DNA of 64,000 nucleotides, taken from Paenibacillus sp. Soil750. Lineage in GTDB: Bacteria; Bacillota; Bacilli; Paenibacillales; NBRC-103111. Below are positions 1-64,000 of this stretch, one piece after another (within the stretch, counting starts at the first letter, position 1; each line of letters begins with the position of its first letter). Under the pieces are notes generated by a model, which made no database searches, was not told where the DNA came from, and saw only the letters and a list, made by a program, of their open reading frames with translations. The position numbers and the translations under genes were made by a program. Where the stretch lies: contig NZ_LMSD01000002.1 in assembly GCF_001428045.1 (NCBI RefSeq), forward strand, positions 812 to 64,811, written 5' to 3'.

Positions 1-294
1 AGTACCGCAGTCAGCTAGAAAGCTATGGGATAACGCCCAGTATGAGTCGTAAAGGTAACTGTTATGACAATGCCTGTATGGAGGCATTTCATAGCATTAT
101 GAAGCGTGAATTCATCTACAGCAACCCAAAATTCAAGACTAAACAAGAAGCCCATCAGAAGCTGTATCGATATCTTGAGTTCTTTTACAACAGGACAAGG
201 TCGAATAGCACAATTGGTTACATGTCACCTGAGCAATTTGAGCAGCTATACTACCAGCAAGTCGCATAACTTAGTGACGTCCACTTTCTTGACA
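1..294 (+). mobile_element. 3' end of an IS3-family insertion sequence
   Basis: The window opens inside an insertion sequence. The transposase reading frame runs from the first bases and stops at 269. The sequence after it, ending in CCACTTTCTTGACA, has the CA-3' end expected of an IS3-type right terminal repeat, so I place the element's end at about 294. The left end and most of the transposase lie outside the window. The terminal repeat is inferred, because its left partner cannot be seen. Confidence 0.75.
3..269 (+). CDS. IS3/IS150-type transposase OrfB, C-terminal part
   Basis: This is the last 88 codons of an rve-domain (DDE) transposase that inserts and excises the element. The open frame reaches back to base 3 without a stop, so the methionine at 42 is internal. 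The stretch SRKGNCYDNACMEAFHSIMK is the typical IS150/IS3 OrfB segment carrying the last catalytic acidic residue. It is followed by the usual YxxxxRxHSxxGYxSPxxF-type tail, here YNRTRSNSTIGYMSPEQF. The N-terminal HTH and the first two catalytic aspartates are beyond the window, so I cannot tell whether the copy is functional. Confidence 0.88.
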   Translation, partial: YRSQLESYGITPSMSRKGNCYDNACMEAFHSIMKREFIYSNPKFKTKQEAHQKLYRYLEFFYNRTRSNSTIGYMSPEQFEQLYYQQVA

Positions 295-403
295 GAAGAG
301 CATGAATAGCACAATTGGTTACATGTCACCTGAGCAATTTGAGCAGCTATACTACCAGCAAGTCGCATAACTTAGTGACGTCCACTTTCTTGACAGAAGA
401 GCA
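203..403. repeat. Tandem direct repeat of the IS terminus (two 100-bp copies)
   Basis: Bases 203-302 and 304-403 read as the same 100 bp, separated by one base (T303). Each copy contains the last 22 transposase codons, the stop, the terminal repeat and GAAGAGCA just outside it. The second copy is a dead fragment. It could be a real duplication of the element's end with flank, or an assembly artefact, since the window also starts inside this repeated element. Confidence 0.9.
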
Positions 404-537
404 CTTTATTACTCAGTTTGACAAAATCCCTAAAAATTACCTGTAAAAAATCCAGTTAATGTTATAAACTAGCCAATTCCTACTTAATTAACTGTACAAA
501 ATACATCTATTGTATCGGGACTTGGACTAAACTCAAG

Positions 538-577
538 AAAAATGCCCTCCAATCCACAACAGTGGACCAAAGGGCAT
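538..577 (-). terminator. Rho-independent terminator of bshC-ahcY
   Basis: ATGCCCT (542-548) pairs with AGGGCAT (571-577), and TCCAC/GTGGA inside extends the stem. On the minus strand the hairpin is followed by a T run. It lies 22 bp past the ahcY stop. Bases 404-537 hold nothing I recognise. Confidence 0.85.
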
Positions 578-598
578 CATCATCACATCATGTATATT

Positions 599-1861
599 CT
601 AGTGCTCATCCCAGCTATCTAGGTAAGCTTTTTGCTCATCTGAGAGAGCATCCACACTCGTACCTAGTGATTCAAGCTTGAAGCGAGCAACTTGCTCATC
701 CAACACATAAGGAACATTGACAACTGTATTTCCTAGAGTTTGATAAGCATCATTCACATATTTCAAGGACATCGCTTGAAGCGCAAATGTCATATCCATG
801 ATCTCGGCAGGATGACCATCCCCAGCAGCTAGGTTAACTAAGCGACCTTCAGCCAAGATATACACTTTACGACCATCCGTCAGTTGATACTCTTCAATGT
901 TACGTCGAACTGTACGTTTGGAGGAAGACAACGCCTCTAACTCCGGTTTGTTTACTTCAACATCAAAGTGTCCCGCGTTCGAAAGAATTGCGCCATCTTT
1001 CATCACTTTGTAGTGTTCGCCACGGATAACATCGCGGTTACCTGTAACCGTAACGAAGAAATCACCCAATTTCGCAGCTTCGATCATTGGCATAACTGCG
1101 AAACCATCCATATACGCTTCAACGCCTTTAATCGCATCGATTTCAGTTACGATTACGTTAGCGCCTAAACCTTTGGCACGCATAGCCACACCTTTACCAC
1201 ACCAGCCATAGCCAACTACAACGACGGTTTTACCTGCAACCACCAAGTTTGTTGTACGGTTGATGCCATCCCAAACGGATTGACCTGTACCATAACGGTT
1301 ATCAAACAAGTATTTACAGTAAGCATCATTAACAGCAACCATTGGGAAACCAAGTTTCCCGTCTTTCTCCATCGCTTTCAAACGAAGAATCCCTGTTGTT
1401 GTTTCTTCTGCACCACCGCGCACATTTACAGCCAAATCTTTACGCTCGGAGTGAAGAAGTGAAACTAAGTCGCCACCGTCATCAATAATGAGGTCTGGTT
1501 TGGATTCTAATGATTTAATAAGAAGCTCTTTGTATTCTTCTGCACTTGGGTTGTATTTGGCAAATACCGTGATTCCATCTTCAACAAGCGCCGCACATAC
1601 ATCATCTTGCGTGGAAAGCGGGTTACTACCTGTGATCGTAACTTCAGCTCCTCCAGCTTTAACAACCTTTGCTAAGTAAGCAGTTTTAGCTTCCAAATGC
1701 AAAGAGATCGTTACTTTCAAACCTTTGAAAGGCTGTTCTTTCTCAAATTGCTCACGAATTCGATTCAAAACAGGCATGTGCGCCTGAACCCAATCAATTT
1801 TCAAATGACCATCTGGCGCTAACGCCATGTCAGTTACAATACTGTTTGTTGCAATTGTCAT
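599..1861 (-). CDS. ahcY: Adenosylhomocysteinase (S-adenosylhomocysteine hydrolase)
   Basis: It reversibly splits S-adenosylhomocysteine into adenosine and homocysteine with bound NAD, removing the inhibitory by-product of methylation. The 420-aa length fits the shorter bacterial/archaeal form. The Rossmann part shows VVVGYGWCGKG around residues 215-225, and the C-terminus carries the conserved NLAAGDGHPAEIMD stretch. ATG at 1861 follows GGAGGAACGAAG. bshC ends 11 bp upstream, so the two form one operon. This route differs from the Pfs/LuxS recycling of B. subtilis. The protein is cytoplasmic. Confidence 0.96.
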   Translation of the reverse strand: MTIATNSIVTDMALAPDGHLKIDWVQAHMPVLNRIREQFEKEQPFKGLKVTISLHLEAKTAYLAKVVKAGGAEVTITGSNPLSTQDDVCAALVEDGITVFAKYNPSAEEYKELLIKSLESKPDLIIDDGGDLVSLLHSERKDLAVNVRGGAEETTTGILRLKAMEKDGKLGFPMVAVNDAYCKYLFDNRYGTGQSVWDGINRTTNLVVAGKTVVVVGYGWCGKGVAMRAKGLGANVIVTEIDAIKGVEAYMDGFAVMPMIEAAKLGDFFVTVTGNRDVIRGEHYKVMKDGAILSNAGHFDVEVNKPELEALSSSKRTVRRNIEEYQLTDGRKVYILAEGRLVNLAAGDGHPAEIMDMTFALQAMSLKYVNDAYQTLGNTVVNVPYVLDEQVARFKLESLGTSVDALSDEQKAYLDSWDEH

Positions 1862-1872
1862 CTTCGTTCCTC

Positions 1873-3507
1873 CTACAAATAATAGATACGATGCATGCCG
1901 TCTACAGGTATTGGCGTCTCAAGTAAATGATGCAGCCAAACATTCCCATAACGATTCAGATAAGCACACCCATTATACACTCTTTCTTGTGGCTTGGCTA
2001 ACGGAAAAATAGTAAGTCGAACACGGTCTAACTGTCGGATTGCTGCATCGAATTGCGTATGTGACGCTTCGCTTGCCTTATGGTGCAAATATTCAATTTG
2101 TTCCACAATTTTAGCCAGATTCGTATCTCCAAGCTTTTTGACACCAGGATTAATACTACTAAGAGACTCCACAAGGGGAGCGTAGGCGCTAAGGAAGGAC
2201 TCCTTAACAGCTTCAAACCGTTCGTTGAGCTGAAGTGTATCTTGCGCATCCAACCAAGCTTGTTTCTTCTCATCAAAGCGTTCCAGAACGTCTGTCAAAG
2301 TAAGCTCGTATTTGTCCATCTGTTTCTTTATCGTACCCTCAATCAATGTAAACTCCAGTCGCGGCACCACAATCGGCATACGCATATGAAAATGCTCGAA
2401 CGCTTGCTTCGTCAGCGCCCAGTAAGCAATTTCCCCAGGACCAAGCACTGTTGCCAGAACTGGAAATAGATATTCCTGCATAAGCGGCCGAGACATGACA
2501 TTATTGCTCAACTGTTCCGGTGTCGACTCCGCTTTATCACGAAGTTCAGCTTTCGTGTAACTAACCGTATTTTTCTTATCCGTAAAGTGCTCTCTCTCAC
2601 GATGAAGCAGCAATCTCGCACCTTCGGCGAAAACGAAGAGGTTCGCAGCATCCTCATGAATTTCCGCTTGAATCCCATAACCCGATTGACTGACTTCAGC
2701 TTGACTGCGCAGTAAGGAAGCGGTAAATGACTCATTTTGCACTACCATTTGCTCAAACATAGATGACTCTAGTGCACGAACCGAAGGCTCATCCGCATCG
2801 ATCAACACAAGTCCATACTCGCCAAACAACATCGCCATCCAACGAGCGAAAGCATCTGAAAGTGTCGCGCCATCTCCTGCAGCTGAACGCATTTTATCTA
2901 ACAAGGACGCTTTGAATTCCGTATCCATTAGTGATTGATCTAACTTATTCAATGCCTCTTCCCAGGCTTCAGAGGACAGTGGCAGGCGACTCACGGACGT
3001 CCTTACACCAGTTGGATGCTCCACCTTCAGCTTCTCAATCTGCTGCGTATTCGAAAGAACATGGACGTGATTGACTTCATCGAAGTCGTGATCCTCACCA
3101 GCGATCCAAAAAATCGGAACGACTATGCGTTGCAGCTTAGTACGCCACTCCCGCGCCAATTGAATAATCGTGATGGCCTTATAAAGGATCATCAACTGTC
3201 CGCCAAACAATCCCGCTTGTTGACCACCAACAATCGCCAGCGTTTGCTGATCGCCTAATGCTGCGATATGCTCGAGAGCCACATCTGTATTCCCTACACG
3301 TCGATTGTAAGCTTCTAGCATCCCTACAAGCCGCTCACGCTCGACATGCGGGGCATCCTTAGCTCCGTCCAGCCAATTCACACGAGCCTGCCAATCTTCC
3401 GCGTTTCCAAAATGATAAGGGAACAACGACTTCGCCTTACCTTTACCCGTTATATAATCTTCCGCCAATGTCTGATTTTTCTTCCATTGAAAAGTTTCCA
3501 TTTGCAT
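1873..3507 (-). CDS. bshC: Bacillithiol biosynthesis cysteine-adding enzyme BshC
   Basis: Putative cysteine ligase that adds cysteine to glucosaminyl-malate in the last step of bacillithiol synthesis, the main low-molecular-weight thiol of many Firmicutes. At 544 aa it has the family length. The N-terminal core contains GGQQAGLFGGQLMILYKAI (about 93-111) and IFWIAGEDHDFDEV, both characteristic of BshC, followed by a long helical segment and RVYNGCAYLNRYG near the end. The start ATG at 3507 lies 12 nt after GAGGAGA. It is first gene of an operon with ahcY, linking thiol synthesis to homocysteine release. Confidence 0.95.
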   Translation of the reverse strand: MQMETFQWKKNQTLAEDYITGKGKAKSLFPYHFGNAEDWQARVNWLDGAKDAPHVERERLVGMLEAYNRRVGNTDVALEHIAALGDQQTLAIVGGQQAGLFGGQLMILYKAITIIQLAREWRTKLQRIVVPIFWIAGEDHDFDEVNHVHVLSNTQQIEKLKVEHPTGVRTSVSRLPLSSEAWEEALNKLDQSLMDTEFKASLLDKMRSAAGDGATLSDAFARWMAMLFGEYGLVLIDADEPSVRALESSMFEQMVVQNESFTASLLRSQAEVSQSGYGIQAEIHEDAANLFVFAEGARLLLHREREHFTDKKNTVSYTKAELRDKAESTPEQLSNNVMSRPLMQEYLFPVLATVLGPGEIAYWALTKQAFEHFHMRMPIVVPRLEFTLIEGTIKKQMDKYELTLTDVLERFDEKKQAWLDAQDTLQLNERFEAVKESFLSAYAPLVESLSSINPGVKKLGDTNLAKIVEQIEYLHHKASEASHTQFDAAIRQLDRVRLTIFPLAKPQERVYNGCAYLNRYGNVWLHHLLETPIPVDGMHRIYYL

Positions 3508-3555
3508 ATGCGACTAGTGTCTCCTCTTCATAACAAATAAAACAACTATCCTTTG

Positions 3556-3584
3556 ATTGTACACGGTAGCCCTGAAATCGTCAA
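3556..3584 (-). promoter_or_regulatory. Sigma-A-type promoter of bshC-ahcY
   Basis: On the minus strand TTGACG (3579-3584) and TACAAT (3556-3561) are 17 bp apart, about 50 bp before the bshC start. Each box differs from consensus at one base. No operator is evident around it. Confidence 0.72.
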
Positions 3585-3631
3585 AACTGTATTTTTTCTA
3601 ATTACAATTGTGCAAAGGTTAAGATAACGAG

Positions 3632-3656
3632 GAAAAGCCGCCCCTTAGGGACGGCT
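3632..3656 (-). terminator. Terminator of the opp operon
   Basis: AGCCGTCCC/GGGGCGGCT-type hairpin (3636-3656, one G-T pair, TAA loop) followed on the minus strand by TTTTCC, directly after the oppF stop. Confidence 0.82.
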
Positions 3657-3663
3657 AGATTTA

Positions 3664-4638
3664 TTAGTATAGATGACAAGCAACAAAGTGATTCGGTTCC
3701 ACTTCTTTGCTAGGCGGCATGGAATCTGCACACTTCGCCATCGCTTGTGGACAACGTGTACGGAATGGGCAACCACTAGGCGGGTTAAGCGGACTCGGTA
3801 CATCGCCTTGAAGGATAATACGCTCGCGTGTACGCTCAACTTCTGGATCCGGAATTGGAATCGCTGAAAGCAGCGATTGTGTATATGGGTGTAACGGTTT
3901 CGCATATAGGGCATCAGAAGTTGTAACTTCTACTAGATTCCCTAAATACATAACCCCGATACGGTCGGAGATGTGCTTCACCATCGCCAAATCATGCGCG
4001 ATAAATAAGTAAGTTAAGCCCATTTCTTTTTGTAATCTTTTGAAAAGGTTAACGACTTGTGCCTGAACGGAAACGTCCAAAGCAGAAATCGGCTCATCTG
4101 CGATAATGAATTTCGGTTCAATCGCAAGCGCACGGGCAATCCCGATACGTTGACGTTGACCACCGGAGAATTCATGTGGGAATCGGCTAGCATGCTCATC
4201 ATTCAAACCAACTGCACGAAGTAATTCCATAACACGTTCTTTACGCTTTGCACCTTTGTATAAGCCATGGATATCAATACCTTCAGCAATGATATTCCCG
4301 ACAGTCATACGTGGGTTCAGGGATGCGTAAGGATCTTGGAATACCATTTGCATATTCCGGTTGAATTCCTTCAACTTTTTCCCAGTCAGCTTATGAACAT
4401 CTTCGCCATCGAAAATGACTTCGCCTTCCGTCGCATCATAAAGCTTAATGATGGTTCTTCCTGCTGTGGATTTACCACAACCGGACTCCCCAACAAGACC
4501 AAACGTTTCACCACGTTTAATTTCTATAGAAAAGTTGTCTACGGCTTTCAAGATCTTGCCGTTTCCAAGATTGAAATGTTTCTTCATATTGCGAATTTGC
4601 AAAATCGGTTGCTCAGACTTAGCCAATGTTTTAGACAT
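3664..4638 (-). CDS. oppF: Oligopeptide ABC transporter ATP-binding protein OppF
   Basis: One of the two ATPases that power the oligopeptide importer at the inner face of the membrane. The 324 aa contain Walker A GESGCGKST (about 50), the ABC signature LSGGQRQR variant FSGGQRQRIGIARAL, Walker B FIIADEPISALD, and the Opp/Dpp C-terminal extension with CPFRTRCPQAMAKC. That Cys-rich motif is typical of this subfamily, and in relatives it can carry an Fe-S or metal site. ATG follows GGGAGG and overlaps the end of oppD by 8 bp, which suggests translational coupling. Confidence 0.93.
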   Translation of the reverse strand: MSKTLAKSEQPILQIRNMKKHFNLGNGKILKAVDNFSIEIKRGETFGLVGESGCGKSTAGRTIIKLYDATEGEVIFDGEDVHKLTGKKLKEFNRNMQMVFQDPYASLNPRMTVGNIIAEGIDIHGLYKGAKRKERVMELLRAVGLNDEHASRFPHEFSGGQRQRIGIARALAIEPKFIIADEPISALDVSVQAQVVNLFKRLQKEMGLTYLFIAHDLAMVKHISDRIGVMYLGNLVEVTTSDALYAKPLHPYTQSLLSAIPIPDPEVERTRERIILQGDVPSPLNPPSGCPFRTRCPQAMAKCADSMPPSKEVEPNHFVACHLY

Positions 4639-5668
4639 GCCTATTACCTCCCACTCCTACAGGACGTTCAACCTTCGGCGCATCCGGGTGAAGTAACCAG
4701 CAAGCCGCTGAATGTGTTTCAGACAGCACGGAATGTGCCGGATCTTCTTCCAGACAGTGATTCATCGCATATGGACATCTAGCTGCGAAGGCACACCCTT
4801 TCGGTGGAGCGAACAAATCTGGAGGTGTACCTGGAATCGGCACAAGCTCCTCATTCGCGTTCGTATCCAACCGCGGCACTGAACGAAGCAAGCCCCATGT
4901 ATATGGATGCTGCGGCTCATAGAATATTTCATCTACGGTACCTTGTTCAATAATTTTTCCTGCATACATAACCACAACGCGCCCTGCCATATCAGCAACA
5001 ACACCAAGATCATGCGTAATCAAGATAATGGATGAGTCCGTTTCAACAGAGATCTTCTTCATCAAATCAATAATTTGAGCCTGAATGGTAACGTCTAGCG
5101 CTGTTGTTGGCTCATCTGCAATCAGAAGCTTAGGCGAACACGCAAGAGCAATCGCGATCATAACGCGTTGACGCATACCACCGGAAAGTTCGTGTGGATA
5201 TTGATGAATACGACCCTCAGGCGAGTTGATACCAACAAGCTTTAGAATTTCGATAGCTCTATCTTTTGCAGCGCTTTTACTTAAACCTTCGTGTTTGATC
5301 AAACCTTCCGTGATCTGATCACCGATTTTCATTGTCGGATTCAATGAAGTCATTGGATCCTGGAAAATCATACCCATTTCTGAGCCACGAATTTTCTCCA
5401 TTTGCTTATTGGAAAGTTTGGTAATATCCACTTTCCCATCAAACATGATAGAGCCGCTTTTTATATAACTAGGCGGAGTAGGAATTAAACGCATGAGCGT
5501 TTGTGCCGTTACGGATTTACCGCAGCCGGATTCACCTACAATCGCCAACACTTCACCTTTTTTCAAAGAAAAAGATACGCCACGAACAGCTTGAACTTCA
5601 CCCGCATACGTCTGGAATGAAACTCTCAAATCTTTCACTTCTAGCAAATTGTCTTTGGTGCTCATCAT
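4631..5668 (-). CDS. oppD: Oligopeptide ABC transporter ATP-binding protein OppD
   Basis: Partner ATPase of OppF in the importer. Walker A GESGCGKSVTAQ lies around residue 43, the signature LSGGMRQRVMIAIAL in the middle, and Walker B LLIADEPTTALD after it. The C-terminal CAFAARCPYAMNHC motif is again the Opp/Dpp-type cysteine cluster. Length 345 aa is normal. Two ATGs in tandem (5668 and 5665) follow AAGGGG, and either could be used. It lies between oppC (13 bp upstream) and oppF (8-bp overlap) in a five-gene operon. Confidence 0.93.
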   Translation of the reverse strand: MMSTKDNLLEVKDLRVSFQTYAGEVQAVRGVSFSLKKGEVLAIVGESGCGKSVTAQTLMRLIPTPPSYIKSGSIMFDGKVDITKLSNKQMEKIRGSEMGMIFQDPMTSLNPTMKIGDQITEGLIKHEGLSKSAAKDRAIEILKLVGINSPEGRIHQYPHELSGGMRQRVMIAIALACSPKLLIADEPTTALDVTIQAQIIDLMKKISVETDSSIILITHDLGVVADMAGRVVVMYAGKIIEQGTVDEIFYEPQHPYTWGLLRSVPRLDTNANEELVPIPGTPPDLFAPPKGCAFAARCPYAMNHCLEEDPAHSVLSETHSAACWLLHPDAPKVERPVGVGGNRHV

Positions 5669-5681
5669 TATTCACCCCTTC

Positions 5682-6614
5682 TTACTTGCGCATTTTTGGA
5701 TCTAGCGCATCACGAAGCCCATCGCCGAGTAGATTGAAGCTCAACAAGATTAAGCTGAACACAATTGTCGGGAAAATAAGGCGATGCGGATATAACCGAA
5801 TATAGTTAGCACCGTCTGACAGCAAGTTACCTAGCGATGCCAGCGGCGGCTTTACACCAAGACCGATAAAGCTCAAGAAAGCTTCAGTAAAGATCGCAGA
5901 TGGCACAACGAATGTGATCTGTACAATGATTATACCAAGCGCATTGGGGATTAAACTACGCATAATTATTCTCATGGGAGAAGCTCCCAGTGTACGCGAA
6001 GCCAATACGAACTCTTGTTCTTTAAGTGTAAGCATTTGTCCACGAACAAGTCGGGCCATAGGTACCCACCCTGTAATACTATAGGCGATAATAATGGAAG
6101 AAACCCCTGAGCCAATAACCATGATCAATAGAATGGCAATCAACAAGAAAGGAATTGCGTAGACAATCTCAATGGAACGTTGCATCACTTCATCAACTTT
6201 CCCACCGTAATACGCGGAAATCCCACCGTAAATAACACCAACTACTAAGTCAATCAATGCCGCCGTAATACCAATAAATAGGGAGATTCGAGTACCCCAC
6301 CATACACGCGTCCACACATCTCGACCGAAATCATCTGTTCCAAAGAAGTGCGAACTGCTTGGCACCGCATTTTTAAGCTTTAAGTTTTGCGTCTGATAAT
6401 CGTAGCTTGAAACAAATGGAACGATAATCGAAAGTACGATTAAAGTTACCAATATAATTAAGCCAGCCATAGCCAGTCTATTTTTCTTAAGTCGTCTCCA
6501 TGCGTCCTGCCAATAATTAAGTGAAGGTCGTACAATTACTTCACCAGTTAGAGATTTATTTGAAACGGGAGCAAACTTGTAGTTAGTCTCTGTTGATTCA
6601 TTTGGAGTTTGCAT
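5682..6614 (-). CDS. oppC: Oligopeptide ABC transporter permease OppC
   Basis: Integral membrane half of the peptide channel. The 310-aa protein has an N-terminal cytosolic stretch, the OppC_N helix at about 40-65, then the BPD_transp_1 segment with five further helices. The coupling (EAA-like) loop LASRTLGASPMRIIMRSLIPNA is clear around residue 205. Only 3 bp separate it from oppB. The upstream CGGGAAA is a weak ribosome-binding site, so translation is probably coupled to oppB. Confidence 0.93.
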   Translation of the reverse strand: MQTPNESTETNYKFAPVSNKSLTGEVIVRPSLNYWQDAWRRLKKNRLAMAGLIILVTLIVLSIIVPFVSSYDYQTQNLKLKNAVPSSSHFFGTDDFGRDVWTRVWWGTRISLFIGITAALIDLVVGVIYGGISAYYGGKVDEVMQRSIEIVYAIPFLLIAILLIMVIGSGVSSIIIAYSITGWVPMARLVRGQMLTLKEQEFVLASRTLGASPMRIIMRSLIPNALGIIIVQITFVVPSAIFTEAFLSFIGLGVKPPLASLGNLLSDGANYIRLYPHRLIFPTIVFSLILLSFNLLGDGLRDALDPKMRK

Positions 6615-6617
6615 GAA

Positions 6618-7550
6618 TTATTTCCCGCCTTTCCCAAGACGAATTCTAGGGTCTACTAAGCCATACACAACGTCTGTAATAAAGATAACGACAATCAATA
6701 TTGCTGAGTAAAAGATAGTTAATCCAGAAATCATCGTATAATCATTCGAATATACAGATGACACAAAATGTTTACCCAAACCTGGTACACTAAAAATTTG
6801 TTCAACAACTAACGTACCTGTGATGACGTTTACAAATATTGGACCGATAATCGTGATGACCGGTAATATCGCATTACGAATTGTATGCTTAACTACAACT
6901 GTTATAGTTGACAAACCTTTTGATTTCGCTGTTTTAATATAATCTTGATTCAAAACGTCTAACATGGACGTACGCATTAACCGCGCCAAAATAGCAATTG
7001 TACCGAAGGACAAAGCAATAGCTGGTAATACCTTGTATTCTGGACCTTTCCATAAACCAGCAGGCAAAATTCCCCACTTCACACCTACATAATAAGAAAG
7101 CATGGGACCAAGCACGAAGGACGGAATGGACACACCTAGGATCGCAATGAACATAGCAGTGTAATCGCCAACTTTATTATGTTTCAAGGCTGCAATAATC
7201 CCTAAAGTTAAACCAACAACAATTGCAATTACAATTGAAATTAATCCAAGTTCTAAGGACGAAGGGAAAGCTTGTTTGATAATATCAGTTACTTTGTGAG
7301 CAGGGAATTGAAAGGAAGCTCCTAGATCGCCATGGATGATATTGTTCATGAATGTCAAGTATTGTTCCCACAACGGCTTATCTAGACCGTATTGCTTCAT
7401 CAACATATCTCTCGTAGCTTTCGGAATCTTCTCAGCGCCTTCTCCTAGTGGATTACCTGGCAAGTTTTTCATCAGAACGAAAGTAAATGTTGCGATTAGC
7501 CATAACGTAATAAGCGCATATAGGAAACGGCGAAGAATGAACTTAATCAT
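6618..7550 (-). CDS. oppB: Oligopeptide ABC transporter permease OppB
   Basis: Second permease of the importer, 310 aa, starting with the characteristic OppB N-terminus MIKFILRRFLYALITLW and the PGNP motif (KNLPGNPLG). The coupling loop TAKSKGLSTITVVVKHTIRNA lies near residue 210. Six membrane helices are visible. ATG follows AAAGGAGGAGCAAT. An imperfect hairpin in the 98-bp gap after oppA would set expression of this gene and the rest of the operon lower than that of oppA. Confidence 0.93.
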   Translation of the reverse strand: MIKFILRRFLYALITLWLIATFTFVLMKNLPGNPLGEGAEKIPKATRDMLMKQYGLDKPLWEQYLTFMNNIIHGDLGASFQFPAHKVTDIIKQAFPSSLELGLISIVIAIVVGLTLGIIAALKHNKVGDYTAMFIAILGVSIPSFVLGPMLSYYVGVKWGILPAGLWKGPEYKVLPAIALSFGTIAILARLMRTSMLDVLNQDYIKTAKSKGLSTITVVVKHTIRNAILPVITIIGPIFVNVITGTLVVEQIFSVPGLGKHFVSSVYSNDYTMISGLTIFYSAILIVVIFITDVVYGLVDPRIRLGKGGK

Positions 7551-7588
7551 ATTGCTCCTCCTTTATTAAAATATAAGACAAGAAACTT

Positions 7589-7627
7589 AGAAGAGGCCGC
7601 TCCCACGAGGTGCGAACGGCCCCTTCT
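7589..7627 (-). terminator. Hairpin between oppA and oppB (partial terminator or mRNA stabiliser)
   Basis: Inverted repeat with arms AGAAGGGGCCGTTCGCA and its partner ending AGCGGCCTCTTCT, with a small loop and a few mismatches. No good U tract follows on the minus strand (TAAGTTTCTT). Such hairpins after solute-binding-protein genes often protect the upstream mRNA or attenuate downstream genes; this role is inferred. Confidence 0.6.
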
Positions 7628-7648
7628 GCTAAAAAACTTCTTTAAAGA

Positions 7649-9331
7649 TTACTTAACTGTAGCCCATTTCAATTCCCACTCTTGACCAAATGATGGAAGA
7701 ATCAAACCAGAAATGGATGCTTTTTTCAGATACGCACGAGTACGGAAGTACAATGGAGCTACACCTTGATCATCCATAAGGATTTTCTCAGCTTCAACCA
7801 AAGCTTTAGCACGTTTCGTAGTATCTGTTTCTGTTTGAGCGGACTTCACAAGTTTATCGTACTCTGGGTTGCTGTAGTCACCTTCATCAAACTCGCCGCC
7901 AGTTACCCACATATCCAAGAACGTCATTGGATCGTTGTAATCCGCGCCCCATAGGGAAAGAACGATATCGAAATCTTTTTTGGAGGAAAGCTCGATACGC
8001 AATGCATGAGGAACTGGGTTCGCTTCAGCTACGTAACCAAGGTTTTGTTTCCATTGTGCAAGGATGAACTCAAGTGATTTTTTCGCAGTTTCTGTATCAT
8101 CCGCGTTCACTTTCATTTTTGGAAGTGCTGTTAGACCAAGCTCTTTCAAACCTTCAGCTAGCAAAGTTTTCGCTTTAGCAGCATCGAACTTCGGTTGAGT
8201 TTCGCCAGCTGTTTTACGGAATTCACCGCCAGCACCGTCAGAAGTACCACCTGGTACAAGACCAGTGGAAGCAACGGAACCGTTAGCAAGAACTGTATCT
8301 ACATAAGCTTGACGATCGATTGCCATACCAAGCGCTTGACGAATTTTTTTGTTCGCAAGAGCTGGTTGTTTCTTCACTTGGTACATCAAGTAGGAGTTCG
8401 TCAACTCTGGTTTAGGCAGGTTGTCCGGTTTACCTTTGTACAAAGTAAGTTGATCACGATTGATTTCAGTCAAATCAGCCGCATCTGTTTCATATAGGTT
8501 AAGGCCTGTATTTGTGTCTTTAACGATATTGACTGTTGCTTTTGTTAACTTCACATTTGCAGCATCCCAATATTTTTCATTTTTAACAAGCTCAAGTGTT
8601 TGGCCATGATCCCATTTACTCAAAATGAATGGACCTGCACCGATTACTTTGTCAGCTTCTGCGCCATATTTGTCGCCAGCTTTCGTTACGAAATCTTCGC
8701 GTTGTGGCAAGAAAGTTCCGAATGCAAGCATTTGTGTAAAGAATGCAACCGGTTTTTCAAGTGTGATTTCTAGTTGTTTGTCGCCAAGAACTTTAACTCC
8801 TAGAGCGTCTTGCGCTTTTTTCACTTCTTCAGGAGTTTTAGCTTTAGTAACAGCTTCTCCACCTTTAATCCATGCTACTACAAAGCTATATTGCCCTTTT
8901 GTAGCTGGATCCAATGTACGTTTGAAGGAATAAGCAAAATCTTGTGCTTTAACCGGTGTACCATCTGACCAGTTCGCATTGTCACGAATGTCGATTGTGT
9001 AAGTTAGACCATCTGCAGAAATTTTAGGGAAATCTTTTGCAAGACCTGGAGTTGCTTTACCGTCTTTATCTGTACGGTATAGACCTTCGTTAAATGCGCT
9101 AATAAATGTAAAAGCAGCATTCGCTGTAGCTTTGGAGCTATCCATAACAGGAGGCTCTGCCGAGAAATTGATTTTAATTTCTTGAGGTTTGTTGGAAGCT
9201 GGTGCTGTTGTACCTTTTGTACCATCTGTTGGTGATACCGCTGGTGTTTCCTCACTTTTTCCACAACCAACTGCTACGCTACCCATAAGCGTTAATGCTA
9301 CTGCTGTAGTAACCCACTTTGTCGCTTTCAT
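7649..9331 (-). CDS. oppA: Oligopeptide-binding lipoprotein OppA
   Basis: Extracellular solute-binding lipoprotein (SBP_bac_5, family 5) that captures oligopeptides for OppBCDF. I start it at ATG 9331, 560 aa, because AGGAGGAGTTT sits just before it; an upstream in-frame ATG at 9367 has no such site. Residues 1-23 form a signal peptide ending in the lipobox VAVGC, followed by a Ser/Thr/Pro linker. The domain shows YTIDIRDNANWSDGTPVKAQ and the usual family tail. It is the first gene of the operon. In Firmicutes such systems also import signalling peptides, but the substrate cannot be read from the sequence. Confidence 0.94.
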   Translation of the reverse strand: MKATKWVTTAVALTLMGSVAVGCGKSEETPAVSPTDGTKGTTAPASNKPQEIKINFSAEPPVMDSSKATANAAFTFISAFNEGLYRTDKDGKATPGLAKDFPKISADGLTYTIDIRDNANWSDGTPVKAQDFAYSFKRTLDPATKGQYSFVVAWIKGGEAVTKAKTPEEVKKAQDALGVKVLGDKQLEITLEKPVAFFTQMLAFGTFLPQREDFVTKAGDKYGAEADKVIGAGPFILSKWDHGQTLELVKNEKYWDAANVKLTKATVNIVKDTNTGLNLYETDAADLTEINRDQLTLYKGKPDNLPKPELTNSYLMYQVKKQPALANKKIRQALGMAIDRQAYVDTVLANGSVASTGLVPGGTSDGAGGEFRKTAGETQPKFDAAKAKTLLAEGLKELGLTALPKMKVNADDTETAKKSLEFILAQWKQNLGYVAEANPVPHALRIELSSKKDFDIVLSLWGADYNDPMTFLDMWVTGGEFDEGDYSNPEYDKLVKSAQTETDTTKRAKALVEAEKILMDDQGVAPLYFRTRAYLKKASISGLILPSFGQEWELKWATVK

Positions 9332-9469
9332 ATAAACTCCTCCTTTAAAATATGTATGTCTAGACATCTATGGTTAGGTGATTTGTCAGCTTTTCTAACA
9401 TTAGCATTACACCTTTAACCCGGAGAACAATGAAACCGCTTCTTTAATGTTATATTATATCCCTCGAAC

Positions 9470-9493
9470 CTCTGGTAAAAAAATTTACTAGAG
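9470..9493. promoter_or_regulatory. Palindrome downstream of the oppA promoter (candidate operator 1)
   Basis: CTCT-g-GTAAA-AAAA-TTTAC-t-AGAG: a perfect GTAAA/TTTAC dyad (9475-9488) extended by CTCT/AGAG. The 18-mer at 9472-9489 recurs exactly at 9560-9577. It lies about 10 bp past the inferred start of transcription. Confidence 0.55.
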
Positions 9494-9505
9494 TCTACGC
9501 AAGGA

Positions 9506-9533
9506 ATTATAACATAAACGATGAGTTTGTCCA
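9506..9533 (-). promoter_or_regulatory. Predicted oppA promoter
   Basis: On the minus strand TGGACA (9528-9533), a 16-bp spacer and a perfect TATAAT (9506-9511). It gives a leader of about 165 nt before the oppA ATG. The gap 9368-9720 holds only this promoter region and A/T-rich sequence; I see no gene or known riboswitch in it. Confidence 0.6.
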
Positions 9534-9559
9534 CAATTAATTTACCTCTGTCTAAATAA

Positions 9560-9577
9560 CTGGTAAAAAAATTTACT
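9560..9577. promoter_or_regulatory. Palindrome upstream of the oppA promoter (candidate operator 2)
   Basis: Exact second copy of the 18-mer CTGGTAAAAAAATTTACT, dyad GTAAA-N4-TTTAC at 9563-9576, 88 bp from the first copy and about 30 bp upstream of the -35 box. Confidence 0.55.
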
Positions 9578-9720
9578 CTCACGGTTTTTAATTATACAAC
9601 CAACGGTTAATAAAATCTAGACGATTTTGTTTGTTATTTTCTACAAATCTCAAATAAATATTACAAAGATCCGTTTAATTAATGCCCATAATATCCAAAA
9701 TCAGGGAAACGCAAAGAGAT

Positions 9721-10122
9721 TCATGTTGAAAAAAGGTAGTTTTTACCTATATGAACGAAAAATAACAGAATATATAATGCCGATAAGCCTACAAAGCTAA
9801 GACGCCATACCAGCCTGCCTACTTTGATTAAATTAGTTTCCCCTTTCAAATGATTTTGATAACCCCCTATAATACCAAATGCAATTAATAAGATTAGGAC
9901 AATTAACCAAAAACCAAATTGGGTATGAAAAAGTTTGTTCCACATCAAGGATACGGATCCTAGCAGAAACAAAGTTGTGATATCCATAGTAAACCTCGTG
10001 GTCATCTTCTTATCCTTCAGAAATAGAAAGATTAGAAACCATACTAAAACAAACGTGATAAATGGCGCTACAGCCAACATGGCATATAAGGTAGATAATA
10101 GACTAACGAAACTATTCAACAA
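9721..10122 (-). CDS. DUF3397 family membrane protein (YllA-like)
   Basis: A 133-aa protein with four hydrophobic segments (about 13-35, 45-60, 70-86 and 108-127) and short charged loops, matching DUF3397 proteins such as B. subtilis YllA, which lies next to bshC there. Function unknown. The start is TTG at 10122, 7 nt after GAGGTG; the next codon is also TTG. It follows the PanE-like gene by 13 bp, so the two are probably cotranscribed. Confidence 0.75.
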   Translation of the reverse strand: MLNSFVSLLSTLYAMLAVAPFITFVLVWFLIFLFLKDKKMTTRFTMDITTLFLLGSVSLMWNKLFHTQFGFWLIVLILLIAFGIIGGYQNHLKGETNLIKVGRLVWRLSFVGLSALYILLFFVHIGKNYLFST

Positions 10123-10135
10123 AAAGTTTCACCTC

Positions 10136-11089
10136 TTAATTTTCTATCGCTTTAATCATTCTATACACCATGCTATTTGCAGGTAGATCGAGGCCCATTT
10201 CATTGCCCATCTTCACTAAACTGCCATTTAAATAGTCAATTTCCGTATGACGCGAAGCCTCAATATCTTGCAACATAGAGGAATGATTCGTTTTTGTCGC
10301 TTCGCAAACAGCCTGAACGGTATCCCATAAGTCAACCGGAAGTTCAATTCCTTTGGCAGCAGCCAATCGAAGCACTTCTTGATAAAGATCTTGCATAATT
10401 GAAAGGGTCCATACCGAACGTAGCAATTCACCATTTTGAACACGTAGAATGGCTGTGAGTGGGTTGATGACCGCATTGATGACTAATTTAGTCCAGATTC
10501 TAACTTCCATATTTTTCGACAATTCCGCACGAAATCCTGCTAACTCCAGCAACTGCACAATGAAAATATGTTGATGATTTGTGACAGCAAGATTATTCGA
10601 TTCTAACTCCCCCACATATGTGATTCCATGCCCTGTATGTTTAACGGATGTAGGCCCAATTCGCTTAGCCCCTTCTGTTGTAATGGCAAATAATAGCTTG
10701 TCCCACCCGATGGCTTGGCCTAATTTCACTTCATGACCAACACCATTCTGAAAGCATATCAAGTGGGTGTGACATGTCATATTGTTTTGTATATAAGTGA
10801 TAAGTTCTGGTGATATTGCCGTCTGTTTCACCATAAGGAAGATATAATCGACTTCCCGCGCAACTGCGGCCACATTTCCACTAATCTCCTCAGAATAGCT
10901 TTGAAATACAATCGACTTCGCAAGCTTCGTCTCTAGTGACCCTGTCCCAACGAGTTGGATGCCGTGCTCCTCTAATTCTCTAGCTTGTCCTTCAGATCTT
11001 GTTACTATTGTTAATTGCGAACAATTCGGGGCAAGCTTAGCAGCAAAAAGAAGGCCAAGAGAGCCAGCACCGATGATCATGATATGCAT
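10136..11089 (-). CDS. 2-dehydropantoate 2-reductase family protein (PanE/ApbA)
   Basis: NADPH-dependent reductase fold that makes pantoate for coenzyme A, or acts on a related keto acid. I start at ATG 11089 (317 aa), after AAAGGTGG; the longer frame adds 17 unlikely residues. The N-terminus MHIMIIGAGSLGLLFAAKL is the Rossmann GxGxxG motif. The C-terminal half has KLVINAVINPLTAIL with the conserved Lys and Asn, and SMLQDIEASRHTEIDYLNG. Many Firmicutes carry several PanE-like paralogues (e.g. YlbQ next to yllA/bshC), so I give no symbol. Confidence 0.88.
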   Translation of the reverse strand: MHIMIIGAGSLGLLFAAKLAPNCSQLTIVTRSEGQARELEEHGIQLVGTGSLETKLAKSIVFQSYSEEISGNVAAVAREVDYIFLMVKQTAISPELITYIQNNMTCHTHLICFQNGVGHEVKLGQAIGWDKLLFAITTEGAKRIGPTSVKHTGHGITYVGELESNNLAVTNHQHIFIVQLLELAGFRAELSKNMEVRIWTKLVINAVINPLTAILRVQNGELLRSVWTLSIMQDLYQEVLRLAAAKGIELPVDLWDTVQAVCEATKTNHSSMLQDIEASRHTEIDYLNGSLVKMGNEMGLDLPANSMVYRMIKAIEN

Positions 11090-11119
11090 GCAATAACCAC
11101 CTTTATTCATGTATCCACT

Positions 11120-11147
11120 ATTATACAGCAAAAAAGCCACAGACCAA
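11120..11147 (-). promoter_or_regulatory. Promoter of the panE-like gene
   Basis: TTGGTC (11142-11147), 16 bp, TATAAT (11120-11125) on the minus strand, 31 bp before the ATG. It is embedded in the rsfA terminator hairpin. Confidence 0.5.
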
Positions 11148-11171
11148 GGCTCCCCTTGATTTGCAGCTTTT
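11130..11171 (-). terminator. Terminator of rsfA
   Basis: Stem built from AAAGC...GCTTT and CAAGG...CCTTG with loop GGAG, followed by TTTTTT on the minus strand, 21 bp after the rsfA stop. Confidence 0.7.
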
Positions 11172-11191
11172 CATTTTAAGTCATCTAAAGA

Positions 11192-11845
11192 TTATTCGAC
11201 TCTTTCCAAATTACCATTTGCATCCATTTTGAAACGCGGCTTCTCTTCTTCCTCTTCCTCTACAAGGAAGGCCATTTTTCTGGCACGGTCCATGATTTGA
11301 ATAAGCGCTTTATAATCATCATTCACGACGCGATAATCGGTTTCAACTTCATTCACTTGTTTATTCAGCTTATTATTTTCTCTGCCAAGTCTATCGAGTT
11401 CGTCCTCTTTGTCCTGCAGTTCTTTTTCCAACGTTTTAATATGACGATTCATATCCTGATAGGTACTGCGCCATTGCCGTAAGAAACGAATGACTGCATC
11501 GATAGATAGCGTTTCTTCAGTAAATACTTCATTCTTGCCAGTAGATACATCAGGACTATCCAGTAAACCAATGGAAGAAGATCCGGAAATTGAAACAGGT
11601 GCATGCTTTTTCAGCTGTGTCCGTTTCTGACGCTGTGCTTTCGCAATTTGAATGGCTGCTTCATATTTCTTCCGTACAAAGCTGTTCCAGCGAAATCCAC
11701 ACGCTGCCGCGGTTCGTCCAATGCGCTCCCCAACTTCTTCAAACGCAGATAATTGTGTACTTCCTTCTCGGATATGACGCAATGTCAACTCCGCTAAAAT
11801 TAAGTCGTCTTCATCGCTCCAAGCATCTTGTCTAATTGCCGACAT
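11192..11845 (-). CDS. rsfA: RsfA-family transcriptional regulator
   Basis: A 217-aa regulator related to B. subtilis RsfA, which tunes sigma-F-dependent genes in the prespore. The first 60 residues hold a Myb/SANT-like DNA-binding segment: WSDEDDLILAELTLRHIREG, then GRTAAACGFRWNSFVRKKY. Residues 115-190 are a predicted coiled coil (LEKELQDKEDELDRLGREN), probably for dimerisation. The tail KPRFKMDANGNLERVE is typical of the family. Single gene with its own terminator. Its position after bshC and a panE-like gene matches the Bacillus neighbourhood. Confidence 0.85.
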   Translation of the reverse strand: MSAIRQDAWSDEDDLILAELTLRHIREGSTQLSAFEEVGERIGRTAAACGFRWNSFVRKKYEAAIQIAKAQRQKRTQLKKHAPVSISGSSSIGLLDSPDVSTGKNEVFTEETLSIDAVIRFLRQWRSTYQDMNRHIKTLEKELQDKEDELDRLGRENNKLNKQVNEVETDYRVVNDDYKALIQIMDRARKMAFLVEEEEEEKPRFKMDANGNLERVE

Positions 11846-12157
11846 AAGGCCAAACCTCCTAACAAATTATAGGGATCTTTGGTCGGAGAGCAAAGTCTCT
11901 CCTTTTCGGGAGCTTCGATTCCTGATCAAATTCTCTCCTACCTGCGGATACATCATAAAGAAGAATCAATTAGTCAGACAGGTATCAATTGATTCGTTGC
12001 CATTATTACTATTTCTATGCCCGTACTAGAGTTCATAGAATCTATTTGATACTAAATGGTATTGCCAAATTTTTTGACCCTCATACATGGGATTCGTATA
12101 AAAAGACATACTACGTCTATATGATGAAATGTTTTCAATTTCGTCACCGTTTGACGG
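11846..12157. other. Intergenic region between rsfA and the DUF2626 gene
   Basis: About 310 bp without a supported gene. It holds the rsfA ribosome-binding site (AGGAGG at 11856-11861 read from the minus strand), a perfect hairpin GGAGAG-CAAAGT-CTCTCC at 11885-11902 in the rsfA leader, and otherwise A/T-rich sequence. No T-box or riboswitch core is recognisable. Confidence 0.5.
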
Positions 12158-12186
12158 TTTACACCACTTGGATCAAACGGTATAAT
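12146..12186 (+). promoter_or_regulatory. Promoter with 9-bp inverted repeat upstream of the DUF2626 gene
   Basis: TTTACA (12158-12163), 17 bp, TATAAT (12181-12186) is a strong sigma-A promoter. ACCGTTTGA (12146-12154) and TCAAACGGT (12173-12181) form a perfect inverted repeat with 27 bp centre-to-centre spacing that brackets the -35 box and touches the -10 box, an operator-like layout. Confidence 0.65.
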
Positions 12187-12234
12187 GTGTTGTAGTTATT
12201 GTGCAACGTGGTACGAGAGGGGGATGTAACGAGA

Positions 12235-12465
12235 ATGGATCGCATGTTTCGGGTTCTAGGTTTTTGGACACTTGTTATCGCACTAATGAGCTTAGCTGGC
12301 GATATGATACCTATGTCTCTGATTTTCTTTTTTCAAACTGCCGTATTCGTCATTCTAGGCTATATGCGCTTGTCAGAACGTACTTACATATTGCTGTTCT
12401 GGGGATACATGATTATCTCCTTCAGCGGATTTACGTATTGGTCATTTTTCAAAATGTCCGTCTAA
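12235..12465 (+). CDS. DUF2626 family small membrane protein
   Basis: A 76-aa protein of unknown function found in many bacilli (B. subtilis YqgY-type). Start at ATG 12235, 12 nt after GAGGGGG, giving the family N-terminus MDRMFRVLGFWTLVIALM; the upstream in-frame codons are not part of the family. Three hydrophobic helices are visible (about 6-22, 26-42 and 48-68), leaving almost no soluble part. It stands alone on the plus strand behind a strong promoter and ends at a bidirectional terminator. Confidence 0.8.
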   Translation: MDRMFRVLGFWTLVIALMSLAGDMIPMSLIFFFQTAVFVILGYMRLSERTYILLFWGYMIISFSGFTYWSFFKMSV

Positions 12466-12480
12466 CGCAGATAACGAGCA

Positions 12481-12516
12481 AAAAGGTGAATCGGCAATTA
12501 TGCCGGTTCACCTTTT
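12481..12516. terminator. Bidirectional terminator
   Basis: AAAAGGTGAATCGGCA and its partner TGCCGGTTCACCTTTT form a near-perfect hairpin with ATTA loop, with a T run on the plus side and an A run (T on the minus strand) on the other. It serves the DUF2626 gene and overlaps the end of the minus-strand methyltransferase. Confidence 0.88.
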
Positions 12517-13628
12517 TTAATGGCAATAAACACTTTAAACAATTCACTCATTCCATCGCTTAACAATAATTGTCGGATCGAACGATTTCTTTTGGACACA
12601 TCACTAAATGGATTGGGATCGAAATGATTTTGCAGTTTTTCCAAAATACCCTGCTCAACTAAGAACTGACGCTGTGTCTGAAACACATAGGGCTCAAACC
12701 CTGCGGAAACCGCAGCCTTTTGACATAAGCTAAAATTAACATGTGCCGTGATGTCCTGTTCACCTGGGTCGATAAAAGGATTATCGTGCGCTTCGTGCTT
12801 ACGATAGCACATTAATGTCCCTTGATGCCGATGTGAGGCGTACAGCTCCTCCTCCACATCACCATAATCAATTGCCATAACGCACCCGCTTAGCATCCGT
12901 CCCGAAAGACGAACATACCAATCTACTGCCTCAAGATTCAATTCACTAATCTGACCATCTTGCCATTGAACTTCTAGTGCAGTTAGATAGTCTAATATGC
13001 GTCCAGACCCAAGAGGTAACCAGATCTCTTGCAAATAAGGCGCTTGCTCCTGCCAGATCACAAACGATTCACGAAATGCCCCATCTTTGTATTGTAGGCG
13101 GTGAATCGGGAAGGCATCCAGCAACTCATTGGCCAATACATACACATGATCGCTTGGAGGCTCACTTAACCAAGCTGTTTCATCCACGAAACGAATTCGA
13201 TCCACATGTTCAACAAGCCTTTCTTGTTGCAATTGGCGGTGATAGGCACTCGATTCAATTAGCGTATACGTTAATCGTTCATATAGATCGGGTGCAGCAA
13301 GCCTCATTTCATCAAGCAACTGGCGTGCCATTCGCCCATTGCCTCCCCCCCATTCAACAATTTCAAGATGAGGAGGCAGATTGGATTGCGTTCGTAGATG
13401 GTTATAAATGAAAGAAGCAACCATTTCACCCATTACGGTTCCTATGGAAGAGCTGGTATAGAAATCTCCTTGTTTACCTATTTTTATTTGATCCTTTCGG
13501 TAATAACCGACTGTATCGTGGTATAAGCATATCTCCATATAGTCTCGAAAGGATATTCTTTGATCTAGTGTCGAGCAAATATGTTCCTTCAGTGCAGCGG
13601 CAACGCTAGTAGGCTCTAGTTGATTCAC
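12498..13628 (-). CDS. MidA/NDUFAF7-type SAM-dependent methyltransferase
   Basis: A 376-aa member of the COG1565 family, whose eukaryotic relative NDUFAF7 methylates an arginine in respiratory complex I; the bacterial substrate is unknown. The N-terminal part contains FRDYMEICLYHDTVGYY and GDFYTSSSIGTVMGEM, both family hallmarks. The SAM motif is EIVEWGGGNGRMARQLL, where the usual GPG or GAG reads GGG. Later come LANELLDAFPIHRL and VMAIDYGDVEEELY. The start is GTG at 13628, 10 nt after GGGGG. The stop lies inside a bidirectional terminator. Monocistronic. Confidence 0.88.
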   Translation of the reverse strand: MNQLEPTSVAAALKEHICSTLDQRISFRDYMEICLYHDTVGYYRKDQIKIGKQGDFYTSSSIGTVMGEMVASFIYNHLRTQSNLPPHLEIVEWGGGNGRMARQLLDEMRLAAPDLYERLTYTLIESSAYHRQLQQERLVEHVDRIRFVDETAWLSEPPSDHVYVLANELLDAFPIHRLQYKDGAFRESFVIWQEQAPYLQEIWLPLGSGRILDYLTALEVQWQDGQISELNLEAVDWYVRLSGRMLSGCVMAIDYGDVEEELYASHRHQGTLMCYRKHEAHDNPFIDPGEQDITAHVNFSLCQKAAVSAGFEPYVFQTQRQFLVEQGILEKLQNHFDPNPFSDVSKRNRSIRQLLLSDGMSELFKVFIAIKKGEPA

Positions 13629-13718
13629 GATTGTAAAACCCCCAGTTCTTTACTTACAGACAAATGAGTAGGAAACCCTTATAATGATAAAGGATTATGG
13701 AAGGAGAGACAGCCCAGC

Positions 13719-14687
13719 ATGACAAAAAAGTGGATTACCCTAACAGCGATAACGGCAATTGGCCTAGTCTCGTTGACCGCTTGCACAGACAATACGCAAG
13801 TCAAAGAAGCATTTCAACAATCTGTAAACAAACAATCGGAATTGAAATCTTATACGTTCGATGGAAGCACGACTCTCGCAATCAGTGATGGTTTAATGAA
13901 ATCAGCAAATCCTCTTACCAACGGGTTGTTATCTTTGATCAGAGAGAGCACGATTACGTGGAAGGGTATTAGCCAAGCAGACCCGCTCCAATATCAGTCA
14001 GACTTACGTATAACACCTAAGGGATCTACTTCCCCCGTCGATATACCAATTCTCATTAAAGATAGCAAATTGTATTTTAATATGCCAGCCTTAAATAAGA
14101 CAGCTGATGAGTTCTATGCAATAGATTTACAAAAAATGAGCAGCACAACGGCTAGTCCTTTAACGGCTGACACATTGAAAAATACACCTCAAGTTTCCAC
14201 CGCTCTTACGAAATTGATTTTCGAAGGATTGGATGCGAAGTGGTTTAAGCAAGCCAAAGATCCTGTTAAGCTAACTGACGGGTCCACAGCTAAATCGATT
14301 CAAGTTGATCTGACTACCAAAAATGTAAAAGAAATAAATACGCAATTTCAAGCCAAATTACCAGAGTTCATTGGTACCTTACAAACAAATGGTTTACTAA
14401 CAGCCGATAAAGCTGAAGCACTCAAGAAAAATGGGATGGTTTCTATAGCGCTGAAAGCACCAAGCAGCATGAAGATCGCGATAGATGATCAAGGCTTTAT
14501 TCGTGATCAGACACTCGATATCACGTTCTCAGTAACGCTAGATGGCAAAGTCCTCGACAATCACATTACACTCCATCAAACCACTGATGCGATTAATCAA
14601 GGCACACCTCTGACAAAGGAAATTCCTGCTAAAGTGAAGAGTTTTGATGATATTCTCAAACTCTTAACACCAGCCGCCAAAAAATAG
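13719..14687 (+). CDS. DUF6612-like lipoprotein
   Basis: A 322-aa exported lipoprotein. The signal peptide (1-21) ends in the lipobox SLTAC, with the lipidated Cys at 22 followed by TDNTQVKEAFQQSVNKQSELKSYTFDGS. That opening, a 'k...s..m.S....s' helix leading into beta-strands, resembles the DUF6612/LppX-LolA-like lipoproteins of bacilli, which are thought to bind lipids or envelope components. No enzyme motif is visible. ATG follows GGAAGGAGAG. It has its own terminator and shares the plus strand with the next envelope gene. Confidence 0.72.
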   Translation: MTKKWITLTAITAIGLVSLTACTDNTQVKEAFQQSVNKQSELKSYTFDGSTTLAISDGLMKSANPLTNGLLSLIRESTITWKGISQADPLQYQSDLRITPKGSTSPVDIPILIKDSKLYFNMPALNKTADEFYAIDLQKMSSTTASPLTADTLKNTPQVSTALTKLIFEGLDAKWFKQAKDPVKLTDGSTAKSIQVDLTTKNVKEINTQFQAKLPEFIGTLQTNGLLTADKAEALKKNGMVSIALKAPSSMKIAIDDQGFIRDQTLDITFSVTLDGKVLDNHITLHQTTDAINQGTPLTKEIPAKVKSFDDILKLLTPAAKK

Positions 14688-14697
14688 GAATAAGGTT

Positions 14698-14733
14698 AAA
14701 TACTTACCTTTCCCCAAAGGTAAGTATTTTTTT
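14698..14733 (+). terminator. Terminator of the DUF6612-like lipoprotein gene
   Basis: Perfect hairpin AAATACTTACCTTT-cccc-AAAGGTAAGTATTT followed by a T run. Confidence 0.92.
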
Positions 14734-14787
14734 GTGCTTCATTTAATAGAAATATGATAATCTATTCATAGGGGGAGAATACCATCA

Positions 14788-15885
14788 ATGAATTCAAAAA
14801 AACTCACAGCCTTGCTGTTGTCCATTGTTTTGCTCATACAAATCACATTGCCTTCTGGAGGCGCTTTGGCCGAAGAAACGACATCATCTCAAGATGAAGC
14901 TAAGGAACTGCTCCAGAAAGGGCTCACCATTTTCGAAATCGATAAAGAGGTTGCTCGTCTTAACGAGCAGGATGCCAAAATTGGTGAGCAAATTAAACAG
15001 AATGAACAAGATATCGTAAAGCAAAGCGGTAATGTGGATGCAACTCGCAAGCATGCAGGCAAAGTGCTACGAGCGTATTATACAGGAGATCGAGACTCGA
15101 TCTGGATGCTTCTTTTCGCGGCAAACTCCTTTACTGACGTCTTGCGCATGTTCGAATACTTACAGATGATCATCACGAATGACCATCGCTCACTAGCCCA
15201 ATTCACGGATTCCTTTCAGAAGCTCACTAAGTTACAAACGGAATTAGCGAATTCTCGAACTGAGCTTCAGAATACCAAAACTAAATTCCTTGAGCAGCGC
15301 GAGCGGCTTGTCAAGCTTCAAGAAGAGCTGGACAAACAGCTGGCTGTCAGTGCACAAGCTCAGGTTATTGCAACCCAGATAAAGAGTTTAAATGATCAAT
15401 GGAAGCAAGAAGGCTTGCCTTTGGCCAGAGATTATCTGGACAATTTATCTTTGGCTTTCCGCGAACTGCCACAATTTCTAATGTCAGACAGTAAATATAT
15501 TAGCATTACATCCACAACACCAGTTGTCAATCTGACGGACACAGATTTCAATACGTATCTTCACTCGAAGAGCGAGCTTCTGAAGACGTTGAATTTTGAA
15601 TTCAAAGATGGAGCCATGGTCGCAACTGGCAAAAAAGGCGAGTTGCAGATATCCATACAAGGGAACTTCGTCCTTCTTACGAACGCAGAGAACTTGAATG
15701 AAGTCCGCTTTGTTGTTGATAATCTTGAATTTAACAGCTTCAAGCTGCCAGACACGACCATCGCAGACTTTACGAAGGAATTTTCATTAGGTTTTGTACC
15801 GAAAAAAGTAGTAAGCTATCTCGATGTGATCAGTGTAGAAACCAAAAAAGGCGTGGCAGTTGTGAAACTCAAATTATCTCTGTAA
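14788..15885 (+). CDS. Secreted coiled-coil protein with CwlO/PcsB-like N-terminal domain and no hydrolase domain
   Basis: A 365-aa protein with a signal peptide (about 1-28, ending GGALA/EE). Residues 35-205 form a long coiled coil interrupted by GKVLRAYYTGDRDSIWMLLF and SFTDVLRMFEYLQMI, which is the pattern of the PcsB/CwlO coiled-coil domain that holds cell-wall hydrolases at FtsEX. The NlpC/P60 or M23 catalytic domain normally found after it is absent. Instead residues 215-365 are a beta-rich domain I do not recognise. ATG follows GGGGGAG by 10 nt. A regulatory or scaffold role at the wall is inference. Confidence 0.6.
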   Translation: MNSKKLTALLLSIVLLIQITLPSGGALAEETTSSQDEAKELLQKGLTIFEIDKEVARLNEQDAKIGEQIKQNEQDIVKQSGNVDATRKHAGKVLRAYYTGDRDSIWMLLFAANSFTDVLRMFEYLQMIITNDHRSLAQFTDSFQKLTKLQTELANSRTELQNTKTKFLEQRERLVKLQEELDKQLAVSAQAQVIATQIKSLNDQWKQEGLPLARDYLDNLSLAFRELPQFLMSDSKYISITSTTPVVNLTDTDFNTYLHSKSELLKTLNFEFKDGAMVATGKKGELQISIQGNFVLLTNAENLNEVRFVVDNLEFNSFKLPDTTIADFTKEFSLGFVPKKVVSYLDVISVETKKGVAVVKLKLSL

Positions 15886-15924
15886 ACTAGTAGGGATAAT
15901 GAACGCAAAGTGAGGACAACAACC

Positions 15925-16413
15925 ATGGAATTCAAAATTGGTCTAATGATGGATCTGCCCGACGGAAAAATACCTGGCTTCTATGCCCAAATCGTCAAAG
16001 CGCTTGCCGGCAAAGTCGAGTTATTCGATCGCGATAAAGAAATGCTGATTGTCAGTAACGAAGAGCAACAACGTGCTGCGCTTGAAGTCATGGCCCATTT
16101 TAATATCGAGACCTCTATAATGGAGCTCCGTTTGCTAGTTGAAGAAGCAGAATTGACTGATTTGTTCAGTGACTACGGGTTCACTAGTCGTGCAGAACAT
16201 AACTATTTGTACGATAAAATCGTGATCCCTTTCCGCTTCACCACCAATAGTCCCGCTGCCGAGGTTGATCAAGCAGCCCTTCAGGTTGAAGAGCATCTCA
16301 TCGCGCAGTACAAAGATGGCGACCATGACGTGTACGTCGTTGATCGGCAGCTCGAAGAGCTCATGCACGGAATTGCCAAAGCTTATCGCTGCAGCATCGA
16401 AATCCTTAGGTAA
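15925..16413 (+). CDS. Conserved hypothetical protein (possibly YlaL-like)
   Basis: A 162-aa soluble protein without signal peptide or membrane segment. I chose ATG 15925 because GTGAGG lies 10 nt upstream; a GTG at 15910 inside that site is a less likely start. The protein is acidic, with mixed alpha/beta content (MEFKIGLMMDLPDGKIPGFY, then LIVSNEEQQRAALEVMAHF). No catalytic motif is visible. In B. subtilis ylaL lies next to ylaK, and the size would fit, but I cannot confirm homology. It follows the coiled-coil gene by 39 bp. Confidence 0.6.
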   Translation: MEFKIGLMMDLPDGKIPGFYAQIVKALAGKVELFDRDKEMLIVSNEEQQRAALEVMAHFNIETSIMELRLLVEEAELTDLFSDYGFTSRAEHNYLYDKIVIPFRFTTNSPAAEVDQAALQVEEHLIAQYKDGDHDVYVVDRQLEELMHGIAKAYRCSIEILR

Positions 16414-16420
16414 ATGCAGC

Positions 16421-16452
16421 AAAAAGCCCACATCGGCCGATGTGGGCTTTTC
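16421..16452. terminator. Bidirectional terminator between converging genes
   Basis: Perfect palindrome AAAAGCCCACATCGG/CCGATGTGGGCTTTT with A/T runs on both sides, 7 bp after the plus-strand stop and 5 bp before the end of ylaK. Confidence 0.93.
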
Positions 16453-16457
16453 TCTAT

Positions 16458-17789
16458 TTAGAGCAAATCTGCAGCCAATTGAGCCAGATGCGAGCGTTCG
16501 CCGCGTTCTAAAGTGATGTGTCCGCTTATGCCTTCCTGTTTAAAGCGCTCTACCACATACGTAAGCCCATTGCTTGATGCATCTAGGTATGGATGGTCAA
16601 TTTGATCCGGATCACCGAGAAGAACGATTTTACTGCCCTCTCCAACACGCGATACGATCGTTTTCACTTCGTGTTTCGAGAGGTTCTGTGCTTCATCGAT
16701 AATAATAAATTGCCCAGGTATGGAACGTCCGCGAATATACGTTAACGCCTCTACTTGAATACTACCTAGACCGGCAAGTATTTTTTCAATATCACCCGGT
16801 TTTTTGGTATCGAATAAGTATTCCAAATTATCATAGATCGGCTGCATCCAAGGGCGCAGCTTTTCATCTTTTTCACCAGGCAGGTAACCGATATCCTTGC
16901 CCATCGGAACGACCGGACGAGCAATTAACAATTTTTTATATTTACGATCATCCTCAATTTTCATGAGCCCCGCAGCTAACGTAAGCAGCGTTTTACCTGT
17001 ACCCGCTTTCCCAGTTAGGGTGACGAGCGGGATATCGTCATTGAGCAGAAGCTCAAGAGCCATTCGCTGCTGCGCATTGCGCGCGGCAATTCCCCAGATG
17101 GGATCATTACTCATGTAAAGCGGCTCAAGCTTTTTGGCATCTGGTGTAACTTTGAGCAGTGCGGACTTGGAAGAGCCCAGCTCATCGCGCAGGATTACGA
17201 ATTCGTGCGGGTGCAGCATATAGCTCAAATTAAGTGATGTCACGGTCAAGAAGCGATACGAATAGAACTCATCAATGATCGAAGGATGAACAAAGAGCGT
17301 GATATAACCAGTATACATATCGGTTTGAGCCACAATCCGATCTGTTAAGTAATCCTGTGCCGGAATACCCAGTACATCCGCCTTAATTCGAACCAACGTA
17401 TCTTTACTGACAATAACGACAGGTCTAGCTACATCATTTTCTTGTTCTTCCAAATGGTAATTAAGAGCAACTGCTAGAATGCGATTGTCGTTCGTTAATT
17501 CAGCAAACGTATCTTGTAGTTTCGCAAAGCTGCGATGGTTAAGCTCCACTTTAATGCTGCCGCCATGTCCAAGTGTAATACCGTCGGATAGATTGCCTTT
17601 GGCCCTTAATCCATCTAGTAATCTCGAGACATGTCTAGCATTGCGACCGATTTCATCCGCATTTCGTTTCTTAGAATCGATTTCTTCCAACACCACGGCG
17701 GGTATGACCACTTCATTATCTTCAAATGCGAATAAAGCATTGGGATCCTGAAGCAGTACATTGGTATCTAACACGTAAATTTTTTTCAT
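16458..17789 (-). CDS. ylaK: PIN-PhoH family protein (YlaK-like)
   Basis: A 443-aa fusion of an N-terminal PIN nuclease-like domain (MKKIYVLDTNVLLQDPNALF with the first acidic residue, ending near 150) and a C-terminal PhoH ATPase with Walker A GKAGTGKTLLTLAAG and Walker B IIDEAQNL (about 360). PhoH2-type proteins combine RNA helicase and RNase activity, but the role in this group is not established. Start at ATG 17789 after GGGAGGGG; the longer frame adds 16 residues with no ribosome-binding site. It diverges from the YlaJ-like lipoprotein gene, as expected for the yla cluster. Confidence 0.9.
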   Translation of the reverse strand: MKKIYVLDTNVLLQDPNALFAFEDNEVVIPAVVLEEIDSKKRNADEIGRNARHVSRLLDGLRAKGNLSDGITLGHGGSIKVELNHRSFAKLQDTFAELTNDNRILAVALNYHLEEQENDVARPVVIVSKDTLVRIKADVLGIPAQDYLTDRIVAQTDMYTGYITLFVHPSIIDEFYSYRFLTVTSLNLSYMLHPHEFVILRDELGSSKSALLKVTPDAKKLEPLYMSNDPIWGIAARNAQQRMALELLLNDDIPLVTLTGKAGTGKTLLTLAAGLMKIEDDRKYKKLLIARPVVPMGKDIGYLPGEKDEKLRPWMQPIYDNLEYLFDTKKPGDIEKILAGLGSIQVEALTYIRGRSIPGQFIIIDEAQNLSKHEVKTIVSRVGEGSKIVLLGDPDQIDHPYLDASSNGLTYVVERFKQEGISGHITLERGERSHLAQLAADLL

Positions 17790-17902
17790 TGGTGTGTCCC
17801 CTCCCAGATTTGGCGTTAGATCATTGGTTATATTCATACATACAACCTAACCGTACAGGACAAACTAAACGCGAGATTCAAGGAAAGAAGGGAACGATTC
17901 TG

Positions 17903-18451
17903 GTGAGACTAATATACGTATGCGGACTGATACTGATCCTCGCGGTAGGCTGCAGTCAAGAGCCGAAAAGTGGTGCCCCCTCTCAAGATACGAATCAAAA
18001 GCAAGTAAAAGTTCAACAAATTGCTCCGCAAAAGCTAGAAATTAAAGATTCTAAGGCAGTTGCAGCGCATTTGGAAAACCTAGCAATGGGAATCCCGCAG
18101 GTCGAAAGCGCACATTGCGTCGTCTTCGGCAATACAGCTGTCGTCGGCATTAACATTAAGAAGGAACTTGATCGAGCCAAAGTCGGAACCATTAAATATT
18201 CGGTGGCCGAGGCACTCAAGAAGGATCCTTATGGTGTCAATGCAATCGTGACGGCTGATATGGATTTAGATCAACGCTTACGCAACATCCGGGATAACAT
18301 TCAAGCAGGAAGACCTATACAAGGCTTCGCAGAACAAATGGCTGATATCGTTGGTCGTGTGATGCCACAACTGCCACGAGATATCCGCAATGATCCAGAC
18401 ATCGATAACGCAGGTTCCAATGGGAATAGCCCCCAGGTTCCAGCCCGATAA
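17903..18451 (+). CDS. YhcN/YlaJ family sporulation lipoprotein
   Basis: A 182-aa lipoprotein with lipobox LAVGC (Cys at about 17), a Gln/Lys-rich linker, then the YhcN/YlaJ domain: ESAHCVVFGNTAVVGINI, KYSVAEALKKDPYGVNAIVTADMDL and RNIRDNIQAG. Members sit in the spore inner membrane or coat region of bacilli, and YlaJ/YhcN mutants are mildly affected in germination. Start GTG 17903, 9 nt after GAAGGGA; earlier in-frame codons overlap ylaK and lack a signal. It diverges from ylaK. Confidence 0.85.
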   Translation: MRLIYVCGLILILAVGCSQEPKSGAPSQDTNQKQVKVQQIAPQKLEIKDSKAVAAHLENLAMGIPQVESAHCVVFGNTAVVGINIKKELDRAKVGTIKYSVAEALKKDPYGVNAIVTADMDLDQRLRNIRDNIQAGRPIQGFAEQMADIVGRVMPQLPRDIRNDPDIDNAGSNGNSPQVPAR

Positions 18452-18466
18452 ATCGCTGAAGATGAC

Positions 18467-18504
18467 AAAAAGCCTGCCTGCATACGCAGATCTAGGCTTT
18501 TTTT
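18467..18504. terminator. Terminator after the YlaJ-like gene
   Basis: AAAAAGCCT and AGGCTTTTTTT arms with internal CTGC/GCAG pairing (GCATAC between), T run on the plus strand and A run on the other side. It also covers the end of the 47-aa gene on the minus strand. Confidence 0.85.
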
Positions 18505-18635
18505 ATCGCATCAAAAACTTGGCCGAGTGAAAAAAGGGCATCTCGGCTCTCACAAGCTTTCGCATATTCAGCTTTATACATCATGTGGGCGCTATCTATC
18601 CATTGCATCGGTGCAGCTGTTAGAAGTTCAGCCAT
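18492..18635 (-). CDS. 47-aa hypothetical protein
   Basis: Short gene with a clear TAGGAGG 10-11 nt before ATG 18635 and a TAG stop within the shared terminator. The product, starting MAELLTAAPMQWIDSAHMMY and ending SLGQVFDAIKKA, is soluble, helical and contains one cysteine. I recognise no family. The good ribosome-binding site, open frame and terminator placement support it as real. A terminator for it is supplied by the shared hairpin. Confidence 0.62.
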   Translation of the reverse strand: MAELLTAAPMQWIDSAHMMYKAEYAKACESRDALFSLGQVFDAIKKA

Positions 18636-18820
18636 ATCGTTTGCGCCTCCTACTAGGTGGTTGAAAACGCTCCTTACACTTACAGTATAGCATAGCGAGT
18701 GCCAAGCGTTCCACCATTATGTATCTATTTTCAAATCAACAGGCACTCCTTATTGCCCAGATATATTTAAGTGTACGTTGATTTGTTAAAGTTATGTCCT
18801 TAATTCACAGCGTTAAACCG

Positions 18821-19102
18821 CTATTGATTATTGTAGATGGGATTCGAGTTGATATCATCCAACAGCTTTTCCGCACTCTCGCGGTCGAAACAATGTTTAT
18901 GATATTCCCCTTCATGGTCATAGCCAATCCATATTTTCATTGGATCTTCAATAGGCAGCACTTCAAGATTACTAACCCCGTGATCTTCGACTAAAATAAG
19001 CGCAAAAAAATCCAACGTATCTTTCGCCGCTTCATCCTCAGGACGAGCCTGGGACACAATATGCATCTGCAGCCAATTGAAAAAAGCATCCCCTAGCTTC
19101 AT
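18821..19102 (-). CDS. Hypothetical acidic protein
   Basis: A 93-aa soluble, acidic protein (MKLGDAFFNWLQMHIVSQAR, then KDTLDFFALILVEDHGVSNL). I place the start at ATG 19102. The ATG at 19114 would overlap the upstream stop and sits directly against GAGAGG. No known domain. It follows the 145-aa gene without a gap, so the two are probably translated together. No signal peptide or membrane helix is visible. Confidence 0.6.
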   Translation of the reverse strand: MKLGDAFFNWLQMHIVSQARPEDEAAKDTLDFFALILVEDHGVSNLEVLPIEDPMKIWIGYDHEGEYHKHCFDRESAEKLLDDINSNPIYNNQ

Positions 19103-19103
19103 C

Positions 19104-19541
19104 TCAGCGTCCATCCTCTCTTAGTAACACAATATCATAACCGGCATCTAACCAATCCAACCATTGTTTGATCCACACGGCATGCATGCCATTACTAGCT
19201 TCCCTGTGTTCATCCATTGCCATTAGCAGTGCCTTCGACTCCCGCCTAGTCAACAAACGGTCCAAAAAGGCTTCTGCGCAGTGCGAAAGATGAAATGGCT
19301 CACCATCAAATACAAGGTTTCCTTCATTCGTTAAATCTAATTCTACGAGGTCTGATCCACATATCTCTTCATCATCACTCAGCAAGAGGCTCACTTTAAA
19401 CATCTGGAGCAATCGAGGATGATGTTGGCCTGCAAGCTGGCGGAACGATTCGAATTCTGCGTCTGGCATGCAACTCATGCGCTCTGCCCCCAATACGAGC
19501 GGTGAATAACTTAGAATAGGTGTTAACCAATATCGCGTCAT
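19104..19541 (-). CDS. Hypothetical protein, cotranscribed with the downstream 93-aa gene
   Basis: 145 aa, starting MTRYWLTPILSYSPLVLGAE, with an acidic middle (LLSDDEEICGSDLVELDLTN) and a helical C-terminal half ending WLDWLDAGYDIVLLREDGR. No membrane segment and no motif that I recognise. ATG at 19541 follows AAGGAG by 10 nt. It lies between ylaH and the 93-aa gene on the same strand, apparently as part of one transcription unit with ylaH. Confidence 0.6.
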   Translation of the reverse strand: MTRYWLTPILSYSPLVLGAERMSCMPDAEFESFRQLAGQHHPRLLQMFKVSLLLSDDEEICGSDLVELDLTNEGNLVFDGEPFHLSHCAEAFLDRLLTRRESKALLMAMDEHREASNGMHAVWIKQWLDWLDAGYDIVLLREDGR

Positions 19542-19567
19542 CAGGCATGAGCTCCTTACTCGTTAAA

Positions 19568-19852
19568 TTAAGTCGGCCTTTTGCCAGTTCTTTTTTCAAT
19601 GAAATAACGAATTCTCACCATGAACATTAGAGAGATCGCTACGGCCAAACAAAGTACAATAGGCAAGCCTACGATTTGGAAGACGAGGAGCATCACGGAA
19701 CCGATTGCTAGCAGCACATAGATTAGAGCCGTTTTGAGTACAGGCAGTTTGCGTGTACGAAACACTTTATTGTACACATAGGACATGAAAACAAAGATTA
19801 ATAGATACGTGATCAAGAGGTGATTGGCAAACCATTCATTCAGGGCAGTCAA
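19568..19852 (-). CDS. ylaH: YlaH-like family membrane protein
   Basis: Small membrane protein of unknown function that accompanies typA in bacilli. I start at TTG 19852 (94 aa, MTALNEWFANHLLITYLL), 8 nt after GGAGTG; the ATG at 19873 has no ribosome-binding site and would place the Shine-Dalgarno inside the gene. Three hydrophobic segments (about 10-28, 41-56 and 58-76) and the Arg/Lys-rich tail RYFIEKRTGKRP are visible. The typA-ylaH order matches B. subtilis ylaG-ylaH, although here typA lies upstream on the same strand. Confidence 0.78.
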   Translation of the reverse strand: MTALNEWFANHLLITYLLIFVFMSYVYNKVFRTRKLPVLKTALIYVLLAIGSVMLLVFQIVGLPIVLCLAVAISLMFMVRIRYFIEKRTGKRPT

Positions 19853-19935
19853 CGAACATACACTCCATTTCATTAATAAGTAATAAGTTAGCTCATCGCT
19901 TAGTCATTCTTCATTATCCCTTAAAACGACAAAGA

Positions 19936-19978
19936 AATAAAGGGAAATGCGGCTGAATAGCCGACATTTCCCTTTATT
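19936..19978 (-). terminator. Terminator of typA
   Basis: AATAAAGGGAAATG-CGGCT/AGCCG-CATTTCCCTTTATT long hairpin with GAAT loop, followed by TTTCTTTG on the minus strand, 16 bp after the typA stop. Confidence 0.87.
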
Positions 19979-19993
19979 CGAACACTTTGTGAA

Positions 19994-21844
19994 TTAAACG
20001 TTAGCTTCCGCAGTTTTGCGGTGCTTCTCAGCACGCTCGCGCTCGCTCTTGTTCAAAATCTTTTTACGGATACGAACCGATTTAGGAGTGATTTCGCAAT
20101 ACTCATCATCGTTCAAATACTCAAGCGCTTGTTCCAAAGAGTACGAACGAGGTGTTTTCATTTTTACTGTTTCTTCTTTGTTCGCGGAACGAATGTTGTT
20201 TACCGCTTTTTCTTTACAAATGTTAACGATGATATCGTTGTCGCGTGTATGTTCACCAACAACCATGCCTTCGTAAACTTCTGTTTGCGGATGTACGAAC
20301 AAGATACCGCGATCTTCTACGGAAAGAATTCCGTAAAGTGTGGAAACACCGGATTCGCTGGATACAAGTACGCCTTCATGACGTCCGCCAACGCCAGCTC
20401 CTTGGTAAGGGCCGTAGCTGTCAAACGCATGGTTCATAATTCCGTAACCACGAGTCAATGTCAAGAAGTTCGTTCTGTAACCGATCAAACCTCGTGCTGG
20501 GATCTTGAACTCTAGACGAACGTTACCGCTGCCGTTGTTGATCATGTTGACCATTTCGGCTTTTCGTGAACCTAAGCTCTCCATAACGGAACCCATACTG
20601 TCTTCTGGAACGTCGATGATTAAATGCTCAATCGGTTCCATTTTTTGTCCGTCGATTTGACGAATGATAACTTCTGGTTTGGAAACTTGCAATTCAAAGC
20701 CTTCACGGCGCATGTTCTCGATCAAAATACCTAAGTGAAGCTCACCGCGGCCTGATACAACGAATGCATCCGGGCTGTCTGTATCTTCAACGCGCAAGGA
20801 AACGTCTGTTTCAAGCTCTTTATATAGACGTTCACGGATTTTACGGGAAGTAACCCATTTACCTTCACGCCCCGCGAATGGCGAGTTGTTTACGATAAAT
20901 GTCATTTGAAGCGTTGGCTCATCGATTTTCAAGACTGGCAATGCTTCTGGGTTCGCAGGATCTGCTACCGTTTCACCAATGTTAATATCTTTGATACCTG
21001 CAATGGCAATGATATCCCCTGCAGCTGCTTCTTCAATCTCGATACGCTTCAAACCACTGAATCCGAAAAGCTTCTCGATTCTAGCTTGTTTTTGTCCGCC
21101 TTCACGAGTCATAACCGTAACTGTCTGACCTTGACGGATTTTACCGCGGTTCACACGGCCTACACCGATACGACCCAAGTACTCATTGTAATCCATCAAT
21201 GTAACAAGGAATTGTAGTGGTTGTTCAACATCTTCTGTAGGAGCTGGAATGTGCTGAACAACTGTTTCATAAATAGCTTCCATGTTATCATCTTGTTTCT
21301 CTGGATCAAGACTTGAAGTCCCTTGCAATGCGGAAGCATATACAACGTGGAAATCTAGTTGCTCGTCAGTAGCACCAAGTTCGATGAACAAGTCAAGAAC
21401 TTCGTCAACAACTTCTTGTGGACGAGCGTTCGGACGGTCAATTTTGTTTACAACAACAACTGGAGAAAGGTTGCTCTCAAGTGCTTTACGTAGAACGAAT
21501 TTCGTTTGTGGCATTGTACCTTCGAAAGCATCTACTACCAACAATACACCGTCTACCATCTTCATAATCCGTTCAACTTCGCCGCCGAAGTCAGCATGTC
21601 CTGGTGTATCTACAATGTTAATCAAGTAATCTTTATAGTTAATCGCCGTATTTTTGGCAAGGATGGTAATACCGCGCTCTCTCTCTAGATCATTGGAGTC
21701 CATCGCTCTTTCTTGAATAGCTTCGTTATCGCGGAATGTTCCGGATTGTTGAAGCAATTTATCTACGAGTGTTGTTTTACCGTGGTCAACGTGTGCGATA
21801 ATGGCAATGTTGCGAATCTTGTCTCTTGCATGCATGAATGTCAA
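19994..21844 (-). CDS. typA: Ribosome-associated GTPase TypA/BipA
   Basis: Translational GTPase of the EF-G class, needed for 50S assembly and growth at low temperature or under stress. The 616 aa show G1 [15 protein letters not shown] (about 17), RGITI, G3 [10 protein letters not shown]4 [10 protein letters not shown], then domains II, III and V and the BipA-specific C-terminal domain ([20 protein letters not shown]). Length is normal. ATG at 21844; the leader contains a strong hairpin close to the predicted 5' end. Monocistronic or weakly linked to ylaH downstream. Confidence 0.96.
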
Positions 21845-21884
21845 ACCCTCTCTACCCTATAATTTTCGTCTCTGTTCATAAAAC

Positions 21885-21911
21885 AAGCGTCGGACATAAG
21901 CGCCGACGCTT
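21885..21911 (-). promoter_or_regulatory. Perfect hairpin in the typA leader
   Basis: AAGCGTCGG/CCGACGCTT, 9 bp with a 9-nt loop, about 7-10 nt after the inferred transcription start of typA. It could stabilise the 5' end of the mRNA. It could also end transcription from the upstream minus-strand gene, but only GTTTTA follows. Confidence 0.55.
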
Positions 21912-21924
21912 GACATTTACCCTT

Positions 21925-21953
21925 AGTATACGCAGTTTCTCGACATTATGCAA
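21925..21953 (-). promoter_or_regulatory. Predicted typA promoter
   Basis: TTGCAT (21948-21953), 17 bp, TATACT (21925-21930) on the minus strand, 80 bp before the ATG. Confidence 0.6.
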
Positions 21954-21999
21954 GACAAAAGGCACACTTAACAAAACTTTTAACTGGAAAGAAGCAAGT

Positions 22000-22482
22000 T
22001 CACCATAATCTTCGCTTTCGGAAAATCATGGAAAGTCCAACAACCACAAGGATCAAAGCGATTACATAAATCCCTAGTTTGACTAGTAAAGTCAAAGCAA
22101 AAAGCGCTGCCGAAACGATTCCTAACACCATAGCTGCGATCCAAATACCGCGATCACTCCCCCGATCAAACAAGTGGAGTTCATATAAACCAATTGCAGG
22201 ACCTAATATGAAACCTGGCCAAATATAGGCCATAGAGCCCCAACCAAATAAATTGCAAAAGAAAAACATAAGGGCATATACGGTTAAAATGCCGCCAGGA
22301 ACGAGAACGCCCGCTGGTAATCGACGGTTGAAATACAACAAATGAAAGAGTAGTCCAGGCACGAGTAATACAAGCGGCCAAAAAAAGGATATCAACAACT
22401 GGAAGACTCCCAATTTGCCTAGCAACAACAAGACAGCCAAGCCAATAAATACAATACCAATGGAGTAGCTATTTCTAGCGAT
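22000..22482 (-). CDS. Membrane protein with LiaI/LiaF-like transmembrane region
   Basis: A small integral membrane protein with about five helices and an Arg/Lys-rich C-terminus (MIFRKRRLW). The stretch VPGGILTVYALMFFFCNLFG followed by WGSMAYIWPGFILGPAIGLY is shared by Paenibacillus proteins of the LiaI-LiaF/DUF5668 transmembrane type, which act in envelope-stress sensing. The reading frame has no ATG. The first usual start is TTG 22440, which lacks a ribosome-binding site. GAGGAGGG stands 6 nt before an in-frame ATC at 22482, which would give 160 aa with the expected N-terminus (ARNSYSIGIVFIGLAVLLL). The true start is therefore uncertain. Confidence 0.68.
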   Translation of the reverse strand: MARNSYSIGIVFIGLAVLLLLGKLGVFQLLISFFWPLVLLVPGLLFHLLYFNRRLPAGVLVPGGILTVYALMFFFCNLFGWGSMAYIWPGFILGPAIGLYELHLFDRGSDRGIWIAAMVLGIVSAALFALTLLVKLGIYVIALILVVVGLSMIFRKRRLW

Positions 22483-22699
22483 ACGAATCCCTCCTCAAAT
22501 GGGCATAGGTTGAATAGGGTAATCAGCTCATTAATCGACACCCTTCAACAAATATTTTAGCTCACATGGCATGAAATTGCTAGGTGTTTATAATGGACAC
22601 AACTTTGCGTTTGATTCCAATTGACTGGGTATACTAAAGCTCGCAAAGAACCCATTTGCCCTGGCGAATGGTCGTCTGAAGTTCAACTGGGGAGGTATC

Positions 22700-23905
22700 A
22701 TGGAACGAACTCTTAGAAGTAACAAGTCACAACGGAAACCACTTTGGACCAAAGCCTTTCTAATCACATCACTCGCAAATTTATTGCTTTTTTTTAGTTT
22801 TCAAATGCTGATCCCTACGATACCTACTCATCTTTCACAATTAGGTGGAGACAATATCCAGATCGGCCTTGTCATTGGGATCTTCACCATTTCCTCGCTC
22901 CTGACAAGGCCATTCGCAGGCAGAGCATTAGATCTTTTAGGAAGAAAACATGTGCTTCTAGTTGGTTTAGCGATTTGCGCATTTACGATTGCAGGTTATT
23001 CGTATATCGCAGCAGTTACACTAATTCTAGCAGCACGCTTTGTTCATGGTATCGGCTGGGGGTTGTCGACGACATCGCTCGGAACCGTAATAGCAGACAT
23101 CATCCCTCCTGAACGCCGCGGTGAGGGGATGGGTTATTACGGGTTATCCAACACTTTGGCCATGGCCCTCGGACCGTTAACGGGCCTGTGGGTGATGCAT
23201 TCCATTGGGTTTTCTTATGTGCTTTTAATCTCAACCATTCTTGCGCTATTATCTTTGTTTAGCTCGCTTTTCATTACATATCCGAAGCCCCTTCTACCCG
23301 TGAAACCACGTCAGCGACCTCGCTTTGTCGATCGCCTATGGGAACAGAGCGCGCTCCTCCCCTCTGCCCTGCTACTCTGCAGCGCAATCTGTTATGGAGG
23401 AATTGTGACTTTCATTACCTTATTCGGTTTAGAAGCAGGTATTCCAAACGTTGGTTTGTTCTTCTTATGTAATGCTAGTATGGTTCTGCTCGTACGTCCC
23501 CTCACAGGGGTTCTCTTTGATCGTAAAGGGCCTGAGTGGGTTCTGCTTCCTGGCGCGGCATTCACGATTACTGGCCTATTATTGCTTTCGTATGCACACT
23601 CCAATACTAGCCTTGCGATTGCGGCCTTATGCTATGGCGTTGGGTTTGGCTCCATACAACCTGCTCTGCAGGCGTGGACAATCCAGCGTTCTTCCCCTGA
23701 CCGTCGAGGTGCCGCTAATGGAACCTTCTTCTCAGCCAACGATCTAGGCATTGGACTAGGCGCCATGGCGCTAGGGGCTCTGGCTAACTGGAGTGGCAGT
23801 TATGCCATGATGTATCGGTATTCCACAGGATTAATTATCCTTTTCCTCTTGATCTATGGCTGGTCCTTCTGGGCTTTCACTTGGCATAAAAAAACAGCAC
23901 ACTGA
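22700..23905 (+). CDS. MFS transporter
   Basis: A 401-aa major facilitator with 12 predicted helices in two halves. The loop 2-3 motif GRALDLLGRKHVLLVG (about 76) and its repeat FDRKGPEWVLLPGA in the second half are clear. Proline/glycine content and the RGxGxGxYGLSNT-type motif in helix 4-5 (RRGEGMGYYGLSNTLAMALG) match the drug-efflux DHA1 / YfkF-like group. Substrate unknown. ATG follows CTGGGGAGG. It is the only plus-strand gene in this stretch and ends tail to tail with terC. Confidence 0.9.
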   Translation: MERTLRSNKSQRKPLWTKAFLITSLANLLLFFSFQMLIPTIPTHLSQLGGDNIQIGLVIGIFTISSLLTRPFAGRALDLLGRKHVLLVGLAICAFTIAGYSYIAAVTLILAARFVHGIGWGLSTTSLGTVIADIIPPERRGEGMGYYGLSNTLAMALGPLTGLWVMHSIGFSYVLLISTILALLSLFSSLFITYPKPLLPVKPRQRPRFVDRLWEQSALLPSALLLCSAICYGGIVTFITLFGLEAGIPNVGLFFLCNASMVLLVRPLTGVLFDRKGPEWVLLPGAAFTITGLLLLSYAHSNTSLAIAALCYGVGFGSIQPALQAWTIQRSSPDRRGAANGTFFSANDLGIGLGAMALGALANWSGSYAMMYRYSTGLIILFLLIYGWSFWAFTWHKKTAH

Positions 23906-23922
23906 CCCATGGTCAGCGTGCT
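23891..23922 (-). terminator. Terminator of the TerC-family gene
   Basis: AGCACGCTGACC/GGTCAGTGTGCT-type hairpin with ATG loop and TTTTTTT on the minus strand. It overlaps the stop of the converging MFS gene. Confidence 0.8.
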
Positions 23923-23928
23923 TTGTAC

Positions 23929-24609
23929 TCATTCATTCCGTGTCTTGAATTGAAGTGTTCGTACCCCTTTGGCGATTCCACCCGCCGCAATAACGACTAT
24001 GGTCGCCATAATGGGGATCCAAACATGTAAAAACTCATAATCATGCAGCAGCCAATCAATCATTTTCTCATCCTTCACAAACATTTCCCCTGCTGTATAA
24101 CCAAGAATCCCCGCTCCGATAAATACCAGAATCGGGTATTTCTGCAATAAATTCATCACTAGTGTACTCCCCCAAATAATGATCGGAATACTGAGTCCAA
24201 TACCTAAAATAATGACTGTATTATTGCCATTTCCTTTGGCTGCAATCGCTAATACATTGTCCAAACTCATGACGAAATCTGCAACAATAATGGTCCAAAT
24301 CGCTTTGCCAAGCGTTGAAGCTTCCTTGACATTCGAATGCCCCTCTTCGTCAGTAAGTAGCTTTATCGCTATCCATAAGAGCAAGATAGAACCGCCCGCT
24401 TGAATAAAAGGAATAGAAAGCAGACTTACGGCAACAAGTGTCAATATTAAGCGCAAAGCAATAGCGCCGAACGCCCCCCACCAAATCGCAAGCTTGCGCT
24501 GCTCGAGCGGTAGATTCTTGCTGGCTAATGCGATGACAACAGCATTATCGCCGCTCAGAACGATATTGATTAACATAATCTGTAGAAATAATAATAGCGC
24601 ATCAATCAT
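23929..24609 (-). CDS. TerC family membrane protein (YjbE-like)
   Basis: A 226-aa integral membrane protein starting at ATG 24609 after CAGGAGG (an upstream ATG lacks a ribosome-binding site). It shows the TerC hallmarks LSGDNAVVIALASKNL near residue 17 and DFVMSLDNVLAIAAKGNGN at mid-protein. The paired Asp-Asn motifs are thought to handle metal ions. Seven helices are visible. B. subtilis TerC members MeeF/MeeY load manganese onto exported proteins, so a manganese role is likely. There is no yybP-ykoY leader, and it follows thiI by 72 bp. Confidence 0.88.
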   Translation of the reverse strand: MIDALLLFLQIMLINIVLSGDNAVVIALASKNLPLEQRKLAIWWGAFGAIALRLILTLVAVSLLSIPFIQAGGSILLLWIAIKLLTDEEGHSNVKEASTLGKAIWTIIVADFVMSLDNVLAIAAKGNGNNTVIILGIGLSIPIIIWGSTLVMNLLQKYPILVFIGAGILGYTAGEMFVKDEKMIDWLLHDYEFLHVWIPIMATIVVIAAGGIAKGVRTLQFKTRNE

Positions 24610-24681
24610 TGCTTCACGACCTCCTGGCGAACATGGAGAGCAAGTGATGGGAAAGGTTGCGATCACAGCAGCATCGAGGAG

Positions 24682-25890
24682 TTAGAATAAATGGGCGTTA
24701 GTTTCCTGTTTCAATTGTCCATGTACGATTTCAATAGTTTCTGTTTCTAAAACCGCTTTGTCAATTAACTCATTTAGAAAACCCATGCTAGCTTCCAGTT
24801 TCTCCACCAAGGTTAAATTAGGATTCGTACTAGGCGATGGCGGAAGAAATAAGGAGCAGCAATCTTCATAGGGTAAAATCGAAATAGAAAAAGTCCCAAT
24901 CGATTCAGCAAGACCAATAATCTCTTGCTTGTCCATCATCATCAACGGTTGTAGGAGCGGTAAAGTGACCACACGACCAATGGCATTTAAACTTGGCAAG
25001 GTTTGACTGGCAACTTGCCCCAAGCTCTCACCAGTAACTATAGCTCCGAGCCCTTCACGCTCAGCAATCCGTTCGGCAATTCGGTACATAGCCCTTCTAA
25101 TAAGCGTGACTAGCAGATTATCCTGATACACACGATGAATGGAGGTCTGAACCTCCGTAAAAGACACCATGTGAAGCTTGAGGGAATCCGTGTAGCCTGC
25201 CAACTGATTCGCAAGCTGAATGACCTTATCCTTCGCCCGCTCGCTTGTATAGGGGTAACTATGAAAATGAATGGCCTCCATCGTCAATCCTTTGCGCATG
25301 GCTAACCATCCTGCAACAGGACTATCAATACCTCCAGACAGCATGAGAAGCGCTTTGCCACTTGTACCTGACGGGAATCCCCCAGCCCCTTCAATGACTT
25401 CAACGTATAAAAGCACCTTATCCTCTCGGATTTCTACTCGCAATTCGACCTCAGGCTTTCGAACATCTACCTGTAACCCCGGAATCGCTTGAAGCACATA
25501 GCCGCCAACTAAGTAATTCATCTGCTGAGAGTCATGTGGAAATGATTTATTGACTCTGCGAACTGTCACTTTAAATGTCGCCGGTTGCTTAGGTAATGCC
25601 TGCATTAACCGCAGCGCTGTCTCCTGAATTGACGCTAGTTCCAATGGCGCATGATAAGCTGGACTGAAGGATGCAAGTCCAAAAACACGCTGTAAGGAAG
25701 CAGAAGCCTGTTCATAAGCGGCACCCCCTAGCTCCACATATACGCGTCCAAACTCAGGAATATACCTAACATCAGGAAAAGAACTTAAAACTTTACGTAT
25801 TTGAATCATAACGCTCTGTTCAAAACGTCTGCGATTTTTACCTTTTAACATCATTTCGCCAAAACGTAATATTAAACAATCCGGTTTCAA
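24682..25890 (-). CDS. thiI: tRNA 4-thiouridine synthase ThiI
   Basis: It adenylates U8 of tRNA and transfers sulfur to give s4U, and may also feed thiamine synthesis. The 402 aa contain an N-terminal ferredoxin-like part (LILRFGEMMLKGKNRRRF), a THUMP domain (about 60-165), then the PP-loop SGGIDSPVAGWLAMRKG and IVTGESLGQVASQTL. There is no rhodanese domain, as is normal in Gram-positives. ATG overlaps the stop of the cysteine desulfurase gene by 4 bp, so the sulfur donor and the thiolase are translationally coupled. Confidence 0.95.
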   Translation of the reverse strand: MKPDCLILRFGEMMLKGKNRRRFEQSVMIQIRKVLSSFPDVRYIPEFGRVYVELGGAAYEQASASLQRVFGLASFSPAYHAPLELASIQETALRLMQALPKQPATFKVTVRRVNKSFPHDSQQMNYLVGGYVLQAIPGLQVDVRKPEVELRVEIREDKVLLYVEVIEGAGGFPSGTSGKALLMLSGGIDSPVAGWLAMRKGLTMEAIHFHSYPYTSERAKDKVIQLANQLAGYTDSLKLHMVSFTEVQTSIHRVYQDNLLVTLIRRAMYRIAERIAEREGLGAIVTGESLGQVASQTLPSLNAIGRVVTLPLLQPLMMMDKQEIIGLAESIGTFSISILPYEDCCSLFLPPSPSTNPNLTLVEKLEASMGFLNELIDKAVLETETIEIVHGQLKQETNAHLF

Positions 25891-27065
25891 TTTCGCTTCC
25901 CCCTATGAATGACGGATGGATTTCTCATGGGAGCAAGCTCCTTGACCACCTCTTGTAATGAGCGCAGGAATAGCGCTATATCTTGCTCTTGATGTTCATC
26001 AGAAAAACTTATTCTTAAGCCGCTAGCAGCCACATCTCGCGGATAACCCAATGCCAGCATAACCTCACTAGGCTCCGACTCCCCAGAAGTACAAGCTGAT
26101 CTCGTAGAGATGTAGATCCCCTTCTGCTCAAGGGCATGCACGACGACCTCTGCTTTCATTCCTGCAAAAGTAAAATGGACAATATGGGGAGTCATCTCCT
26201 GCTCTAGCTCAGAGCCAGAAATCGAAAGCTCAGGTATTTCACCGATGCCGGACAACAATTGCTGCCTAAGCGCCTGCTTGTGAGCAATCTTCGCTGCAAG
26301 ATTGTCCATACTGATTCGAAGTGCTTTAGCCATGCCCACGATCAAAGGGACGTTCTCCGTACCTGAACGAACACCAAATTCTTGTCCCCCTCCTGCAAGC
26401 AGTGGTTTGATCTGTACGCCTTCTCTCCGATACAAGAACCCTGTACCCTTTGGCCCTCGGAATTTATGCGCAGAAGCGCTGCAGAGATCTATTCCCCATG
26501 CCCTCGGCTCTAGAAGAAGCTTAGCAATCCCTTGCACGGCGTCCACATGAAATATGATTTTCGGAAATCCCGCGAGGTATTGACCGATTTCTCGAATCGG
26601 TTGAATCGTACCAATCTCGTTATTCACATACATGATACTAACAAGGATCGTATCCTCACAAATCGCTGCTTGAAGATCCTCTAACTGCACGCTGCCAGTC
26701 TTTGAGACAGGCAAATAAGTAACACGAAAGCCCTCCTGCTCAAGTCCAGCAAATACTTCCTTAACGGATGGATGCTCAATTTGCGTAGTAATCAGATGCT
26801 TGCCTCGTTGCTGGTAGTTGTAGGCTACGCCTTTGATCGCTAAGTTATTACTCTCAGTCCCGCCAGAAGTACAAATGATTTCGTTCGGCGATACCTTAAG
26901 CGATGAAGCTATGACTCCCTTCGCACTCTGCAGAAGCTTTTCGGCTTCTACACCAAGCCGATGAATGGAGGATGGATTTCCATAATGAGATTTCATTACT
27001 TCTGCGATCGTTTCTATGACTTCTTCATAAAGCGGCGACGTTGCCGCGTAATCCATATAAAGCAT
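25887..27065 (-). CDS. Cysteine desulfurase (NifS/IscS family, tRNA thiolation partner of ThiI)
   Basis: PLP enzyme that takes sulfur from cysteine as a persulfide. Start at ATG 27065 (392 aa, MLYMDYAATSP), 11 nt after AAGGGG; an ATG at 27086 has no site. The PLP lysine is in CSASAHKFRGPKGTGFLY and the catalytic cysteine in STRSACTSGES near residue 325. The family also includes IscS, NifS and NifZ. Because the gene overlaps thiI, the B. subtilis NifZ-ThiI arrangement for s4U in tRNA is the best match. Confidence 0.93.
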   Translation of the reverse strand: MLYMDYAATSPLYEEVIETIAEVMKSHYGNPSSIHRLGVEAEKLLQSAKGVIASSLKVSPNEIICTSGGTESNNLAIKGVAYNYQQRGKHLITTQIEHPSVKEVFAGLEQEGFRVTYLPVSKTGSVQLEDLQAAICEDTILVSIMYVNNEIGTIQPIREIGQYLAGFPKIIFHVDAVQGIAKLLLEPRAWGIDLCSASAHKFRGPKGTGFLYRREGVQIKPLLAGGGQEFGVRSGTENVPLIVGMAKALRISMDNLAAKIAHKQALRQQLLSGIGEIPELSISGSELEQEMTPHIVHFTFAGMKAEVVVHALEQKGIYISTRSACTSGESEPSEVMLALGYPRDVAASGLRISFSDEHQEQDIALFLRSLQEVVKELAPMRNPSVIHRGKRN

Positions 27066-27229
27066 GGTTTGCAGATTCCCCTTCATACCGCTAAACTAAA
27101 TGTTTCATGTTTCATGGGATGCTTTTCCTATTAAAACGTATATCCGATGAGAACTCAAGTAAGTAGGCAACAATGCGAAAAGCCGATCTCCGCATAACAC
27201 ATGCGAAAACCAGCCCATTGGAACCGTAT

Positions 27230-27940
27230 TTATTGAGCAAAATTAGTACGATGATCGAGTACTTTCGACACATACGCTTGTGTCTCTTTTGGCAAGAACT
27301 GAAGCTTAGTGGCCAAATCCTCATCTGTCTTTATCCCTAAGCGATCGACACGACCAGGCCCAGCATTGTAAGCAGCAAGTGCAACGCCTTCGTTCCCATT
27401 ATATTTCTTAAGCAATCCACTAAGGAAATGTGTACCTGCATCGATGTTCTGCTTTGGATCAAATGGATTTGTGACCCCATAACCGCTGCTCGTCCCGTCC
27501 ATAAGCTGCATTAATCCTTTGGCACCTGCGGAGGAAACCGCCTGATGATTGAAAGCAGATTCTTGCTGAATGACCGCTTTAACCAAAGAGGTATCTACGC
27601 CATATTTTAAACTAGCTTGCCCAATGAGCCCTTCAAACTGTGAAGCAGATGTTGACTGTGAGAGGGACTGCAGAGGTGTATATGATTTATTCAAAGCGCC
27701 TAACGCGCTTGGCAGGTTGCTTAGCGATTGATTAAGATCAGATGCATCTAGCGGATCAGTCCCCGTACCCACACCTTGACCCATCAATGTGTTCAAAAGC
27801 TCACTAAAATCACTGGTTTCGTCTGAGCTTGAAGTTGAGGGGTTATCAGCGAAAAGACTTAATTTACTCATCGTCTGAAGCTGAAGCAGCTCCTTCAACA
27901 CTCTAGGGTCAATTCCTTGCGTATTCGTGATGCTGTTCAT
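27230..27940 (-). CDS. Lytic transglycosylase domain protein
   Basis: A 236-aa SLT-domain protein that would cleave peptidoglycan between MurNAc and GlcNAc. Residues 120-220 hold the domain: catalytic Glu in VIQQESAFNHQAVSSAGAKG, then LMQLM and LAAYNAGPGRVDRLG. The first 115 residues are Ser/Gln-rich and disordered. No signal peptide is visible, as in B. subtilis YjbJ-type enzymes. ATG 27940 follows a GTGAGG site. It is a single gene between the cysteine desulfurase and the CorC-like transporter. Confidence 0.9.
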   Translation of the reverse strand: MNSITNTQGIDPRVLKELLQLQTMSKLSLFADNPSTSSSDETSDFSELLNTLMGQGVGTGTDPLDASDLNQSLSNLPSALGALNKSYTPLQSLSQSTSASQFEGLIGQASLKYGVDTSLVKAVIQQESAFNHQAVSSAGAKGLMQLMDGTSSGYGVTNPFDPKQNIDAGTHFLSGLLKKYNGNEGVALAAYNAGPGRVDRLGIKTDEDLATKLQFLPKETQAYVSKVLDHRTNFAQ

Positions 27941-28018
27941 TCTCAGACCTCACTTTTTCATTTTCGATGTATTCATTGTACACGTTTTGAGCCCTGACGA
28001 CTATACTTTTATTCGCAT

Positions 28019-28048
28019 GCAAAAAAAAGGACAGTCTATTGACTGCCC
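28019..28048 (-). terminator. Terminator of the HlyC/CorC gene
   Basis: GGCAGTC-AATA-GACTGTCC hairpin followed by a nine-T run on the minus strand, 12 bp after the stop. Confidence 0.9.
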
Positions 28049-28059
28049 CCTCTTGCCTT

Positions 28060-29394
28060 TCAAGAAATATTCTGTTGCAGCATTTCATTCTCATTCAATG
28101 ATCTTCTCACTGTGACACGTGATATGCGCAAATGATCGGTTTCTTCAACGATAAACATAAACTCGTCGTTATAGCTTACCTGTTGATTACGACTAGGAGG
28201 AATTTCCGTTTGAGAATAAATCCAACCACCGATCGTATCATAGTCATCCGACTCGATTTCAAGTCCGAAGTAATCATTGACTTCATCAATCAACAACAGT
28301 CCATCTATTGAGAAAGTATTCTCATCTTTCATTTCAATCGTTGGGCGCTCCTCGTCAAACTCATCCTGGATTTCACCAACAATTTCTTCCATAATGTCTT
28401 CCAGCGTCACTAAACCTGATGTACCGCCGTATTCATCAATGAGCAAAGCCATTTGGCTCTTGCGTTTCTGCATCATTTTCAGCAAATCACTGATATGAAT
28501 GGAATCCGGTACTGTGGTAATCGGTCTAATGATTTTCTTAATGCCTTTTAGGTTGGCATCTGGTTTTAGCAAATCCTTAATGTGAACAAAACCGATGATG
28601 TTATCCTTATCTGGATCACACACAGGGTAACGTGTTCGCATTTCTTTGATCGCGATAGCAAGGTTCTCCGCATAAGAAAGTCCTGCATATAAGCATTCCA
28701 TCTCAGTACGAGGAATCATAATCTCGCGTGCTGTCGTCTCAGCAAATCCGAATATATTATCAACAAGCGTGAGCTCTGTGTTATCTATTAGTCCGTTTTT
28801 GTGGCTTTCCTGCATCAGGACTCGAATTTCGTCCTCCGTATGCGCAGATTCATGTTCCGTTGTAGGCTCAATCCCAGCACGGCGCAACATCCAATTCGAA
28901 ATGCCATTCAATGTCCAAATGAACGGGTACATCATTTTATAGAATAATACCATGGGTCCTGCAGAGAGCAACGTAATTTGTTCCGCTTTACGAATCGCAT
29001 ACGTTTTGGGAAACTGTTCACCTAATGTGATATGAAGAGTTGTCATTAAGGAAAAAGCAATAATAAATGTAATCGTGTGAAAAACTGAGTCTGGTAATCC
29101 CAGCGGAGCAAATAAAGGCTCTAAAATTTTGGCAAATGTCGGTTCACCTACGTAACCAAGTCCTAACGAGGTAAGTGTAATTCCTAATTGACACGCACCA
29201 AGGTAAGCATCAAGATTATTCATAATACCTTGTGCAAACTTCGCATTACGCCGGCCTTCACCGACAAGCGATTCAATCCGACTTCCACGCACTTTCACCA
29301 TTGCAAATTCTGCTGCGACAAAAAAACCGTTTAACAACACTAGTCCAAACATTAACAGAAAACTGATTAACGTTTCGGGCAAAGGATCTTCCAA
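28060..29394 (-). CDS. HlyC/CorC (CNNM/DUF21) family membrane protein
   Basis: A 444-aa transporter-like protein: DUF21/CNNM membrane domain with four helices (1-190), a CBS pair (about 205-340, with REIMIPRTEMECLYA and DLLKMMQKRKSQMALLIDEY) and the C-terminal CorC_HlyC domain. Relatives move or sense magnesium (MpfA, YhdP) and protect against Mg toxicity. The start appears to be TTG 29394 behind an AAGGTA site; an ATG lies 13 codons later. I see no M-box riboswitch upstream, although two small hairpins lie there. Confidence 0.88.
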   Translation of the reverse strand: MEDPLPETLISFLLMFGLVLLNGFFVAAEFAMVKVRGSRIESLVGEGRRNAKFAQGIMNNLDAYLGACQLGITLTSLGLGYVGEPTFAKILEPLFAPLGLPDSVFHTITFIIAFSLMTTLHITLGEQFPKTYAIRKAEQITLLSAGPMVLFYKMMYPFIWTLNGISNWMLRRAGIEPTTEHESAHTEDEIRVLMQESHKNGLIDNTELTLVDNIFGFAETTAREIMIPRTEMECLYAGLSYAENLAIAIKEMRTRYPVCDPDKDNIIGFVHIKDLLKPDANLKGIKKIIRPITTVPDSIHISDLLKMMQKRKSQMALLIDEYGGTSGLVTLEDIMEEIVGEIQDEFDEERPTIEMKDENTFSIDGLLLIDEVNDYFGLEIESDDYDTIGGWIYSQTEIPPSRNQQVSYNDEFMFIVEETDHLRISRVTVRRSLNENEMLQQNIS

Positions 29395-29691
29395 TACCTT
29401 ACCTATCCCCTAACAAGTGCAAAAGCTGCACCCAGGAGAGTAGGTACACCTCCCTTAATTTTCGATTTTAATTTTATTAAATATCACTACTCATTATATA
29501 ATAATACTGTAATCATTCAAAGGTGCGAATATGACACTTGAAGCCAAATAGTACGAGCAAATGGGCGTAAACACATTAAAATGAGCCCTTCTTGCGCTTT
29601 TACACAGGAATAGTGGCATTCTTAAGCTCTTTTTCACCTTTTTTTCATAAAAAAATAAAAAACAAGCCGATTTCTCAGCTTGCTTTGCTTG
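29395..29691. other. Intergenic region upstream of the HlyC/CorC gene
   Basis: About 300 bp with no gene. On the minus strand the CorC leader has a perfect hairpin GTGCA-GCTTT-TGCAC (at 29419-29433) and a GGAG/CTCC hairpin next to it (29433-29452). A weak CAAGC/GCTTG hairpin with a T run at 29655-29684 could terminate the following minus-strand gene. No riboswitch core is recognised. Confidence 0.45.
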
Positions 29692-30099
29692 CTAGGAATA
29701 ATATGGAATCAATAAAAAATAGGCGGCAACGGCAATAAAACCAAGAGCAACGGACCAAGAACCCAAGCTCTTATTCCCCATTACAAAAGCAATAACACCG
29801 AGAATAATACCTGAAATCCCAAGCAGTACTGGCCATACAAATAGAGAAGCCAGAGCAACAAAGAGTGCCACATACCCCACTGCTTTATTGCGTGTTACAG
29901 CTTCTACGAGCTCAGCGACTTCCTCATCAGAAACTGTCGAGGTCGAACTGGACTTATAATCTCGGCTTATTCTGGCCTGAGGTACAGCAATCTCAGCTGC
30001 GTATTCTTCTTGGGCATGGAGTCCGCTTTCGAGATGAAGCTGACTCTTCTGGAATCGCTCCTTGGTGGCATTGTCTAAAGAACTGTCCTCTTTATTCAT
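29692..30099 (-). CDS. DUF4190-like membrane protein
   Basis: A 135-aa protein with a charged cytosolic N-terminal half (1-68; KSSSTSTVSDEEVAELVEAV) and three hydrophobic stretches (about 71-90, 92-107 and 112-130), AVGYVALFVALASLFVWPVL and so on. The layout resembles DUF4190 or other small bacillary membrane proteins. Function unknown. ATG follows CGGAGGTAGC. It lies 22 bp downstream of the DUF1540 gene and is probably cotranscribed with it. Confidence 0.6.
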   Translation of the reverse strand: MNKEDSSLDNATKERFQKSQLHLESGLHAQEEYAAEIAVPQARISRDYKSSSTSTVSDEEVAELVEAVTRNKAVGYVALFVALASLFVWPVLLGISGIILGVIAFVMGNKSLGSWSVALGFIAVAAYFLLIPYYS

Positions 30100-30121
30100 G
30101 CTACCTCCGCGTTACACATAC

Positions 30122-30340
30122 CTAATGTTTAGTTGCAGGCTTAAACGTGTGGCAACACGTATTAGCTGCTTTAGTTGCAGTATCATGATGAGTAGTATCA
30201 AACGATTCCTCTGAAGCAAATTCTTCATTGTAGCTAGCATGAGCATGTTGATCAATTTCAATCATAATCGTGTCCGCATGACAGTTGTTTCCTTGTGTCC
30301 AATATTCACAATTCGCTACTGCGCATTTGACTGCTGGCAT
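30122..30340 (-). CDS. DUF1540 domain protein
   Basis: A 72-aa protein opening MPAVKCAVANCEYWTQGNNC, the Cys-rich DUF1540 signature, and ending with another Cys pair, ANTCCHTF. The spacing suggests metal binding. Such proteins are often made during sporulation in bacilli and clostridia; their role is unknown. I chose ATG 30340 because AAGGGGGTGAT, which matches the 16S tail well, lies 8 nt upstream. ATG 30343 and GTG 30349 are also in frame. Confidence 0.78.
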   Translation of the reverse strand: MPAVKCAVANCEYWTQGNNCHADTIMIEIDQHAHASYNEEFASEESFDTTHHDTATKAANTCCHTFKPATKH

Positions 30341-30387
30341 CATTATCACCCCCTTAACAATTTGCCCGCCTCAGGAGTGAACTATGC

Positions 30388-31482
30388 TTAGTTAAGTCTG
30401 TCAGATAAGACCAAGAACATGGCATGTGACCACAACAGCGGAACTGCAGGATAACCATGCTTCTCAATCCATTCCTTATACACCGCCGCTTCGCGAAGAT
30501 GATCATCTACTTGCTCTGGTAAACGTCCGAGCTCATCAGCCTTACTTGCTATCCATGCCAAACAGCGCTGAGCTTCATCTTTATTTCCAAGTTCAAGCTG
30601 GATCCAACCATACCAAGCGGTCAGTAGCAGCCACTCACCGCCACCGTAATATCGATCCTCGATGTAGCGCTGAATCCCGTTATGTTTGAGATCTGCTTCA
30701 ATCGCTAGCACCGTTCGAAGCATAATTGGGTCAGTGGGCTCACATACCCCAAATGGTAAGGCGAGCCACATTAGGCTTGCATCCACACCAAATAGAGCAG
30801 GCTGCCAAACTTCGTTCACACAATGAATTGACTTCACGAATCGTCCGTCATGAACAGCATGGGTATGTATGAAATGTCGTATGAGATCAGCTTTCTCGAT
30901 CAAGTCCTGACGCCCTTCTAGCTCGCCTAACGCCTTCAGTCCTCCATATAAACAAGCCAAAGTTGCGGGATGGACATAATCGGGATATTCCTCCCAGCAA
31001 TCAAAATTCGGATAGTGCCAGAATGTCATTATATAGTCAACTGTTATTTCAATGCTTTCCCTGAACTCTTCCAGAAGTGTCGTATGACCAGTCATGCGAA
31101 TATGTTCAACAAGCCCCCAGATCCATGCGCCGTAACCATCCAACTGGAAGTGACCCCATTCAGAATGATCATCCCGCCCATCCAAGTGATACCTTGTCCC
31201 CAAAAACTCGGAACGATCAATCCATTCCTTATTCTCGTGTTTTCGCAATAACTCCGTTAGCCGCGGACGTTTGTCTTTCAGAACTCGATGTACCCAACGA
31301 TAGAATTGCTCCGCACTTTTCGTTTCTCCTACACGATCCATCGCATTTGCTATAAAAGTACCATCACGAAGCCAACTATAGGAATACGTTGAAAAAAGAG
31401 GAGAAGCCACGTAACCTCCGCTAGGATGTTGATTCAGCTTAATGATGTCCTTGCTAACGCTGACTAAGTGTTCTAGCTTCAT
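30388..31482 (-). CDS. Short GH15-like glycosidase (glucoamylase/trehalase family)
   Basis: A 364-aa alpha/alpha-barrel protein of glycoside hydrolase family 15. SYSWLRDGTF near residue 35 and NFDCWEEYPDYVHPATLACL near 160 are the substrate-binding and general-acid motifs. The second catalytic glutamate is probably in LGRLPEQVDD (about 323). It lacks the N-terminal beta-sandwich seen in many 600-aa members, and has no signal peptide, so it acts inside the cell. Substrate (glucan, trehalose or isomaltoside) cannot be told. ATG follows AAAAGGGAGG. Confidence 0.82.
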   Translation of the reverse strand: MKLEHLVSVSKDIIKLNQHPSGGYVASPLFSTYSYSWLRDGTFIANAMDRVGETKSAEQFYRWVHRVLKDKRPRLTELLRKHENKEWIDRSEFLGTRYHLDGRDDHSEWGHFQLDGYGAWIWGLVEHIRMTGHTTLLEEFRESIEITVDYIMTFWHYPNFDCWEEYPDYVHPATLACLYGGLKALGELEGRQDLIEKADLIRHFIHTHAVHDGRFVKSIHCVNEVWQPALFGVDASLMWLALPFGVCEPTDPIMLRTVLAIEADLKHNGIQRYIEDRYYGGGEWLLLTAWYGWIQLELGNKDEAQRCLAWIASKADELGRLPEQVDDHLREAAVYKEWIEKHGYPAVPLLWSHAMFLVLSDRLN

Positions 31483-31505
31483 ACGATTTCCTCCCTTTTA
31501 TATGA

Positions 31506-31533
31506 AAAGGGATGCGTTGTGGCCGCATCCCTT
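31506..31533 (-). terminator. Terminator of the DUF3907 gene
   Basis: AAAGGGATGCG/CGCATCCCTTT hairpin with a 6-7 nt loop and TTTTCAT on the minus strand, between the DUF3907 and GH15 genes. Confidence 0.82.
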
Positions 31534-31554
31534 TGTAGGTATCTTTGTGATTGA

Positions 31555-32055
31555 TTAAACTTTTTCGCCTTGCATACGGCGTTGTGTAATGTAATCTGTT
31601 TCATAGTAAGCAAGATCTTCACGAAGCTCTTCGAACACCTTGGACAATTCGATCGTTAAATCACGTACTTCACGTGATGGTTTCTTGCGGAAACGAATCG
31701 CATCTTGTCCTGTGTAAGCGTAACGACCATCTTCGGAGTAGCACTCATTCTTAGGATAGAAAAAGGTATTAACACATGTATGGTATACCTCATAGAGCAC
31801 TTTTTCCGAAAAATCAACATTAAAAGTAGGACGTCTTAAACTAACGCCCAATTTCTCATATGCCACTTCACAAAAAACTAGAAGATGACGAGTATCCTGT
31901 AAATACCCGCGGTAAAATTCATCCATTGCTGGATCATTTTCCACATTTAACAATGAGAGCGAATGTTGATTAAGAAACAGTTCCATTTTGGCCGTCGTTT
32001 CTTTGAGTTTCGTACGCGTGGAATCACAAACATTTTTCACATTAAAAACAGCCAT
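31555..32055 (-). CDS. DUF3907 family protein (YpuI-like)
   Basis: A 166-aa cytosolic protein of the family that includes B. subtilis YpuI. The family sequence is evident in MAVFNVKNVCDSTRTKLKET, LFLNQHSLSLL, DEFYRGYLQDTRHLLVFCEV and YSEDGRYAYTGQDAIRFR. Function unknown. ATG lies behind GGAGGTCTTCTAAC. Monocistronic with its own terminator. Confidence 0.82.
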   Translation of the reverse strand: MAVFNVKNVCDSTRTKLKETTAKMELFLNQHSLSLLNVENDPAMDEFYRGYLQDTRHLLVFCEVAYEKLGVSLRRPTFNVDFSEKVLYEVYHTCVNTFFYPKNECYSEDGRYAYTGQDAIRFRKKPSREVRDLTIELSKVFEELREDLAYYETDYITQRRMQGEKV

Positions 32056-32235
32056 GTTAGAAGACCTCCTATAATTGCGCTACTTCTATCCTACCATAAT
32101 TTATCCCGAAGTGGTATATGTAAAACACCAGTTACCATGCATAAAAGATACCCGCTCGCCTAACCCTACTCTTAGATAATATGTTTTTCATTAACGAGTT
32201 GACCTTTTTCTACAAACAAAAAGGAGGGCATGATC

Positions 32236-34155
32236 ATGTGGCGTTATCTCTCCACCATTGCGGTTGTTCTGGGATTAGGAGTTGTCCTCTTCCCTCACCA
32301 GCCTCAACATCGTACTAAACCTGGTCCTGAGGTCTACAGTGCGAAGTATGAAACAACGTCCAAGCTTGCGCTATTAGAACAAGATGTAAAACTTACAGAT
32401 GAACTTTGCAGAAGTCAATGCGCTATCGATTATAAGACAATGCTCAGTCAAATCGAAAGCGGTGAACCTGTAACCAATGTGTTAAAAAACATGCGAAATC
32501 ACCATGAGAAAATGGATGTGCTTGTGTGGTCAAAGCGCGGCCAAAATTGGGAGCAAGGCATCAAATCTGGCGAACTCCCTCCAACTTATACAGACCAGGC
32601 CGCTACCTATTTGAGAGAAGCGAAAGCTGCCGTTGATAAGGGCGAGATTTATCAATCACCTAAATTCGGTGCTGGACATCACGTTTACTTCGTACAAGGT
32701 ACTCCTTCAACCAATGGTCAGGATTCACTTATCGGGGTCATACATCAAGATGTACTCGCACAAGTCACCGATCATCAGATGAAAAATTTAAGACTTGAAC
32801 CTTATCCCAACGAGAACCGTTGGAAAGTAAAAGCCGTTGAAACGAATACACTAAAAGAGAAGATTGTCGATCATCCCGAAGATAATCAAGGGACTAGTCA
32901 CTATCAACAGAATGAAGTCGTCGTCCGTTTCAAAAAAGATCCTACAGAAGATGAGCTCAATCAAATCAAGAAGGAAATCCATGCAACATCTGCGCAAAAA
33001 TTAGGCTATACCTACGTTTTCCGCACGAATGATAGAGACGCCAAATCATTGATCGCTTATTTCGGTAAATGGAATGTTGTGTATGTTGAACCACACTTTC
33101 TTTATATGACCAATGATTACTATGATGATCAAGAACGTAAAGATTCAAACCCATCCAGCACCAATTCAGATAGCAATCAAACACCAGTCTCTACAAACTT
33201 CATACCCAATGATAATTTATATCAAAAATATCAATGGAATCTGCCGCTGATCGAAACAGTACAAGGCTGGCAGCTAAACCGCGGCGCTGACAATGTCATT
33301 GTAGCTGTTGTTGATACGGGTGTAGATCTGGCACATCCAGACCTCCAAGGACAATTATTGCCTGGTTACAATGTCATCAGTGGCAATGATAATCCACAAG
33401 ACGATGTTGGACATGGTACACATGTCACAGGCGTTATTTCAGCTCTTGTCAACAATCAATTAGGCGTTGCGGGGATGACTTGGTTTAATAAAGTGTTACC
33501 CGTTAAAGTACTGGATCAGACAGGTGCAGGCAGCACATATTCGGTAGCTCAAGGGATCATTTGGGCAACGGATCACGGTGCAAAAGTCATGAATCTCAGT
33601 CTAGGCAATTACGCAGATTCAGGATTTCTCCATGATGCTATTCAATATGCCTATGATAAGGATGTTGCACTCATCGCAGCTAGCGGAAATGACAATACCG
33701 AACAACCTGGATATCCAGCTGCTTACCCTGAGGTATTTGCAGTTGCCGCTATAGATTCACAGAATGAGAAAGCACCCTTCTCCAATTATGGCGACTATAT
33801 TGATGTGACTGCGCCTGGTGTCACCATCGCCAGTACGTATCCGAACAATCAATATGCTGCCTTATCAGGTACATCCATGGCTAGTCCCCATGTAACAGCA
33901 CTCGCAGCTTTAATTCGATCTGCTAATCCTAGTCTAAAAAATACGGACGTTTATGAAATTATGAGGCAGTCCGCTCAAGATCTAGGCGACAAAGGTCATG
34001 ACAAATACTTTGGTTATGGCGTCATTGATGTCGTCAAAGCACTTGAAATGGCGAAGCAGAATACATCCCCTTTGTCCTACTGGCCACAGGAATTAGCGCG
34101 CCAATTACATCTTGTACCGAAGAAGTATGCGGGCAGCTTGGGGCTTGAGAAATAG
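32236..34155 (+). CDS. S8 family serine peptidase (subtilase) with extra N-terminal domain
   Basis: Secreted or surface subtilase of 639 aa. Start ATG 32236 lies 8 nt after AAGGAGGG; ATG 32230 is too close. Residues 1-20 are a signal peptide or anchor. The catalytic residues are Asp 360 (VVDTGVDLAHPDL), His 393 (GHGTHVTG), oxyanion Asn 485 (AASGNDN) and Ser 547 (LSGTSMASPHV). An inhibitor-like propeptide (about 225-290, YQQNEVVVRFKKDPTEDEL) precedes it. Residues 40-215 form an additional domain with a CRSQC pair, resembling a Cache-type sensor fold. Confidence 0.9.
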   Translation: MWRYLSTIAVVLGLGVVLFPHQPQHRTKPGPEVYSAKYETTSKLALLEQDVKLTDELCRSQCAIDYKTMLSQIESGEPVTNVLKNMRNHHEKMDVLVWSKRGQNWEQGIKSGELPPTYTDQAATYLREAKAAVDKGEIYQSPKFGAGHHVYFVQGTPSTNGQDSLIGVIHQDVLAQVTDHQMKNLRLEPYPNENRWKVKAVETNTLKEKIVDHPEDNQGTSHYQQNEVVVRFKKDPTEDELNQIKKEIHATSAQKLGYTYVFRTNDRDAKSLIAYFGKWNVVYVEPHFLYMTNDYYDDQERKDSNPSSTNSDSNQTPVSTNFIPNDNLYQKYQWNLPLIETVQGWQLNRGADNVIVAVVDTGVDLAHPDLQGQLLPGYNVISGNDNPQDDVGHGTHVTGVISALVNNQLGVAGMTWFNKVLPVKVLDQTGAGSTYSVAQGIIWATDHGAKVMNLSLGNYADSGFLHDAIQYAYDKDVALIAASGNDNTEQPGYPAAYPEVFAVAAIDSQNEKAPFSNYGDYIDVTAPGVTIASTYPNNQYAALSGTSMASPHVTALAALIRSANPSLKNTDVYEIMRQSAQDLGDKGHDKYFGYGVIDVVKALEMAKQNTSPLSYWPQELARQLHLVPKKYAGSLGLEK

Positions 34156-34182
34156 AACACTCACCACCTTCCATGCACAGTT

Positions 34183-34219
34183 AAAAACCTTCAAACCCTA
34201 GCGGGATTGAAGGTTTTTA
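34183..34219 (+). terminator. Terminator of the subtilase gene
   Basis: AAAAACCTTCAA and TTGAAGGTTTTT arms with a 13-nt inner part containing CCCTAGCGGG, T run on the plus strand. Confidence 0.85.
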
Positions 34220-34234
34220 TTCATTTTAAAATTA

Positions 34235-34264
34235 AAATACCCGCAAAGCCGAAGCCTTGCGGGT
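34235..34264 (-). terminator. Terminator of rnpB
   Basis: ACCCGCAAGGC-TTCGG-CTTTGCGGGT hairpin followed by ATTTTAATTTTAA on the minus strand, just after the RNase P RNA. Confidence 0.83.
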
Positions 34265-34271
34265 AACCGAC

Positions 34272-34695
34272 TGAGTGGAAAGTTTGCCGTAAGCCGGGTT
34301 CTGTACTTCCAGTGGTCGTAACGGGCGTCTGCTCCCCTGCCACTATTGAAGCGACAATCATCTATCTAGGCTGTACATTGCTGCACAGCTCAAGCGACCA
34401 ACCCGAACGCGTCTCAGGCTAAGACTGCTGCCTCGAAAGCAGCTAGCGTTCCATTAGGTCTTGCTCCAAGTGGGGTTTACCAGGATCTATGTCACCATAG
34501 AACCTCGTGGTCTCTTACACCACGGTTCCACCCTTGCCTGTGCTATATTTCAAGCCATCGGCGGTCCATTTCTGTGGCCCTATCCTTCAACTCGCGTTGA
34601 CTGGACGTTATCCAGCACCCTGCCTTATGAAGCCCGGACTTTCCTCTCGCTATGGCTTACCCATAGCCAGCGATTGTCTGTCAAACTTTCCATTG
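34272..34695 (-). ncRNA. rnpB: RNase P RNA (Bacillus type B)
   Basis: Catalytic RNA of RNase P, which trims tRNA 5' leaders. On the minus strand the universal 5' core GAGGAAAGTCCGGGCT lies at 34631-34646 and the 3' core ACAGAACCCGGCTTAC at 34289-34304. The two ends, GGAAAGTTTGACAG and CGGCAAACTTTCC, pair as helix P1. Length about 420 nt suits a type B RNA. Open frames across it are not genes. Ends are estimated to within a few bases. Confidence 0.95.
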
Positions 34696-34703
34696 CATAG
34701 GCT

Positions 34704-34732
34704 AGTATACTAGGAATGCCTTCGAATTACAA
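34704..34732 (-). promoter_or_regulatory. Promoter of rnpB
   Basis: TTGTAA (34727-34732), 17 bp, TATACT (34704-34709) on the minus strand, with transcription starting just before the P1 helix. Confidence 0.75.
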
Positions 34733-34775
34733 CACATGGTCGTTTCCTTTCTTTCCAGAAGCAACCTTAAGCTGC

Positions 34776-35885
34776 CTAGACGAATTGAAACGGCTCCGTG
34801 TTAATCGCGGATGCGTGCACCTGCGTATCCGTCTTAGCAAGCTGCGCGGCGAGATATTCCGCGACGCCGCGCTTCATAATCTTCTCGACGTTATGCCCAA
34901 CGTCGAGGAGGGCTAACCCTGCCGCGAGCGCATCGTGCGCGGTGTGGTAGTCAATGTCGCCGGTGACCAGCACATCGGCGCCGGCAAACATGGCGTGCCG
35001 CATATAGCGGCCGCCAGAGCCACCCAACACGGCCACCTTGCGGATGGGCCGTGATAGATCGCCGACGACGCGCACCGTCGGCACGTCGAACACAACCTTC
35101 GCGTGCTCCGTGAGCTCGCGAAGTGTCATTGCCGCGGGCAGCTTGCCCACGCGGCCCAAACCGAACACTCTACCCTTGAGGTCCATCGGGTAGAGGTCAT
35201 AGGCCACCTCCTCGTAGGGGTGAGCCTTCAGCATAGCAGTAACCGCTTTGCGCTGCACGCTAGCGGTTACGATCGTCTCTACGCGTACCTCTTGTACGCG
35301 TTCCAACTTCCCAACTTCCCCGATAAACGGAGTAGCCCCTTCCTGCGGCAGGAACGTCCCCGTCCCGGGGATATTGAAGCTGCAAGAGCTGTATTGGCCA
35401 ATGCCGCCTGCTCCAGCCTTAAATAGAGCATCCAGCACGACTTGATGATGCGTCTCGGGTACGAAGACTACAAGCTTCTGCAGCTTCTCTGTATGCACAT
35501 CTTCCAAGTGCGTCATTTCGGTTAGGCCAAGTTGTTCCGAAAGCAAGTCATTAACGCCGCCTTCTGCCACATCAAGGTTCGTATGGGCTATATAAACCGC
35601 GATATCATTCTTAATTAATTTTTCATATAAACGACCTGCTGGTGTTTCTGTCTGCAGATGAGCCAAAGGTCTAAAAATAATCGCATGATGCGCGATTATA
35701 AGGTTGGCCCCAACTTCGATAGCTTCATCAACAACGGCATCTGTCACATCAAGTGCAACAAGCACTTTCGTGATCTCTTTTTGAAGAGAGCCTAGCTGTA
35801 GGCCGATCTTATCATCTGCCATCGCGTAATGCTTAGGAGCCAGCTGTTCAAACAGCTGGATTACGGTTTGACCTTTTGCAAGCAC
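34776..35885 (-). CDS. Nif3-like dinuclear metal centre protein (YqfO family)
   Basis: A 369-aa protein of the Nif3/YqfO group, which forms hexameric rings with a two-metal site; its cellular role is unsettled. Metal ligands are visible in LIIAHHAIIFRPL and VYIAHTNLDVAEGG, and in VTGDIDYHTAHDALAAG near the C-terminus. A PII-like insert (about 135-230) is present, as in Firmicutes. The start is GTG 35885, 7 nt after GGAGG, overlapping trmK by 25 bp. The last third (34850-35160) is much richer in G+C than its surroundings. Confidence 0.92.
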   Translation of the reverse strand: MLAKGQTVIQLFEQLAPKHYAMADDKIGLQLGSLQKEITKVLVALDVTDAVVDEAIEVGANLIIAHHAIIFRPLAHLQTETPAGRLYEKLIKNDIAVYIAHTNLDVAEGGVNDLLSEQLGLTEMTHLEDVHTEKLQKLVVFVPETHHQVVLDALFKAGAGGIGQYSSCSFNIPGTGTFLPQEGATPFIGEVGKLERVQEVRVETIVTASVQRKAVTAMLKAHPYEEVAYDLYPMDLKGRVFGLGRVGKLPAAMTLRELTEHAKVVFDVPTVRVVGDLSRPIRKVAVLGGSGGRYMRHAMFAGADVLVTGDIDYHTAHDALAAGLALLDVGHNVEKIMKRGVAEYLAAQLAKTDTQVHASAINTEPFQFV

Positions 35886-36625
35886 GCGAGTACCTCCTTT
35901 ATTTCATGCATTTCTTGGCTAACTTGCTCTGCTTTTGCAATAGAGGCTTCTGCCGTGGACAGCTTTAACTGATCTACGATCATGGCAAGTTTCTTCAGTT
36001 CACTTTCCCACTTCATAAACCAGACCTCAGGCGCCTCATTAATCAAATAAGGCCCCATTTGTTGCAAGCGTTCCTTCGAAACAGTAACTCCACCTGGAAG
36101 AAGACGCTCCTCATAAAGCGCTTCTAAAGCTCCGCGCTCCTCTGTATCAGCGGTCACCGCCGTTAATATCTCATAGATTTTGCCGTCTTCTTCAAGAATA
36201 GTCTCTGATTCCAACTTCCAACCATTACCCAGAAGCCAACGGCGCACATGATCTTCACCCACATTCGGCTGTAAAATCAAATGCTGAACACCCGGAAGCT
36301 TTGATTTACCTGCCTCTAGAATACTCGCCATCAAGCTGCCGCCCATGCCAGCGATTGTGATGACATTCACTTCGCCAGCCTCAATTACGGCAAGACCATC
36401 ACCCGATCTAACTTGAATGATCTTAGATAAACCACTTTCGAGCACCTGTCTTTGCGCTGCCTCGAAAGGTCCAGGGTTTACTTCCCCTGCTACCGCAGCT
36501 ACAATAATCCCCTGCTGCGCCAAATAGGTTGGCAATAAAGCATGATCCGATCCAATGTCGGCTACTTTCGAACCCACTGGCACGCGGTCAGCAATCATTT
36601 GAAGTCTTTTCGATAATTTAACCAT
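35861..36625 (-). CDS. trmK: tRNA (adenine22-N1)-methyltransferase TrmK
   Basis: It adds a methyl group to N1 of A22 in bacterial tRNA, using SAM. The 254 aa carry the N-terminal SAM motif VADIGSDHALLPTYLAQQG and the family stretches IQVRSGDGLAVI and ITIAGMGGSLMASILEAG, followed by a helical C-terminal coiled coil (about 185-254). The arrangement sigA - trmK (yqfN) - yqfO is that of B. subtilis. It lies 3 bp after the DUF2157-like gene and overlaps the Nif3 gene. Confidence 0.93.
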   Translation of the reverse strand: MVKLSKRLQMIADRVPVGSKVADIGSDHALLPTYLAQQGIIVAAVAGEVNPGPFEAAQRQVLESGLSKIIQVRSGDGLAVIEAGEVNVITIAGMGGSLMASILEAGKSKLPGVQHLILQPNVGEDHVRRWLLGNGWKLESETILEEDGKIYEILTAVTADTEERGALEALYEERLLPGGVTVSKERLQQMGPYLINEAPEVWFMKWESELKKLAMIVDQLKLSTAEASIAKAEQVSQEMHEIKEVLACLQKVKP

Positions 36626-36628
36626 ATG

Positions 36629-37459
36629 CTACATTACCCACTCTACCCATTTTTTTCGCAGCAAAAATAATGCTACGCCTACCGAAACTAATTTGGCCGT
36701 AAATGATATTTGAATGAGACGCGAGCTCATTTCTATATCTACAAGGAAGGTCATCGCCTCAGGAATAAACCAAACCAAGCCCCCTACTAGCATGAGCACG
36801 CTTGCCGCTTGTTTATTCGTGTGATGCGCAAGCCAAGCCATCCATATGAGTACAACACTCACAGGAACCCAGCTTAATTCTAATGAAAACCAAGCAGGAT
36901 GCTCTAATTTTTGCATCAACAACCAACTATAAGTCCCTACAAGCCCTAGCCATCCACAAATTTGGAAAATCGCCATTCGACCAATCAAACCATTAAATAA
37001 CCAAATACAACTGCAAAATGCCAAATAACCAATATACGTAGTTGACGTGTGAATACCCGACAAATCCATTATATGTAGCCCCAAAAGTAACATAGCAATA
37101 GATGCTATGCCGCACAAAACATAGGCAATGACAGGCGTACGACTAAATTGTCTGTATGCGACGGCATAACAAATGATGACAAAAAGTGTGGAAATACCAA
37201 TTTGCATTGGCAATCCAAAAGAGTTAAAATTAAGAGCAGATAAGGCAAGAGCGGCAATTACCGCTAATGCGAACAACCATATTTTCCAATTACTGTTTGT
37301 TACAGCCGTAGCCGAAACACCTAAAAGTGAAGCAGGTTTAGGGGTCATATCATCCACATACAAATTCATTAGAAAATCGCAATAATGCTCGGGAAGCAAT
37401 TTGCTCCGGCGCCAATGATCGATTTCTCTTACTATTACTTTTCTTCTCTCAGCATCCAT
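36629..37459 (-). CDS. DUF2157-like membrane protein
   Basis: A 276-aa protein with a soluble N-terminus (1-50), VREIDHWRRSKLLPEHYCDF, that looks like the start of DUF2157 proteins, then eight to nine hydrophobic helices from residue 58 to the end. No transporter motif. In B. subtilis the slot between sigA and yqfN holds cccA (cytochrome c550); here this unrelated gene occupies it. ATG follows AGGAAGGTGAG. Function unknown. Confidence 0.68.
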   Translation of the reverse strand: MDAERRKVIVREIDHWRRSKLLPEHYCDFLMNLYVDDMTPKPASLLGVSATAVTNSNWKIWLFALAVIAALALSALNFNSFGLPMQIGISTLFVIICYAVAYRQFSRTPVIAYVLCGIASIAMLLLGLHIMDLSGIHTSTTYIGYLAFCSCIWLFNGLIGRMAIFQICGWLGLVGTYSWLLMQKLEHPAWFSLELSWVPVSVVLIWMAWLAHHTNKQAASVLMLVGGLVWFIPEAMTFLVDIEMSSRLIQISFTAKLVSVGVALFLLRKKWVEWVM

Positions 37460-37534
37460 CTATTCGCTCACCTTCCTAGCTACTTTATCGGTGATTCAAT
37501 GCTCAGATTTTAGTAAATTTTTTATTGAAAACCG

Positions 37535-37567
37535 CAAAAAAAGACCCCGCCGAATTTGGCAGGGCCC
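37535..37567 (-). terminator. Terminator of dnaG-sigA
   Basis: GGGCCCTGCC-AAATTC-GGCGGGGTC hairpin followed by seven Ts on the minus strand, 14 bp after the sigA stop. Confidence 0.9.
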
Positions 37568-37580
37568 ACTCCAAGCGATT

Positions 37581-38696
37581 TTATTCCAAAAAGTCCTTCA
37601 AACGTTTGCTACGGCTTGGATGTCTTAATTTCCGCAAAGCTTTTGCTTCAATCTGACGGATCCGTTCCCTTGTAACTCCGAATACTTTACCGACTTCTTC
37701 TAATGTTCTTGTACGTCCGTCATCAAGTCCGAAACGCAAGCGAAGCACATTCTCTTCTCTTTCAGTTAACGTATCCAGCACGTCTTCAAGCTGTTCTTTC
37801 AGAAGTTCGTATGCCGCTGCATCCGCTGGCGCTAGCGCCTCTTGATCCTCGATAAAATCCCCTAAGTGTGAATCATCTTCTTCACCGATCGGTGTTTCTA
37901 AAGAAACAGGCTCTTGTGCAATTTTCATGATTTCACGAACTTTATCCGTGCTTAAATCCATCTCTTTAGCAATTTCTTCTGGCGTAGGTTCGCGCCCCAA
38001 TTCTTGCAGCAATTGACGAGATACACGAATCAATTTGTTAATCGTTTCAACCATATGTACCGGAATCCGAATCGTTCTCGCTTGATCCGCAATGGCACGA
38101 GTAATCGCTTGACGAATCCACCAGGTCGCATAGGTACTGAATTTGTAACCTTTGGTATGGTCGAACTTCTCCACAGCCTTAATAAGACCCATATTACCTT
38201 CTTGAATCAAATCAAGGAACAGCATACCGCGACCTACATAACGTTTGGCAATACTTACAACGAGTCGAAGGTTAGCTTCTGCTAAACGACGCTTCGCTTC
38301 CTCATCCCCATTTTCAATACGTTTTGCCAACCCCACTTCGTCTTCCGCGGAAAGAAGCGGTACGCGACCAATTTCTTTCAAATACATCCGAACTGGATCA
38401 TTAATTTTAATCCCCGGCGGCAAAGCCAGATCATCATCGAAGTTAAATTCATCGCGCTCATTTTCTTCCGGATTCATCGAATCTTCGTCCGATTCATTCC
38501 CCACATCAATACCTTGCTCGGAAAGTTGTTCAAAGAACTCATCGATTTGCTCAGGATCCTGATCGAAGGGAGCTAATTTCTCCATGATATCCTTGTAAGT
38601 TAGTGAGGACCGTTTTTTCCCCTGCTCTATAAGTTGGTCTTTCACCTGGTCCAGGGTCAATTCTGTCTCTAATTCTGTACGCTGATCATTCGCCAT
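37581..38696 (-). CDS. sigA: RNA polymerase primary sigma factor SigA (RpoD)
   Basis: Housekeeping sigma factor. Start ATG 38696 (371 aa, [12 protein letters not shown]), 10 nt after GGAGGAGGGAG; an ATG at 38723 lacks a site. Region 1.1 is a short acidic segment, 1.2 begins at [16 protein letters not shown], region 2 contains [19 protein letters not shown], region 3 [15 protein letters not shown], and region 4.2 [20 protein letters not shown] with the -35-binding helix. Length and order are typical of bacilli. It follows dnaG by 37 bp, giving the classic dnaG-sigA macromolecular synthesis operon. Confidence 0.97.
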
Positions 38697-38733
38697 GGTA
38701 CGGACTCCCTCCTCCCTAGTCATATCAGTTTAG

Positions 38734-40581
38734 CTAAGATGACTTCAACCGTTTTTCTAGGGCAATAATTTCAATTGCAATTTGTGCAGCTCTAAGATGG
38801 TCTCCCTCGCGTACTGCGCGAGCTTGTTCTTCTTTCTTTCGTTCAACTTCTTCTTGCATTGGAACTTTGCGAATTTGGCGAATATAGTCGTCAATCACTT
38901 GTTCGTTTAGTCCATGACCAGCTCCCATCATAACGATGGAACTAGCCAAGCTCTCCAGCTGTTCGTCTTGCAGCATGGCAATGTATCGGCTTGCATCGGG
39001 CTCTAAATACTGAGCGTAGTAAGCATATAAATAAGCAGCTAAGACTGCGTGAGCTTCAACATTAAACTGGTCACCCAATTGCGCTTCAACATGAGCACAT
39101 ACGTCACGATCGTGCATCATTACAGCTAAAATCAAACGCTCTGCATTATGATATGCGGGTAGTAGCGAGGGCGTTTTTTTCTTTGTTCGTTCCGCTGGTC
39201 TCCCATTATTCATAACATTATTCCACAGAATTGGTTTATTATCCCCATCTGGTCGGTTTTTTTCCGATTGTAATAAGATTTCATGGAGATCTAACTTCAT
39301 GGCTTCATAAGAAGAATCCGGAAACTCTGAGGCTAACTGTTTGAGATAATGTTCGCGTTCCATTGGAGAATGCAACTGGCTAATTAATTTCACAGCGGAT
39401 TGCAGATAACGTAATCGTTCACCGTCCTCATGCAATTTAAAATTTTTGCGGATATATAATAGCTTATATTTCATCGATGGCACGGAAGCTCCAATAATCT
39501 CCCTTGCGAATCGGTCAAACCCATATTGACGAACATAATCATCAGGATCTTTGCCATCTGGCAGCATCGCAACACTGACTCGGCTTCCGGTGTCTTCCAA
39601 TAAAGGAATACTCTTGAAAGCTGCAGATTGTCCTGCATTATCACCATCATAGCAAATGACGATTTCATCCGCGTTGCGGTTCAGTAAGGTTGCATGCTCT
39701 TTGGTTAATGCCGTGCCCATCGTCGCAACACCATTAGTAATGCCCGCTTCCCATGCTTTGATCAAATCCACATATCCTTCGAAAATAACGGCTTGCTGAA
39801 GCTTTCGCATATTCGGCCGAGAAAGGTGTAGATTGTACAAAGTTCTGCTTTTATTGAAAAGGATGGATTCGGGACTATTTAAATATTTGGGTTGCGCATC
39901 CCCCATGGCTCTGCCAGCAAATGCGATGACCTTGCCTGTAGAGTCGCAAATAGGGAACATGATACGTTCACGGAATTTGTCCACGTACCCATGACCTTCA
40001 TGTTTGGCGGAAATCAAGCCGCCCTTTTCCATTAGAGCTAAATCAAATCCTCGTTTGTCCAATTGTTGAACAAGCGTGTCCCACATTAACGGTGCGTAAC
40101 CAATCTGAAACGTATCAATCAGCTTATCGGAGATTCCTCTAGAGCTTAGATAGCCTTTCGCCGCTTTACCTTGATCGGTATTACCCACGACGTAATGATA
40201 GAATTTAGCCGCAAATTCATAGGCCTTTAAAAGGGTAGCTTTTTCTTGCTGTTGCTCATTCTGCTCGTCAGATACTTCTTCCCAAGTTATTGGGATATCT
40301 GCGTCTTCTGCAAGCTTCGTGATCGCTTCTGCAAAGCTTAAGCCTTCGATTTCCATAATGAACCGAATTAAGTTCCCGCCCGCCTGGCAACCAAAGCAAC
40401 GATAGATCTGTTTCTCTGGTGTAACCGTAAACGAAGGACTTTTCTCCGAGTGGAAAGGACATAATCCCTTCATATAATGCCCTTGTTTGCTTAAATGTAC
40501 GTGCCTGCCGATGACATCTACGATATCATGGCGCTTCAGTACAGCCTCAATAACCTCTTCAGGTATGCGTCCGTACCTCAT
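38734..40581 (-). CDS. dnaG: DNA primase DnaG
   Basis: Makes RNA primers at the replication fork. The 615 aa show a CHC2 zinc finger (CPFHSEKSPSF ... IYRCFGCQAGGN, about 41-72), the TOPRIM core (VIFEGYVDLIKAWEAGI and EIVICYDGDNAGQSAA), and a helical C-terminal domain for helicase contact ending EIIALEKRLKSS. ATG follows GTAGGTGG. The upstream neighbour is the YqxD-like gene, 48 bp away, so the operon may start further up. Confidence 0.97.
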   Translation of the reverse strand: MRYGRIPEEVIEAVLKRHDIVDVIGRHVHLSKQGHYMKGLCPFHSEKSPSFTVTPEKQIYRCFGCQAGGNLIRFIMEIEGLSFAEAITKLAEDADIPITWEEVSDEQNEQQQEKATLLKAYEFAAKFYHYVVGNTDQGKAAKGYLSSRGISDKLIDTFQIGYAPLMWDTLVQQLDKRGFDLALMEKGGLISAKHEGHGYVDKFRERIMFPICDSTGKVIAFAGRAMGDAQPKYLNSPESILFNKSRTLYNLHLSRPNMRKLQQAVIFEGYVDLIKAWEAGITNGVATMGTALTKEHATLLNRNADEIVICYDGDNAGQSAAFKSIPLLEDTGSRVSVAMLPDGKDPDDYVRQYGFDRFAREIIGASVPSMKYKLLYIRKNFKLHEDGERLRYLQSAVKLISQLHSPMEREHYLKQLASEFPDSSYEAMKLDLHEILLQSEKNRPDGDNKPILWNNVMNNGRPAERTKKKTPSLLPAYHNAERLILAVMMHDRDVCAHVEAQLGDQFNVEAHAVLAAYLYAYYAQYLEPDASRYIAMLQDEQLESLASSIVMMGAGHGLNEQVIDDYIRQIRKVPMQEEVERKKEEQARAVREGDHLRAAQIAIEIIALEKRLKSS

Positions 40582-40629
40582 TTCAATCCACCTACAATTC
40601 AGGTCGCTTTTCCGACTAATTACTATTCG

Positions 40630-41094
40630 CTACTTGTTTTCGATTTCCTGCAAATTTTTTAAAAGATTTGTCAAACCATGTAGAAAATTTTTACGATCCG
40701 TCTCTGTAAAGGGTTTTGGCCCTTTCGTATGCTTACCATTTCTTCGCATTTTGGCGGAGGCATGGCGGCGTTCCAACAGATAATCAATCGAACTATCGGT
40801 ATATTCCTGCCCCCGATTCGTCAAACAAATCGAACCCTTCGCTAAACCTAACGCGGCGAGTCCAAAGTCTTGTGTTACCAGAATATCACCTGACCGAATC
40901 TGATTGGCAATATATAAATCGACAGATTGATCGGAACGATCTACTTGAACTACCTTCACACCTGGATTTTCCTTCATCTTATGATCGAATGAAGCAACTA
41001 GAACAACTTGTACGCCAAACTGTCTACCTGCCTGTTCGATTTCCGACTTTACAGGACAAGCATCGGCATCAACGATAATACTTCTTGCACTCAA
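40630..41094 (-). CDS. YaiI/YqxD family protein (DUF188)
   Basis: A 154-aa PIN-like protein of the UPF0178/YaiI-YqxD family: IVDADACPVKSEIEQAGRQ at the N-terminus, SGDILVTQDFGLAALGLAKG in the middle, and the tail FTETDRKNFLHGLTNLL. Two conserved acidic clusters suggest nuclease ancestry, but the role is unknown. Start TTG 41094, 8 nt after AGGGGCTG. In B. subtilis yqxD also precedes dnaG, so synteny supports the call. Confidence 0.88.
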   Translation of the reverse strand: MSARSIIVDADACPVKSEIEQAGRQFGVQVVLVASFDHKMKENPGVKVVQVDRSDQSVDLYIANQIRSGDILVTQDFGLAALGLAKGSICLTNRGQEYTDSSIDYLLERRHASAKMRRNGKHTKGPKPFTETDRKNFLHGLTNLLKNLQEIENK

Positions 41095-41185
41095 GTGACA
41101 GCCCCTGCCTTCAGAAGAAATCTCACCGTACTATTATATACGATGGACTTGCAAAAAATCCTGCAAGCCAGAACATAAAAGCTTA

Positions 41186-41998
41186 CTAGATATGTTCAAT
41201 ATGATCCATAATTAAACTGGCTGTTTCTTCAACAGCGCGATTTGATACATCAAAGATGACACACCCGATTTTACTCATAATTTTATCAGCAAAATCCAGT
41301 TCTATTTTAATACGTTCTACATTCGCATAGGTTGCATTTTCTGCAAGACCAAGTGTACGAAGTCGTTCCTGACGGATCACATTTAACTTATCAGGATCTA
41401 TACGCAGCCCAATAATCTTATCCTTTGGCACAGTATAAATGGCTGCAGGCGGCTGCATTTCCGGAACTAATGGCACATTCGCCACTTTCAATCTTTTGTG
41501 CGCTAAATACATAGATAATGGTGTTTTGGACGTACGCGATACACCTAATAGAATGATATCGGCTTTCTGAATGCCGCTAAAATCGCGACCATCATCATAT
41601 TTAACCGCAAATTCAACGGCTTCAACCTTCTTGAAATAATCTTCATCCAATGGATGGATCATTCCAGGTTGTCTACGTGGTTCTTGCCGTAATGCTTTCC
41701 CTAGCGTCGTCACAACGGGTCCAAGCAAATCGATAAAGGGAATATCATATTGTTTCGCTTTCGTAATCAAATCATCACGCAGCTCGGGGATAACTAACGT
41801 AAATACAACGATTCCTCCATGCGTTCGAATCCCATTGATCACTTTATCAATACCCTCGAAATCGTGAATAAAAGGAGCACGTACGATTTCAACAGGCACT
41901 GGATGAAATTGCATAGCAGCTGCCCGAACGACAGATTCTCCTGTTTCACCCACAGAATCAGAAACAACATAAACACGAGTAGGTTGTGGATGTTCCAT
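41186..41998 (-). CDS. yqfL: Bifunctional kinase-pyrophosphorylase regulator (YqfL, PPDK/PEPS regulatory type)
   Basis: A 270-aa DUF299 protein that phosphorylates and dephosphorylates pyruvate phosphate dikinase or PEP synthase, using ADP as donor in the PPDK type. The N-terminus RVYVVSDSVGETGESVVRAA and the P-loop LLGVSRTSKTPLSMYLAHK near residue 150 are diagnostic. In B. subtilis the partner ccpN lies just upstream and YqfL controls CcpN. CcpN is missing here. ATG follows GAAAGGGG. Downstream is the YqxD-like gene. Confidence 0.92.
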   Translation of the reverse strand: MEHPQPTRVYVVSDSVGETGESVVRAAAMQFHPVPVEIVRAPFIHDFEGIDKVINGIRTHGGIVVFTLVIPELRDDLITKAKQYDIPFIDLLGPVVTTLGKALRQEPRRQPGMIHPLDEDYFKKVEAVEFAVKYDDGRDFSGIQKADIILLGVSRTSKTPLSMYLAHKRLKVANVPLVPEMQPPAAIYTVPKDKIIGLRIDPDKLNVIRQERLRTLGLAENATYANVERIKIELDFADKIMSKIGCVIFDVSNRAVEETASLIMDHIEHI

Positions 41999-42078
41999 CT
42001 TCCTAACCCCTTTCAGCAGGGACAGACCCTACACTAGCATTTGTATGTAAAGAACATTAGAACAGAACGACAGCATGA

Positions 42079-42123
42079 GAAAAACCTCACCGATATGCGG
42101 ACAGCACAAGGGCGAGGTGTTTT
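42079..42123 (-). terminator. Terminator of recO
   Basis: ACACCTCGCC/GGTGAGGTTT arms (one G-T pair) around a loop of about 20 nt, followed by TTTTTCTC on the minus strand, 53 bp past recO. Confidence 0.65.
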
Positions 42124-42175
42124 CCACCACATCATATCAAAGGGAGAAACACATGTCAATTGAATCCATCGTCAC

Positions 42176-42925
42176 TTAAATATTGTATTTCTCCATTTGT
42201 TCAATGAAACCTCTTGATTTCCACTGTACACCAATATGAACGTCCATGTAGGCACGCATGCATTGCTTAAGCTGCTCTTTCGTCTCGGCTTTCACTTGAA
42301 CAGATCCCAGTCTGCGCATATCCATTCTTGGAAAAAGTCTAAGCAGTTTCTGCGCTCCTTCACCAATGGCAATCGCAGAAGGATCTTTAAACCGACACCG
42401 ACTACATAATGTACCACCCATATTAGGACCGAAAGTCGTGATTCCTGTAGTTTCACCACAGGCGACACAGGCATCCGTTATTGGTAAATAGCCAGCTAAA
42501 TCAAACATTTTCATTTCATATAAATGGGTGACAATTTGCATGTCCTTATTTTCTTCAATTGCCATTAAACCAGCCTTGAGCTGTTCAAATATGTAGTTAT
42601 TTCCCTCTTCATCACCCAGCATGCGATCCGTCATCTCTGCTAAATACGAAGCATAAGCCGATTTATGTAAGTCTTCTCGTAGCGCATGATGTGCCTCAAT
42701 AATTTCGGCCCCGTTAAGAGATCCCATCTGACCTCGTTGTTTGAAAAAAACAAAATCGCCGTACGTAAACAGCTGCGTAACGGCGCCATGTTTGCTTTTC
42801 AGTTTCTTCGCACCGCGAGCCATGACTCCCACTTTTCCCAGCTCAGGGGTGAATAAACGAATAATTTTGTTGCCTTCTCCGTAGTCCATACTACGAATGA
42901 CAATTCCTTCAACGCTATGCAGCAA
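42176..42925 (-). CDS. recO: DNA repair protein RecO
   Basis: Recombination mediator that anneals DNA and helps load RecA. I use TTG 42925 as the start: GGGGGA lies 6 nt upstream and the product then opens MLHSVEGIVIRSMDYGEGNK, the normal RecO N-terminus. The ATG at 42961 would add 12 unrelated residues. The OB fold is at 1-85, followed by a helical part with the zinc motif CVACGETTGITTFGPN...LCSRCRF. 249 aa is the usual size. It follows the YqzL-like gene. Confidence 0.93.
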   Translation of the reverse strand: MLHSVEGIVIRSMDYGEGNKIIRLFTPELGKVGVMARGAKKLKSKHGAVTQLFTYGDFVFFKQRGQMGSLNGAEIIEAHHALREDLHKSAYASYLAEMTDRMLGDEEGNNYIFEQLKAGLMAIEENKDMQIVTHLYEMKMFDLAGYLPITDACVACGETTGITTFGPNMGGTLCSRCRFKDPSAIAIGEGAQKLLRLFPRMDMRRLGSVQVKAETKEQLKQCMRAYMDVHIGVQWKSRGFIEQMEKYNI

Positions 42926-42973
42926 ATAGCTTCCCCCATGAATGCCGCTCTCTGAATACATGAATTCTTACTG

Positions 42974-43126
42974 TCACATATTCAGACCATCAAGCGGCTC
43001 TTCGTTACTTTGATCCTCTTCTTGCACTTCCGAATCCATGCCAGGTTCTCCCGTTACTTGTTTGTACAGCAGATAGGCGTCCACATCACCGGTCTTTGAA
43101 AAATACGTCCACGAAAAATCTTTCAT
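42974..43126 (-). CDS. YqzL-like small protein
   Basis: A 50-aa gene between era and recO, the position of yqzL in B. subtilis. ATG 43126 follows GGGGAGGATGCTGAAC. The product MKDFSWTYFSKTGDVDAYLL matches the YqzL opening (W..FS.TG.ID.YLL.K), then YKQVTGEP and an acidic tail ending EEPLDGLNM. Function unknown. The stop lies 49 bp before the RecO start, so the gene is within the era-recO transcript. Confidence 0.8.
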   Translation of the reverse strand: MKDFSWTYFSKTGDVDAYLLYKQVTGEPGMDSEVQEEDQSNEEPLDGLNM

Positions 43127-43219
43127 GTTCAGCATCCTCCCCATCGAACGTGATGTTCATAGGATGTGCATTGGGCGCCTCAGTATGCGATGTAAAAACT
43201 GGTACTCTTAGGAAAAAAA

Positions 43220-44119
43220 TTACTCGTGACGGAAACCAAGATCACGAAGGACTCTATCTTGATTTCTCCAGTCTTTCTTGACTTTCACCCATAATTCTAA
43301 GAATGTTTTGGAGCCTAGAAGTGTTTCAATATCTCGACGGGCTTGTCGCCCAATTTCCTTCAGCAACGCACCTTGTTTACCGATAACGATTCCTTTTTGC
43401 GACTCACGTTCCACGAAAATGACCGCGGAGATATGAACGATCCCATTCGGTTCGACACGCATATCTTCAATCTGTACGGCAATAGAGTGTGGAATTTCTT
43501 CCCGTGTCATATGCAAAATTTTCTCACGTACAAGCTCCGCACATACGAATTGCTCCGGGTGATCTGTAATTTGGTCCGCAGGATAGTATTGAGGTCCTTC
43601 CGGCAAGTAGCGAATAATTTGCTCTAGAAGCGTCGTTACATTGTTCCCTTTCAACGCAGACACAGGTACGATTTCAGCGAAATTATACAGGTCTTTGTAA
43701 TTCGTAATAATGGCAAGCAGCGCCTCAGGCTGAACGAGGTCGATTTTATTTAAGACCAATATTACTGGCGTTTCAATATGCTTTAACTGCTCGATAATAT
43801 AACGGTCTCCACCACCTATACCATCTGCAACGTCTACCAAAAATAATACAGCATCTACTTCACCTAGTGTCCCATGAGCAACTTTACTCATGTAATCACC
43901 TAACTTAGACGTAGGTTTATGGATACCTGGTGTGTCTAGAAATACAATTTGCCCATTATCCGATGTATATACACCATGGATCTTATTCCTAGTTGTTTGA
44001 GGCTTATCTGACATGATCGCAATCTTTTGTCCGATAATTTGGTTCATTAGTGTTGATTTCCCGACATTTGGGCGTCCGATAATCGCGACAAACCCTGATT
44101 TAAATTCTTTTTTGGCCAC
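43220..44119 (-). CDS. era: GTPase Era
   Basis: 16S rRNA-binding GTPase needed for 30S maturation. The 299 aa have G1 [15 protein letters not shown] near residue 14, G3 DTPGIHKP, G4 NKIDLV, and a C-terminal KH domain (about 200-299) with [15 protein letters not shown]. The start is GTG 44119 behind GGAGGATAAGTAGAA. It lies 6 bp after cdd, in the order ybeY-dgkA-cdd-era typical of bacilli, coupling rRNA maturation genes. Confidence 0.96.
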
Positions 44120-44125
44120 TTCTAC

Positions 44126-44539
44126 TTATCCTCCATTTGTGTGCAAATCTTTCGTTGTAAAAGCGCCTGGCAATAAAGCAGCCACCGTCGTTTGAACGAA
44201 AGCTCCTTTGAGATTACTCAAATAAACAGGCATTTCCGGTTCGCACAATTCAATTAATACTTGTCGACATACGCCGCATGGCGAAATCGGCCCTTCCGTA
44301 TCTCCAGTTACCGCGATTGCTTGAAAGGATCCCCTCGGATGCCCATCTGCAATAGCACGGAATAACGCAGTTCTCTCGGCACAATTCGTCGGTCCATAGG
44401 CTGCATTTTCGACATTACACCCTAAGTGCACGTGTCCATTCGCATCCAATAATGCGGCACCGACCTGAAAGTTAGAATAAGGCGTATAGGCTCGCTTCAT
44501 CGCTTCTTTAGCGAATTCAATGAGTTCTTGCGGATTCAT
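44126..44539 (-). CDS. cdd: Cytidine deaminase
   Basis: Zinc enzyme turning (deoxy)cytidine into (deoxy)uridine for salvage. 137 aa from ATG 44539, which lies 6 nt after GGGTGG; ATG 44545 sits against that site and is less likely. Zinc and catalytic motifs: NVENAAYGPTNCAERTALF and GPISPCGVCRQVL, with the Glu in CAER as proton shuttle. The start YTPYSNFQVGAALL is typical. Between dgkA and era as in B. subtilis. Confidence 0.96.
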   Translation of the reverse strand: MNPQELIEFAKEAMKRAYTPYSNFQVGAALLDANGHVHLGCNVENAAYGPTNCAERTALFRAIADGHPRGSFQAIAVTGDTEGPISPCGVCRQVLIELCEPEMPVYLSNLKGAFVQTTVAALLPGAFTTKDLHTNGG

Positions 44540-44572
44540 AGCCATCCACCCTTTGATTTAGTAATAGTTAAG

Positions 44573-45277
44573 TTATAGCATGTTTAAGCAGGAAAAAGCG
44601 AGGATCGTCACTACAATACCAATCATTGCTCCCAAAAAGAGTGCTGGGAAAGGCCTTGTTTTCTTATCATACAAGACAATAAGGATAATAATAGACAGCG
44701 TATACCCAAGTAACGCGGCGATCGTTTCGGTGACTAATACCAATATGACAGTAGCAATCGCAAAGGCGATAGCTGTTAATAAACTTGGTCTAACTAGTTT
44801 CCCTTTGTCCGAGAACCTTGTCTCAATCACGATAACTGTTAGCATGACTAATGCTATCAAGATCCATATCGCACCCGCTGACATCGGTGTTTCTTCGAGT
44901 CTGGCGTGCCTTAACAATCGATCGACAGGCTCATAGAAGACAACTAAACCGACAACGATTGCAAACATAGCAGACACCAATACGGACGCCGCGGCGACGT
45001 CCTTCGCAATTTTGGCTAGCGGATGGCGGTCTGGCATAGCTAGATCCACCGTTTTCTCGACAGCCGTATTAATTAATTCTGTGACAATCATAAGTGTGAC
45101 GGCCAACAAAATAAACAAAATATCGGTTTTGGATAAATGAATGAAAAGAGCTGCTAATAACACAAGAAACGCAACGGAAAAATGAAATTTCATATTTCGC
45201 TGCGTATCTAGTGCATATTTGATTCCTTCATAGGCATACCGAAAGCTTCTGCGCCATTTACGGAAGCCGCCTGACAT
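44573..45277 (-). CDS. dgkA: Diacylglycerol/undecaprenol kinase DgkA with C-terminal membrane extension
   Basis: Gram-positive DgkA phosphorylates undecaprenol to recover the cell-wall carrier lipid. The first 125 residues match the family: FRYAYEGIKYALDTQRNMKFH, the active-site VTELINTAVEKTVDLAM and AKIAKDVAAASVLVSA. The normal protein ends there, at about 125 aa. Here 110 more residues add about four hydrophobic helices (from SAGAIWILIALVML on). Long forms are known from Paenibacillus-like relatives as far as I recall. The A of its ATG is the last base of the ybeY stop (TAATG), so they are coupled. Confidence 0.9.
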   Translation of the reverse strand: MSGGFRKWRRSFRYAYEGIKYALDTQRNMKFHFSVAFLVLLAALFIHLSKTDILFILLAVTLMIVTELINTAVEKTVDLAMPDRHPLAKIAKDVAAASVLVSAMFAIVVGLVVFYEPVDRLLRHARLEETPMSAGAIWILIALVMLTVIVIETRFSDKGKLVRPSLLTAIAFAIATVILVLVTETIAALLGYTLSIIILIVLYDKKTRPFPALFLGAMIGIVVTILAFSCLNML

Positions 45278-45813
45278 TAGCGTGTCAAGCCTGCCTTCTG
45301 CAAAATGTCCTCCTGTTTAGCGAACATCACTTTCTCTTCTTCTTCACTCTGGTGATCATAACCAATCAGATGCAAGAAGCCATGGACAAATAAGAATCCA
45401 AGTTCACGTTCAACGGAATGACCATACTCTTCCGCTTGCGCAATCGCACGTGGTACGGAAATAATAATATCGCCAAGCGGCTCTATGAACGCCTCTGATA
45501 CGGTTTCACCTTCTTCTAGCTCTCCCTCAGAATCGTCACCATCATCTTCATAGTTAATTGGAATCTCGTCATCCCCAAATTCACTCATTGCAAAGGATAG
45601 GACATCTGTAGGCTTGTCTAAATTGCGGTATTGCTTGTTCAAATCTTGGATCGTCTCATCATCAACGAACGTGAGGGCAACCTCACCTTCTGATACGCCT
45701 TCAATTTCACCTGCAAGCTTGAGAAGCTCCTCTAGCTTTTCAATGAACGCAGGCGAGATTTCTTTCTCTTCTTGTTCACTGCTCCATGCTAATGTCAAAT
45801 CTACACTTGCCAT
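45277..45813 (-). CDS. ybeY: Endoribonuclease YbeY
   Basis: Zinc-dependent RNase for 16S rRNA 3' maturation and quality control. The zinc site HGFLHLIGYDH is near residue 145, and FVDDETIQDLNKQYRNLDKPTDVLSF lies before it. At 178 aa it is about 15-20 residues longer than usual because of an acidic insert near 92-112 (EDDGDDSEGELEEGE) just before the conserved LGDIIIS strand. ATG 45813 follows GGAGGG. It overlaps dgkA by one base. Confidence 0.94.
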   Translation of the reverse strand: MASVDLTLAWSSEQEEKEISPAFIEKLEELLKLAGEIEGVSEGEVALTFVDDETIQDLNKQYRNLDKPTDVLSFAMSEFGDDEIPINYEDDGDDSEGELEEGETVSEAFIEPLGDIIISVPRAIAQAEEYGHSVERELGFLFVHGFLHLIGYDHQSEEEEKVMFAKQEDILQKAGLTR

Positions 45814-45831
45814 AGGGATAAGCCCTCCTTC

Positions 45832-48060
45832 TTATGCTCCTGGCTTCTTAGCCGTTAATTCACTTGGATATTCAATGCGAGAATGGAAGATGCCTAACAA
45901 AGTTTCATTCAATGTTTTAGCAATCTTATCAAGCTCCTTCAATGTGAGGTCACATTCGTTGAATTGACCATCGTCCAACCGTGATTTGATAATTTTGGTT
46001 ACCATGGAATCGATTTGTTCGAGGGTTGGGTTACGTAATGAACGTACCGCTGCCTCCACACTATCTGCAATTCCGACAATAGCCGCTTCCTTTGATTGTG
46101 CTTTAGGCCCAGGATAACGGAAATCTTCTTCACGTATCCCTTTCTCACTATTCTCTTCTTCAGCTTGCTTCTTCGCTTTATGATAGAAAAAGTGCAATAG
46201 TGTTGTTCCATGATGCTGTTCAGCGATATCGCGGATCGGTTTAGGCATTTTATAATCCTTCAGCATATCAACACCATCGCGCGGATGCGCAATAATAATG
46301 GACTTGCTCAGATTCGGATCTATACGATCATGCGGATTCTCGATATTCGTTTGATTTTCAATAAAGTAGCTAGGCCGCTTGGTTTTGCCAATATCATGAT
46401 AGTACGATCCTACCCGGCACAAAAGACCATCTGCACCAATGGATTCAGCAGCAGCTTCGGACAGGTTGCCAACCATCACGCTGTGATGATACGTCCCTGG
46501 TGTTTCCGTTAGCAGCTTGCGTAGCAGTGGATGATTCGGATTTGAAAGCTCTACCAGCTTAAGCGGAGACAGAATTCCGAAAGAAGCCTCAAAAAACGGA
46601 AGCAATCCGATGACGAAAACGACTGTTACAAGTCCTCCAGCTGTAGCGAAAGACAAGGACATCAGTGCTTCTCTTTGTTGAAAGTGATCTTCCATCAACA
46701 GCATCGCCGTGATCGTTAGCATGGAGAAAAAGGCGATCATTAAGCCCGCTTTCAAAATTGTCGCACGCTGACTTGCACGTTGAATCGTAAAGACACCGCT
46801 AAAACAAATAACTAGGCTAACTAGGCCAAACCGAAAATCGAATAACGCATCATGCTCTGTATTAAAAATAATACTTGCAATGATTGAGAACAAAACAGAT
46901 GAAATAAAAGCAAGCGGTGCATCCAGTAAGATAGCGATCAAGATGCTGCCGAGTGCTGTCGGAGCCAAATACCCAATAAATGGATAATCAAAATTCTGGA
47001 GCAGTGAAATGATTTTCATACCAGCAATATTCATCACGAAGATGAGAACAAGCATAACCAGTTGTAAATTATTGTATTTGACCTGTAAGTTACTCTGTCT
47101 AACAAATATAAAGATCACAAATGACAAGAGTGCACAAAGGATGCCAAGACCGAGCTGAGGCAGATGATTCGCTTTATCCTTTAGCAGCTTCAGCTTTTCC
47201 AACCGCGTGTATATTTCTTCCGTAATGACATCTCCGGCTTTAACCAGGACATCATTCTTATTAATATACACGGTCTTCATATTGCCCCTAGCTTGTCCTT
47301 TCGCATCATCGGTACCTTTTTGATCAAAAAATTTATTCGGGGTAATCAACGCTCTGGCAATCTCGGTAACCATCTCACGGGATGTATTCTTCGATAGCGT
47401 AGACGTATTCACAACCTCTGCTACCTTTGCCCGCGCTGTCTGTGCGTCGAGAATCTGATCATTCATAAGCTTAGTCACGATTTCTTTCGTCACGGGGCGC
47501 ATGTCAGCAAGGTCTTCCTTGGTCAACCGTGGCAGTTTAAAATAAATTTCCTCTGGCAGCGGATATTTCTGATCCGATAGACCGAGTTGGATTTGTTCCA
47601 GTAACAAATCATTATATTGCCCACTATTGCGCAATGTTTTGATAGCATCATTCGTTAGGTCACTAATCAACTGCGGAATGACACGACGGTAAATGCTAAC
47701 TTTATCATCGAACTTCACTTCTTCATCGGCGTTGATCTGAGATAACTTATCAAAAATAGCATCACTAATGACTTCATTTTTGAGATTAACGATCTTATAG
47801 ACAGGCTGAACGCGCTTTGCAGCGTCTTCTTTGGCTTGTTCCGTCGCGACAGCGTTCTCAATCTGCTCTGGTGCGTAAATCGTCTTCTCACTCTTCATAC
47901 CTAAGGTAATATCGAATACTTGTGGAACGAGCTTAGCATAGAGGGTGGCATAGAATATCAATCCCAATATGAGAAACAAGAGTACTCTTAAGCCAGTATT
48001 GTATTTCCATCCGCTCAGCCGGTAATGAAATTTGCCTTTCATTTGCACTTCATTTTTCAT
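45832..48060 (-). CDS. pgpH: HD-domain cyclic-di-AMP phosphodiesterase PgpH (YqfF family)
   Basis: Large membrane enzyme that hydrolyses c-di-AMP to pApA. Order: one N-terminal helix (about 20-45), an extracellular 7TMR-HDED domain (45-300), seven membrane helices (305-490) and a cytoplasmic HD domain, with HHSVMVGNLSEAAAESIGAD, the HD pair in SYYHDIGKTKRPSYF, and IIAHPRDGVDML. I use ATG 48060 (742 aa); ATG 48072 sits directly on GAGAGGA and is less likely. It lies between phoH and ybeY, as in B. subtilis. Confidence 0.94.
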   Translation of the reverse strand: MKNEVQMKGKFHYRLSGWKYNTGLRVLLFLILGLIFYATLYAKLVPQVFDITLGMKSEKTIYAPEQIENAVATEQAKEDAAKRVQPVYKIVNLKNEVISDAIFDKLSQINADEEVKFDDKVSIYRRVIPQLISDLTNDAIKTLRNSGQYNDLLLEQIQLGLSDQKYPLPEEIYFKLPRLTKEDLADMRPVTKEIVTKLMNDQILDAQTARAKVAEVVNTSTLSKNTSREMVTEIARALITPNKFFDQKGTDDAKGQARGNMKTVYINKNDVLVKAGDVITEEIYTRLEKLKLLKDKANHLPQLGLGILCALLSFVIFIFVRQSNLQVKYNNLQLVMLVLIFVMNIAGMKIISLLQNFDYPFIGYLAPTALGSILIAILLDAPLAFISSVLFSIIASIIFNTEHDALFDFRFGLVSLVICFSGVFTIQRASQRATILKAGLMIAFFSMLTITAMLLMEDHFQQREALMSLSFATAGGLVTVVFVIGLLPFFEASFGILSPLKLVELSNPNHPLLRKLLTETPGTYHHSVMVGNLSEAAAESIGADGLLCRVGSYYHDIGKTKRPSYFIENQTNIENPHDRIDPNLSKSIIIAHPRDGVDMLKDYKMPKPIRDIAEQHHGTTLLHFFYHKAKKQAEEENSEKGIREEDFRYPGPKAQSKEAAIVGIADSVEAAVRSLRNPTLEQIDSMVTKIIKSRLDDGQFNECDLTLKELDKIAKTLNETLLGIFHSRIEYPSELTAKKPGA

Positions 48061-48100
48061 TACGGAGGTCATTCCTCTCTATCTATCCAACCTAGCATCA

Positions 48101-49066
48101 TTACTTATTCATTTCAGCGTTATAGGCGACAATTATTTTCTGAACAAGAGAATGACGTACAACATCACCTTCATCAAAATAAATAAAGCCCAATTCTTCA
48201 ATACCACTTAGAATTCGGGACGCTTCAACCAAACCAGAGGACTTCCCTCTAGGTAAATCAATCTGTGTCACATCACCTGTAATGACCATTTTGGAACCGA
48301 AACCAAGTCTCGTTAGGAACATTTTCATTTGCTCTGGCGTCGTGTTCTGTGCCTCATCCAGAATGATGAAGGAATCATCCAACGTACGCCCTCTCATATA
48401 AGCTAAAGGGGCGATTTCGATGAGTCCACGCTCTAGTGACTTCGCAACTTGCTCAGGCCCAAGGACGTCATTAAGAGCATCATACAATGGGCGTAAATAA
48501 GGGTCAACTTTTTCCTGTAAGTCCCCTGGCAGAAACCCTAAACTTTCCCCTGCTTCGACGGCTGGACGTGTGAGAACAATACGTTTGACAGCCCCTTCTT
48601 TCAATCGCGTCACGGCAAGAACTACGGCTAAATAGGTCTTACCTGTACCTGCTGGACCTATCCCAAAGACAATATCTTTCTTCTTGATCGTGTCCACATA
48701 CTTCTTCTGCCCAATCGTTTTGACACGAATCGGCTTTCCTTTATGTGTGGATGTAATTTCACCTTTGAACAGATCCAATAATTGCTCTGCTTTCATTTGC
48801 TTCGCTAACTCAACGGCATATAGAACATCACGCTCAGTTACCGTGTAATTATTGCGAATCAGTTGCAGCAGAACTTCAAAAAGCTGCTGAAGTGAGTTCA
48901 CTTCCGCAGCTCTGCCCTGAATTGTTATTTCGGCTTCGCGCGTAAAGATTTGAGCTTCAATTTCTCGTTCGATGACATGTAAGAATTTATCCTGCGGACC
49001 AAACAAAGCTAGTCCTTCGTTTGGATTTTTCAATGTAATTTTTACAGATTGCGCATTTTCTATCAA
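48101..49066 (-). CDS. phoH: PhoH-family ATPase
   Basis: Cytosolic P-loop ATPase of unsettled function, probably RNA-related since it always sits next to ybeY. The 321 aa have an N-terminal KH-like segment, Walker A GIGPAGTGKTYLAVVLAV near residue 135, Walker B FIILDEAQNTTPEQM and RGKSSGLVEA. The start appears to be TTG 49066, preceded by AAGGAGAATGAGG. The upstream yqfD gene stops 8 bp before. It is the short PhoH form without PIN domain, unlike the YlaK-like protein at 16458-17789. Confidence 0.94.
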   Translation of the reverse strand: MIENAQSVKITLKNPNEGLALFGPQDKFLHVIEREIEAQIFTREAEITIQGRAAEVNSLQQLFEVLLQLIRNNYTVTERDVLYAVELAKQMKAEQLLDLFKGEITSTHKGKPIRVKTIGQKKYVDTIKKKDIVFGIGPAGTGKTYLAVVLAVTRLKEGAVKRIVLTRPAVEAGESLGFLPGDLQEKVDPYLRPLYDALNDVLGPEQVAKSLERGLIEIAPLAYMRGRTLDDSFIILDEAQNTTPEQMKMFLTRLGFGSKMVITGDVTQIDLPRGKSSGLVEASRILSGIEELGFIYFDEGDVVRHSLVQKIIVAYNAEMNK

Positions 49067-49073
49067 CAGGGCC

Positions 49074-50267
49074 TCATTCTCCTTGTGTCACAATTGGTTG
49101 TTCTTCAGCAATATTCTCTTCGACCTCAAAATGAACGTCTATATAAATTTTACCATTCTCTGTTTTTTCATGCAAAATTTTTTCTCCAACGATCCTCGCA
49201 TCCTCGCCTGCAGCGGCCAATAATTTAGCTCTAGCTTGCTCGATACCCACCTTTTTAGCGTTCGCCGCTTCCACAGGCTCTTCAACGACATGTACCTCCA
49301 TTATTTTCTCATGCAGCCAGCCTAGAGGGATTGAAAATGAGCGCCAAGCTAGTGTTTTGCGATCAGGTATCGTTTCAAATTGTTCGAATGCCGTCTTCCC
49401 ATAGCCTGTAAGCTGTAACGCTCTTGAACCTACTACAAGATAACTTCGATGTTCTGTTTCCCCTGTGAAGACCTTATATTGTTTCGTAAGCGGAGCTTCA
49501 ATTCGGGAGGTATACCAGACCACTCCTCTTATCTTACCATCTGCGACCACGATTTGACTATTTTGCTCGTCGCCAATCGTACCCGAGATCAAAACAGCCC
49601 CTTTGCGGACATAGGTATTCGGTTTAACCATCGGCTTTCCCTTTACCGATTGTATTTCCGTTACGAGCGCACTTTTGGAAGCCACAATGTTTCGCGGATT
49701 TTTCAATGGACCTTTTCCTGGGATGGTCGCCTCAACAACCTTTATTGTGATGTGCGTTCCTCGAATTTCGACACCAACCCACGCTGCACTAGGCAATTGC
49801 TGCTGAATAGCCCGTGAGAGATCCTCGGTCTTGTCCAACTTAAATTTCCACTGAAACTTATGTATGCCTTGCTTGGATGCGGCCTGCAAAATGTCAGACG
49901 ATGCAATACGGTCATTGCCGTCCACACTCACTTGCCACACCAAAGACGTGAGCACATAGAGACTAATAATGAAAGCAGCAATGCCGCCAAATAATACTTT
50001 TCTCCGTCCAATTTTATCCATAAAAAATGGCAGCCCAAACCGCTCTACCACATGCATTCTGCAGCCTGTCCGTTTCAAAAGCGGCCGAAGTCGGAAGAAA
50101 TCTTTGATAAGGATGTACAGCTCCAGCTTCCCATCTTTGCCAGTTTGAATATCCCAAATGGAGAAGCCCCCCTCCACCATGGGACGAATCAACCTTTCGC
50201 AGTCCTTGCCTCTAATTTGTATGCGTACATAGCCACGCAAACGGGCAATGAATAGGGATTGTTTCAT
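49074..50267 (-). CDS. yqfD: Sporulation protein YqfD
   Basis: A 397-aa membrane-anchored protein of the sigma-E regulon in bacilli. The N-terminal 80 residues are soluble (FIARLRGYVRIQIRG, then CRMHVVERFGLPF), one helix at about 88-108 crosses the membrane (KVLFGGIAAFIISLYVLTSL), and the rest, IHKFQWKFKLDKTEDLSRAI onwards, is extracytoplasmic with the YqfD POTRA-like and beta repeat. It is cotranscribed with yqfC. Its exact role in the mother cell is unknown. Confidence 0.92.
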   Translation of the reverse strand: MKQSLFIARLRGYVRIQIRGKDCERLIRPMVEGGFSIWDIQTGKDGKLELYILIKDFFRLRPLLKRTGCRMHVVERFGLPFFMDKIGRRKVLFGGIAAFIISLYVLTSLVWQVSVDGNDRIASSDILQAASKQGIHKFQWKFKLDKTEDLSRAIQQQLPSAAWVGVEIRGTHITIKVVEATIPGKGPLKNPRNIVASKSALVTEIQSVKGKPMVKPNTYVRKGAVLISGTIGDEQNSQIVVADGKIRGVVWYTSRIEAPLTKQYKVFTGETEHRSYLVVGSRALQLTGYGKTAFEQFETIPDRKTLAWRSFSIPLGWLHEKIMEVHVVEEPVEAANAKKVGIEQARAKLLAAAGEDARIVGEKILHEKTENGKIYIDVHFEVEENIAEEQPIVTQGE

Positions 50268-50304
50268 GACTCAGCCTCCAGTTCTCATTCGCACTACCAC
50301 TACA

Positions 50305-50583
50305 TTAAGGCATATATTTCACATGATCGATGATGCCTTCAATGAATACCTCTTCTGAAAGAATCGCTCTTATGACCAATTGTTGGCCGCATACTTCCAG
50401 CGTTCCTTTCGCTAACTCCAGCTTCAGAATCTCACTGGAAAAATGCAGTACGCCCCGGTGGTTCTCAACATAAAGCTGTACGTTGCCGATCATCGTGATT
50501 CGCGGCAAATCCTGTACAACATCTTGGGGAAGATCAAGGATCTTGGCCGTGAACTGGTTCCATTTGCGGGTCAAGCGACGCAT
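50305..50583 (-). CDS. yqfC: Sporulation protein YqfC
   Basis: A 92-aa soluble protein of the YqfC/YabP type, expressed in the mother cell under sigma-E. It shows LDLPQDVVQDLPRITMIGNV and the tail LSEEVFIEGIIDHVKYMP, with beta-rich repeats as in YabP. It precedes yqfD by 37 bp. ATG lies behind GAGGGGG. I could not find a convincing sigma-E promoter in the 110 bp upstream. Confidence 0.9.
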   Translation of the reverse strand: MRRLTRKWNQFTAKILDLPQDVVQDLPRITMIGNVQLYVENHRGVLHFSSEILKLELAKGTLEVCGQQLVIRAILSEEVFIEGIIDHVKYMP

Positions 50584-50688
50584 AGCTGGGCAGTACCCCC
50601 TCTAACTAGAAGATCAAGAATGCAGAAAAGGCGCATAGACTTTCTACCAAATTATGCGACGGTAGCCGCTTTTATGAAAAAGAGGCAT

Positions 50689-50725
50689 AAAAAAAAACGT
50701 CTCCTCGCATTAGCAAGTGGACGTT
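50689..50725 (-). terminator. Terminator of the nfeD-floA unit
   Basis: AACGTC/GACGTT hairpin (50696-50725) with a large inner loop followed by nine Ts on the minus strand, 14 bp past the stop of the 154-aa gene. Confidence 0.65.
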
Positions 50726-50738
50726 CATGAAATGGTCG

Positions 50739-51203
50739 TCATCGACGGTAGGGCTTTTTGGCGCGTGGCGGGCCTAATATCTCTGCCCAAACAACACCTT
50801 GAAGAACTTGATCCCGATTCGGTTGATCTGGAAATTGGCTTGCTGTTGAGATCTCATCTGCATAGATGGGCGAACTCGCTGGGGTTCCACTTTTCACCAC
50901 TTGTGGCGTGAAGGGTGAGGGCTTCTGCTTCTGAGCAGTTGCGGTTGTTTTACCAAGCCCAGACTGATTAAATTCGTCTCGTGTGCGCTCTGGACGACTA
51001 GACGGAGCCATATGACCTGGTTGTACTTTCTTCGCTTCTGCAGGCCTTCTAGCGTCGCTTGGGCCGTTACCAAAGGTCGGCATCCCCTTCCTTTGCGCAC
51101 TCTGCTCAGCTCGCTTGCGTCTGCTTTGTATTTGATAGAAGAAGGTTAACGCTATAATGACCAAATACCAGTTCTTAAATAAAAATGCGATAAGCTGTTC
51201 CAT
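50739..51203 (-). CDS. Hypothetical membrane-anchored protein
   Basis: 154 aa with one N-terminal membrane helix (about 7-24, FLFKNWYLVIIALTFFYQIQ) followed by a basic patch (SRRKRAEQSAQRKG) and a long Pro/Ser/Thr/Lys-rich low-complexity tail, inside the cell by the positive-inside rule. Only the last 20 residues (VLQGVVWAEILGPPRAKKPY) look conserved. ATG follows GAGGTGATCAA. It is the last gene of the nfeD-floA transcript, so it may belong to the same membrane microdomain system, but this is inference. Confidence 0.6.
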   Translation of the reverse strand: MEQLIAFLFKNWYLVIIALTFFYQIQSRRKRAEQSAQRKGMPTFGNGPSDARRPAEAKKVQPGHMAPSSRPERTRDEFNQSGLGKTTATAQKQKPSPFTPQVVKSGTPASSPIYADEISTASQFPDQPNRDQVLQGVVWAEILGPPRAKKPYRR

Positions 51204-51221
51204 TTGATCACCTCACAAACC

Positions 51222-52211
51222 TTATTCTTTTTCATTTTTTCCATCGTTTACTTTACCTAAAGAGGAACGCATTTGCGTATCGGATTCAATATTTTTGAGA
51301 TTCATGTAATCCATAACGCCTAATTGACCATTTCGCAGAGCTTCAGCCATGGCAAGAGGTACTTGTGACTCTGACTCAACAACCTTAGCACGCATTTCAA
51401 CAACTCGTGCTTTCATTTCCTGTTCTGCTGCAACGGCCATTGCGCGGCGTTCCTCTGCTTTCGCCTGAGCAATACGTTTGTCTGCCTCCGCTTGCTCTGT
51501 TTGCAAATGAGCACCAATATTTTTACCAACATCCACATCCGCAATATCAATAGACAGAATTTCAAAAGCTGTTCCCGCATCCAAGCCTTTACCTAAAACA
51601 GTACGTGAGATCATGTCTGGATTTTCTAGGACATCCTTATGAGATTCACTGGAACCTACGGTTGTCACGATCCCCTCTCCGACACGGGCAATAATTGTCT
51701 CTTCGCCGGCTCCACCTACGAGTCGATCAATGTTCGCACGAACCGTAACTCTCGCAATAACCTTTACTTCAATACCGTTCTTCGCGACGGCTGAAACATT
51801 CGGCGTTTCAATAACACGCGGATTTACACTCATCTGAACAGCTAACAACACATCACGACCCGCCAAGTCAATGGCCGCCGCGCGCTCAAACTCCAAATGA
51901 ATTTTGGCACGATGTGCAGCAATTAATGCATTCACAACTCGGTCAACATTACCTCCAGCTAGGTAGTGACTTTCCAATTGATTGACACTAAGATCAATCC
52001 CGGCTTTCGTTGCTTTAATCATTGGGTTCACAATACGACTTGGGGTAACCCGACGTAGTCTCATAGCAATCAAGGTAATAATGCTGATTCTTACACCGGA
52101 AGCCAGCGCAGATATCCATAGCATAACTGGTACAACACTTAGTAAAATCGATAACACGATGATAATGATGGCCGCAAGCAGCACTAAGTATAAGCCTGGT
52201 TCAATCGTCAT
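51222..52211 (-). CDS. floA: Flotillin-like protein FloA
   Basis: Scaffold of functional membrane microdomains in bacilli. The 329 aa have an N-terminal hairpin membrane region (about 5-45), then the SPFH domain ([20 protein letters not shown]) and a coiled-coil EA-repeat tail ([20 protein letters not shown], then [20 protein letters not shown]). Ends [13 protein letters not shown] lies behind TAGGAGGATACAAACAA. Cotranscribed with nfeD (14 bp gap), the usual partner. Confidence 0.95.
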
Positions 52212-52225
52212 TTGTTTGTATCCTC

Positions 52226-52891
52226 CTAATGATTAGGTTGGTCATCCGCGGCTTTCACCACAACACGAACCCCTTCAACTTCCACAACGATAATTGCTTT
52301 ATTTACGGAAATAAAACTACCATGCGTGACAACATCAACACGTTCTCCTTGAATCAACGCCGTACCTGCAGGTCGCAATGGCGTTATGGCTTCCCCCGTC
52401 AAACCAACTAAATTAGATCGATCTGGGCTCGATGTAAAACCCTTGCTCGTGGTTAGCTGCTCCTTGAGAATGAAACGGTTCCAAACGCCGCGATGTTTAA
52501 ACGTTCTAATTGCTGCAATGACAACCACAATGGCGACTAGCAATGCAATAACTAACATGAACGCTGCTTCCTTAGGATCTGAAGAAGCCATCAGCACACC
52601 GCCGAATAGGCAAATCGCCCCTAGAACACTTAGAATACCGAAACTTGGCACAACCAATTCTAAAATCAAGAGAACCAAACCAAGTCCCAAGACGGCTAAG
52701 TCTCCAAAACTCGCAAAGCCAGCTAAGTAAAAACCTAAGAAATATAAACTAAAGCCAGCAACCCCCGCCAAAGCCAACAATCCACTACTGAAAAAAAGCA
52801 GCTCCAGCGCTATACCAATAATTCCAACCATCAATAATACAGTACCTGTCACAGGGTGAGTCAGAAACGCGGATAGATTATCGAGAAACAT
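52226..52891 (-). CDS. NfeD family membrane protein (short form)
   Basis: A 221-aa membrane protein with four to five helices (up to about 130) and a C-terminal OB-fold domain with [20 protein letters not shown] and [19 protein letters not shown], the NfeD signature. It lacks the ClpP-like serine protease domain present in the longer YqeZ. Paired with floA, it is thought to help form lipid microdomains. Its promoter has a sigma-W-like layout, so envelope stress should induce the pair. Confidence 0.9.
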
Positions 52892-52935
52892 CGTCGTTCA
52901 CTCCTTCCCTTCAAACTTCCTACTCAATAGGTATG

Positions 52936-52961
52936 TACGTATTAACTTATGAACTGTTTCG
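52936..52961 (-). promoter_or_regulatory. ECF (sigma-W-like) promoter of nfeD-floA
   Basis: On the minus strand CGAAAC (52956-52961), exactly 16 bp, CGTA (52936-52939). The sigma-W consensus is TGAAAC-N16-CGTA, and B. subtilis yqeZ-yqfAB is a known sigma-W target. It lies 45 bp before the nfeD start. Confidence 0.72.
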
Positions 52962-53000
52962 GAAATTAGTAGAAATTTTGAAAAAGCTTCTGATCATGTA

Positions 53001-53035
53001 GAAAAAAGACCAAATGGAATAATCCACTTGGTCTT
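53001..53035 (-). terminator. Terminator of rpsU-yqeY
   Basis: AAGACCAAGTGGA-TTAT-TCCATTTGGTCTT hairpin followed by TTTTCTAC on the minus strand, 18 bp after yqeY. Confidence 0.87.
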
Positions 53036-53053
53036 CACGAAACATATTTGGTA

Positions 53054-53497
53054 TTAACCTAATAATTGTTGAACTAACTGATTGATTAGTTTACCATCAG
53101 CGCGTCCTTTAACCTGAGGCATCAATGCCGTCATCACTTTGCCCATATCCGCTTTGGAAGAAGCACCAATTTGCTGGATGGTCTGCTGTACAATGGCTTT
53201 CACTTCTTCCTCAGAAAGCTGTTGCGGCATGTACTCAGCTAGAATAACAAGTTCCGCCTTCAGGTTGTCGGCTAGATCGTCACGACCTGCCTTGCTAAAT
53301 TCTTGGAGGGAATCCTTACGCTGTTTGATCTCACGAGTTAGAACATCAAGCACTTCATTGTCGTCTAAGGGTCTTTTCAGATCAATCTCAGAATTCTTAA
53401 TCGTAGAACGTACCATTCGAATTACAGAGAGCTTAAACTTGTCCCGACTCTTCATCGCTTGTTTCATATCTTCGTTCAATCGATCGCTTAAGCTCAT
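53054..53497 (-). CDS. yqeY: GatB/YqeY domain protein
   Basis: A 147-aa protein with the YqeY fold, the tail module of the tRNA amidotransferase GatB, found here as a free protein. [35 protein letters not shown] and [20 protein letters not shown] are typical. It may bind tRNA-related complexes. ATG lies behind TAGGAGGCAAC. It is 8 bp after rpsU, the standard bacillary pairing. Confidence 0.93.
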
Positions 53498-53505
53498 GTT
53501 GCCTC

Positions 53506-53679
53506 CTAGAACTTTCTTTTACGAGCAGCCTCAGATTTAAGCTTGCGCTTAACGCTAGGCTTGTCATAATGCTTACGTTTCTTAACTTCTGCAAGAACGC
53601 CATCCTTAGCGATGGAACGCTTAAAGCGACGAAGTGCAGCATCTATAGTTTCGTTCTTACGAACTCGAGTTTCTGACAA
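53506..53679 (-). CDS. rpsU: 30S ribosomal protein bS21
   Basis: 57-aa ribosomal protein needed for initiation. The correct start is TTG 53679, giving [20 protein letters not shown], 7-8 nt after GGGAGGG; a longer frame from 53736 is not the real protein. The C-terminus is Lys/Arg-rich ([14 protein letters not shown]). It pairs with yqeY in the usual order. Confidence 0.96.
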
Positions 53680-53767
53680 CAGTTTTCCCTCCCTCCGAAC
53701 AGACCATCTAAGACAAAACGGTTCATCAAATCTCATTATAGGTGATAGTAATTAGGGTGTCAATCGC

Positions 53768-53799
53768 AAAACTGATCTTTCCTACTAGAAAGATTAGTT
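53768..53799 (-). terminator. Terminator of the HIT gene
   Basis: AACTAATCTTTC-TAGTAG-GAAAGATCAGTT hairpin (one mismatch) followed by TTGCG on the minus strand, overlapping the HIT stop codon. Confidence 0.7.
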
Positions 53800-54144
53800 A
53801 TGAACCCCAAGCGGTGCCAATCTAGCACCTGCCATCAAATGATAATGCAAATGATGAACAATTTGACCAGCGTTTGCTCCAATGTTCGTGATCACACGAT
53901 AACCGGAATCTTCTACCTCTAGCTCTCTAGCAATCTCAGCAGCTACACGCTGCATTTGCCCCACGATTACCCAATCTTCTGGCTGTCCCGCCGCTAAAGA
54001 AGCAAAGTGTTTCTTCGGAATAATAAGGACGTGAATCGGTGCCGCTGGCTGAATATCATGAAAAGCTAGAATCTGATCATCTTCATAGACTTTCTTAGAG
54101 GGAAGATCCCCTGCAATGATTTTACAAAAAATACAATCACTCAT
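53794..54144 (-). CDS. HIT family protein (HinT type)
   Basis: A 116-aa nucleoside phosphoramidase-like protein that splits AMP-lysine or AMP-X bonds. DCIFCKIIAGDLPSKKVYED at the N-terminus and the catalytic triad VHHLHYHLMAGARL at the C-terminus define it. The Cys residues in CIFC are often zinc ligands. ATG follows GGGAGGACG. Single gene with its own terminator, between rsgA and rpsU. Confidence 0.93.
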   Translation of the reverse strand: MSDCIFCKIIAGDLPSKKVYEDDQILAFHDIQPAAPIHVLIIPKKHFASLAAGQPEDWVIVGQMQRVAAEIARELEVEDSGYRVITNIGANAGQIVHHLHYHLMAGARLAPLGVHN

Positions 54145-54234
54145 TGATCCATTCGTCCTCCCGACAGTGTTATCCTACTTACCTTTAAGTTTATCGGAAA
54201 GCGCTCAAAAAATCCAATCCAAATCTTATCGGAG

Positions 54235-55299
54235 TTACCGATGAGGTTGACTCTTGAGGGATTGATGGATCTTCTTCCATTTAGCTTTTTCGGCTGCTTG
54301 AAGTCCTTTGTCCTCCTTGCGAGCCAAATAAGCCAGTTCCTTCTGTAATTTCACATAATTCTGAAAACGCTCCGCGGCCAAAGCTCCCGAGTCCAACGCG
54401 GATTTCACCGCACATTTGGGTTCATTCTCATGCTTACAATCTTGAAAGAAGCAATGCTCCGCGTATTCCTCAATATCCTGGAAGGATGTACTCAATCCCT
54501 CAGAAGCACTCCAAAGCTGCAGCTCTCTCATCCCTGGGGTATCGATTAGAATACCGCCATCTGGCAATAAAATCAGCTCACGGTGCGTTGTCGTATGCTT
54601 TCCTTTGTCATCACCTGATCGAATATCTCCCGTGTTCAGTATATCTCGGCCATAAATACGGTTCACCAAGGTTGATTTCCCTACCCCTGACGACCCTAGC
54701 AGCGCAACTGTCTGTCCGCGAGTCATATAGCCAGCAAGTTCATCTAAGCCACGATTCTCGGCAGAACTAATAATGTGAATGGGTACGCCAATGGCAACAG
54801 CGGCCACTTCAGCCGCCAACTCGTCTGGGTTCGCGCATAGATCAGCCTTGCTTAATACGATGACAGGATTAGCGCCACTCTCCCATGCTAAGACTAAGTA
54901 ACGCTCAATGCGGCGAACATTAAAATCTTGATTTAACGCATTTACCAGAAATACGGTATCTACATTAGTTGCAACAATTTGCTCTTCCGTGACTTGTCCA
55001 GCCACTTTACGGGAAAACTTACTTCGACGAGGAAGCACGGCATGAATCACGGCACGCTGCTCGCCTTCACGTAGCGATATCACGACCCAATCCCCTACCG
55101 CAGGGTAATCTTCGCGATGTAGCGCTTGATGACGCATTTTGCCAGAAACTTCAGCCAACACTTCGCCAACTTCCGTCTGAACGCGATACATATGTTTATG
55201 TTCTAAGGAGACGCGACCTGCGACAAATCCTTCTTCGTTAAGATAGGGTTCAAAGGCTTTTTCGAAACTTACATGCCATCCTAAATCTGCTTTATTCAA
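54235..55299 (-). CDS. rsgA: Ribosome small-subunit-dependent GTPase RsgA
   Basis: Circularly permuted GTPase that checks late 30S assembly. An N-terminal OB domain (about 20-95) precedes G4 (VIVLSKADL), then G1 (LLGSSGVGKSTLVNRI) and G3 (LIDTPGMRELQLW). The zinc knuckle is HCFFQDCKHENEPKCAV near residue 285. The start is TTG 55299, 12 nt after GAGAGGATG. It is the first gene of this run on the minus strand. 354 aa is somewhat longer than B. subtilis CpgA (about 300 aa), matching the YjeQ class. Confidence 0.93.
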   Translation of the reverse strand: MNKADLGWHVSFEKAFEPYLNEEGFVAGRVSLEHKHMYRVQTEVGEVLAEVSGKMRHQALHREDYPAVGDWVVISLREGEQRAVIHAVLPRRSKFSRKVAGQVTEEQIVATNVDTVFLVNALNQDFNVRRIERYLVLAWESGANPVIVLSKADLCANPDELAAEVAAVAIGVPIHIISSAENRGLDELAGYMTRGQTVALLGSSGVGKSTLVNRIYGRDILNTGDIRSGDDKGKHTTTHRELILLPDGGILIDTPGMRELQLWSASEGLSTSFQDIEEYAEHCFFQDCKHENEPKCAVKSALDSGALAAERFQNYVKLQKELAYLARKEDKGLQAAEKAKWKKIHQSLKSQPHR

Positions 55300-55404
55300 G
55301 TGGTTATTTCATCCTCTCAAGGTGTTCTAAGGTGAAGTATATACCGAGCTGAAGAGTTCCACACGGGAAAGAATGAGTTAGATTATTTAATCCGCGGATC
55401 CTTT

Positions 55405-55455
55405 TTGACACCGGTCAATTCACTTGTAGACTGCAAGTCTATTTTTGCATATAAT
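55405..55455 (+). promoter_or_regulatory. Promoter region with two palindromes upstream of the TetR-oxidoreductase gene
   Basis: Two dyads lie here: TTGAC-ACCG-GTCAA at 55405-55418 and TAGACT-GCA-AGTCTA at 55427-55441, both typical in size for TetR-family operators. TATAAT stands at 55450-55455. TAGACT, 17 bp before it, is a poor -35; a second promoter using TTGACA at 55405 is also possible. Autoregulation by the encoded TetR domain is inferred. Confidence 0.6.
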
Positions 55456-55489
55456 AAATGTAAATGGATTGTTTGAATGGAGTGAGCGG

Positions 55490-57412
55490 ATGAGTCAATT
55501 CATGAGAGCCTCGACCCGCAAAAAGCGTGATGTAATGATGGAAGTTGCTTTAACGATGTTCATGGAGAAAGGCTACGAGAACGTATCTGTCGATGATATT
55601 ATCGCAGCAACCAGCACCTCCAAAGGAACCTTTTATCATTATTTCAAAAGTAAAGATGCCATTATTTCAGCACTATACAGTAAACAAACGCAACTGATTC
55701 AGGATTGGGTGAAACAGCCTCCCTCGAAGGTACAATCGCTAGAAGGTCATATTAATCGTCTATTTTTAGACTTATCGTCGAATATTCAAATGTCACCACG
55801 ACTAATTCGTAGTTTGCAGGCACTTTCTTTACAAAATGACACGGTAAAATCAGAGGAACTTCAGCAATTGAAAGTCCTGACACAAAGCTTAATGCACTGG
55901 CTCCCGGAGCCTAAAAAGATTGAACTGCTTGTATGCATGTATACCGGAACGATTCTCACTTGGTGCAATCAAGATGATGCCGACCTGCTCTCCATGATGA
56001 AAAACAACTTAGCCTGGCTTTGGGTAGGACTTCGTTCTGAAGAACCTTACGCATCGTTGCAGGTAGAACCCGTCCCCAAGGAGGAAAAGCGAATGAAAGT
56101 AGCCATTATCGGCGGAGGTTTAGCTGGTTTAACAGCAGCCGCATATTTATCAGAAAATCCACACGTAGAAGGTATTCTATTTGAACGCAGTCCACAGCTG
56201 GGAGGGCGAGCATTTACGTATGAAAAAGCAGGTTTCACGCTCAACTACGGTGCGCATGCCATCTACGGCATTGATCGTCATACACTGACTACGATGGAAC
56301 GTGAACTTGGTCTTTCCTTCTCATCTAAACAAGTAGATAAACGGAAAGTCGTCTATGCGAAGCATAATCAACTTACAACCGCACCGCTGGATGCCATTAA
56401 TTTACTCAAAACTGATTTGCTAAGCACGATTCAAAAAGTTCGCTTTGTAGGCGAAATCGCGGCCATTATTGCTAATATCCACAATATCAAGAACTACGCT
56501 ACCTTAGCCGACTATCTTGCCGAATCTAACGCAGATGAAGATGTTAAAGAACTATGGGAGCATTTGGTTTGCTCCAACTTCTTCATTACGCCTGAGGATG
56601 CTCGCAACGTGTCCGGCGCTGTAATCAGCGAGTATTATCACAACTTGTTCTTGTCTAGTAAGCCTGTTAATTATGTCTTGGGCAGCTGGGCTGTTATCAC
56701 AAATCAGCTCAAACAAAAGTTGACCACTTCTGGCAAGTGGGAAATCGCCTTACAGGAAGGTGTCGACGGACTTCGTTATGAAGATCGTAAATTTGTATTA
56801 AAAACGAAAACACGTGAAATGGCGTTTGATAAAGTGATCTTCGCAATGCCGGTACAACAAGTAGTAAAACTACTTAAAGGTTCGGCTTGGGAGCCGTTCC
56901 TTGCCCCATATGAGTCCAATACAGCAACCGAAGTTATGGTTTATGATATTGGATTGAGCCGCGTCGTCGCTAGACCATTCAGTTACATCAGTGACATGGA
57001 TAATAAACTATTCATCAGCGATGTTTCTGCAACAGACCATACACTAGTCCCAGAGGGTGGACAATTGCTGCAAGGTATCGCTTACCTAAGTGATAAATTC
57101 GATAACGACGAGGAACGCAAGGCCTATTTGGACAATAAAACCTCGCAAATGGAAGCCCTATTCGACATGCACTACCCAGGCTGGCGCGATGTCACTGCGG
57201 TTAAGCGTGTATCCAAGAAAGCGATGGTTTCCAGTGTGAAAAATATTGCAACCAACCGACTTTTGCCAACTCGCGTGGAAAATATTCCGTTCTACTTCTG
57301 TGGAGACGGCTGCACAGGAAAAGGCGAGCTTGCTGAACGCGCATTCTCGAGTGCACGCAGCGCGGCTTTATCCATCGTACAGGAAGTGGAGCAAGCTTTG
57401 CAGAACGTATAA
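55490..57412 (+). CDS. TetR/AcrR regulator fused in frame to an FAD-dependent oxidoreductase
   Basis: One 640-aa frame. Residues 1-195 are a TetR/AcrR regulator: KKRDVMMEVALTMFMEKGYE, HTH SVDDIIAATSTSKGTFYHYF, then a helical ligand domain. From residue 202 it is a phytoene-desaturase/amine-oxidase-like flavoprotein: MKVAIIGGGLAGLTAAAYL (GxGxxG), FERSPQLGGRAFTYEKAG and the C-terminal FAD motif FYFCGDGCTGKGELAERAF. Start ATG 55490, 7 nt after GGAG. Inside, AAGGAGG (56078-56084) sits 8 nt before ATG 56093, so the flavoprotein could also be made alone. No family enzyme activity can be named with certainty. Confidence 0.82.
   Translation: MSQFMRASTRKKRDVMMEVALTMFMEKGYENVSVDDIIAATSTSKGTFYHYFKSKDAIISALYSKQTQLIQDWVKQPPSKVQSLEGHINRLFLDLSSNIQMSPRLIRSLQALSLQNDTVKSEELQQLKVLTQSLMHWLPEPKKIELLVCMYTGTILTWCNQDDADLLSMMKNNLAWLWVGLRSEEPYASLQVEPVPKEEKRMKVAIIGGGLAGLTAAAYLSENPHVEGILFERSPQLGGRAFTYEKAGFTLNYGAHAIYGIDRHTLTTMERELGLSFSSKQVDKRKVVYAKHNQLTTAPLDAINLLKTDLLSTIQKVRFVGEIAAIIANIHNIKNYATLADYLAESNADEDVKELWEHLVCSNFFITPEDARNVSGAVISEYYHNLFLSSKPVNYVLGSWAVITNQLKQKLTTSGKWEIALQEGVDGLRYEDRKFVLKTKTREMAFDKVIFAMPVQQVVKLLKGSAWEPFLAPYESNTATEVMVYDIGLSRVVARPFSYISDMDNKLFISDVSATDHTLVPEGGQLLQGIAYLSDKFDNDEERKAYLDNKTSQMEALFDMHYPGWRDVTAVKRVSKKAMVSSVKNIATNRLLPTRVENIPFYFCGDGCTGKGELAERAFSSARSAALSIVQEVEQALQNV
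56078..56095 (+). promoter_or_regulatory. Internal ribosome-binding site and start within the fusion gene
   Basis: AAGGAGG-N8-ATG in frame with the surrounding gene, exactly at the boundary between the TetR part and the flavoprotein (GTCCCCAAGGAGGAAAAGCG encodes the linker). It is as good as any start site in the window. Confidence 0.8.
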
Positions 57413-57436
57413 TCTTGCACAAATGAAACAATAAAC

Positions 57437-57486
57437 AAAAAGCTGCTCAAGATCTGACTTGTCGTCAGAAATTGAAGCAGCTTTTT
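57437..57486. terminator. Bidirectional terminator between converging genes
   Basis: AAAAAGCTGCT...AGCAGCTTTTT outer stem and TCTGAC/GTCAGA inner stem, with A/T runs on both sides. It ends the fusion gene and the GH26-like gene. Confidence 0.9.
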
Positions 57487-57495
57487 ATTTACGAA

Positions 57496-59439
57496 TTATT
57501 TGCTGGTAATGGACACCGTTCTAGTTGCCCCATCCCAGTTGACGATCCCACCAAAAGTTTCACCTACGAATCTAGCAGGCGCAAGTGTGTAGCCATTGAC
57601 TAGTCTGGCTGGTTCTTCCAATTCAATCGGCTTGCCATTCACATAGACCGTTTTTTGGTCAAGTGTCAGCTTTACGGTAGTGTTCCCTTTGGTTGCCGTG
57701 ACGGAACGGGTAGCCGCTTCATAATCAACTTTAGCTCCCATTGCTTCGAAAATGGCTCGAAGTGGCGTAAATGTCGATCCATTTACAATGGCAGGGGCTT
57801 GTTCAAACTGCTGTACAGTACCATTGATATTCACTGAAACTTGTGATGAAATTCCAAACGTGCGGAACGCCACTTGTTGACCGGATTTATTCAAGACACG
57901 CAGCTGTAGAACAGAGCCTTCTGGCACCTCGCCAGCTTTAAGATCTAGTCCGTAAGGTAAACTCGTTTGAGAAGCAATAACTCGACCATTCAGAAGATAC
58001 TCCACTTTACCAATGTACACTTCAGGTATTTTGATAAAAGGAATGATTCTCGTCTGTTTCGTAAATGCTTGATGATCAGCATCGATCGGCACATAACCTA
58101 CACGGTCAGCTGGTTTAGCTGCGTCTTTCACTTCAGAAAGTAGATAAGGATTCGCGATCAACTGGCTGTAATAAGTTTGAATATCAGAGGATGTCGATAA
58201 CGAGTAGTCATTCTTCGCATTATTCATTTGCTGATCTACATTAAAATACGTAATAGCTTTCAATCTTGGATACTTGTAAGGCATAATTTCATACAAACGC
58301 TGTAGATTCAACTTCGCCCATTCCGTGTAATCTTCACCAGCCGAATGTGAGTAATGTGGAACGCCAGTCTCACTCAGCATCAAAGGTTTACGGTCCGCAT
58401 AGGTGTTGTACAATCTTGTAAGTCTTTCAACGTTGCTTGTCGCAAGCATGGATGGCAGTGATGGATCACCATTTTCGTAAGGCTCAATGTATAAACTGAC
58501 ACCAACCCAGTCCACGTACGCATCACCTGGATAGTAGGGATCGATATCATTGGCCGGTACATCTCCCGGGCTCCATACCATAGCCACGTTAGGCGCGTCC
58601 GTCGCAAAAACATCATGAAGCATTCTAAACTTCGCGATATACTGTGCAGGATTCCCATGCCATTTCACCCATGCACCGTTCATTTCTCCTGCAAATCGTA
58701 GAAAAATTGGAATTCCAGCGGCTTTCGCCTCTTTCGCCCAGCTCCGTAAATAAGCTCCATCTGTAACAGGATCTAGTCCATTGTCTGGCTCCCAAGCGAT
58801 TTGCAAGGCACCGCCAGCATCTTTAGCACGCTTCGCATAAGAGACTGGAAAGCTTTGACCCCAGTGAGCATAAGCTAAGTAAATCGCATGCTTTTTGCCA
58901 TAGACAGATTGCATTTTTGTAAATGTATTACCGACTTTAGGATCTTGCTCGGAATACATACCTAAATATGTGCCGTAGACTGGTTCAAACTTAGCTAAGC
59001 GTAAGCTAACTGATTGGGAACGCTCCTGAATGATGCTCTCGATATTTTCTTCTCGATACAATTCAACGGTTGTCCGAATTTGATCTGCACGCTGCAATTT
59101 GACAGCGCCCCAATCCTTCCCTGCATTGACCCAATATTGATTTTCTTGCTCATAATAATGAATTGCTTGATCATAATCACCGATATCGTCAAAATACTTG
59201 TCTAATTTGCCACTGAAAAGGGCCGCATTCTCCCAGTCACCTGCACTTGCATAGTAGTCAGCCAGATATACCCAATGGGGTACAGCTGCTTTGGAATTTC
59301 CAGACGCTTGCAACGACTCTGCTTGTGTCCAATGATCCCATACAACGTCCGCACGAGTTGGTGCAGGAGATCCCGCGATACCCGCTGCAAGAATACTAAC
59401 AGCCAGTGATAGAATTCCTATTCGTTTATTCATTTTCAA
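57496..59439 (-). CDS. Secreted GH26-like glycosidase with C-terminal stalk domain
   Basis: About 647 aa. Start is uncertain; TTG 59439 has AAGGGAG 10 nt upstream and gives MKMNKRIGILSLAVSILAAG, a signal peptide. Residues 35-130 form TPR-like helices (WVYLADYYASAGDWENAALF). The catalytic part follows, with FLRFAGEMNGAWVKWHG (acid Glu near 252) and LMLSETGVPHYS (nucleophile near 357), as in GH26 mannanases. The last 110 residues are a copper-amine-oxidase-N/stalk domain (STFTPLRAIFEAMGAKVDYE), common in Paenibacillus exoproteins. Likely acts on beta-mannan or beta-glucan outside the cell. Confidence 0.85.
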   Translation of the reverse strand: MKMNKRIGILSLAVSILAAGIAGSPAPTRADVVWDHWTQAESLQASGNSKAAVPHWVYLADYYASAGDWENAALFSGKLDKYFDDIGDYDQAIHYYEQENQYWVNAGKDWGAVKLQRADQIRTTVELYREENIESIIQERSQSVSLRLAKFEPVYGTYLGMYSEQDPKVGNTFTKMQSVYGKKHAIYLAYAHWGQSFPVSYAKRAKDAGGALQIAWEPDNGLDPVTDGAYLRSWAKEAKAAGIPIFLRFAGEMNGAWVKWHGNPAQYIAKFRMLHDVFATDAPNVAMVWSPGDVPANDIDPYYPGDAYVDWVGVSLYIEPYENGDPSLPSMLATSNVERLTRLYNTYADRKPLMLSETGVPHYSHSAGEDYTEWAKLNLQRLYEIMPYKYPRLKAITYFNVDQQMNNAKNDYSLSTSSDIQTYYSQLIANPYLLSEVKDAAKPADRVGYVPIDADHQAFTKQTRIIPFIKIPEVYIGKVEYLLNGRVIASQTSLPYGLDLKAGEVPEGSVLQLRVLNKSGQQVAFRTFGISSQVSVNINGTVQQFEQAPAIVNGSTFTPLRAIFEAMGAKVDYEAATRSVTATKGNTTVKLTLDQKTVYVNGKPIELEEPARLVNGYTLAPARFVGETFGGIVNWDGATRTVSITSK

Positions 59440-59603
59440 GAGATACATACTCCCTTTCAAGGTGTTCTAAAATATTCGCTTGTACTTGATACGTTATCAG
59501 AAGCGGAAAAGTAGCATATTCCTCAAAAAAATTACAAAATCCCCTACCTTTCAGATAAAGTTGGCTCGATTTTCATGATTTCAACACGATGGTTCGATCC
59601 CTT

Positions 59604-59631
59604 TTGCAATTAACCATTGTTAAAATATAGA
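59604..59631 (+). promoter_or_regulatory. Predicted promoter of the capA-like gene
   Basis: TTGCAA (59604-59609), 16 bp, TATAGA (59626-59631), directly upstream of GAAAGGG and the ATG at 59660. Moderate match. Confidence 0.45.
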
Positions 59632-59659
59632 AAAAAGAGTGCGAAAGGGTTTGCATCGT

Positions 59660-60916
59660 ATGAAAAATATAGGGGTAGTTCTCCTGTTGGCAGTTTGTAT
59701 AAGTTCATTATTTGTTGGTTGTGAAGCCACACTTAACCCCTTGTCCATTGGAATGAAGTCCATCCCTATTGAATCAAGATCATCTGAATCTGCACAGGAA
59801 GTAAACATCGAACACGTTTTGGAACCCTTACCAACGGCAAAACCGACAGGATACATTGAAGAAATTAGTCAAACACCTCCCTCTATTCTCGGTACAATCG
59901 AAACTGACAGTTCTCCAAGTGTCGTATATGTACAACCAACACCAACCAAACAAGACAGACCAGAACCCTTGCATATTCTTTATGCCGGCGATGCGATGTT
60001 CGATTGGTCAGTCAAAGAAGCAATTAACCGATATGGCCCTGATTATCCCTTCTTACATATTCAATCCGAGATCGAACAAGCTGATTTCTCTTTCGTCAAT
60101 CTTGAAACGGCAGTAACCCTGGAGAATGAAAAGGATACCAATCAGATCTATAATTTTAAATCGAATCCCGAATCCCTTAGTGGTTTGAAAAATGCTGGTT
60201 TTGATATGGTATCTGTTGCCAATAATCATTCCATGGATTTCTTGCAGAAGGGGTTTCTCGACACACTTACCCATCTAGATAAAGCTGGCCTGCTTTATGT
60301 GGGAGGTGGTCTGAATGCACAAGAGGCGTACCGAGCAAAGAGCGTTAATGTGAAAGGAAAAACAGTGAAATTTCTCGCCTTCTCTCGGTTCATCCCAACC
60401 GGGGATTGGTTTGCAGGTAAGAACAAGCCTGGTATTGCTCAGGCCTATGATCGAAAGCCAGTGCTTGATGCGATTGCTCGGGAACGCGAGAGTGCCGATT
60501 ACGTTCTTGTCTATTTGCATTGGGGAGTGGAGATGAATAATCGCCCTGAGGTATGGCAGCGCGAATTTGCCAAACAAATGATAGATGCAGGTGCAGATGC
60601 CATCATCGGGAGTCATGTGCATGTGTTACAAGGTTTTGAATATTACAAAGGCAAGCCCATTGCCTATTCGATCGGTAATTTCCTATTCCCTGACTATGTC
60701 ACTGGTCCCAAAGCGGACACAGGTCTACTCCATTTGAAGCTCGATGAAGAACAAATCGAGATGTCGTTTCAACCTTTTTACATTGAAAAAAATCAAATCG
60801 TCCCCAAAGGTTCCGTGTACGAAGAAAAGCAATTAGCTTATTTGAAATCTATCTCTTATGGGGTGGCACTCGAGGGGCAGACGATTCGACCAGAAATCGG
60901 GATCGCCAGTAAATGA
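59660..60916 (+). CDS. CapA family lipoprotein (poly-gamma-glutamate synthesis-like)
   Basis: A 418-aa exported protein of the PGA_cap/CapA metallophosphatase-like fold. Start ATG 59660, 10 nt after GAAAGGG; an upstream GTG is not needed. The signal peptide ends in the lipobox LFVGC. A Pro/Thr-rich linker (about 45-105) leads to the domain LHILYAGDAMFDWSVKEAI, then FVNLETAVTLEN, VANNHSMDFLQKGF, YLHWGVEMNNRP and IIGSHVHVLQG, which carry the metal ligands. It stands alone, without capB/capC, so poly-glutamate export is not assured. Confidence 0.9.
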   Translation: MKNIGVVLLLAVCISSLFVGCEATLNPLSIGMKSIPIESRSSESAQEVNIEHVLEPLPTAKPTGYIEEISQTPPSILGTIETDSSPSVVYVQPTPTKQDRPEPLHILYAGDAMFDWSVKEAINRYGPDYPFLHIQSEIEQADFSFVNLETAVTLENEKDTNQIYNFKSNPESLSGLKNAGFDMVSVANNHSMDFLQKGFLDTLTHLDKAGLLYVGGGLNAQEAYRAKSVNVKGKTVKFLAFSRFIPTGDWFAGKNKPGIAQAYDRKPVLDAIARERESADYVLVYLHWGVEMNNRPEVWQREFAKQMIDAGADAIIGSHVHVLQGFEYYKGKPIAYSIGNFLFPDYVTGPKADTGLLHLKLDEEQIEMSFQPFYIEKNQIVPKGSVYEEKQLAYLKSISYGVALEGQTIRPEIGIASK

Positions 60917-61030
60917 TTGAGTCGTGGAACTATGTAAATGGAACTGCCGCTGGCTATGAAACAGAAACAAGGATTGCGATCACCTCGTTTTATGTGAATA
61001 GCCTTCGGAATTCCAGTTCTAATACTTATT

Positions 61031-62134
61031 TTATTTATGGGATTTTACCAAAATAGCTCTTGTACGCTTCCGTTGTTGCGCCGTCAAAGGCTGTACATAA
61101 GAGGCATCGCCATGAGGTGCAGCTCCTTTTATTTTACCTGCCGTATACGTGCCACCCGCAGCTGGAATAGCCGTACGTACCCCATAAGATGCCATAACAA
61201 CACCGATCGGATTACTTATTGAACGAGAGCCATCCGCTGGACCAGCGAAATTAAGCGCTACCGCATAGCGATCACTGGAACGGAGCCATACAGAGCCTGA
61301 ATCACCTGGAAGTGATACGGGACCCGAAGTTCCTACAATGACAGTCTGATTGCGAAACAACAGCGTACCTAAGCTGCCTCCATAAGTAACACGCACATCG
61401 ACATTATTAGACTCCACAGTTCCTCTTACAGCACCTGAAGTACGACCTGATTTAAACACTTGAAGTCCAACAGGATAGCTTAGAAGATGGCCTGGCACTG
61501 TAATTAAGTCGCCCGATGCACTGCGTAAATATTTTGGGTTTAATAGACTGTTTGAGGTTGGAAGGGCAATAGACGAATCCTGAAAATTAACTTCACCAGG
61601 ACGTAATGGCACAAATTGATACGCTCTCCCTACACGATCAGCCCCCGATGTTCCGCCATCTGCCGGACCAGGTTGAACCGTTTCGGAGAATGCAGAAGAA
61701 TTATTTCTGATCAGTACATGGTTGTTACTTAGGATGTAAAGTTGATTATTTTTGATTACGATTAAACCAGCAGTCCCTGTCGAGGAGGGATTCGTCTTAC
61801 CAATGCTCACCCCGCCAGGGACTGGACGATTTCTACTTTGAAAAGTAGTTGCCTTGTACACTTTGGGTTTAGGAGCCTTTAACACATGTGCTTTGAAAGA
61901 ATCCGCAGAGAGAAAACGCACAGGAACAGACGAACCTAATTTAGAAGCAACGCTTTTCAAATTATTTAATCCTGATGGCATGATTTTTTGATTGGTGTAC
62001 ACAATGACACTCGCACCCGCGGTTGGTTTTTTGGGATCTGCGTATCCGACGCCGACGCCCATAACCTCTGCCCTTTTCAATAATACAGGCGAGAGACGAT
62101 TCTTATGTTTCAGTGCTTCATGAAATGTTGCCAT
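61031..62134 (-). CDS. Trypsin/chymotrypsin-fold serine protease without signal peptide
   Basis: A 367-aa protein with a double-beta-barrel protease core. The triad can be read as His 139 (ILSNNHVLIRNN), Asp 186 (NFQDSSIALP) and Ser 279 (SLPGDSGSVW). Residues 1-100 are a separate N-terminal domain with VMGVGVGYADPKKPTAGASV, which recurs in uncharacterised bacterial proteins and looks similar to the plant NAL1 group. There is no signal peptide or membrane helix. ATG follows AAAAGGGG. Substrate and location unknown. Confidence 0.75.
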   Translation of the reverse strand: MATFHEALKHKNRLSPVLLKRAEVMGVGVGYADPKKPTAGASVIVYTNQKIMPSGLNNLKSVASKLGSSVPVRFLSADSFKAHVLKAPKPKVYKATTFQSRNRPVPGGVSIGKTNPSSTGTAGLIVIKNNQLYILSNNHVLIRNNSSAFSETVQPGPADGGTSGADRVGRAYQFVPLRPGEVNFQDSSIALPTSNSLLNPKYLRSASGDLITVPGHLLSYPVGLQVFKSGRTSGAVRGTVESNNVDVRVTYGGSLGTLLFRNQTVIVGTSGPVSLPGDSGSVWLRSSDRYAVALNFAGPADGSRSISNPIGVVMASYGVRTAIPAAGGTYTAGKIKGAAPHGDASYVQPLTAQQRKRTRAILVKSHK

Positions 62135-62223
62135 TCACATTCCCCTTTTCGTCATGTTGGTGCAGTGTATGCCAACTTGTACGATTCGGCATGATGCCTT
62201 TACCTAAGGAGCTGGCAGGAAAC

Positions 62224-62262
62224 AAAAAAAAGGCTAATGACCGATAGCGGGTCATTAGCCTT
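62224..62262 (-). terminator. Terminator of sbcC
   Basis: AAGGCTAATGACC-CGCTATC-GGTCATTAGCCTT hairpin followed by seven Ts on the minus strand. Between it and the protease start (62135-62223) I see nothing else. Confidence 0.88.
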
Positions 62263-62355
62263 CATTTAGGTGATAGAAATGAGGAGCGCAGCGTAGTGAA
62301 AGCTGTGCTCCATCGACTATTCCGTGTTCAAAAATAGACTTATTGAACAATTCAA

Positions 62356-64000
62356 TTAAAGTTCTTCAAGAGAAATACGACTCCCGCGGCCAGATGGTTC
62401 TGCGGGTTGAACAATTAATTTACGTACGAGTCGTGCACGGAGTTCGGGTACGTGAGAGATGACACCCACAGCTAATCGATCTGTATGCAGCTTCTCTAGC
62501 GCTCCTATGACCATGTCTAGCAACTCTTGGTCCAGTGTGCCGAAGCCCTCATCGAGGAAGAAAAACTCTAAAGGATATTCGCCTTTTAGCTGAATCTGAG
62601 CGGACAAGGCTAACGCTAATGCTAACGAGGTAAGGAAGGTTTCCCCACCAGAAAGCGTGCCAACTGGTCGCTTCACCCCACCATTCGCATCGTCACGAAT
62701 GACGAAGCCACCGCCAGAGTCGACCTCAATCCCATATCGTCGACGCGTTAACTCACCCAGTCGCTCAGATGCCGCGCGGCTTACTTGCATTAACTGCTCT
62801 TCGGCAAGGTACTCGACGAAGGCATTCGCCTTGAGCACGGCTTGCAGCTTGCCAAGCCGTTCTAGCAGCGTCGCCTGCTCAACGCGCTGCGCTTCGAGCT
62901 CGCACCAGCGCAAGTGCCGCGCAGCGAGCTCGCTGGCGCCCTGCGCCGCCTTAGCGCGCGCTTCCAGCGCGGCCTCGGCGCCGGCCTTCGCGTCGCTCAG
63001 CTGCGCCTGCGACTGCGCCCATTCGGCCGCGCTCAGCACGCGGCCCTGCAGCTTCGCTGCCAGCTGCGCCAGCTGGGCGCGCAGCGCCTGCTCGCGCTCG
63101 CGGTGCTCCGCCGCGAGCTGCGTCCACTGGCGGCGCTGCTCAGGCGCCAGCGCCGCGGCCTCTGCGGCTTCGCGCGATGCGAAGCCGCCTTTCTCGAGCG
63201 CGCTGGCCAGCGCGCGCTCGGTCTGCGCCAGCTGCCGCGCCGCGGCGGCAGCTGCTTCGGTGGCGGCGCTGTAGCGCTGCGCCGCCAGGGACTGCTCGCG
63301 CTGCGCAGCAGCGTGCGCGAGCTTGGTCATCTGCGCGAGCTGCCGCAGCTGTGCAAGCGCGGAGGTCGCCTCCGCGATGAGCTGCGGCACCGCCGCGCCA
63401 GGCGCGCGCAGAGCGAGCTGCCGCGACTTGTCGGCGGCGAGCAGCGCGAGCCCTTGCAGCCGCTCATGGAGCTGCAAAGCCGTACGCTCGCGCTCCTGCG
63501 CAGCAAGTTGCAGCTTGTCGATGTTGACGAGCAGCTCCTCGAGGAAAGGGATGCTTTTCTCAATTCGGCCACGCAGCTCATCCGCCATCCGCTCATGATC
63601 CAGGATCTGTTGGAGTTGTTCTTCAACAATTTCCCAGCTCAGCTCTGCGAATCGCTCTTGCCACTGGAGAACTTGATCTTGGATAGCAGCCGTCAGGCCA
63701 CTTAATCTAGCTTCAGCTTCTACAACCAAGCTAGCAGCCGCTTGCCCTTGCGCTCCTAGGACTAAATCTTGTTGTGTCAATTGTACGTGTTCTTTGAGCA
63801 AATGTTCATATGCCTTCCCAGATGCTTCCACTTGAGAAGCAAGGTTTTGAGAAGCTGAATTCACACTCTCCCATGCCTTGTTCCAATCTTCCAAGCTCAT
63901 GACCATAAGCGAACTAAGTGGACTTACTTGATCACCGATTTCTTGACCTGCTGCAGCTTCTTGAAGCGCAAGGTCCCGGCCAGCAACTTCTTCTATTTGT
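62356..64000 (-). CDS. sbcC: Exonuclease subunit SbcC (C-terminal part, cut by the window edge)
   Basis: SMC-like ATPase that works with SbcD to cut hairpins and protein-blocked DNA ends. The frame is open to the right edge, so the ATG at 63906 is internal. Visible are half of the long coiled coil (about 63900-62800, Ala/Glu/Gln-rich) and the C-terminal ATPase lobe: GTLSGGETFLTSLALALALS (signature), FFLDEGFGTLDQELLDMVI (Walker B) and VISHVPELRARL. The coiled-coil DNA is strongly GC-rich, unlike its neighbours. Antisense frames over it are shadows. Confidence 0.93.
   Translation of the reverse strand, partial: QIEEVAGRDLALQEAAAGQEIGDQVSPLSSLMVMSLEDWNKAWESVNSASQNLASQVEASGKAYEHLLKEHVQLTQQDLVLGAQGQAAASLVVEAEARLSGLTAAIQDQVLQWQERFAELSWEIVEEQLQQILDHERMADELRGRIEKSIPFLEELLVNIDKLQLAAQERERTALQLHERLQGLALLAADKSRQLALRAPGAAVPQLIAEATSALAQLRQLAQMTKLAHAAAQREQSLAAQRYSAATEAAAAAARQLAQTERALASALEKGGFASREAAEAAALAPEQRRQWTQLAAEHREREQALRAQLAQLAAKLQGRVLSAAEWAQSQAQLSDAKAGAEAALEARAKAAQGASELAARHLRWCELEAQRVEQATLLERLGKLQAVLKANAFVEYLAEEQLMQVSRAASERLGELTRRRYGIEVDSGGGFVIRDDANGGVKRPVGTLSGGETFLTSLALALALSAQIQLKGEYPLEFFFLDEGFGTLDQELLDMVIGALEKLHTDRLAVGVISHVPELRARLVRKLIVQPAEPSGRGSRISLEEL

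Follow-up and report, generated by a model that had tools for sequence, protein, structure and literature searches.

The window analyzed here, a 64,000-nucleotide stretch of the Paenibacillus sp. Soil750 genome, carries a gene in which a TetR-type regulator is followed in frame by a flavoprotein (Table 1). Translation of this frame gives zero internal stops between its ATG and its stop codon. A mechanical list of open reading frames begins the frame at TTG 55445, a position within the promoter region; homologs back a start at or near the ATG given in Table 1, with TTG at that codon in some of them. The N-terminal part matches the Pfam TetR_N profile (53.9 bits, cut-off 24), which was also found in all 18 rows of alignment A1, one of them partial. 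Profile comparison extends the match to solved TetR proteins past the HTH (3ang_C, profile positions 7–184), and a Pfam TetR C-terminal family matches one of the same 18 rows. The C-terminal part matches Amino_oxidase (PF01593) over residues 211–626 (72.6 bits, cut-off 19.8), covering profile positions 1–439 of 443. The first-pass annotation had described a TetR domain joined in frame to a complete FAD-dependent oxidoreductase with AAGGAGG-N8-ATG at the junction. The open frame and both Pfam matches bear out the former, and the latter reads as described, the internal ATG at 56093 standing 8 bases after the AAGGAGG.

Table 1. Features of the fused gene and its surroundings, in window coordinates.
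Feature	Position	Strand	Remarks
Fused TetR-flavoprotein gene	55490..57412	+	640 aa; ATG 55490, stop 57410-57412
TetR part, residues 1-185	55490..56044	+	Pfam TetR_N at residues 18-62
Linker, residues 186-201	56045..56092	+	Variable between genera except the ribosome-binding codons
Internal Shine-Dalgarno AAGGAGG	56078..56084	+	Translated; probably also a ribosome-binding site
Flavoprotein, 439 aa, complete FAD/amine-oxidase-type domain, own ATG	56093..57412	+	Pfam match and relatives
Operator-like palindrome TAGACT-GCA-AGTCTA	55427..55441	+	Overlaps the -35 box and spacer
Putative -35 box TAGACT	55427..55432	+	17 bases from the -10; read from sequence
Putative -10 box TATAAT	55450..55455	+	Conserved among the aligned genus loci
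Terminator-like inverted repeat AAAAGCTGCT ... AGCAGCTTTTT	57438..57487	+	3' of the gene; by eye

No named NCBIfam family fits the flavoprotein, the best 25 of 79 matches all lying below their cut-offs (PRK07233, 82.6 against 252; HpnE, 73.2 against 283; proto_IX_ox, 59.6 against 97.9; crtI_fam, 28.6 against 238). It has the FAD-binding superfamily in common with HpnE, protoporphyrinogen oxidase and CrtI-type flavoproteins, with partial matches, but among these best 25 of 79 its scores fall under the curated cut-offs of those families. The chemistry would be of the desaturase/amine-oxidase superfamily type. In many loci the fused gene holds a fixed slot beside genes that, from their proteins, are of GatB/YqeY, HIT, NfeD and FloA type, and it points away from them. 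A functional neighbor as target was rejected since no partner gene stands out, and no neighbor family is common to more than 8 of 35 unfused or distant loci. Neighbor genes, protein families and solved-structure matches gave no lead to the substrate. A role as a defense gene was also rejected, with only two weak matches to defense models, both in the FAD region (a C-3',4'-desaturase type at 29 bits and LmuA at 16.5 bits). Plasmid-borne relatives were sought as well; 115 plasmid records matched, none over more than 80% of the query, and in the best 15 of these 115 the match is confined to the TetR part.

We compared relatives for split and fused forms. All 30 genomes of the genus, the source genome included, contain a full-length fused match (82–100% identity) with no internal stop. 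At the level of the family, 89 of 104 genomes gave a match at E 1e-40 and 15 did not; by count of rows, 85 of the 104 are fused at full length, among them G042 with a TAA in the aligned stretch. The other family matches are G078, with TetR and flavoprotein in different frames, G102 and G032, with the flavoprotein alone, and G093, with a C-terminal fragment containing stops. The frame shift in G078 may be an assembly error, since this genome is 84% complete and in one contig. Within the order, matches came from 142 of the 392 genomes sampled, and 52 of these lie outside the family. Fifteen of these 52 have a fused-length form with TetR, namely 13 members of clade 1, the clade of the gene studied here, and a distant pair, G106/G114; by eye, the rest comprise 35 with the flavoprotein alone, one fragment (G126) and one distant paralog (G280). 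Regulation is therefore dispensable, given these 35 order genomes with a TetR-free flavoprotein. At class level 113 of the 398 sampled genomes matched, with G409 as the sole new fused case. At phylum level 4 of 398 did, namely the source genome and three with TetR-only matches; this sample, in which up to three candidates were scored for each genome, contained no new fusion. Among the 80 named loci listed, at least 17 are fused, the nearest of these being those of Paenibacillus sp. Soil766 and P. oryzisoli (98% identity), followed among the loci listed by P. phytorum (92%), Paenibacillus sp. yr247 (91%), P. chondroitinus (88%) and P. aestuarii (86%). Frames of 544–598 aa in the class genomes G714, G595, G443 and G454 have no TetR on the same frame, and the matches in Tumebacillus (L210) and Thermoactinomyces (L209) are not of the fusion type.

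The detailed comparisons used 110 loci, 30 from the genus and 80 fetched from the other matched genomes, a subset of these. The set holds 83 fused loci (81 of clade 1 and 2 of clade 2) and 27 that are not fused, of which 26 are TetR-free (including the fragment L147 and a second copy within the genus, L103) and one, L085, is split by frame.

The junction shows the lowest synonymous divergence of the whole gene. In a scan of the 30 genus sequences, which are mutually non-independent, the two lowest of 625 four-codon windows start at codons 195 and 196 (pS 0.10 and 0.15, compared with 0.64–0.72 over the TetR and flavoprotein parts) and cover the internal Shine-Dalgarno sequence (SD) at codons 197–199. 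Further low windows were seen at codon 93 (pS 0.18) and at codons 192–195 (pS 0.20). The latter (56063–56074) lie just upstream of the SD, which alone has no explanatory power there. Codon choice in the genus is uniform at the SD: 30/30 loci use AAG for Lys at -5 and GAG for Glu at -4, against shares elsewhere of 0.30 and 0.32, respectively. Among 52 loci, one from the genus and 51 from beyond it, Glu at -4, where present, is GAG in 37/37 (0.49 elsewhere), and Lys, found in 42, is encoded by AAG in 30 of them and by AAA in 12 (0.49). The residues of the linker vary (KEE, KGE, KGD, KEG, QEE, REE and others).

In 80 of the 81 clade-1 fused loci an SD core precedes the start by no more than 20 bases, and 80 of the 81 combine the ATG with a pairing energy of -7.9 kcal/mol or better. 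The mean pairing energy with the 16S tail is -10.5 kcal/mol over the 83 fused loci, against -6.5 kcal/mol for synonymous recodings and -2.9 kcal/mol for other in-frame Met codons. Applied to a single locus the recoding test is weak: on average 22% of recodings pair no worse than the native linker, and in L090, L091, L093, L094, L119, L134 and L135 about half do. Openness around the start (0.59 over 80 positions) also exceeds that at random places in the frame (0.43 over 240 positions). The idea that the junction RNA folds into a stable hairpin was rejected (z -0.17). In the unfused loci the same codon is ATG in 27/27, with pairing energies before it of -8.6 to -13.0, and this ATG with its SD is likely the start codon there. 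Since the fusion is present in 30/30 genus genomes and the two lowest pS windows fall on the ribosome-binding site, neither the fusion nor its internal start is a chance feature; the nested SD and start codon look selected within the reading frame, as the codon bias towards GAG and AAG and the 16S pairing energies also indicate.

It is unlikely, though the idea deserves weight, that only the fused protein is made and that AAGGAGG serves to slow ribosomes between the domains, or is a relic of a two-gene operon, rather than a start. The abstract of PMC5100845 records the suggestion that SD sequences inside genes may slow elongation and terms it controversial. One relative, G107 (L088), provides a natural control: its gene is fused and has the operator-like site described below, with ATT in place of the ATG and no SD. 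A free enzyme is therefore not a universal requirement, and in G107 the fused protein alone seems to suffice. However, the other 80 of 81 clade-1 loci keep both the SD core and the ATG, the sole exception having neither, and a relic would be expected to decay across genera like the remaining linker. The same ATG is the likely start of the unfused relatives, and, according to the same abstract, highly expressed genes contain fewer internal SD sites than expected. We therefore favor a nested start that is retained for its use.

The second conserved element lies at the promoter. The sequence TAGACY-N3-RGTCTA over the -35 box and spacer, followed by TATAAT, is common to 30/30 genus loci in the alignment. 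The exact palindrome occurs within 150 bases upstream of 79 of the 81 clade-1 fused loci, and by eye the remaining two, L089 and L110, have imperfect forms. The remaining 562,780 bases of these loci contain three matches, all positioned inside the fused genes of L089, L090 and L094. By a crude pattern, a TAGACY-17-TATAAT-like geometry is present in 50 of the 79 loci, with no -10 found in 26. The palindrome also precedes the TetR of the frame-split L085, and it is absent from the fetched DNA of all 26 TetR-free loci. The half-site TAGAC/GTCTA presumably resembles the LmrA/QdoR box. In the source genome (8.3 Mb) the palindrome occurs exactly once, at the fused gene, and in 12 whole genomes it occurs once in 10 and twice in two (G097 and G107). 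A reversed control pattern occurs 0–3 times per genome, so that one palindrome per genome is near chance; the number is unremarkable, and only place and conservation therefore argue for function. The extra palindromes of G097 and G107 were rejected as members of a regulon, having by eye no comparable promoter context. In L111, L116, L120, L126 and L138, two operator-like palindromes stand in tandem, 23–24 bases apart. Because TetR and palindrome co-occur, autorepression is indicated, with the palindrome at the gene's own promoter as the candidate binding site. The earlier interpretation is partly supported: comparison bears out a conserved fusion, a selected internal start and a regulator carrying its own enzyme, with this operator-like site at its promoter.

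We also considered the nearest TetR proteins that stand alone. All nine that were checked are followed by a close gene on the same strand, mostly overlapping, and none is fused to it. Palindromes of the GTCAT/ATGAC type lie upstream in 8 of the 9 loci checked, and the TAGAC type is found upstream of none of the nine. In L308, L309, L310, L311 and L215 the lone TetR lies directly before, or overlaps, a different FAD monooxygenase-like gene; unrelated genes follow those of L003, L230, L266 and L223. Pairs of a lone TetR and a FAD monooxygenase-like gene are a possible source of such fusions. The nine lone TetRs, five of them before a FAD monooxygenase-like gene, also lend something to the view that the regulator is real but that the full-length protein is cut, or acts as a plain TetR repressor with a passenger enzyme and no gating by it. 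We regard this as improbable, as the fusion was kept through long divergence though unfused arrangements work in relatives.

The frame itself appears constrained. In the genus, dN/dS is ~0.03 over residues 10–60 and ~0.07 over residues 61–185 of the TetR part, ~0.18 in linker residues 186–195 and 0.02 in the enzyme; these values are rough, because synonymous sites are near saturation. The TetR and linker frame thus look selected, under purifying selection. TetR has been lost several times among relatives, as would suit a TetR part that is a decaying remnant without DNA binding, but the dN/dS of ~0.03 in the DNA-binding part and the co-conservation of the operator-like site with TetR make such decay very improbable.

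The age of the fusion was addressed with a tree of 86 flavoproteins, from which 23 genus rows and the fragment L147 were omitted and which was rooted on the distant pair, two rows that are themselves fused. Unfused forms are nested in the fused clade, with seven changes, five of them forced by starred branches: five plain losses of TetR, the second copy L103 and the frame-split L085. A wider tree rooted on unfused relatives again places the unfused clade-1 rows among fused ones, with many inner branches weakly supported. The fusion is therefore older in clade 1, and TetR was lost repeatedly. Four unfused loci from two other genera (L068–L071) share the gene slot beside a GatB/YqeY-type gene. 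Relocation of TetR elsewhere in genomes with an unfused copy was rejected: 14 of 15 keep no close TetR relative (28–39% identity where E 1e-10 was passed), and the 15th, G018, also has a fused gene. The unfused copy of G018, L103 (G018:C20:350300-359700), is a TetR-free second flavoprotein between two related frames of ~249 aa. A recently lost TetR stop codon or a sequencing error in this assembly, raised at first because several linker codons are one change away from a stop, can be set aside with near certainty, given the fused form in 30/30 genus and 85/104 family genomes and in other families of the order, and the unfused forms nested within the fused clade.

A different TetR is fused to a relative of the enzyme in the pair G106/G114 (~35% identity) and in G409. 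The flavoproteins of these three nest among unfused proteins of Bacilli (branch SH-aLRT 98), and holding both fused clades together is weakly rejected (AU p 0.041 for the flavoprotein and 0.033 for TetR, modest values from quick trees, with the groups taken from the first flavoprotein tree). This second TetR fusion is probably independent. By eye, the junctions of L101, L102 and L272 also have an SD-like stretch and an ATG. In addition, in L293, L294, L295 and L306 a TetR gene and the gene for an unfused enzyme relative point away from each other, ~208–215 bases apart; these four are all the loci fetched from one other family, in which 7 genomes matched. The divergent TetR clusters with those of the second fused clade (SH-aLRT 84). 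From the second fusion and the divergent pairing, this enzyme family seems to have come under TetR control more than once.

Together, we propose that the gene encodes a self-regulating enzyme in two forms, a repressor-enzyme and a free enzyme, with one operator at its own promoter, and we put the probability of this at roughly two in three. Sequence comparison shows the conserved fusion, the operator-like site at this promoter and the selected internal start, and from there we infer DNA binding, repression, the two products, the signal and the type of chemistry. The full-length protein would dimerize through its N-terminal TetR part, bind the single operator over its promoter and repress the gene, and the DNA-bound TetR part would bring the flavoenzyme along. 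Ribosomes would also initiate at the internal AAGGAGG-N8-ATG to give the flavoenzyme without TetR, and by this route the enzyme could exceed the repressor. A substrate or product of the enzyme would free the TetR part from DNA, leaving the gene on until the compound is consumed. The signal would most likely act through the TetR ligand domain, favored because this part is under purifying selection, and less likely through the redox state of the flavin. Across a large group of Paenibacillus-type soil bacteria, a single gene thus seems to join enzyme and repressor in a feedback circuit. More tentatively, and on balance doubtfully, the circuit may be closed: the repressor would be the enzyme molecule itself, with one operator per genome, the nested start would set the ratio of free to DNA-binding forms, and mixed subunits would let enzyme occupancy or flavin state tune repression directly, in an arrangement of TetR with the same enzyme family that arose at least twice.

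Internal in-frame starts give long and short products in ClpB, IF2 and CheA. The fused gene is like these in having one frame with two N-termini, the second predicted here; unlike them, its internal start divides a transcription factor from an enzyme and is the likely start of the unfused relatives. Few enzymes are known to us to repress their own gene, PutA being the flavoenzyme example. As described in PMC5293562, PutA of E. coli and Salmonella is a flavoenzyme that bears a DNA-binding domain at its N-terminus and serves as an autogenous repressor, and a flavin route of gating exists in it. The protein studied here shares the layout of a flavoenzyme with an N-terminal DNA-binding domain, its autorepression being read from sequence alone. 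PutA, which represses the put regulon, is built from ribbon-helix-helix, PRODH and P5CDH domains. In the present gene a TetR domain precedes a flavoprotein of amine-oxidase/desaturase type, with a single operator-like site and a nested start for the free enzyme, and RHH, PRODH and P5CDH domains are not among the 15 Pfam families found in the fused protein at E 0.1. The best reading by analogy is a one-gene circuit comparable in logic to PutA and assembled from other parts. In B. subtilis, as set out in PMC8481877, QdoR represses the enzyme gene qdoI and its own gene and is released by the substrate of the enzyme; there a TetR-type regulator stands beside an enzyme in separate genes, whereas here the two are one fused gene. 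A search of the open literature, judged among the papers listed by title and opening of the abstract, found no TetR-flavoprotein or TetR-enzyme fusion, which is weak evidence of absence.

The junction would be a clean case of a ribosome-binding site translated as protein and under selection at the nucleotide level, and the fused protein is a possible ligand sensor once its substrate is found. The fusion is widespread in Paenibacillus-type bacteria and its operator is predicted to the base, while natural variants (fused only, fused with the nested start, and unfused) let the value of each part be tested. If the proposal is true, these bacteria hold a second design of self-repressing flavoenzyme, unrelated to PutA, in which a nested start frees the enzyme from its repressor.
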